Notes under the pieces: model-generated
The model's database searches: none
Seen by the model: the letters and a program-made list of their open reading frames with translations, nothing else
What the model was told of the DNA's origin: nothing
Program-made: the position numbers and the translations under genes
IMG/VR virus record: IMGVR_UViG_3300025085_000215
Coordinates: 1 to 22,235 of that record
DNA from: a virus
DNA length: 22,235 nt
Strand: one strand, 5' to 3'
Shown: positions 1 through 22,235 of the stretch, piece by piece
Layout of the letters: every line of letters starts with the position of its first letter
Position numbering within the stretch: position 1 is the first letter of the stretch

Positions 1-55
1 GCCCCTTTCTTTTGCGAACAAGAACAATTATCACTATCATTTGCATAGGTGAGAG

Positions 56-373
56 ATGAAACGCCCCCTGATCACAGACCCCACGACAGGCAAAACCACT
101 TATATTGAAAGCGATGCTGACGGTGATCATATCGTCACAGAGCAGAAATTTGACCCATTACTGCGTATTAACAAGCAGATGAACAATGACTGGCAATACG
201 GTCAGATGCGTGGAACGCAGAAGCATATCCAGCACGTTGCCGAAATACCGAATGTATTGTATCATCACCTTTTGAAGACACTGGGCAAGCCTAGTGAAAA
301 CCCTAACGGATGGAAGCGGTGGCTCAACGACAGTGAGAACCGCGACTTTAGGACTGGTGGCGGCAACATATGA
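56..373 (+). CDS. Conserved phage virion-module protein, function unknown
   Basis: A 105-aa soluble protein at the left edge of the virion module. An AGGTGAG Shine-Dalgarno-like stretch (47-53) sits just before the ATG; the 55 bases before it hold no other gene I can see. The middle (about residues 36-70) is predicted helical, and the C-terminus contains KRWLNDSENRDFRTGGG, a pattern I associate with small proteins lying between capsid and adaptor genes in many podovirus-like phages (family recollection, not searched). It overlaps the next gene by ATGA, so the two are probably translationally coupled. It is likely a minor structural or assembly protein, but no biochemical function can be given. 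The coding call is secure; the role is inferred from position. Confidence 0.8.
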   Translation: MKRPLITDPTTGKTTYIESDADGDHIVTEQKFDPLLRINKQMNNDWQYGQMRGTQKHIQHVAEIPNVLYHHLLKTLGKPSENPNGWKRWLNDSENRDFRTGGGNI

Positions 374-1008
374 GCATTGGCACATACGCAGAATTGAAAA
401 CATCTATTGCTAACTTTTTAGCAAGGGATGACCTGACCGCGCAGATACCGGACTTTATCCAGCTTGCTGAAGGCCGGATGTCACGCGAGTTAGAAACACG
501 CGAACAGGAAAAGCGGTCAACGGCTACGCTAACATCTGGCGATGAGTACATAGCCCTGCCGACAGATATGCGCGAGGTGCGTGAGGTTAAGTTAAACACG
601 TCACCGCTAACGGTTCTGACCTATCACAGCCCAACGTCACTAGACGGCAGTTATCCCAGCGATGCCACTGGCAAGCCTCTGGGCTTCAGTATTATTGGGC
701 GCGAGATGAAACTGCGGCCAGTGCCTGACAGTGCATACACGGCAGAAATCGTGTATATTGGATCATTGACGGCAATCAGTGACAGCAATACACCAACGCT
801 GTTCCTGAGATCGCCTGATCTTTACTTGTATGGTGCATTAGCGGAAGCCTATGCCTATTTGCTCGATGAGCAGAGAGCCGCACAGTATGATCAGAAGTTC
901 AGCCGTGGGATTGAGGAAGTTAGACGTGATGAGCAACGCGCCCATTATGGTTCTGGGTCATTGTTTATCAAGTCTATTTACAGCAAGCAAAACGCGAGTA
1001 TGGAGTAA
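370..1008 (+). CDS. Head-tail adaptor / connector protein (SU10-adaptor-like)
   Basis: A 212-aa protein. The N-terminus (MSIGTYAELKTSIANFLARD, then a helix with IPDFIQLAEGRMSRELETRE) and the later segment YIALPTDMREVREVKLN are typical of the phage adaptor family (gp6/gp11/SU10-adaptor type) that forms the ring under the portal and joins the head to the tail. The region around residues 150-185 (SPDLYLYGALAEAYAYLLDE, then QYDQKFSRGIEEV) is the family's C-terminal helical part. Length fits the family. Its place ahead of a gp10-like protein matches podovirus gene order. The start overlaps the upstream stop as ATGA. Assignment rests on motif recognition; a profile search against the SU10 adaptor family would settle it. 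Confidence 0.8.
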   Translation: MSIGTYAELKTSIANFLARDDLTAQIPDFIQLAEGRMSRELETREQEKRSTATLTSGDEYIALPTDMREVREVKLNTSPLTVLTYHSPTSLDGSYPSDATGKPLGFSIIGREMKLRPVPDSAYTAEIVYIGSLTAISDSNTPTLFLRSPDLYLYGALAEAYAYLLDEQRAAQYDQKFSRGIEEVRRDEQRAHYGSGSLFIKSIYSKQNASME

Positions 1009-1011
1009 ACT

Positions 1012-1398
1012 ATGAGCGCAATGTCAGATTATCTTGAGAATGAAATTCTTGACCACATTCTCGCCACAGCAAGTTACACAGCACCAGCCACGGTGTATGT
1101 CGGCCTGTCAACCGGATCATTCGGTGATGACAATTCCGGCACAGAGCTATCCGGCTCTGGTTATGGCAGGATAGCGGCTAGCTTTGGCGTAGCGGCATCC
1201 GGCACAGCTAGTAATGATGCGGCTATTGAGTTCTCAGCCGCAACAGGTAGCTGGGGAACGGTCAGCCACTTTGGTTTGTTTGACGCTAGTTCATCTGGCA
1301 ATTTACTGATTCACGGTGCGCTAACATCAAGCAAGGTCATTGAAACTGGCGACATCCTTAAAGTAGCAGTCGGTGACATGGACATCTCTGCTGACTAA
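1012..1398 (+). CDS. Small tail/decoration protein (Gp80-like)
   Basis: A 128-aa protein preceded by GGAG six bases before the ATG. It opens with a short helix (YLENEILDHILATASYT), then a beta-rich, Gly/Ser/Ala-rich body containing TVYVGLSTGSFGDDNSGTEL, a block with SGYGRIAASFGVAA, and a segment with WGTVSHFGLFDASSSGNLL. This series resembles the Gp80-type phage protein family found in tail or head-fibre regions (family recollection). It has no enzyme motif, membrane segment or signal peptide. Position between the adaptor and the stabilisation protein supports a virion role, either tail decoration or fibre base. Moderately sure of the family, not of the exact location in the particle. Confidence 0.65.
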   Translation: MSAMSDYLENEILDHILATASYTAPATVYVGLSTGSFGDDNSGTELSGSGYGRIAASFGVAASGTASNDAAIEFSAATGSWGTVSHFGLFDASSSGNLLIHGALTSSKVIETGDILKVAVGDMDISAD

Positions 1399-1410
1399 GT
1401 GGAGTAAAGC

Positions 1411-2121
1411 ATGGCCACTACTGCGCCACTTGATAAATTAACCGGAACACTTGATAGCCTAACTATCACGCTGGATACCATTGGTGACAAGGTTGACTGG
1501 ACTGCCACAGCCTTGGATCACATGGATGGCTGGGGTGCTTTAGATAATTGGAACTATGGCACATTAGACAACCTAACACTAAGGGTGTTTGTTGCGGAAG
1601 GTTCTGCATCAACTGCATTAACAGCGCAATCGGCTTCTAACAGGGCTAGAACAGCCGCTAGTGCGGTATCAGCGGCAATCACACAGGCAACAACCGCAGG
1701 GCGCGTCAGACAGGCTTCTGCAACGGTTACAGGGGCTACAAGCATAACAGCGACAGCCCAGCGCGTCATGTTCGCCTTTGTCAGCGTACCGGTAGTGCAA
1801 ACGGCTACTACAAGCGGCACACGCATCAGAACGGTTGAGGCAACTGCATCTGCATCTGTATCGGCAACAAGTAACTCAAACTTTGTAACGCTAGGTCAGG
1901 CACAGGCAGATATTGCTGTGACTACCATTACTGGCGCAAATGGTGTATTTTCTGGGGTGGGTGCTACTAGCGTGTCGTACTCAGGCCAAGCGGTTGCCGA
2001 GATACTTGGCGAGGCTTGGGTGATTGTAGATTTTGGCGATGAGGCTTGGACACCGGAAACAATCGGCAGTGAGGTCTGGGCAAATATCGCCGTAGAAAAA
2101 GAGGTCTGGTTACAGCAATGA
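1411..2121 (+). CDS. Repeat-rich virion protein, function unknown
   Basis: A 236-aa protein with three zones. Residues about 5-55 carry 7-residue repeats of the form LDxLTxT (LDKLTGT, LDSLTIT, LDTIGDK, VDWTATA and so on, ending with LDNLTLR). Residues about 65-195 are low-complexity Ala/Thr/Ser/Val, probably an extended beta structure. The C-terminal 36 residues contain an exact 10-residue period: EAWVIVDFGD, EAWTPETIGS, EVWANIAVEK, EVWLQQ. An SD (GGAGT) precedes the ATG, and the end overlaps the next gene by ATGA. The same heptad style reappears inside the next protein, suggesting the two meet in the tail. No known function is recognised; a structural or fibrous role is inferred. Confidence 0.7.
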   Translation: MATTAPLDKLTGTLDSLTITLDTIGDKVDWTATALDHMDGWGALDNWNYGTLDNLTLRVFVAEGSASTALTAQSASNRARTAASAVSAAITQATTAGRVRQASATVTGATSITATAQRVMFAFVSVPVVQTATTSGTRIRTVEATASASVSATSNSNFVTLGQAQADIAVTTITGANGVFSGVGATSVSYSGQAVAEILGEAWVIVDFGDEAWTPETIGSEVWANIAVEKEVWLQQ

Positions 2122-3566
2122 TTACTTTTGGGGAATGGCTACCTGACCAGCCGGACATGAATAACACTATAACCACCGCTAAGAATGTGATCCCAGCGGC
2201 ACAGGGTTACAAGTCGTTTCCGCAGTTTATTGAGTACAGTGGCGCGGCAAGCGACACAATACGAGGTATATTCGCGGCAAAAGACAATGACGGAAATGCT
2301 GAATTATTTGCAGGTGATGCGACTAATTTATACAAGTTTGACACAACCGATAGTAGCCTAGCTGTTGTATCATCAACCACACACTCACTAGCAAACTCTG
2401 AAAAGTGGCGGTTTGTACAATTTGGCGAAAATGTGTATGCGGCTGGTGGTATTGGTGAAAGTATACAGGCTTGGCAAGTAGGCACGTCAACGCAATTTGC
2501 TGTGCTTTCAACAGATGCACCAAAGGCTGACTATATTGCTGTTGTGCGCGACTTTGTGTTTACGGCAAATATTGATGAGGGTTCTGGCCGGATACCATAC
2601 CGCACAAGGTGGTCTGGGTTTAATACGGCAACTCACTGGACGGCTGGTACGAACCAATCTGACTTTCAAGACATCCCAGACGCAGGTGCTATCACTGGTC
2701 TTGTTGGTGGTGAATATGCGACTATCCTAATGGAACGCGCTATTGTTCGCGCCACTTACTCCGGCTTGCCATTGGTGTTCCAGTTCGACAAGGTGGAAAC
2801 ACAGCGCGGTTGTAAGTATTCCGGCTCAGTGTGCAATGTTGGCTCTGTCGTGTTCTTTTTATCTGATGATGGCTTTTACGCTTTTGACGGTCAGAAGACA
2901 ACGCCTATCGGTGCTGAGAAGGTAAACGATTTCTTTATAAAAGATTTTAACTCAAGTTACGCCAAGAACATGTCGGCCTCTGTTGACCCACTTAATCAGA
3001 TTGCTATTTGGTCTTATACTAGCACTCAGTCAACTACTGGCGTTCCGGACAAAATGCTGGTTTATAACTATGTGATGGGTAAGTGGTCACTGGTAGAGGT
3101 AAGCGCAAACTATATTGCGCCGTTCTTCTCATCAGGCTACACAATGGATCAGTTAGACAACATCAGCGCAACGCTAGATGGTTTGTCGTCAACGCTTGAT
3201 AGTGCTTTATTCAAGGGTGGTGAGTTTTTCTTTGGCGGCGCATTAGGGGCAAAGCTGTACACGTTCACAGGTGATCCGCTTGCGGCAACCATTGAAACTG
3301 GTGATATTCCTCTTTCAGAGGGGAAGCATAGTATTGTGACAAGGGTATACCCATATCATGAAGATGGCACTGCAACTGTGCAAATTGGAACTAAGAATAC
3401 TCCAAGTGGCACTACCACCCTTGGAACGGCGGCAAGCATGAACGATGAAGGCTTTGCTCCATTTAGATCATCAGGCCGTTACCACAGGCTAAGAATGAAC
3501 TTGACAGGTAATTGGTCAACAGCACAAGGCATTGATGTCGAGGCTAGAGGGATTGGGCGCAGATGA
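2118..3566 (+). CDS. Tail stabilisation/hub protein (P22 gp10-like)
   Basis: A 482-aa protein opening with a segment containing FGEWLPDQPDMNNTITTAKN, then NVIPAAQGYKSFPQF, the usual start of podovirus gp10-like stabilisation proteins, which plug the portal/adaptor channel and build the tail hub. The body shows repeated beta-propeller-like segments: NLYKFDTTDS, NVYAAGGIGESIQAW, FVFTANIDEGSGRIPYRTRW, VFFLSDDGFYAFDG. Residues about 345-365 hold a heptad repeat LDNISAT, LDGLSST, LDSALFK like that of the preceding protein. The C-terminus (about 400-482) is a separate beta-rich domain. It overlaps both neighbours by ATGA, so it is translated as part of a run. Length and position match the family. 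No catalytic motif is seen. Confidence 0.75.
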   Translation: MITFGEWLPDQPDMNNTITTAKNVIPAAQGYKSFPQFIEYSGAASDTIRGIFAAKDNDGNAELFAGDATNLYKFDTTDSSLAVVSSTTHSLANSEKWRFVQFGENVYAAGGIGESIQAWQVGTSTQFAVLSTDAPKADYIAVVRDFVFTANIDEGSGRIPYRTRWSGFNTATHWTAGTNQSDFQDIPDAGAITGLVGGEYATILMERAIVRATYSGLPLVFQFDKVETQRGCKYSGSVCNVGSVVFFLSDDGFYAFDGQKTTPIGAEKVNDFFIKDFNSSYAKNMSASVDPLNQIAIWSYTSTQSTTGVPDKMLVYNYVMGKWSLVEVSANYIAPFFSSGYTMDQLDNISATLDGLSSTLDSALFKGGEFFFGGALGAKLYTFTGDPLAATIETGDIPLSEGKHSIVTRVYPYHEDGTATVQIGTKNTPSGTTTLGTAASMNDEGFAPFRSSGRYHRLRMNLTGNWSTAQGIDVEARGIGRR

Positions 3567-3886
3567 CCATTGAACAGCGTCAGACTAATTTCCGCACACT
3601 CAACCCAGTCACAGCCACCACGCGAGAAATCGCAGAGGTGCTAAACCGTACTATTGAAGGTGGTCTTAATAGCATTGGCTATGTAACATTGCCGTCAAAT
3701 GAAACGCAAGTAACTATAAGTGAGCCGCGTTACAGCGTGGAAAGCCTAGTGTTTTTTACTGCAGTAGCGCATAATCCTTGGCATCATAACCCCTATGTCG
3801 ATGCTACCAGTACAAACGGAACTATGGTGATTAACTTTGACAACTCAGGACATGAGGCTACCTTTGCATACCTCATTATCGGATGA
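3563..3886 (+). CDS. Small virion-region protein, function unknown
   Basis: A 107-aa protein with an N-terminal helical part (FRTLNPVTATTREIAEVLNR) followed by a beta-rich body (VTLPSNETQVTISEPRYSVE, then LVFFTAVAHNP). It starts by ATGA overlap with the gp10-like gene. Short proteins with this two-part build often lie after the stabilisation gene in podovirus-like genomes and are thought to be tail or ejection-channel parts, but I recognise no named family. No membrane segment or signal peptide is evident. The last 35 bases overlap the start of the next gene in another frame, a long but tolerable overlap. Confidence 0.75.
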   Translation: MTIEQRQTNFRTLNPVTATTREIAEVLNRTIEGGLNSIGYVTLPSNETQVTISEPRYSVESLVFFTAVAHNPWHHNPYVDATSTNGTMVINFDNSGHEATFAYLIIG

Positions 3887-4229
3887 TTGGCAGAGATGCC
3901 AGCATTGGATTGAGGCCGCACTACCATATGCCAGTAACAGCCACCGGATCAACGATGTGTGGCTGGCGGTACAGAATGGCAAGGCACAGTTTTTTCCTAG
4001 AGAAAAGTGTGCTATTGTAACGGAGATAGTTGACTATCCGCGCAGAAGCGTATGTCGTATATGGCTTGCTGGTGGCGACTTGGATGAGTTAATTGAGGCC
4101 GAAAAAGACATTGCTCAGTGGGCTAGATCAATCGGCTGTAACGGTATGGAAATTATTGGCCGTAAGGGTTGGAAACGTAAGTTAATGGACTATCAATCGC
4201 AGTCCACAGTTTTTGTGAAGGAACTATGA
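3852..4229 (+). CDS. Small virion-module protein, possibly T7 gp13 / GNAT-like
   Basis: A 125-aa protein read from the ATG at 3852; an upstream in-frame TTG at 3837 would add five residues but looks less likely. The sequence contains VWLAVQNGKAQFFPREKCAI, VCRIWLAGGDLDELIEAE, IAQWARSIGCNGMEIIGRKG and a basic WKRKLMDY. The alternation of short strands and helices and the EIIGRKGW-like ending recall small GNAT-fold proteins near internal virion genes such as T7 gp13 (family knowledge; weak match by eye, no acetyl-CoA P-loop identified). It lies directly upstream of three ejection-type proteins, as in T7-like gene order. Function is inferred only. Confidence 0.65.
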   Translation: MRLPLHTSLSDDWQRCQHWIEAALPYASNSHRINDVWLAVQNGKAQFFPREKCAIVTEIVDYPRRSVCRIWLAGGDLDELIEAEKDIAQWARSIGCNGMEIIGRKGWKRKLMDYQSQSTVFVKEL

Positions 4230-4230
4230 T

Positions 4231-4995
4231 ATGAGCAAGGGTGGCGGTTCTACAAGAACCATTACACAGCAAACAGCCGCACCAGAATACGCACAGCCGT
4301 TCTTGGAGTACGGTCTGTCAGAGGCACAGCGTCTGTATGAATCACCAACACCACAATACTACCCAGAAAGCACCGTTGTCGGCTTTTCTCCGGAAACGCA
4401 GATGGCACTAGGCGCAATGCGTCAACAGGCGGTATCTGGCAGTCCATTCATACCAGCCACACAAAATGTAGTGATGCAGAACCTGATGGGAACTAACCCA
4501 TTACAGTCAGCGGCGTTTAGACCAGTGGTTGAGCAAGTTGAATCACAGGCCGCTAAAGCCGGACGTTACGGCTCTGGCTATCAGCAAGCGGCAGTAGCAC
4601 AGGCACTTGCCCCATATGCGTATCAAGCCCAGCAAGCCGCTATCCAGCAAGCACCTGCGGCTCGTGAGTTTGGCTTTGCTGATTATGGCACGCTTGGTGA
4701 GATTGGTGCTGTTCGCGAGGCACAGGCTGGCGCAGAACTAGCGGCAGATATTGAACGCTTCCAGTTTGAGCAAGCCAGACCAGCGTCAAAATTAGCAGAT
4801 TATCTAACTATGGTTTCTGGTGGTTCTGGTGCATTGGGTGGTCAGACAATCACGCCACAGTTTAGACAGCCAGCACTAGGCGCACTTAGTGGCGGTCTAG
4901 CTGGCGCACAACTAGGTCAGGCATTTGGCGCATCAGGGGCTAGTGGACTTGCACCATTCGCCATTGGCGGCGGTTTATTAGGGATGATGGGCTAA
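4231..4995 (+). CDS. Internal virion / ejection protein candidate
   Basis: A 254-aa protein. The N-terminus is polar and Gly/Ser-rich (MSKGGGSTRTITQQTAAPEY), then FLEYGLSEAQRLYESPTPQY and YYPESTVVGFSPETQMAL, motifs I associate with virion proteins just before the large ejection proteins in marine podovirus-like phages. Residues about 95-190 are Ala/Gln-rich and helical. The C-terminal 60 residues are Gly/Ala-rich and hydrophobic (LGALSGGLAGAQLGQAFGAS, ending GGGLLGMMG), suited to membrane insertion during DNA entry. An AAGGA site lies 5' of the ATG, and the end is joined to the next gene by TAATG. The role in genome ejection is inferred from composition and position. Confidence 0.65.
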   Translation: MSKGGGSTRTITQQTAAPEYAQPFLEYGLSEAQRLYESPTPQYYPESTVVGFSPETQMALGAMRQQAVSGSPFIPATQNVVMQNLMGTNPLQSAAFRPVVEQVESQAAKAGRYGSGYQQAAVAQALAPYAYQAQQAAIQQAPAAREFGFADYGTLGEIGAVREAQAGAELAADIERFQFEQARPASKLADYLTMVSGGSGALGGQTITPQFRQPALGALSGGLAGAQLGQAFGASGASGLAPFAIGGGLLGMMG

Positions 4996-6311
4996 TGGCT
5001 AACGGATATCAGTTTCCTTATGGGTTTCAGCAGGGCAACATACTTGCCCGACAAAGACCTACTGCCACAAGTTTTTTTCAGGCGGCTCAACAGGGTAAAT
5101 TTGGATTGCCTAAGCCATTCGAGCCGCAATCGTCTATGCTTGCGCCAACTATGGCGGCTATTGCGTCAAGAACTACACAGCCACTATCGACACCAACGAG
5201 TGTTGCGATGCCAACTGCGCCACTAGCAAGAACTAGCAGAGTGCCAGCACCACTGCCACGCCCAGAGGGTATGCCGCAGGTCGCACCAAAGACACCTAGC
5301 GGTTTAGATCAGTTAAGAGCCGCACAACTGCGTATGCCAGCAAGAGGCACACCAGCCGATGCTGGACTAAGGGCGGCGGCTTCAACAGGCTTGCAATTGT
5401 CAGGATATCAGGACAGACCGATGACACTTGGTCAGGGTCTAGGCGCGATGTATGGCGCATATACAGAGGCTGAACAAGCGGCGGCACAGCGTCAGGCAGA
5501 TGCTCAACAGCAAGAAATAGCTAATCAGCTTGCTTATTTGCAGTTGCAACAAAAAGCGATGCCAGATGTGTCAAAGGCACGTCAGGCGGCAATAGACATA
5601 GGGCTTGATCCAGATTCCCCAGAAGGACAGCAGTGGATGAGGGAATTTCTCATGAAGTCTTCTGGTGGTGTTACAGTTGAAGCACCTAAGACTGAATCTG
5701 CTTATCAGGCTGAATTAGGTAAATATGCAGTAACTCGATTACAGGGATTGGATGAAGAACTTACGAATGAGCAAACAAATATTATTCCGCGCCTAAATCT
5801 TATTGAAGCCGCCATTGAGGGTGGGGTTGAAACAGGTGCAGGTTCTGGGTTCTTCTTAGATGTTAAAAGAATAGCAAACGCAATGGGCGTTTTGCCTTCC
5901 AATCAAATTGATGAATTGGGCGATCAAGAACTTGTGCAAAAAACAATTTCCTATCTTATTCCGCGATATAGGGTAGCAGGATCAGGCTCAACATCTGATA
6001 TGGAAATTAATCTATTTGCGGCGGCTGTTCCTAGTCTATCTACATCAACGCAGGGTAACTTAATGCTTATTAAGGGCATGAAGCAGATGTCACGGTTTAA
6101 AAAACAGTATCGTGATGATTATATGGATTACTTAAGAAGAAACGAAGGCGATCCAACAGGGTTTGAATTAGAGTTTGAGCAAAGTGGTGCTTCACCGTTT
6201 TATTCGCCTGAGAGCAATGAGGAATTGAACGCTTTGGCTGAAAAAGGGTTTATTCAAGAGGGCGATATTTTTTATGACAATGTTAGCGGTGGCTTTCAGA
6301 TATATGGGTAG
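4995..6311 (+). CDS. Internal virion / ejection protein candidate
   Basis: A 438-aa protein with a disordered, Pro/Ala/Arg/Gln-rich first third, a Gln/Ala-rich helical middle (GQGLGAMYGAYTEAEQAAAQ onward, about residues 146-190) and a more ordered C-terminal half. The latter includes PRLNLIEAAIEGGVETGAGS, VQKTISYLIPRYRVAGSGST and a helix FKKQYRDDYMDYLRRNEGDP, followed by a short acidic end. Large Gln/Ala-rich proteins at this point in podovirus-like genomes are usually packaged in the head and expelled with the DNA. No lysozyme or transglycosylase motif is seen. It is coupled to the preceding gene by TAATG and lies 4 bases before the next. Family assignment is by context and composition. Confidence 0.65.
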   Translation: MANGYQFPYGFQQGNILARQRPTATSFFQAAQQGKFGLPKPFEPQSSMLAPTMAAIASRTTQPLSTPTSVAMPTAPLARTSRVPAPLPRPEGMPQVAPKTPSGLDQLRAAQLRMPARGTPADAGLRAAASTGLQLSGYQDRPMTLGQGLGAMYGAYTEAEQAAAQRQADAQQQEIANQLAYLQLQQKAMPDVSKARQAAIDIGLDPDSPEGQQWMREFLMKSSGGVTVEAPKTESAYQAELGKYAVTRLQGLDEELTNEQTNIIPRLNLIEAAIEGGVETGAGSGFFLDVKRIANAMGVLPSNQIDELGDQELVQKTISYLIPRYRVAGSGSTSDMEINLFAAAVPSLSTSTQGNLMLIKGMKQMSRFKKQYRDDYMDYLRRNEGDPTGFELEFEQSGASPFYSPESNEELNALAEKGFIQEGDIFYDNVSGGFQIYG

Positions 6312-6315
6312 TTAA

Positions 6316-7860
6316 ATGGCTAAAAAATTAGGCGAAGATTTACAGTATAGTCAGGGCAGAAAGCGCGACTGGAAGCAAGTCCTCACTGATGTGGCTCGTG
6401 AGGTCGGTGCTGGCATGATGTTTGGCACGCACGATGAAATTAGTGCGTTTCTGGTTTCATTAGGCTCTGATAAGTCATACGGCGAAATCAAAGAGATAAT
6501 TGACAAAGACAGGGCGGCTTTCCAGCAGGAAAACCCAGCCGCCGCTATGGGTTGGCAAATGCTTGGAAGCCTTCCATCAGCCGCGCTAACTATGGGTCAA
6601 ACGCTACCAGCAACTGTAGGTAAATCTGCGCTTGGTGGTGCTTTGTATGCTGGTGCGGAATCTGACTTTGACCCTGCTACCACCTTAACAGGCGCATTGC
6701 TTAGTGGTGGCATGTCACCATTAACGTATATTCCACCATTTAAGGGTGTTCCGCAAAGCCCAATGGCAGAGCCAATGAAGAAGATGGGTGTGCCTCTGAC
6801 AATTGGCCAGCAGTCCGGTGTCAAAAGTGGCATGGGTCAATTTGAAGAAGCATATGCCCAAACCATGCCGTTTGTTGGGTCTATCGTGCAAAAGGCTAGA
6901 GAACAGGCAAAGGTTCAGTTTAATCGCGCCACAATTAACGAAGCATTGCGTCCACTAGGTGTAAAAGCACCGGAAAACTTAGAGGGCAACCAGCTATATG
7001 CTTGGGCAAATAAAACCCTTAACGAAGCCTATGATAAGGCTTTAAGCCCCATGAAACTACAAGGCTCACAGGTAGGCGGTGACTTGTCAACTGCATATAA
7101 TAATTCATTGAAGGGCTTGGATGTCGCCCCTGAGTTCAAGACTACTGCCGCTACTGAAATGAGTAAAATCATAAGTGATTTAAAACGATTCGGTGGTAGT
7201 GGCACTGATATTAAAAGGATTTTATCCGATATAGACGACAAGACAGCATTGTATCTGTCTGACCCTAATGTAAACAGTCAGAAAGTTGGTCAAGCTTTTG
7301 AGCAGTTTGGCGATGACATTGTTGCGTTGCTGGCAAAGAATAACCCAGACAGCGCACAGGCACTAAGAACAGCAGACAGGGCTTTTAAGCGATATCTGCC
7401 AATACGAACAACTGTGCAAAAAGTGGGTGTGCAGTCCGAAACATTTGGTGAAGAAACATTTACGCCGTCACAGTTACTAAGCTCAATTACAACAGGTGAT
7501 AAAACAGCACAGGGCAGGGCTTTGCTTGCAGGGGATTCACCTATCCAACAAATTGCCAAGGGCGCACAAGCGACTATCGGAAGCAAGCCAGTGGGCAGTC
7601 AAACTGCACAAAGACTTTCAGCTAAAGAGCTACTAGAATCTGCGGCTTTAGTAGGCGCACCAACTGGGCTATTAGCCACAGGTGATCCGGCCGCAATGGT
7701 TGCTGGCACATTGCCATACGCTTATGGTTTGAGTTACTTAGCACCGCAAACGGCGGCGAAGGTAATTTCCGGAGCAGGGAAAGCCTTAAAGGGGCTTCCT
7801 TTTGCAACATCCTTGCAAGCCGCACCGTTTGTCCAGCAGGGCTTACTTGCTGACCAGTAA
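6316..7860 (+). CDS. Large internal virion / ejection protein candidate
   Basis: A 514-aa protein. Residues about 35-75 hold FGTHDEISAFLVSLGSDKSY and a later DRAAFQQENPAAAMGWQMLG, a layout seen in the largest ejection-type protein of marine podovirus-like phages (recollection). It continues with Gly/Ala-rich hydrophobic stretches at about 75-145 (including GALLSGGMSPLTYIPP), a long helical middle (about 150-400) and another hydrophobic Ala/Gly-rich C-terminus (LVGAPTGLLATGDPAAMVAG). Hydrophobic ends around a helical core would suit a protein that crosses or lines the cell envelope during DNA injection. No enzyme motif was recognised. The SD is weak and the start is chosen as the first ATG after the upstream stop. 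Confidence 0.65.
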   Translation: MAKKLGEDLQYSQGRKRDWKQVLTDVAREVGAGMMFGTHDEISAFLVSLGSDKSYGEIKEIIDKDRAAFQQENPAAAMGWQMLGSLPSAALTMGQTLPATVGKSALGGALYAGAESDFDPATTLTGALLSGGMSPLTYIPPFKGVPQSPMAEPMKKMGVPLTIGQQSGVKSGMGQFEEAYAQTMPFVGSIVQKAREQAKVQFNRATINEALRPLGVKAPENLEGNQLYAWANKTLNEAYDKALSPMKLQGSQVGGDLSTAYNNSLKGLDVAPEFKTTAATEMSKIISDLKRFGGSGTDIKRILSDIDDKTALYLSDPNVNSQKVGQAFEQFGDDIVALLAKNNPDSAQALRTADRAFKRYLPIRTTVQKVGVQSETFGEETFTPSQLLSSITTGDKTAQGRALLAGDSPIQQIAKGAQATIGSKPVGSQTAQRLSAKELLESAALVGAPTGLLATGDPAAMVAGTLPYAYGLSYLAPQTAAKVISGAGKALKGLPFATSLQAAPFVQQGLLADQ

Positions 7861-7895
7861 GGTAAATGATATAAACACACTAGAGGTGATTAGAT

Positions 7896-8537
7896 ATGGC
7901 AAAGAACTCAATTACAGATTTTGACGTAACAGCGTCCAACAACACAGACATTGAGTCCATCGATCTGGGCGAAGGCACTATGTTGCCAAGCAGTGTCAAC
8001 AACTCGTTGCGCTCCCTTATGTCTTTGTTAGCAAAGGTAAATGCTGGAACTGATGTCCTAGAAGACACCTTCACGCTGGCTGATCCGGCTGACAACACAA
8101 AGAAATTCCGCATGGACGGCGTGGGCATCACCACTGGCAACACTCGTGTGTTGACCGTACAGGACACTGACCTGACCGTTGCTGGTATCAATGTCGCGCA
8201 GGAGTTCACACGCACACAGAACTTCAACGCCACCACACTGACGGATGCCGCTACAATCGCATGGGATGCCGCACAGAACCAAGTCACCAGTGTGACACTT
8301 GACGGCAACCGTACATTCGGTGCGCCTACAAACCAAGTGGACGGCGCGGTCTATGTGCTGACAATCATACAGGACGCTTCCACAGGTGGCCGTACAGCGA
8401 GTTTCAACGCTGTGTTTAAGTTTGCTGGCGGTTCTGCGCCAACCCTGTCCACAGCCACATCTGCCAAGGATGTGCTGGTGTTTCTGTCGGATGGCACAAA
8501 TATGCAGGAAATTGGGCGTAGCCTGAACATATCATAA
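7896..8537 (+). CDS. Short tail/head fibre-type protein
   Basis: A 213-aa protein preceded by AGAGGTG eight bases before the ATG. It begins MAKNSITDFDVTASNNTDIE, then LPSSVNNSLRSLMSLLAKVN, the standard N-terminal attachment pattern of phage fibre proteins (IxDFdxTASdNTDI...sxVNNxLRxLM). The middle is polar, and the C-terminal 100 residues form a beta-rich domain (AATIAWDAAQNQVTSVTLDG, VDGAVYVLTIIQDASTGGRT, VLVFLSDGTNMQEIGRSLNI) like the capping domains of other fibre proteins. It probably anchors to the tail hub and trimerises with, or next to, the large fibre encoded downstream. Fibre type is fairly sure; receptor specificity is unknown. Confidence 0.75.
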   Translation: MAKNSITDFDVTASNNTDIESIDLGEGTMLPSSVNNSLRSLMSLLAKVNAGTDVLEDTFTLADPADNTKKFRMDGVGITTGNTRVLTVQDTDLTVAGINVAQEFTRTQNFNATTLTDAATIAWDAAQNQVTSVTLDGNRTFGAPTNQVDGAVYVLTIIQDASTGGRTASFNAVFKFAGGSAPTLSTATSAKDVLVFLSDGTNMQEIGRSLNIS

Positions 8538-8546
8538 GGACGCATT

Positions 8547-11500
8547 ATGAGCAGTATGCTTACATTAGCTGGCAACGCCGCACCAACAGGTTTCTACGAC
8601 TTTCCCATAGGGCAGTCTTTGCGGTTCGAGGATGGCGACAGCGCATATCTAAGTCGAACACCAGCATCGGCTGGGAACAGAAAGACTTGGACATTTAGCT
8701 GTTGGGTCAAGCGTGGAAATCTAGGCTCTGCTCAGATGATACTGGCTGGTGGAAGTAGTGACACTGATAGAACAATCATTCGTTTTGGGTCGTCTGACAA
8801 TATAGAAATTGATGATTACACTGGTAGTTATAATTTTAGGTACATCACTAATGCTGTATTCAGAGATGTGTCAGCGTTCTACCATATCACAGTAGTCGCA
8901 GACATTTCAAATGCGACAACGACTGAAAGAGTTAGGCTTTACGTCAATGGCGAACGCATCACATCTTTTAGTACTGAATCCACTCCACTGACATCAATCA
9001 ATACAAGAATTAATAACAATGTTCCACAACAGATAGGTAAACACGCATCTGGTTCAAATCAATATTACGATGGCTATATGGCAGAGGTCAACTTCATTGA
9101 CGGTCAAGCCCTAGACCCTACCAGCTTCGGTGAAACCAAGTCAGGCATATGGATTCCAAAAGACACGGCTGGGCTGACATTCGGCACTAACGGTTTCCGC
9201 TTGCAGTTTGGCGACACGACTGAGGCCAATGGGTTTAATGCTGTCACATATACTGGTAATGGCTCATCGCAGTCTATTAGTGGTGTTGGGTTCTCATCAT
9301 CGCCTGACTTTGTGTGGATTAAAGAACGCTCAAGCACAAGCGGTCACATTCTTGTGAACTCTGTTCGTGGCGCAAATAAGTTGCTGTCATCTAATACTGC
9401 CGATTCTGAACAAACGGATGCTAATAAAGTTGCATCTTTGGATTCTGATGGCTTCAGCCTTGGGTCATCAGGGGCGGTAAATCAATCAAGTCAAACCTAT
9501 GTGGCTTGGTGCTGGGATGCTGGCTCTGGTTCATCAGGGTCAAACACTGACGGCAGTATTACAAGCACAGTTAAAGCAAACCAGACTTACGGATTTTCAA
9601 CTCTATTTTGGACTGGTACTGCTAGTGCTGGCACAGTGGGTCACGGCTTGTCATCTGCTCCAGAAATGATTATAGCCAAAAATGGGTCGGCCGGTGACCA
9701 AAATTGGCAAGTCTTTCACACAGCGGTTGGAAGCACATTTTCTGGTCAATTACAATCAACTACAGCATTTCTTGATAGAACTTATTGGAATGATACAGAC
9801 CCCACATCTTCTGTGTTTAGCATAAGTGGACAAGATGCCGTTAATGAAAACGGCAATACAATCATAGCGTATGCGTTTCATTCGGTGGCTGGCTATTCAA
9901 AGTTTGGTTCATACACTGGAACTGGGGCGGCTGGAAATAGCATCACTTTAGGCTTCAAACCAGCCTTCTTGCTAATTAAAGAAACAGGCAATGCAAATAG
10001 CTGGGAGTTGTTTGACAATACTAGGAACACATCTAGCCCTTTTGACAAGCGACTATTCCCGAATGATTCTGCCGCAGAAGCAACAACAACATCCCTGTCT
10101 TACTCTGACACTGGCTTTGAAACGCTTAACGGCAACACTGGTATTAACCGTTCTGGCGGTTCATATATATTTATGGCGTTTGCAGACACACGCAATGCGG
10201 CCTTCTGGAAGGACACGTCCGGTGAGGGCAATGATTGGCAACCGAACAACCTAGTGTTCAGTGACGTTGTGCCGGACAGTGCGACTAATAACTTTGCGGT
10301 GTTAAACAACCTTGAAACTAATGATAGTGGTGCAACCTACACAGAAGGTAATCTAGTTTTCCAGACGAAATCTGCTGGCAGTAATGTTGGCGTAGCGTCT
10401 TTTTCAATACCTAAGTCTAGCAAGTGGTACTGGGAAGTTAATGTGCTTTCTACAAGCGGCACGGTTGGCGACAACGCTCGTATTGGCCTACAAGTTGGCA
10501 ACAATATAACGCCATCGCTTGATGTTCGCTACAAGTCCAATGGCGACAAATCAGTTAATAACGCATCGTCTGCCTATGGTGCAAGTTATGCGGCTGGCGA
10601 CATTATTGGTGTGGCCGTTGACGCTGATAGTAACACGGTTGAGTTTTACAAAAACGGTTCTTCGCAGGGGTCTATTAGTTACACAATGGATGCGGATAGT
10701 GATTATTTCCCTGTACTGCCGGAAGCTAGTGGCACTATAAACATTAAGTTTGCTATTAACTTCGGTCAGGACAGCACATTCGCTGGCAACGAATCCGCTG
10801 GCGGCAATGCAGATGCAAACGGCTTGGGTGATTTCTTTGGTACAGTGCCAGATGACGCACTAGCTCTATGCACAGCTAATCTGCCAACAGGTGCTATAGA
10901 CACGCTGGCTGATGAAACGCCAGAGGATTATTTCAATACGGTCTTATATAGCGGCAATCAAACGGACAGCCACGGGATTACTGGCGTGGGATTTCAGCCG
11001 TCACTGACGTGGATTAAGGAACGAAGTTCTACATCGTCACATTTGCTGGTTGATGCTGTTCGTGGTTCGACTAAGGGGTTAGCCTCAAACGCTTCAACTG
11101 CTGAAGAAAATCTTACGGCTGGTGAGTTTGTTTCTTTTGATAGTGATGGTTTTACAGTTGATGACAACAACAGAACGAACCAATCAAGCCAAACTTATGT
11201 AGGCTGGAACTGGAAAGCCAACGGTGCTGGAGTAAGCAACACCGATGGCAGTATCACAAGCACCGTGAGTGCGTCTGAAACAAGTCAGGGCAATAAGTGG
11301 TTCAGTGTGGTAAAATGGACTGGTAATGCGACGGCTGGGGCTACGGTTGGACACGGTTTAACAAGCCAACCCAGACTAATTATTACGAAGAATATGGATG
11401 TCGCAACTAATTGGTCAGTACTTGCTCAGGATGCTAACAACGGTTCTGGTCATCTAGGTTATATAAGACTGGACTTGACTGCCGCTTGGGCTTCAACTTC

Positions 11501-11939
11501 AATTCTTTGGAATAATACAGAACCAACATCATCTGTATTTACTCTTGGTTCTTATGGTTATGTCAATGGCTCTGGTCAAGACATCATAGGGTACTGTTTC
11601 GCAAATGCGGATGGGCTGTGTAGAGTGGGCAGTTATGTGGGCAATGGAAATACTGGTGACGGCACGTTTGTCTATACCGGACACAAACCCTCATTTCTGC
11701 TGATTAAACGTACAGATGCGGTAGATAACTGGCCAATTGAGGACAACGAAAGAAACCCATCAAACCTTAACAGAAATTATTTGTTGGCTGACACCAGTGG
11801 TGCTGAAGGAACTGTTGATTTGAGAGATTTTCTAAGCAATGGATTTAAGGTACGTGGGTCAGCACAAAACGCATCCGGTGGCAATTACATCTACTTATCC
11901 ATAGCATCCCAACCATTCAAATACGCAAACGCGAGGTGA
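8547..11939 (+). CDS. Large modular tail fibre (LamG + duplicated DUF7483-like module + SPRY-like domain)
   Basis: An 1130-aa beta-rich protein with an AAGGA SD. Residues about 25-195 look like a LamG/concanavalin-type lectin domain (TWTFSCWVKRGNLGSAQMIL, RVRLYVNGERITSF, YYDGYMAEVNFIDGQALDP). A roughly 330-residue module then occurs twice: about 229-550 (VWIKERSSTSGHILVNSVRG, NTDGSITSTVKAN, GHGLSSAPEMIIAKN, GFKPAFLLIKETGN) and about 793-1127 (TWIKERSSTSSHLLVDAVRG, NTDGSITSTVSAS, GHGLTSQPRLIITKN, GHKPSFLLIKRTDA). Between the copies, residues about 603-735 resemble a SPRY/B30.2 domain (KWYWEVNVLSTSGTVGD, ARIGLQVGN, GVAVDADSNTVEFYKNGSSQ). It is probably the receptor-binding fibre that contacts host surface glycans (inference). 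It ends overlapping the weak GTG of the next gene. Confidence 0.8.
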   Translation: MSSMLTLAGNAAPTGFYDFPIGQSLRFEDGDSAYLSRTPASAGNRKTWTFSCWVKRGNLGSAQMILAGGSSDTDRTIIRFGSSDNIEIDDYTGSYNFRYITNAVFRDVSAFYHITVVADISNATTTERVRLYVNGERITSFSTESTPLTSINTRINNNVPQQIGKHASGSNQYYDGYMAEVNFIDGQALDPTSFGETKSGIWIPKDTAGLTFGTNGFRLQFGDTTEANGFNAVTYTGNGSSQSISGVGFSSSPDFVWIKERSSTSGHILVNSVRGANKLLSSNTADSEQTDANKVASLDSDGFSLGSSGAVNQSSQTYVAWCWDAGSGSSGSNTDGSITSTVKANQTYGFSTLFWTGTASAGTVGHGLSSAPEMIIAKNGSAGDQNWQVFHTAVGSTFSGQLQSTTAFLDRTYWNDTDPTSSVFSISGQDAVNENGNTIIAYAFHSVAGYSKFGSYTGTGAAGNSITLGFKPAFLLIKETGNANSWELFDNTRNTSSPFDKRLFPNDSAAEATTTSLSYSDTGFETLNGNTGINRSGGSYIFMAFADTRNAAFWKDTSGEGNDWQPNNLVFSDVVPDSATNNFAVLNNLETNDSGATYTEGNLVFQTKSAGSNVGVASFSIPKSSKWYWEVNVLSTSGTVGDNARIGLQVGNNITPSLDVRYKSNGDKSVNNASSAYGASYAAGDIIGVAVDADSNTVEFYKNGSSQGSISYTMDADSDYFPVLPEASGTINIKFAINFGQDSTFAGNESAGGNADANGLGDFFGTVPDDALALCTANLPTGAIDTLADETPEDYFNTVLYSGNQTDSHGITGVGFQPSLTWIKERSSTSSHLLVDAVRGSTKGLASNASTAEENLTAGEFVSFDSDGFTVDDNNRTNQSSQTYVGWNWKANGAGVSNTDGSITSTVSASETSQGNKWFSVVKWTGNATAGATVGHGLTSQPRLIITKNMDVATNWSVLAQDANNGSGHLGYIRLDLTAAWASTSILWNNTEPTSSVFTLGSYGYVNGSGQDIIGYCFANADGLCRVGSYVGNGNTGDGTFVYTGHKPSFLLIKRTDAVDNWPIEDNERNPSNLNRNYLLADTSGAEGTVDLRDFLSNGFKVRGSAQNASGGNYIYLSIASQPFKYANAR

Positions 11940-11944
11940 CAACA

Positions 11945-12469
11945 ATGTGGACTTATCAAGGAAAAAGAATCAGAGAAGGTCGTGGCTGGAAAAACGCTGA
12001 CGGCATCCAGCATCCGACAAGTTGGGGCAGATGGTCTGACGATGAGAAGGTTGCGGCTGGCCTAGTCTGGGTTGACCCACCAGCGTCATTCGACAACAGG
12101 TTTTATTGGGATGCCAACACGCCTAAAGCATTGGATGATGTCAATGCGGTTGATGAAGATGGCAATGCCATTATGGAAGACGGTGAGCAGATGGTCATCC
12201 TTGGCCTCAAGTCGGTGTGGAAAGCCACAATCAAAACACAAGCTGGTGGGCTGTTAGAGCCTACTGACTGGATGGTAATCAAGGCCAGTGAGGTTGCTGA
12301 CTATTCTGTTGACCAAGCGACACTTGATTATAGAGCAAGCGTGAGGACGGCCTCAAACATAATCGAAGCGGCGATTGATGCGGCGGCTGACCATACAGCG
12401 TTTATGGCATTGTTCGATGCGCCTGAAGATGGGGTTGCACCAATAGCTGATTGGCCGGATGCTGACTGA
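11945..12469 (+). CDS. Tail-fibre-assembly-like protein (putative fibre chaperone)
   Basis: A 174-aa protein. The start is taken at ATG 11945 because GAGGTG lies six bases upstream; an in-frame GTG at 11936 would add three residues. It opens MWTYQGKRIREGRGWKNADG, with aromatic-rich short strands, and has a C-terminal half LLEPTDWMVIKASEVADYSV followed by a helix with YRASVRTASNIIEAAIDAAA and a Pro/Asp end. The TDWxVIKxxE motif followed by a helix rich in Arg and Ala is the hallmark of tail fibre assembly/XkdW-type proteins that sit directly after fibre genes and help them fold or stay on the tip. Position agrees. Family membership is probable but not proven by eye. Confidence 0.65.
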   Translation: MWTYQGKRIREGRGWKNADGIQHPTSWGRWSDDEKVAAGLVWVDPPASFDNRFYWDANTPKALDDVNAVDEDGNAIMEDGEQMVILGLKSVWKATIKTQAGGLLEPTDWMVIKASEVADYSVDQATLDYRASVRTASNIIEAAIDAAADHTAFMALFDAPEDGVAPIADWPDAD

Positions 12470-12648
12470 TGGACGAAACCAAAGCCCACCTAGAGCGTCA
12501 CGAAGCAGAATGTGCTGTAAGATACGAGCAGTTACAAGGCTGGATTAAAGCTCTCGACAAGCGTATGTGGCGGCTTGAGGCTTTGATTATGGGGTCTACT
12601 TTAGCAATGGTTGTGATGGCGACTGCTGTCGTGGCTAGGCTAGTCTGA
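12469..12648 (+). CDS. XhlA/holin-like small membrane protein
   Basis: A 59-aa protein whose ATG overlaps the upstream TGA (TGATG). The first 35 residues are a charged helix that could form a coiled coil (MDETKAHLERHEAECAVRYE, then LQGWIKALDKRMWRLE). The last 24 are one hydrophobic membrane span (LIMGSTLAMVVMATAVVARL). This build, a short coiled coil followed by a single C-terminal TM, is that of XhlA/haemolysin-type holin accessory proteins found after tail fibre genes in many phages. The open frame and coupling make it a real gene. Function as a holin or membrane anchor is inferred, and the genome has another holin candidate at 14510-14905. Confidence 0.65.
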   Translation: MDETKAHLERHEAECAVRYEQLQGWIKALDKRMWRLEALIMGSTLAMVVMATAVVARLV

Positions 12649-12682
12649 TGATTTACCACGCCCTTTGTTACGACATTGGGCA

Positions 12683-12913
12683 ATGAAACATGTCTTCCTA
12701 TTGCTGGTCTATATTGGTGCAGGTGATGACCGCTACCTAGCATCAGGCGACATGTTCTTTGCGAGCATCGAGCGTTGCAACTGGTACGCCAGCCAAGTTT
12801 CTCGGAGGTTTGGAACTCCCAACGATTTACAGTATAATAGCTCAAAGGATGCAGTAATTGCTTACTGCGTTCCTAAATATGTTAATGCTGACTTGTTGTT
12901 GGAGATTTATTAG
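12683..12913 (+). CDS. Small exported protein, function unknown
   Basis: A 76-aa protein read from ATG 12683 (an in-frame TTG at 12665 would add six residues and spoil the signal). The first 14 residues, MKHVFLLLVYIGAG, look like a signal peptide or short membrane anchor. The rest is polar with two Cys about 30 residues apart (RCNWYASQ and IAYCVPKY), which could form a disulphide in the periplasm. The final TAG overlaps the GTG start of the next gene (TAGTG), so the pair is probably coupled. No family recognised. It belongs to a run of four small membrane or exported proteins after the fibre genes. Confidence 0.55.
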   Translation: MKHVFLLLVYIGAGDDRYLASGDMFFASIERCNWYASQVSRRFGTPNDLQYNSSKDAVIAYCVPKYVNADLLLEIY

Positions 12914-13368
12914 TGATTGCGGAGCTTATGGTAGCCAATCAATGCTTTGACGTGTTGAAAAAAACCGTCATGAACGGCCGTGATATTATGACGGCTGGGA
13001 AGGCTATCAGCAAGTTTGTACAGGCAGAAGAAGAACTGCAAGCTCGTGGCAATGCTAAGAAGAACAGCATATGGCGCAGAATAGGTGGGAGTGACGGCTC
13101 TGACCTAGAAGAATTTATGGCCTTAGAGCAGATTGCCGCGAAGAAGGCAGAACTCCGGTCTATGATGCAGTTATATGGTCGTGGCGGTATGTACAACGAT
13201 TTTGTGCGATTCCAAGCCGAACAGCGCAAGAAAAGACAGGAAGCCATAGAAGACCAGCGCAAACGCCGTCAGAGGCTCGTACACGGCGTTTTAGCCACAA
13301 TAGCCATAATTGTGACCGGAAGCATCATGCTGGCTGTCCTGATCGCTCTGAGAGGCACGATGCGATGA
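12913..13368 (+). CDS. Helical protein with C-terminal membrane anchor, function unknown
   Basis: A 151-aa protein starting with GTG that overlaps the upstream TAG. The N-terminal 110 residues are strongly helical and charged (DIMTAGKAISKFVQAEEELQ, DLEEFMALEQIAAKKAELRS), then a very basic segment (FQAEQRKKRQEAIEDQRKRR) and one membrane span at about residues 125-147 (GVLATIAIIVTGSIMLAVLI). By the positive-inside rule the helical part should be cytoplasmic. It overlaps the next start by ATGA. Proteins of this build occur in the tail-to-lysis region of marine phages, but no activity is known to me. Not a typical i-spanin, because the TM is at the wrong end. Confidence 0.65.
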   Translation: MIAELMVANQCFDVLKKTVMNGRDIMTAGKAISKFVQAEEELQARGNAKKNSIWRRIGGSDGSDLEEFMALEQIAAKKAELRSMMQLYGRGGMYNDFVRFQAEQRKKRQEAIEDQRKRRQRLVHGVLATIAIIVTGSIMLAVLIALRGTMR

Positions 13369-13553
13369 AAGTCATAGTATTCATTATGGTGTTTGTATTC
13401 CAAGACCGCCCATTAGATATGGAATATGCGTTTGTTGAGGAATGTCCCAGTATGGCGAAAGTGCAGGAATACCTGTCACGACATCCATATCGTGATGAGA
13501 TTATTGCCTTCCAGCCAGCCTGCAAAACAATTGATCTAGGCAACTCCCTGTAA
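13365..13553 (+). CDS. Small exported protein, function unknown
   Basis: A 62-aa protein coupled to the previous gene by ATGA. It begins MKVIVFIMVFVFQ, a short hydrophobic segment that could be a signal peptide or a single anchor, and continues with a polar domain holding two Cys (EECPSM and PACKTI). No lipobox is visible, so it is not an obvious outer-membrane spanin. It is the last gene of the rightward virion and envelope run before the promoter at 13582-13610. A periplasmic role near lysis or superinfection exclusion is possible but not supported by any motif. Confidence 0.55.
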   Translation: MKVIVFIMVFVFQDRPLDMEYAFVEECPSMAKVQEYLSRHPYRDEIIAFQPACKTIDLGNSL

Positions 13554-13581
13554 AAAACTTAAAATTAATTTACTTTTGTGC

Positions 13582-13610
13582 TTGACGTGTGTGTGTAGTT
13601 AAACTAGGTT
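13582..13610 (+). promoter_or_regulatory. Rightward sigma70-type promoter
   Basis: TTGACG (13582-13587) and TAGGTT (13605-13610) are 17 bases apart, downstream of an AT-rich stretch (13554-13578) that could act as an UP element. The -35 matches five of six consensus bases; the -10 is weak. It would drive the four short genes at 13647-14414. The -10 lies inside a perfect palindrome, so it is probably repressible. Confidence 0.5.
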
Positions 13611-13614
13611 TAAC
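13598..13614. promoter_or_regulatory. Perfect 17-bp operator-like palindrome
   Basis: GTTAAACTAGGTTTAAC has two perfect 7-base arms around a 3-base centre and covers the predicted -10 element. A related imperfect palindrome (18925-18943) covers the -10 of the leftward early promoter. The likely ligand is the Cro-like protein encoded at 19018-19218 (inference). Confidence 0.5.
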
Positions 13615-13646
13615 TTATCAGAGAGAAAACAAAGGGAGATTATCTG

Positions 13647-13808
13647 ATGAGAATATTAACTGCAAAAATCATCGCACCGATTATGGCTTTGACCGGATTT
13701 CGGTTTTCTAGAAGCTATCGCTATGAGGAAACGCGGTATCACGCATTTGTTTATGCTGTCGTTTCAACACCAATCGCTAATACGCACGCTGATAAATGGG
13801 TGGCCTAG
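13647..13808 (+). CDS. Small unknown protein
   Basis: A 53-aa protein, the first gene after the 13.6-kb promoter, with a strong AAGGGAG ribosome site (13632-13638) in a 13-base sequence that is repeated before the next gene. The N-terminus MRILTAKIIAPIMALTGFRF is amphipathic to hydrophobic, followed by a basic and aromatic stretch (RSYRYEETRYHAFVYAVVST). It may touch the membrane or nucleic acid, but no family is recognised. The strong RBS and clean placement between promoter and next gene support it being real. Confidence 0.5.
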   Translation: MRILTAKIIAPIMALTGFRFSRSYRYEETRYHAFVYAVVSTPIANTHADKWVA

Positions 13809-13832
13809 TGCCACCCTGCAAGGGAGATTATC

Positions 13833-14048
13833 ATGATTACAAAAGACAAGATCAAATCTAAGTATCGCTGGCTCGACATTGACGATCTCGACTATAAGTT
13901 CATCCAGTGGAACACACACTATGTGCGTGGCACGATATCCGCTGGTGATTTTAGTCAGTTCAAAGAGGCGTGGGTTGAGCTAATGAATGAAAACATGGCC
14001 GCGATTGATAGCGGTGCAGAACCAATAACAGGAGCAAATTATGAGTAA
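13833..14048 (+). CDS. Small unknown protein
   Basis: A 71-aa acidic protein with the RBS AAGGGAG, part of the same 13-base leader (13820-13832) found before the previous gene. It is mostly helical and aromatic-rich (SKYRWLDIDDLDYKFIQWNT, then FSQFKEAWVELMNENMAAID). No signal, membrane span or known motif. It overlaps the next gene by 8 bases. Its size and place under the operator-covered promoter fit a host-takeover or accessory protein, but this is only position-based. Confidence 0.6.
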   Translation: MITKDKIKSKYRWLDIDDLDYKFIQWNTHYVRGTISAGDFSQFKEAWVELMNENMAAIDSGAEPITGANYE

Positions 14049-14289
14049 GCAAATTATTACTATCAGCAAGGATTACCAGATCGAGGCTGACCATCCAAAT
14101 TACACCCTGCAAACATTTATCGGCGGCAAGACCGGATGGAAAAACGTAGGTTTTTATTCATCAGTAAAAAACGCGCTCAAGAAGTTTATTGAGATCAGCC
14201 CATTGGCTGAGAAGGATATGGCACTTATTCACTATGCTGAGAGCATGATGGACTTGGCGCAAAACACAATTGATAAGGGGATAAAGTAA
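14041..14289 (+). CDS. Small phage protein, perhaps DUF5405-like
   Basis: An 82-aa protein with GGAG upstream of the ATG, inside the end of the previous gene. The first half reads as short beta strands (IITISKDYQIEADHPNYTLQ), then WKNVGFYSSVKNALKKFIEI and a C-terminal helix. The order 'strand, N-x-T/I-L, basic W, V-x-FYSS, helix with a run of Lys' recalls small DUF5405-type phage proteins, a weak match by eye. The stop overlaps the next ATG (TAATG). No enzymatic motif. Probably cytoplasmic. Confidence 0.6.
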   Translation: MSKQIITISKDYQIEADHPNYTLQTFIGGKTGWKNVGFYSSVKNALKKFIEISPLAEKDMALIHYAESMMDLAQNTIDKGIK

Positions 14290-14414
14290 TGGCTCAGTGG
14301 ATTATGAACATCATTTTAGGTGGCTTTGCAGTATTGTACTGCCTGTCGTGGACAAATATTCTTCATCCGCAGTATAACTTTTGGGGTGCAATTGCATACT
14401 TTGGCGGTGTATAG
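14289..14414 (+). CDS. Very small hydrophobic protein
   Basis: A 41-aa protein coupled to the previous gene by TAATG. It is almost entirely hydrophobic and aromatic (MAQWIMNIILGGFAVLYCLS, then WTNILHPQYNFWGAIAYFGG), with one certain membrane span at about 5-20 and perhaps a second near the end. It is the last gene before the rightward terminator at 14471. It might be a small membrane effector. It is too short for a family call; the coupling is the main support. Confidence 0.45.
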   Translation: MAQWIMNIILGGFAVLYCLSWTNILHPQYNFWGAIAYFGGV

Positions 14415-14446
14415 TAATATCATCTTATTCGTTATGGTTTCTCCCC

Positions 14447-14464
14447 AGCCTCTTTAGAGGGGCT
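14447..14464 (+). terminator. Accessory hairpin before the main terminator
   Basis: AGCCTCTTTAGAGGGGCT folds into a short stem (AGCCTC with GGGGCT, one G-T wobble). No U-tract follows on either strand, so it is not a complete terminator alone, but it sits directly before the strong one. Confidence 0.3.
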
Positions 14465-14470
14465 ACTAAG

Positions 14471-14507
14471 CCCAGTGACTTACCTTTCGGTCACTGGGTT
14501 CTTTTTT
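14471..14507 (+). terminator. Rho-independent terminator for the rightward transcript
   Basis: CCCAGTGAC (14471-14479) and GTCACTGGG (14490-14498) form a perfect 9-bp stem with a 10-base loop, followed by TTCTTTTTT (14499-14507). It lies between the end of the rightward short genes and the 3' end of the leftward operon, so it separates convergent transcription. On the opposite strand the hairpin lacks a U-tract. Confidence 0.85.
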
Positions 14508-14509
14508 GC

Positions 14510-14905
14510 CTACTTTGTTAAGCCCTTAACCTTTTCAAAGGTTCTAAGGCCGCCCAACCCTAACATGCCTAACAACACAGTCATCAGGCTTTCCATGTCG
14601 AACTGCGGCAACTCAGGTATATCTATGCCAAACCATCCGGTAAAGAACAGCGTGACAGGAACGCCAACAAAATGCCATGCCATAGCTATGCCGCATGTCC
14701 AGCCGATAAAAGGCCGCCACCCAGCTATAAACAGATTGCGTGACTGGGCTTCTGCCTTATTAATGTCTAGCTGACCCATAACCTGATCTTGAATATGTTT
14801 TTGCGACATCGTGGCAAGCTCATGTGCCAGCCTAGCTTTTTGGTCTTTGTCCTCAATAAACTTGTCTAGTAGCCCTGTAATCGGTGCTATAAGCGATTCA
14901 ATCAT
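14510..14905 (-). CDS. Holin of the GTA three-TM family
   Basis: A 131-aa membrane protein. Residues 1-50 are a charged helix (LLDKFIEDKDQKARLAHELA). Then come the conserved NLFIAGWRPFIGWTCGIAMA (about 57-76) and HFVGVPVTLFFTGWF, giving two closely spaced spans, and a third hydrophobic segment LMTVLLGMLGLGGLRTFEKV near the end. The RPxxGW motif after a polar N-terminus is typical of the 'holin of 3TMs, for gene-transfer release' family known from Rhodobacter gene transfer agents and many alphaproteobacterial phages. It should permeabilise the inner membrane to release the lysozyme encoded at 15092-15529. SD GAGGTG precedes the ATG. It is the last gene of the leftward operon. Confidence 0.8.
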   Translation of the reverse strand: MIESLIAPITGLLDKFIEDKDQKARLAHELATMSQKHIQDQVMGQLDINKAEAQSRNLFIAGWRPFIGWTCGIAMAWHFVGVPVTLFFTGWFGIDIPELPQFDMESLMTVLLGMLGLGGLRTFEKVKGLTK

Positions 14906-15102
14906 TTCTTCACCTCATTGCCCATCCATATCCCAAACGCACCTGTCATAGCACCCATCACAACGCTTACAAAGGCTGACTGTGCGGCTGTCGGGTCTTC
15001 CAGTTTCATAAACCACTCTGCACAACGCCAACTCATCAGCGTCATTATCACCATCATCAGTCGTGGGAGTATTTTCCATTCTGTAATATCTTTAGCTGAC
15101 AT
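14902..15102 (-). CDS. Small two-TM membrane protein, possible second holin/antiholin
   Basis: A 66-aa protein with two hydrophobic segments, about 12-32 (ILPRLMMVIMTLMSWRCAEW) and 44-62 (FVSVVMGAMTGAFGIWMGNE), joined by a short acidic loop. It overlaps the holin by ATGA and the end of the lysozyme gene by 11 bases, so all three are one lysis cassette. Such short proteins next to GTA-type holins occur in alphaproteobacterial phages and may be a co-holin or antiholin; no direct evidence of which. It has no catalytic motif. Confidence 0.65.
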   Translation of the reverse strand: MSAKDITEWKILPRLMMVIMTLMSWRCAEWFMKLEDPTAAQSAFVSVVMGAMTGAFGIWMGNEVKK

Positions 15103-15529
15103 CGTTCCATTCCCCTGTACGCATCATTTCCGCTAAGTGTACAGCCCTGTGGCCTACCTGCTTTCGCCACATACTGTCCAGCATCTCAGATGCCGCAGTG
15201 TCGTAGTCTTCTGCGTGGATAGCGTCCTTGGTTTTACGGAACTTGTCGAAGCGTGGCTGACCCAAGTTGAACAGCATACTGACAATCACAGCCTTGCGTG
15301 GCTCATTTAGATTCGGCCAGAACGTGTATTTCTTAGCAGTTTCGATCACTTGATCAAGGTCATTCATCAGCAGAAATTCGGCTTCCTGTGCAGATATACC
15401 GCCGCCTAGTCGTTCGTCTATCAGTCTGCCATAGCCAATGGTTAGATAGCCTTCACTGTCCTTATAGGCGTGTTCTACAAAGCCTTCATGCTGTTTGATC
15501 AAGTTTATCAGTTGTTGTGCTGAATCCAT
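15092..15529 (-). CDS. Endolysin, T4-type lysozyme (glycoside hydrolase 24)
   Basis: A 145-aa muramidase that cuts the MurNAc-GlcNAc bond of peptidoglycan at lysis. The T4-lysozyme catalytic triad is visible: Glu15 in KQHEGF, Asp24 in YKDSEGY and Thr30 in LTIGYGR, with the same 9- and 6-residue spacing as E11, D20, T26 of T4. The C-terminal part has the family segment VIVSMLFNLGQPRFDKFRKT and ends MRTGEWNDVS. Length is close to small endolysins of this class. There is no signal peptide, so export needs the downstream holin. A very strong AAGGAGG site eight bases before ATG 15529 suggests high expression independent of the overlapping upstream gene. Confidence 0.9.
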   Translation of the reverse strand: MDSAQQLINLIKQHEGFVEHAYKDSEGYLTIGYGRLIDERLGGGISAQEAEFLLMNDLDQVIETAKKYTFWPNLNEPRKAVIVSMLFNLGQPRFDKFRKTKDAIHAEDYDTAASEMLDSMWRKQVGHRAVHLAEMMRTGEWNDVS

Positions 15530-15731
15530 TTTCCATGCCTCCTTGTATCATCTTACTGACAGTGACACCCATCTCATACAGGATGTTCTGCATATCATTG
15601 TCACTGGCCTTGCCACGGCCGGACATAAACATTTCAACAGCCTCACCTGTTTCTGGGTGAAAGCTAACGGTCACGGCTAGACCCATGCCTAGTTCGGTTG
15701 TTACGCAGGGGCGTCTGTTTGGTACATTCAT
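15486..15731 (-). CDS. Orphan TSCPD-like domain protein
   Basis: An 81-aa protein. The core (about residues 14-62) GMGLAVTVSFHPETGEAVEM, then FMSGRGKASDNDMQNILYEM and GVTVSKMIQ, follows the TSCPD pattern (strand, turn with two acidic/Gly residues, PxEVFI-like strand, GKxGSD loop, long helix) found at the C-terminus of class II ribonucleotide reductases and as free-standing proteins. It has Cys9 but not the full RNR tail. No reductase lies in the window. AAGGA precedes the ATG; the 3' end overlaps the lysozyme gene by 44 bases and the 5' end lies inside the preceding gene. Role unknown; a regulator or partner of host RNR is one guess. Confidence 0.6.
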   Translation of the reverse strand: MNVPNRRPCVTTELGMGLAVTVSFHPETGEAVEMFMSGRGKASDNDMQNILYEMGVTVSKMIQGGMENGFSTTTDKLDQTA

Positions 15732-16116
15732 CTCGCAAAATCCTTATTGTTTGATCCCAGCTATCGATCTCGCGCTCTGGCGTGAACAGGCTGGTTGGTT
15801 TCGTAAATTTTATCCGGTCAATAGCAGAGATAGGCATAAAAAAACACCCTCGCTGTTCAGAACTGACGAGGGCTAGGATATCATAATCATCTACACTGGG
15901 AAACCGCTTATCCTTTCCCTTACCGACAGGGAACTGCATTGTGCGCTTGCTATATTTTATGCGCTTGCTTAACTGGCATGATCTGACTTGAATTCGGTAG
16001 CTTTCCCTGCCTTTCGTTGCAATCAGATCATAGTCATCCTGCATGACCATACCGCAACCCCAGCCACGCTGTACGATTGCGGCACTGGCAATGTGTTCGC
16101 CAACCAGTCCTGACAT
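15664..16116 (-). CDS. PD-(D/E)XK nuclease-like protein
   Basis: A 150-aa protein read from the ATG at 16116. A TTG at 16170 would add 18 residues and overlap the previous gene; neither start has a clear SD. With the ATG start, Glu7 (LVGEHIAS), Asp30 (DDYDLIAT) and Gln43-Val-Arg45 (YRIQVRS) form an E...D...(E/Q)xK-like set typical of small PD-(D/E)XK endonuclease-fold proteins, in which Q often replaces E. A later strand DDYDILALVSSEQRGCFFMP fits the fold. The final Lys of the motif is Arg here, so activity is uncertain. The C-terminal 30 residues are basic and overlap the TSCPD gene by 68 bases. Possible role: processing of recombination intermediates. Confidence 0.6.
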   Translation of the reverse strand: MSGLVGEHIASAAIVQRGWGCGMVMQDDYDLIATKGRESYRIQVRSCQLSKRIKYSKRTMQFPVGKGKDKRFPSVDDYDILALVSSEQRGCFFMPISAIDRIKFTKPTSLFTPEREIDSWDQTIRILRDECTKQTPLRNNRTRHGSSRDR

Positions 16117-16150
16117 AGTATTGGTCAGGTCTGGAACGGCTATAAATAAT

Positions 16151-16525
16151 TCATGCGGCCAACTCGTCAAGACGTTTTTTCACCGTGTTTAGGTCTGACA
16201 ACATATACATGTCAGCGCGTTTATACTTAGATTCCGCATTGTACACAGTTGAGTGATCTTTGCCAAACACTCTACCAATGTCAGAGTAATTCGCTCTGGT
16301 GTATCTTAGGGATGCCACCATTGCTAGATGCCTAGCACCAGTGATTTTGTGCTTGCGGCGATTGCTCATGATGTCAATGACCGGAACGCCTTTGATGTCG
16401 CTCACAATGTTGATGATGTCCTTAACACGCACATAATGAGCATCTCTGCGCTCATAGGCTGTCAAAGTCATCGGCTTGCCGAATAGCACTTTTAGTGCGT
16501 TTGATATTCTTGTTAAAACAGTCAT
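16151..16525 (-). CDS. Phage protein with DnaA domain IV (DnaA-box-binding domain)
   Basis: A 124-aa protein whose residues about 33-118 are a clear DnaA C-terminal domain: IINIVSDIKGVPVIDIMSNR with RR56-57, then ARHLAMVASLRYTRANYSDI (64-83) and the DnaA signature GKDHSTVYNAESKY (88-101). In DnaA this helix-turn-helix domain reads the 9-bp DnaA box. The AAA+ ATPase and DnaB-interaction domains are absent, so it can bind DNA but not unwind it. It could tether the host replication system, compete with host DnaA or act as a transcription regulator. SD AAAGAGG lies 12 bases before ATG 16525; ATG 16471 is an alternative. It overlaps the zinc-finger gene by 74 bases. Confidence 0.85.
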   Translation of the reverse strand: MTVLTRISNALKVLFGKPMTLTAYERRDAHYVRVKDIINIVSDIKGVPVIDIMSNRRKHKITGARHLAMVASLRYTRANYSDIGRVFGKDHSTVYNAESKYKRADMYMLSDLNTVKKRLDELAA

Positions 16526-16646
16526 GGTTACAAAATACCTCTTTGTTTGCGGTGGCTAGACCTGATGTCTTCCAACTAAATTTTCTATTACAATAGTGGC
16601 AAGTATCCTCACCACCCCAAGGCTTCATGCTGGGCTTACTCGCCAC
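16452..16646 (-). CDS. Small zinc-finger protein
   Basis: A 64-aa protein with a four-Cys zinc site: C16-x2-C19 in CHYCNRKF and C39-x3-C43 in VFCNHDCF, the MYM/TRASH-like spacing of small treble-clef fingers in phage accessory proteins. The C-terminus is basic then acidic (NIKRTKSAIRQADDFDSL). It probably binds DNA or a protein partner. Its start lies 11 bases inside the previous gene and its end runs 74 bases into the DnaA domain IV gene, so the three are tightly linked. The Cys pattern gives good confidence that it is coding; the function is open. Confidence 0.65.
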   Translation of the reverse strand: MASKPSMKPWGGEDTCHYCNRKFSWKTSGLATANKEVFCNHDCFNKNIKRTKSAIRQADDFDSL

Positions 16647-16860
16647 GTTCAGCCCTTTTGCGCTCTGTTGCCACAGACAGAAGACGTGATGCTAAAATGA
16701 TTTGCTCATCCGCATCCTGCCAAAACATCAGCTGTTCTGGCTCGTCCTCATCTGTGACTATCAGCAGACCAAACTCACGAGGCACAACCAGCTTCACCTT
16801 ACGGCTTTTGCTGGATGTGTCCGGTGATTTAAACAGCCTAGAAAGGAACGTCATCATCAA
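16636..16860 (-). CDS. Small unknown protein
   Basis: A 74-aa protein that starts within the end of the SSB-like gene; three ATG codons in a row (16860, 16857, 16854) could each serve. It has a hydrophobic start (MMMTFLSRLF), a basic strip (SSKSRKVKLVVPREFG), an acidic centre (VTDEDEPEQLMFWQDADEQI) and a basic helical end (RLLSVATERKRAERGE). No known domain. Its place among recombination and DNA-binding genes suggests an accessory role. It shares no clear similarity with its neighbours. Confidence 0.5.
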   Translation of the reverse strand: MMMTFLSRLFKSPDTSSKSRKVKLVVPREFGLLIVTDEDEPEQLMFWQDADEQIILASRLLSVATERKRAERGE

Positions 16861-17092
16861 GCGTTACCTGCTGTTGTGGTGCTGGTTTTGCCGCACCGTT
16901 CGGCTGGGCATCCTTTAACTGCAAGGACAGGCTCATGAACTGTGAGCCTTTAGCAGATGTTTTATTCCACGCAGAGATTTTATACTCCACGCCATCAATC
17001 TCACAGTTACCTGTCATGTCAGGGCGATTAGGGTTATCCCCTTTGTCATTGTGGAATAGAACCCCACGCAGATTGTTATCATATTGAGCCAT
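16838..17092 (-). CDS. Mini SSB-like protein with acidic DDDVPF tail
   Basis: An 84-aa protein. The body (about residues 8-60) has beta-strand pairs typical of a small OB-like or DUF736-like fold: GVLFHNDKGDNPNRPDMTGN, VEYKISAWNKTSAKGSQFMS, LSLQLKD. A Gln/Ala/Pro linker then leads to VTLDDDVPF at the very C-terminus, matching the acidic tip (DDDIPF type) that bacterial SSB uses to recruit RecO, exonuclease I, primase and other partners. Full SSB is about twice this length, so this is a reduced version or a distinct DUF736 relative. SD AGGAGA and a TAATG junction with the annealing-protein gene indicate co-translation. It probably coats single strands for the Sak protein (inference). Confidence 0.65.
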   Translation of the reverse strand: MAQYDNNLRGVLFHNDKGDNPNRPDMTGNCEIDGVEYKISAWNKTSAKGSQFMSLSLQLKDAQPNGAAKPAPQQQVTLDDDVPF

Positions 17093-17685
17093 TAAGAAAT
17101 CTCCTGTTTACGTTGGCTAAATAGCGCACGTTGCTCTGGGGTCAGCGACAACGATACGCGGTTATAAAGAGCCTTCAGCGACTCCATATCCGGTGCTATC
17201 CGAATCTCTTGTTCCAGCGACATGCCTGTCGCCTTCTTAAAATCTTTTGCAGGTGGTGGTGCAGACGGCGCAGGACTGCTTGCAACGGTCTGCGGTAGGT
17301 CTTCACCTTGGAATAGATATGCACCTAATCCTAGTGCGGCTATCGCCTTTGCTAAGCAACGCTGTAAAGACTTGTTTACCTCAAAGCTATCTGGGTTCTG
17401 GATCGGCTTATTAGCGTGGTTAAGCACAGGCATAATCTCTGTGCATGACGAATCCAAACTTGGGACGGATACGGTTACTTGCACATAGCCGTAGCCGTTG
17501 GGGTCAAGCATATAGGGCAGACCGTTGAAGATATGCTTATGATATGTTGCGTCCGGATAGTGGTCTTTCAAAATTGACCAAGCCCATGCCCAACTCAAAT
17601 AACTGAAAGAATTTTTTTTCTCAACGTATTTATTTACGTCAACGGCTGATAGTGTGTTCCATACAGATTTGTTTATAGATTCCAT
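17092..17685 (-). CDS. Single-strand annealing protein, Sak family
   Basis: A 197-aa RAD52-like recombinase that anneals complementary single strands during phage recombination. The N-terminal FSYLSWAWAWSILKDHYPDA (about 27-46) is the Sak/DUF1071 signature, followed by strands YGYVQVTVSVPSLDSS, then MPVLNHANKPIQNP and the conserved helix VNKSLQRCLAKAIAALGLGA ending in LFQGEDLP (about 128). The remaining 70 residues are a Pro/Ala linker and a helical tail that may bind the SSB-like protein. SD GAGGA is five bases before the ATG. The gene overlaps the exonuclease upstream and joins the SSB-like gene downstream, forming a complete annealing cassette. Confidence 0.85.
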   Translation of the reverse strand: MESINKSVWNTLSAVDVNKYVEKKNSFSYLSWAWAWSILKDHYPDATYHKHIFNGLPYMLDPNGYGYVQVTVSVPSLDSSCTEIMPVLNHANKPIQNPDSFEVNKSLQRCLAKAIAALGLGAYLFQGEDLPQTVASSPAPSAPPPAKDFKKATGMSLEQEIRIAPDMESLKALYNRVSLSLTPEQRALFSQRKQEIS

Positions 17686-18494
17686 AGTGTCCTCGCTTCA
17701 TCAATAAATTGGTTTTTCCAGTAAAATGGATGGTTAAACTCTGGCTCTACCAGACCAGCAAGCACCTTGGGGTCGGTGCTAACAGCCAACAGGTTTTGCC
17801 GGATCAATGCCCTGCGGCGTAAGTCGTACAGGCAGAACTCAAGATACTCAGGTGACAGCTTATCGCAGTTGTCCTGATCGAAGTGTGCTATGTCGGTGTC
17901 GCTGATATAGACAATGTTAGGCTTCAAGTTTGTTGCCTTCTGATACACAGCAACTTGACACAAGTGATTATAGTCAGGCTCTTTAGGTAGAGCTGGTTTA
18001 GACCAACCACGAGTGCCGTCTTTCTTTATCTGACCTTTGCGTGGTGCTTTAGTCTTCATCTCATACAGATTGCCGTCAGACACCAAGTCGATGTAACCTG
18101 TCAGCGGTATAGATACGTCAGGCAATTCCAGATGTATCTTCTGCTCATCACCTACATCAGTCAGGTCTTTGAAATGCTCACAGCCTAACTCAACAGCGGC
18201 TGGTATCCGGCTACGATACTCGACACGTTTCTCAGCGTCCTCATCAGCCGGATGGAAGTCAAAGTCTAGCAGTGCCTGATCAATAGCCTGTTCTACATCA
18301 ACGTCACCGACAAGGTTGGCCTGTATGCCGTTATGCACAGCAGTGCCATAGGCCGCGTTCTCACCAACGGTGATAGACCTGCGTTGATCCTTGCTCAGAT
18401 AGACGTACTCAAACAACCAATTAGGCGTAGGCCGGAGTAGCTGTGATGGGCTGAAATGATCCAGCCCTATCTTTAAAAAGTTTTCTTCACTCAT
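17673..18494 (-). CDS. RecB-like PD-(D/E)XK exonuclease
   Basis: A 273-aa nuclease of the RecB/Cas4-like (PDDEXK_1) group that would resect double-strand ends for the annealing protein. Visible motifs are His54 in YGTAVHNGIQ, Asp136 in LTGYIDLVSD, Glu145-Met-Lys147 in LYEMKTKA, and the motif Gln180-x3-Tyr184 in HLCQVAVYQ. Length and motif spacing fit phage exonucleases paired with Sak or Bet proteins. No Fe-S cluster cysteines are present, unlike Cas4. The start overlaps the upstream stop (ATGA) and the end overlaps the Sak gene by 13 bases. Strong evidence for the nuclease family; polarity is not readable. Confidence 0.85.
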   Translation of the reverse strand: MSEENFLKIGLDHFSPSQLLRPTPNWLFEYVYLSKDQRRSITVGENAAYGTAVHNGIQANLVGDVDVEQAIDQALLDFDFHPADEDAEKRVEYRSRIPAAVELGCEHFKDLTDVGDEQKIHLELPDVSIPLTGYIDLVSDGNLYEMKTKAPRKGQIKKDGTRGWSKPALPKEPDYNHLCQVAVYQKATNLKPNIVYISDTDIAHFDQDNCDKLSPEYLEFCLYDLRRRALIRQNLLAVSTDPKVLAGLVEPEFNHPFYWKNQFIDEARTLWNL

Positions 18495-18715
18495 CGCTCA
18501 ACTGCCTCTAGTATTTCAATGTCACCTAGTGAGTAACCACCAGCATAAAGGTTCTTCTGCCGCGCCCTAACACGTTCTTCTGCAAGTGCCATTGCTTCCT
18601 CTTTAGTCACCGCTGATACTCGCATTTCCTTGTAGTATTCAACAATCATACAAACTTTGAATGTGGCACGCATAAATTTTGGTGCATCAGATGTAGTTGT
18701 TTTAGGTAAAGCCAT
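18491..18715 (-). CDS. Small unknown protein
   Basis: A 74-aa protein with one beta-rich half (FMRATFKVCMIVEYYKEMRV) and one helical half (VTKEEAMALAEERVRARQKN) followed by a short acidic strand (SLGDIEILEAVER). It looks like a small alpha/beta domain. SD GAGAGGTG precedes the ATG, which overlaps the upstream TAA; its TGA overlaps the exonuclease ATG. It is the second gene of the leftward early operon, directly upstream of the recombination genes, but no function is recognised. Confidence 0.6.
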   Translation of the reverse strand: MALPKTTTSDAPKFMRATFKVCMIVEYYKEMRVSAVTKEEAMALAEERVRARQKNLYAGGYSLGDIEILEAVER

Positions 18716-18909
18716 TACACACCTCTCTTTGCAAACACTGGAGCAAACTGATCCCAGATCGCATAGTCGGGGTCTAGCTTTTCTTGCATACTGTCAATGA
18801 CATTGCGCTGATCACGGCCACGCTGAAAGAAACGGCGGCTCTCCGAAAACTCAAAAGTCCAGTCATGGTTTTTAAGTAACTGCTTATATTGTTCTAGGTT
18901 GTTTTCCAT
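18715..18909 (-). CDS. Small unknown early protein
   Basis: A 64-aa charged protein, the first gene after the leftward promoter. It is probably helical (MENNLEQYKQLLKNHDWTFE, then RRFFQRGRDQRNVIDSMQEK and YAIWDQFAPVFAKRG). The RBS is a clear GGGAGATAGG just before the ATG. Being promoter-proximal, it is likely expressed early. No domain, membrane span or Cys motif. It ends by overlapping the next gene's ATG by one base. Confidence 0.6.
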   Translation of the reverse strand: MENNLEQYKQLLKNHDWTFEFSESRRFFQRGRDQRNVIDSMQEKLDPDYAIWDQFAPVFAKRGV

Positions 18910-18924
18910 ACCTATCTCCCTGTT

Positions 18925-18943
18925 GTTATAAATCTGTTTTAAC
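18925..18943. promoter_or_regulatory. Operator-like imperfect palindrome in the divergent control region
   Basis: GTTATAAATCTGTTTTAAC pairs at six of eight arm positions, with GTTA/TAAC outer arms as in the perfect palindrome at 13598-13614. Its left half (GTTATAAAT) recurs inverted at 18995-19003. It lies over the leftward -10, next to the Cro-like gene. Confidence 0.4.
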
Positions 18944-18964
18944 TTATTGTAGTTGACCTTGCAA
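18936..18964 (-). promoter_or_regulatory. Leftward early promoter
   Basis: Read on the - strand, TTGCAA (18964-18959) and TAAAAC (18941-18936) are separated by 17 bases. It would start the recombination/lysis operon about 20 bases before its first RBS. The -10 lies inside the operator-like palindrome 18925-18943. Match to sigma70 consensus is moderate at both boxes. Confidence 0.45.
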
Positions 18965-18981
18965 CAAAAAAATTATATTAG
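18953..18981 (+). promoter_or_regulatory. Rightward early promoter for the HTH/replication genes
   Basis: TTGACC (18953-18958) is 17 bases from TATTAG (18976-18981); TATATT at 18974 is a better -10 but only 15 bases away. It would transcribe 19018-21810. It overlaps the leftward -35 region, so the two promoters would compete or be controlled together. Confidence 0.4.
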
Positions 18982-18994
18982 ATTTATATTGTTT

Positions 18995-19003
18995 ATTTAT
19001 AAC
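18995..19003. promoter_or_regulatory. Inverted copy of the operator half-site
   Basis: ATTTATAAC is the exact reverse complement of GTTATAAAT at 18925-18933. It lies about 15 bases before the HTH-gene ATG and downstream of the rightward -10, where a bound repressor would block its own gene (autoregulation, inferred). Confidence 0.35.
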
Positions 19004-19017
19004 GTCAGGATAATAAA

Positions 19018-19218
19018 ATGAAATTGGCAGAATGGCTAGTAACCAAAGGCATCCGGCAGGCTGATCTGTCACGGATGCTAGATGTGACGCAACCGACAGT
19101 GCATAACTGGGTTAATCGGAAGTCACCACCATCAGCAAAACAGATGATGAAGCTGTATCAGATGTCCAAGGGCAAGGTTGGTCTAAAGGACTGGTGCGAA
19201 GAATTTGAGGTGCAGTGA
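19018..19218 (+). CDS. Cro/XRE-like helix-turn-helix repressor
   Basis: A 66-aa DNA-binding protein the size of lambda Cro. The helix-turn-helix is plain: WLVTKGIRQADLSRMLDVTQ (helix, turn) then PTVHNWVNRKSPPSAKQMMK (recognition helix and next helix), residues about 6-45. The end is acidic (WCEEFEVQ). SD AGGA lies seven bases before the ATG. It sits alone at the head of the rightward operon, beside a divergent leftward promoter with palindromic sites, as Cro does. No CI-like partner, integrase or LexA-type peptidase is present here. It probably represses both early promoters and perhaps the 13.6-kb promoter. Confidence 0.75.
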   Translation: MKLAEWLVTKGIRQADLSRMLDVTQPTVHNWVNRKSPPSAKQMMKLYQMSKGKVGLKDWCEEFEVQ

Positions 19219-19433
19219 TGCTATTACATCAGTTCTTTGGCACAGGCGAATATGACAACAGAGTGGCTTTTGTTTTCAAGGAAAGCGATGATCTCACCGT
19301 CATGTTTGTTAGGGATCAGGCTATTTTAAAAGAGGTTTGGGTGTCGCGCTATTCAGAACAGGCCGCTGAAGATATGGCTGAGAACTGGGTACTAGGCGGT
19401 ACGTTAGGGGAATCGGATGACGAACGGACGTAG
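19218..19433 (+). CDS. Small unknown protein
   Basis: A 71-aa protein read from ATG 19218, which overlaps the upstream TGA and has GAGGTG five bases before it; an in-frame GTG at 19215 is the alternative. It is acidic, with strands FGTGEYDNRVAFVFKESDDL and VMFVRDQAILKEVWVS and a C-terminal helix (YSEQAAEDMAENWVLGGTLG). It overlaps the resolvase-like gene by 17 bases. No family recognised. It is translated as part of the early operon and is probably cytoplasmic. Confidence 0.6.
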   Translation: MLLHQFFGTGEYDNRVAFVFKESDDLTVMFVRDQAILKEVWVSRYSEQAAEDMAENWVLGGTLGESDDERT

Positions 19434-19815
19434 AAAAGGCCATAATTTTGAGCGTGAGTTGGCTCGGATGATTAAGGATCATCTGGGCGTTGATACCAAG
19501 CGTGACCTAGAGCAATACAGAGCGAGTGACCACGGTGACTTGATCGGACTTGACGGCTGGACAATCGAGGCAAAGCGATATGCTCATAATGCTGGCGGTA
19601 ACTACAAGCCGGAGTGGTGGGCGCAGGTAACGGCGGCTAGTAATGCCGCTGGCACTGAGCCAGTGTTGATATACAAGTACGATAGGCAACCGATAAAGTG
19701 TGTTGTCCGGCTATCAAGCATTAACGCTGACTTTGCTGGCAAAGACAATACCGCAACGATCAGCTTCGACACTTGGTGCATGTTGGTTAGAGAGGGTTGG
19801 GCTGATGAAGGGTGA
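19417..19815 (+). CDS. Holliday-junction-resolvase-like PDDEXK protein
   Basis: A 132-aa protein with the archaeal-Hjc-like PD-(D/E)XK arrangement: Glu12/Glu14 in KGHNFERELARMI, Asp41 in SDHGDLIGLDG and Glu51-Ala-Lys53 in WTIEAKRYA. Then comes WWAQVTAASNAAGTEPVLIY, a helix and strand usual in this fold. Such phage proteins (PDDEXK_15-like) are thought to resolve branched DNA before packaging. All three acidic/basic catalytic positions are intact. RBS AGGGG precedes ATG 19417. Its end overlaps the DUF3310 gene. It complements the Sak/exonuclease cassette encoded leftward. Confidence 0.75.
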   Translation: MTNGRRKGHNFERELARMIKDHLGVDTKRDLEQYRASDHGDLIGLDGWTIEAKRYAHNAGGNYKPEWWAQVTAASNAAGTEPVLIYKYDRQPIKCVVRLSSINADFAGKDNTATISFDTWCMLVREGWADEG

Positions 19816-20041
19816 TATGGTTAATCAACCGCCGCACTATGTGAAGGGTTCAATTGAAACGATTGACTACATGGTTGACGTGCTTGGTGTTGACGGTGCG
19901 ATACAATACTGCCACGGAAACGTAATCAAATACACTGGCCAGCGGTTGTTTGCCAAGGGCAATCCGGTGCAGGACGCTAAGAAGGCGGTCTGGTATTTAA
20001 ACAAGATGATTGAGTTAATGGAGATGTCTGAAAGTGAATAG
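19805..20041 (+). CDS. DUF3310 protein
   Basis: A 78-aa protein read from ATG 19805; ATG 19817 has a better-placed GAAGGG and may be the true start. The DUF3310 signature is complete: MVNQPPHYVKGSIETIDYM, then IQYCHGNVIKYTGQRLFAKG, then QDAKKAVWYLNKMIELM. The family is common near replication genes in dsDNA phages; some members are annotated as nucleotide kinases on weak grounds, but no P-loop is present here. It overlaps both neighbours. It probably helps DNA metabolism in an unknown way. Confidence 0.8.
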   Translation: MKGDMVNQPPHYVKGSIETIDYMVDVLGVDGAIQYCHGNVIKYTGQRLFAKGNPVQDAKKAVWYLNKMIELMEMSESE

Positions 20042-20459
20042 GCCGATGTACGAAACGCAGGATGACTTGGACGGCGAGATCGCAATGATGAAGCGGTTAT
20101 GCTCTAAGAAGGGTCATCACTTTCGTAAGTTACCGATATCGTACAGGCTAGATTTTGTGGTGCATGAGGCTGGCAGTAACAAGCCATTGTGTTTTGTTGA
20201 GTGCCGGAAGCGTAGCACGACAATAAACAAGTACCCAACGTACATGATCAGCTTGAACAAAGTGCTGTTCGCCAAAAAACTTGCAACGGCCTGTATGGTG
20301 AAGGCGTATTTACTTGTTGAGTTTACAGACGGTCTGGGTATTCTGGACTTTAACGAGCCGTTCGATGTACGCGTTGGCGGCCATAACAATAGGGGTGATT
20401 GGCAGGATATTGAACTGGTCGCCTACTTTGACATAAAAAAAATGAGGAGAGTAACATGA
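20034..20459 (+). CDS. Possible PD-(D/E)XK-fold protein, function unknown
   Basis: A 141-aa protein starting with GTG 20034 (GGAGA nine bases upstream) or ATG 20046. The centre shows Asp40 in SYRLDFVVHE and Glu56-Cys-Arg58-Lys59 in LCFVECRKRSTT, spaced like the D...ExK core of restriction-type nucleases, followed by a helix (LNKVLFAKKLATACMVKAYL) and a strand (LLVEFTDGLGILDF). ExR in place of ExK makes activity doubtful. It overlaps the DUF3310 gene and ends by ATGA with the initiator gene. It may be a degenerate nuclease or a structural DNA-binding fold. Confidence 0.6.
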   Translation: MNRPMYETQDDLDGEIAMMKRLCSKKGHHFRKLPISYRLDFVVHEAGSNKPLCFVECRKRSTTINKYPTYMISLNKVLFAKKLATACMVKAYLLVEFTDGLGILDFNEPFDVRVGGHNNRGDWQDIELVAYFDIKKMRRVT

Positions 20460-21283
20460 GTGTAAAGGCAATAGGATGGGCGTTTGAGCAGAAGGTGGAC
20501 GATCCATTGGCGAAGCTGGTACTGTTAGCACTAGCTGATCACTACAACGAATCCACTGGGGATGCGTGGCCGTCAATAGATAGGCTGGTAGCAATCACTG
20601 AAGGTAGCCGGAGTACGGTTATCAGAAAGCTCAAGAAACTGGAGCAGGTTGGCTTCATCAGCAGAGAGAAGCGTTACAACAAAACAGATGTCTACCGGAT
20701 ACATTTTACTGGTGTCACACAGACACCTCAAAGCAATTCTAATGGTGTCACTCTGACACCTCAAACAGAATCTACTGGTGTCACACAGACACCTCTAGGG
20801 GTGTCACACAGACACACTAACACTTACTTAACCGTTAACAATAATAATATAAGTAAAAAGACAACTAAGCAAAAGGTATCCGAGTGGATGCCAACACCGG
20901 ATGACATCGCCTATGCCAAAGAGCTTGGGCTAGATGCTGATGAGGTGTTAACAGATATTCGTCTATGGGATGATAAGAACGGCAATAAAGCGTCTTACAG
21001 CAATGTCACTGCTTTTTGGCAGTCTTGGTGCAGACGTGACGCTAAAGGCCGTCCTGCGCGCTCTCAGGGCGGTTCTAGCCGTGTTTCTAGTGAGAGAAGC
21101 CTGTCACCAGCACAGGAAGGCTACATTGATGGCTTGTCTAGGAAATATTATGCGAAGTATGCACATGAGGGATATGATTTTGAGGACATTAAAGGATATC
21201 TGACTGAGTACGTTACTAAGCGTTACGATTTTGAGCAATGGTGTAGCATGGGTCACGGCTTACCACACATGACGGAGTTATGA
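20456..21283 (+). CDS. O-like replication initiator (winged HTH + DnaT-like C-terminus)
   Basis: A 275-aa replication protein. Residues about 5-85 form a winged helix-turn-helix of the HTH_36 type (AKLVLLALADHYNESTGDAW, IDRLVAITEGSRSTVIRKLK, LEQVGFISREKRYN). Residues 86-120 are GVTQTP/GVTLTP repeats encoded by the DNA iterons. A Lys/Asn-rich linker follows, then a DnaT-like block WMPTPDDIAYAKELGLDADE, IRLWDDKNG and VTAFWQSWCRRD (about 144-198). The C-terminal third is Ser-rich, then helical. The first domain should bind the iterons, and the DnaT-like part could recruit host helicase. Strong GAGGAGAG RBS. The terminase gene starts within its stop. Confidence 0.8.
   Translation: MSVKAIGWAFEQKVDDPLAKLVLLALADHYNESTGDAWPSIDRLVAITEGSRSTVIRKLKKLEQVGFISREKRYNKTDVYRIHFTGVTQTPQSNSNGVTLTPQTESTGVTQTPLGVSHRHTNTYLTVNNNNISKKTTKQKVSEWMPTPDDIAYAKELGLDADEVLTDIRLWDDKNGNKASYSNVTAFWQSWCRRDAKGRPARSQGGSSRVSSERSLSPAQEGYIDGLSRKYYAKYAHEGYDFEDIKGYLTEYVTKRYDFEQWCSMGHGLPHMTEL
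20711..20727. repeat. Origin iteron 1
   Basis: GGTGTCACACAGACACC, a palindrome with 6-bp arms GGTGTC/GACACC. Lies in the initiator gene in reading frame GVTQTP. First of four near-identical copies, start-to-start distances 33, 33 and 23 bases. Confidence 0.8.
20744..20760. repeat. Origin iteron 2
   Basis: GGTGTCACTCTGACACC: same arms as iteron 1 with centre ACTCT instead of ACACA. Arms conserved while the centre varies, as expected of a dimer-binding site. Confidence 0.8.
20777..20793. repeat. Origin iteron 3
   Basis: Identical to iteron 1 (GGTGTCACACAGACACC), 33 bases downstream of iteron 2 and in the same protein frame. Confidence 0.8.
20800..20816. repeat. Origin iteron 4 (frame-shifted copy)
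   Basis: GGTGTCACACAGACACA: 16 of 17 bases match iteron 1, but it starts 23 bases after iteron 3, so it is read in another frame and encodes GVSHRHT. It directly borders the AT-rich stretch. Confidence 0.75.
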
Positions 21284-21810
21284 TGACTGACAAGAAATTA
21301 CCACAGCATTATCAGAAGAAGCGGCTCATCGGTAAGGACAAGAAAACCGAGGATGAGTTTCTCAAGCGGTTGATGGATCGTCCAGCGAAACATGTCGGCA
21401 AGGATGTTGACATGCCTAGCTTTAACACGTTCTGGCGATGGTTGCAGAAGGACGCAGACCTTAGAGAGCGTTATAGACAGGTCATGGAAGGCAAGGCGGC
21501 TCTCGCCGATGCCAAGATACACGACATACAAGAACAGGTCAGGGATGTTGTCAGGGATGCAAAGGACGGACTGATCACAAAGGACGTGGCTTATGTAGCG
21601 ATACAAGCGGCAAGGCTAGATATCGACACTGAGAAGTGGCGTGCGGCTAAGTATTATCCGAGAATGTATGGCACAGATCAGAAGGTTGAGGTCGAGCATA
21701 AACACAGCTTGGTGGATGATCTCAAGATCGTATCAGAGCGTGTCGCACAGCGTGAAGCTAGGACGATTGAGGGTACTGTGCAGGACGTTGAGGTTGAGGA
21801 TGATGAGTAG
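21280..21810 (+). CDS. Terminase small subunit (Sf6-like)
   Basis: A 176-aa DNA-recognition subunit of the packaging motor. After a basic start it has an HTH-like segment (FLKRLMDRPAKHVGKDVDMP, NTFWRWLQKDADLRERYRQV), then the long oligomerisation helices MEGKAALADAKIHDIQEQVR and YVAIQAARLDIDTEKWRAAK. The conserved YYPRMYGTDQKVEVEHKHSL, the pattern ahead of the large-subunit-binding tail in Sf6-type small terminases, comes next, and the C-terminus is acidic (VQDVEVEDDE). Length is near the family norm. ATG 21280 overlaps the initiator stop. It should bind the packaging site, possibly in the adjacent 365-base spacer, and pair with a large subunit beyond the window. Confidence 0.8.
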   Translation: MMTDKKLPQHYQKKRLIGKDKKTEDEFLKRLMDRPAKHVGKDVDMPSFNTFWRWLQKDADLRERYRQVMEGKAALADAKIHDIQEQVRDVVRDAKDGLITKDVAYVAIQAARLDIDTEKWRAAKYYPRMYGTDQKVEVEHKHSLVDDLKIVSERVAQREARTIEGTVQDVEVEDDE

Positions 21811-21921
21811 GCTTGCAACCGTTGACTGCCATGCAACTCGTAGCAACTATTTACGGTGGAGTGGAAATGCGCTGAGTGAAAATGTTAAGGAATTCAAAGG
21901 GGATAGGGGATTATGGTGCGA

Positions 21922-21938
21922 TAACACACACTGTGTTA
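21922..21938. promoter_or_regulatory. Perfect 17-bp palindrome in the terminase spacer
   Basis: TAACACACACTGTGTTA has 7-base arms TAACACA/TGTGTTA around CAC, the same 7-3-7 geometry as the palindrome at 13598-13614 though with a different sequence. It may be a protein-binding site for the terminase or a regulator. Confidence 0.4.
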
Positions 21939-22064
21939 GCCCAACCATCTCGCGTGAGAAACCTGAGAATGCCTCGCATTTGCAGATGTCAGAACGGTTC
22001 GCAGTGATAGATAGTGATTTGTCGCATAACGTGAAATATGTAAGGCGATATCTGCCTGTCTGTT

Positions 22065-22082
22065 TGAGAATGAGAATGAGAA
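22065..22082. repeat. Tandem TGAGAA repeat
   Basis: Three exact head-to-tail copies of TGAGAA; two more copies lie at 21955-21960 and 21964-21969. Short direct repeats near a small terminase gene could be subunit-binding sites. Confidence 0.45.
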
Positions 22083-22175
22083 TGGTTCGCAAACGGCTAC
22101 CCCCCCATCAAATCACACGCGCCCCCAGTAATAAATATATATACCCACAGACACCCCACCCCCTCGGAGTAAAAC

Positions 22176-22235
22176 ATGGCCAACACCCCCTCCCAAAAAA
22201 AAATCCAATATAACGTGAAACGCGCCCACAGCCTC
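22176..22235 (+). CDS. 5' end of a further gene, cut by the window edge
   Basis: ATG 22176 has GGAG (22166-22169) six bases upstream and stays open for the 20 codons to the window end. The start MANTPSQKKIQY is followed by a basic segment (NVKRAHSL). It lies where the large terminase or a small HNH-type protein ahead of it would be expected, but 20 residues do not allow a choice. It includes a run of nine A bases (22195-22203). Confidence 0.55.
   Translation, partial: MANTPSQKKIQYNVKRAHSL

Follow-up and report, generated by a model that had tools for sequence, protein, structure and literature searches.

The segment 20711-20866 of the analysed DNA (the window, a linear stretch of 22,235 nt) is best read as a lambda-type replication origin lying inside the gene of its own initiator. 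We consider this reading, put forward in the preliminary description for an O-like initiator gene, to be highly probable; it is supported by the covariation of the iterons with the winged helix of the protein and by the similar picture that lambda gives in the same scans. It is proposed that a dimer of the winged helix binds each of the short palindromic iterons, as suggested by their palindromy and by the exchange of both elements together, and that the bound array would strain the adjoining AT-rich DNA and lead to its melting, which is consistent with the order of the elements and with lambda. The DnaT-like C-terminal half of the protein would then bring in the host replicative helicase. We infer that the origin fires at 20711-20866.

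The initiator gene (P0001; 20456-21283, + strand) encodes a protein of 275 amino acids, consisting of a winged helix, a linker encoded by the iteron DNA, a DnaT-like domain, and a helical C-terminus. The N-terminal winged HTH claimed from the sequence was recovered as residues 2-86 (20459-20713, +), with a match to HTH_36 (E 1.8e-12), and is seen also in the structure model and in matches to wHTH proteins of the PDB. The PHROG matches are replication initiators, several of them named O-like (phrog_1032, 270, 678, 391); with its HTH_36 winged helix and these matches, the protein belongs to the HTH_36/PHROG O-like phage initiators. The linker (residues 86-135) is predicted to be disordered (pLDDT below 50). 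The structure model obtained from 32 sequences (pLDDT 67.5) can be relied on for the winged helix and the domain limits only, and a model from seven sequences (pLDDT 56) was too poor for use. The three-helix domain at approximately residues 139-199 (20870-21052, +) is the candidate helicase-recruiting part and is constant across the cassette swaps described below. The claim that the second half is DnaT-like holds in part: the profile match to phage DnaT-like C-termini is moderate (hhalign 87%, E 3.9e-6), and one phage initiator C-terminus used in this comparison passes the Pfam DnaT cut-off, but compared directly with E. coli DnaT the domain matches weakly (hhalign 14%). The domain has no Pfam match of its own, and searches against Pfam (including PF17948) and PDB sequences gave nothing convincing; a search of bacterial genomes with it found no relative. 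The fold search with the model returned winged-helix matches only, and the C-terminal domain was thereby barely probed, so the missing DnaT match in that search carries no meaning. The second helical region of the C-terminus (residues 218-264; 21107-21247, +), predicted by the model, matches no known family.

Within this gene lie four copies of the motif GGTGTCAC-nnn-GACACc, which start at 20711, 20744, 20777, and 20800, and the four 17-bp palindromic iterons with start-to-start distances of 33, 33, and 23 that had been reported are thus confirmed. Repeat and motif scans give iteron 1 as GGTGTCACACAGACACC (20711-20727), iteron 2 as GGTGTCACTCTGACACC (20744-20760), iteron 3 again as GGTGTCACACAGACACC (20777-20793), and iteron 4 as GGTGTCACACAGACACA (20800-20816). 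Perfect 6-bp arms are present in three of the four iterons, and the right arm of iteron 4 is without its final base. No further copy with up to four mismatches was found by the motif scan elsewhere in the window, and none of the other scanning windows, 1101 in total, reaches the repeat density seen at the iterons (45), the values outside the initiator gene being at most 6. A lone perfect palindrome with 6-bp arms, TAACACACACTGTGTTA, lies downstream of terS at 21922-21938 and is unrelated to the iterons. Directly 3' of iteron 4 comes the AT-rich stretch, a candidate DNA unwinding element (20817-20866). The low-GC segment expected at this place is therefore present, but with 12 G/C in 50 and not 13; 50-mers with at most 13 G/C make up 0.56% of those in the window. 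GC skew, analysed for the window and for the complete genome of phage C72C1, follows gene orientation and is for this reason uninformative about the origin, speaking neither for nor against it.

The pairing of the iterons with the winged helix is seen among the relatives of the window. When viral contigs were scanned for the C-terminal domain, 48 loci were obtained, several of which are contigs already contained in another set of relatives; three of them (L002-L004) are identical to the window across the initiator gene. In the 37 family sequences used for typing, three types of N-terminal winged helix are paired with three types of iteron: GGTGTCACACAGACACC in type A, to which the window belongs, repeats of the kind TGACACAGctcTGTCAGGGGGT in type B, and 15-bp repeats CCGttgaCGGtaaaa in type C. 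Between the winged helices of types A and B the relationship is distant (about 43% identity), and that of type C is alignable to neither. Three to four copies of the type A motif are seen exclusively in genes of type A; one or two loose matches in each of four type B genes are due to the resemblance of the half-sites. The lowest-GC 50-mer (10-14 G/C) starts at gene nt 310-397 in all 37 sequences, i.e., where the iteron region ends and ahead of the C-domain. The search of relatives for conserved iterons showed that wherever the winged helix is the same, the iterons are kept in every relative examined. A conserved protein with the repeats absent would have spoken against the origin; the opposite was seen, namely a different winged helix joined to a near-identical C-terminus and accompanied by different iterons. 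Three more distant relatives of the winged helix (L092, L093, and L094; 41-45%) have other C-termini and their own palindromic iterons (CGTCAAATTGACG-like or GTCGCGgagGCGCGAC-like) in the same linker.

Cross-type identity of the C-domain reaches its maximum of 99.2% between L045 (A) and L056 (C), followed by 97.0% between L043 (C) and C72C1 (B), 96.2% between L005 (A) and L013 (B), and 94.9% between L063 (B) and L068 (C). DNA alignment of four pairs places the right exchange boundaries at gene nt 396/398, 457/496, 409/355, and 405/406, close to the start of the C-domain codons (396-457 in the numbering of the better-aligned partner, 355-496 over both partners). The left boundary in three pairs coincides with the initiator ATG of one partner (C72C1 +4, L013 +5, L045 0), where the other partner has 217-591 nt of extra DNA. 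For C72C1 and L043, the flanks are 94-96% identical and the cassettes differ. From these boundaries and the near-identical C-domains and flanks it follows that in at least four pairs the exchange took in winged helix, iterons, and AT-rich stretch together. This is strong evidence, drawn from sequence comparison, that winged helix and iterons work as a pair and are swapped as one cassette. The disordered linker may tolerate any peptide that the iterons encode, so that a single specificity cassette could carry both site and reader; the exchange itself is visible in the sequences. A wider proposal is that the first 400 nt (winged helix, iterons, and AT-rich stretch) form an exchangeable plug-in for origin specificity, existing in at least three versions among marine phages and joined to a DnaT-like domain that stays constant; the resulting one-protein replicon would be minimal and would recruit the host helicase without a phage loader; we give this proposal an even chance.

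Upstream, a PDDEXK_14 endonuclease-like gene (20034-20459, +; PF24579, E 4.7e-35) overlaps the start of the initiator gene by 4 nt. In the comparison of L005 with L013, L005 has about 500 nt extra upstream, and from such alignments the presence of the PDDEXK_14 gene appears to vary with the cassette type. At the counterpart position type C has a 74-aa ORF (L043:2372-2596), and in type B the upstream homology extends right to the ATG; a cassette-specific small gene may therefore travel with the origin. The next gene downstream encodes an Sf6-like terminase small subunit (terS; 21280-21810, +; PF20901, E 2.8e-17). Eight records, including the complete C72C1 genome, were searched for a DnaB_C or DnaC-type ATPase, and none was found; the window itself is a linear fragment outside which some genes may lie. 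As neither a phage helicase nor a DnaC-type loader came to light, we infer the involvement of the host helicase, which the initiator probably recruits by itself or through a host loader. Further upstream, GC content reaches its lowest value in the window at 18966 (7 G/C in 50), outside the initiator gene, in a divergent intergenic region (18909-19018) before a Cro-like gene, and this region is probably a bidirectional promoter/operator region. The Cro-like HTH protein (19018-19218) passes the Pfam YdaS cut-off; no obvious CI-type repressor was seen in the part of the fragment's ORF list that was searched.

At the same linker position, all nine distant HTH_36/O-like initiators that were analysed also have iterons of their own; these initiators come from phage C72C1 and from phages of Pseudanabaena, Roseibium, E. 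coli, Pseudomonas, Klebsiella, Arthrobacter, Burkholderia, and Bifidobacterium. The spacing in these initiators is often 22-23 nt, and the reading frame therefore shifts at each copy. In all 15 loci scanned, it is the initiator gene that contains the locus-wide top repeat window. In Pseudanabaena phage Pam5 (L017), the initiator gene is unannotated; an open frame at 2001-2604 has a wHTH, iterons, and a DnaT-like C-terminus.

The location of the repeats inside a coding sequence raises the question of whether they are a by-product of a selected peptide repeat, TGVTxTP, in the linker. Iterons 1-3 do share one frame and encode near-identical peptides (GVTQTP, of the pattern GVTxTP); iteron 4, however, is read in another frame, as GVSHRH, and its DNA nevertheless equals 16 of the 17 bases of iterons 1 and 3. 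The protein was held fixed and its codons were redrawn according to local usage in 50,000 draws. The observed summed distance between the iterons was 9, compared with a mean of 40.5 and a minimum of 19 in the draws, and no draw approached it; the palindromy had P = 8e-5 in the synonymous redraw. Measured against the relative L006, the iterons have one synonymous change in 30.7 sites; the winged helix has 27 in 56.3 (Fisher p = 7e-6 against the iterons) and the C-domain 45 in 82.3 (Fisher p = 9e-8 against the iterons). The synonymous divergence is accordingly 0.03 for the iterons, compared with 0.48-0.55 for the flanks. In 12 iterons across type A relatives, the arms GGTGTCAC...GACAC are invariant and variation is confined to the 3-nt centre and the last base, with centre changes in both reading frames. 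The pattern of substitutions thus indicates that it is the DNA, not the peptide, which is under selection. Since the same iteron is read in two frames, the peptide explanation is excluded for practical purposes, and the predicted disorder of the linker and the frame-shifting spacing in other phages also oppose it. The AT-richness is a different matter: given the fixed protein it is not significant (P = 0.12, codon redraw) and is explainable by an Asn/Lys-rich linker. The evidential weight of the dip comes from the recurrence of its position across relatives, not from its AT-richness alone.

Exchange of the repeats with the winged helix would be expected as well if the repeats were autoregulatory operators, through which the initiator blocks its own transcription, the origin lying elsewhere. 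Plasmid initiators often use iteron-like operators, which counts in favour of this possibility. The sites, however, are situated approximately 255 nt within the gene and not at a promoter, and the AT-rich stretch follows the iterons in 37 of 37 members, in the order known from functional lambdoid origins (PMC7466680). An operator function in place of the origin is therefore improbable; an operator role of the iterons might exist in addition, as a double role beside the origin. The repeats could also be a pac/cos or TerS-binding site, as they are located just upstream of terS, which starts about 460 nt downstream. When L005 and L013 are compared, nt 457-1770, including the terS region, are 97% identical and the iterons are entirely different, and the downstream flank of C72C1 is 94-95% identical to that of L043 despite the other cassette. 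TerS stays constant across the swap and the site changes with the winged helix, which makes a packaging site very improbable, more so than an operator. The replication origin inside the initiator gene thus remains the preferred reading.

It is known that origins can lie within the genes of O-like initiators, and lambdoid phages are known to exchange replication specificity. What is new here is this family of HTH_36/DnaT-like initiators, its three cassette types, and their sharp exchange boundaries; a literature search, with subscription papers mostly outside its reach, found papers on lambdoid origins and none on this initiator family or on the cassette exchange. The lambda arrangement recurs in uncultured, apparently marine phages with an initiator lacking detectable similarity to lambda O. 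The swaps are near-clean natural experiments: the reader domain moves jointly with its sites and the AT-rich DNA, and the helicase-side domain stays. It follows that origins in unannotated phage contigs might be predicted from the initiator gene alone, and the matched pairs of winged helix and iteron offer material for recognition rules. The family also bears on the question of helicase loading in a phage lacking both P and DnaC.

In functional lambdoid origins the iterons occupy the central part of the initiator gene, and behind them comes an AT-rich tract that is required for unwinding (PMC7466680). The same scans applied to lambda located the iterons at nt 349-433 of the O gene and the GC minimum at 438, which bears out the statement that lambda O shows the same order. 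Both systems have four palindrome-like iterons of 17-18 bp in mid-gene with an AT-rich stretch directly 3', and in both the C-terminal half of the initiator is distinct from the DNA-binding part. The stated difference in sequence also holds: the iterons are unrelated and differently spaced (20/24/23 in lambda, 33/33/23 in the window), and the two proteins have no detectable similarity (BLASTP E 2.8; hhalign 0.2%). The winged helix is Phage_rep_O in lambda O and HTH_36 in the window. Up to E 0.1, the window protein is not matched by PF04492 (Phage_rep_O), which is also absent from the 25 families listed for 32 family members, whereas the lambda O control scores 5.7e-36; on these matches, the initiator is of the HTH_36 type and not a member of Phage_rep_O. 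Lambda has P at the place where the window has terS. The winged-helix fold is shared with the N-terminal domains of plasmid initiators (PDB 4pql and 4pt7; Z 8.5 over 80-88 residues), but this likeness is generic for wHTH, as unrelated wHTH proteins score equally or higher. With E. coli primosomal DnaT (PF17948), the resemblance runs by way of the phage DnaT-like C-termini. The HTH_36/PHROG O-like initiators are similar in their N-terminal domain and in the linker position of the iterons, and differ in iteron sequence, which is particular to each; in those of mEp010, Klebsiella, and Arthrobacter phages, moreover, the iterons are not followed by a local GC minimum. Phage C72C1 (OQ984150; complete, circular, 34.9 kb) shares with the window the neighbourhood of SSB, Sak, a repressor-like gene, initiator, and terS, and likewise has no DnaB_C or DnaC-type match; its initiator is 39% identical overall to that of the window and differs in carrying a type B winged helix together with type B iterons.
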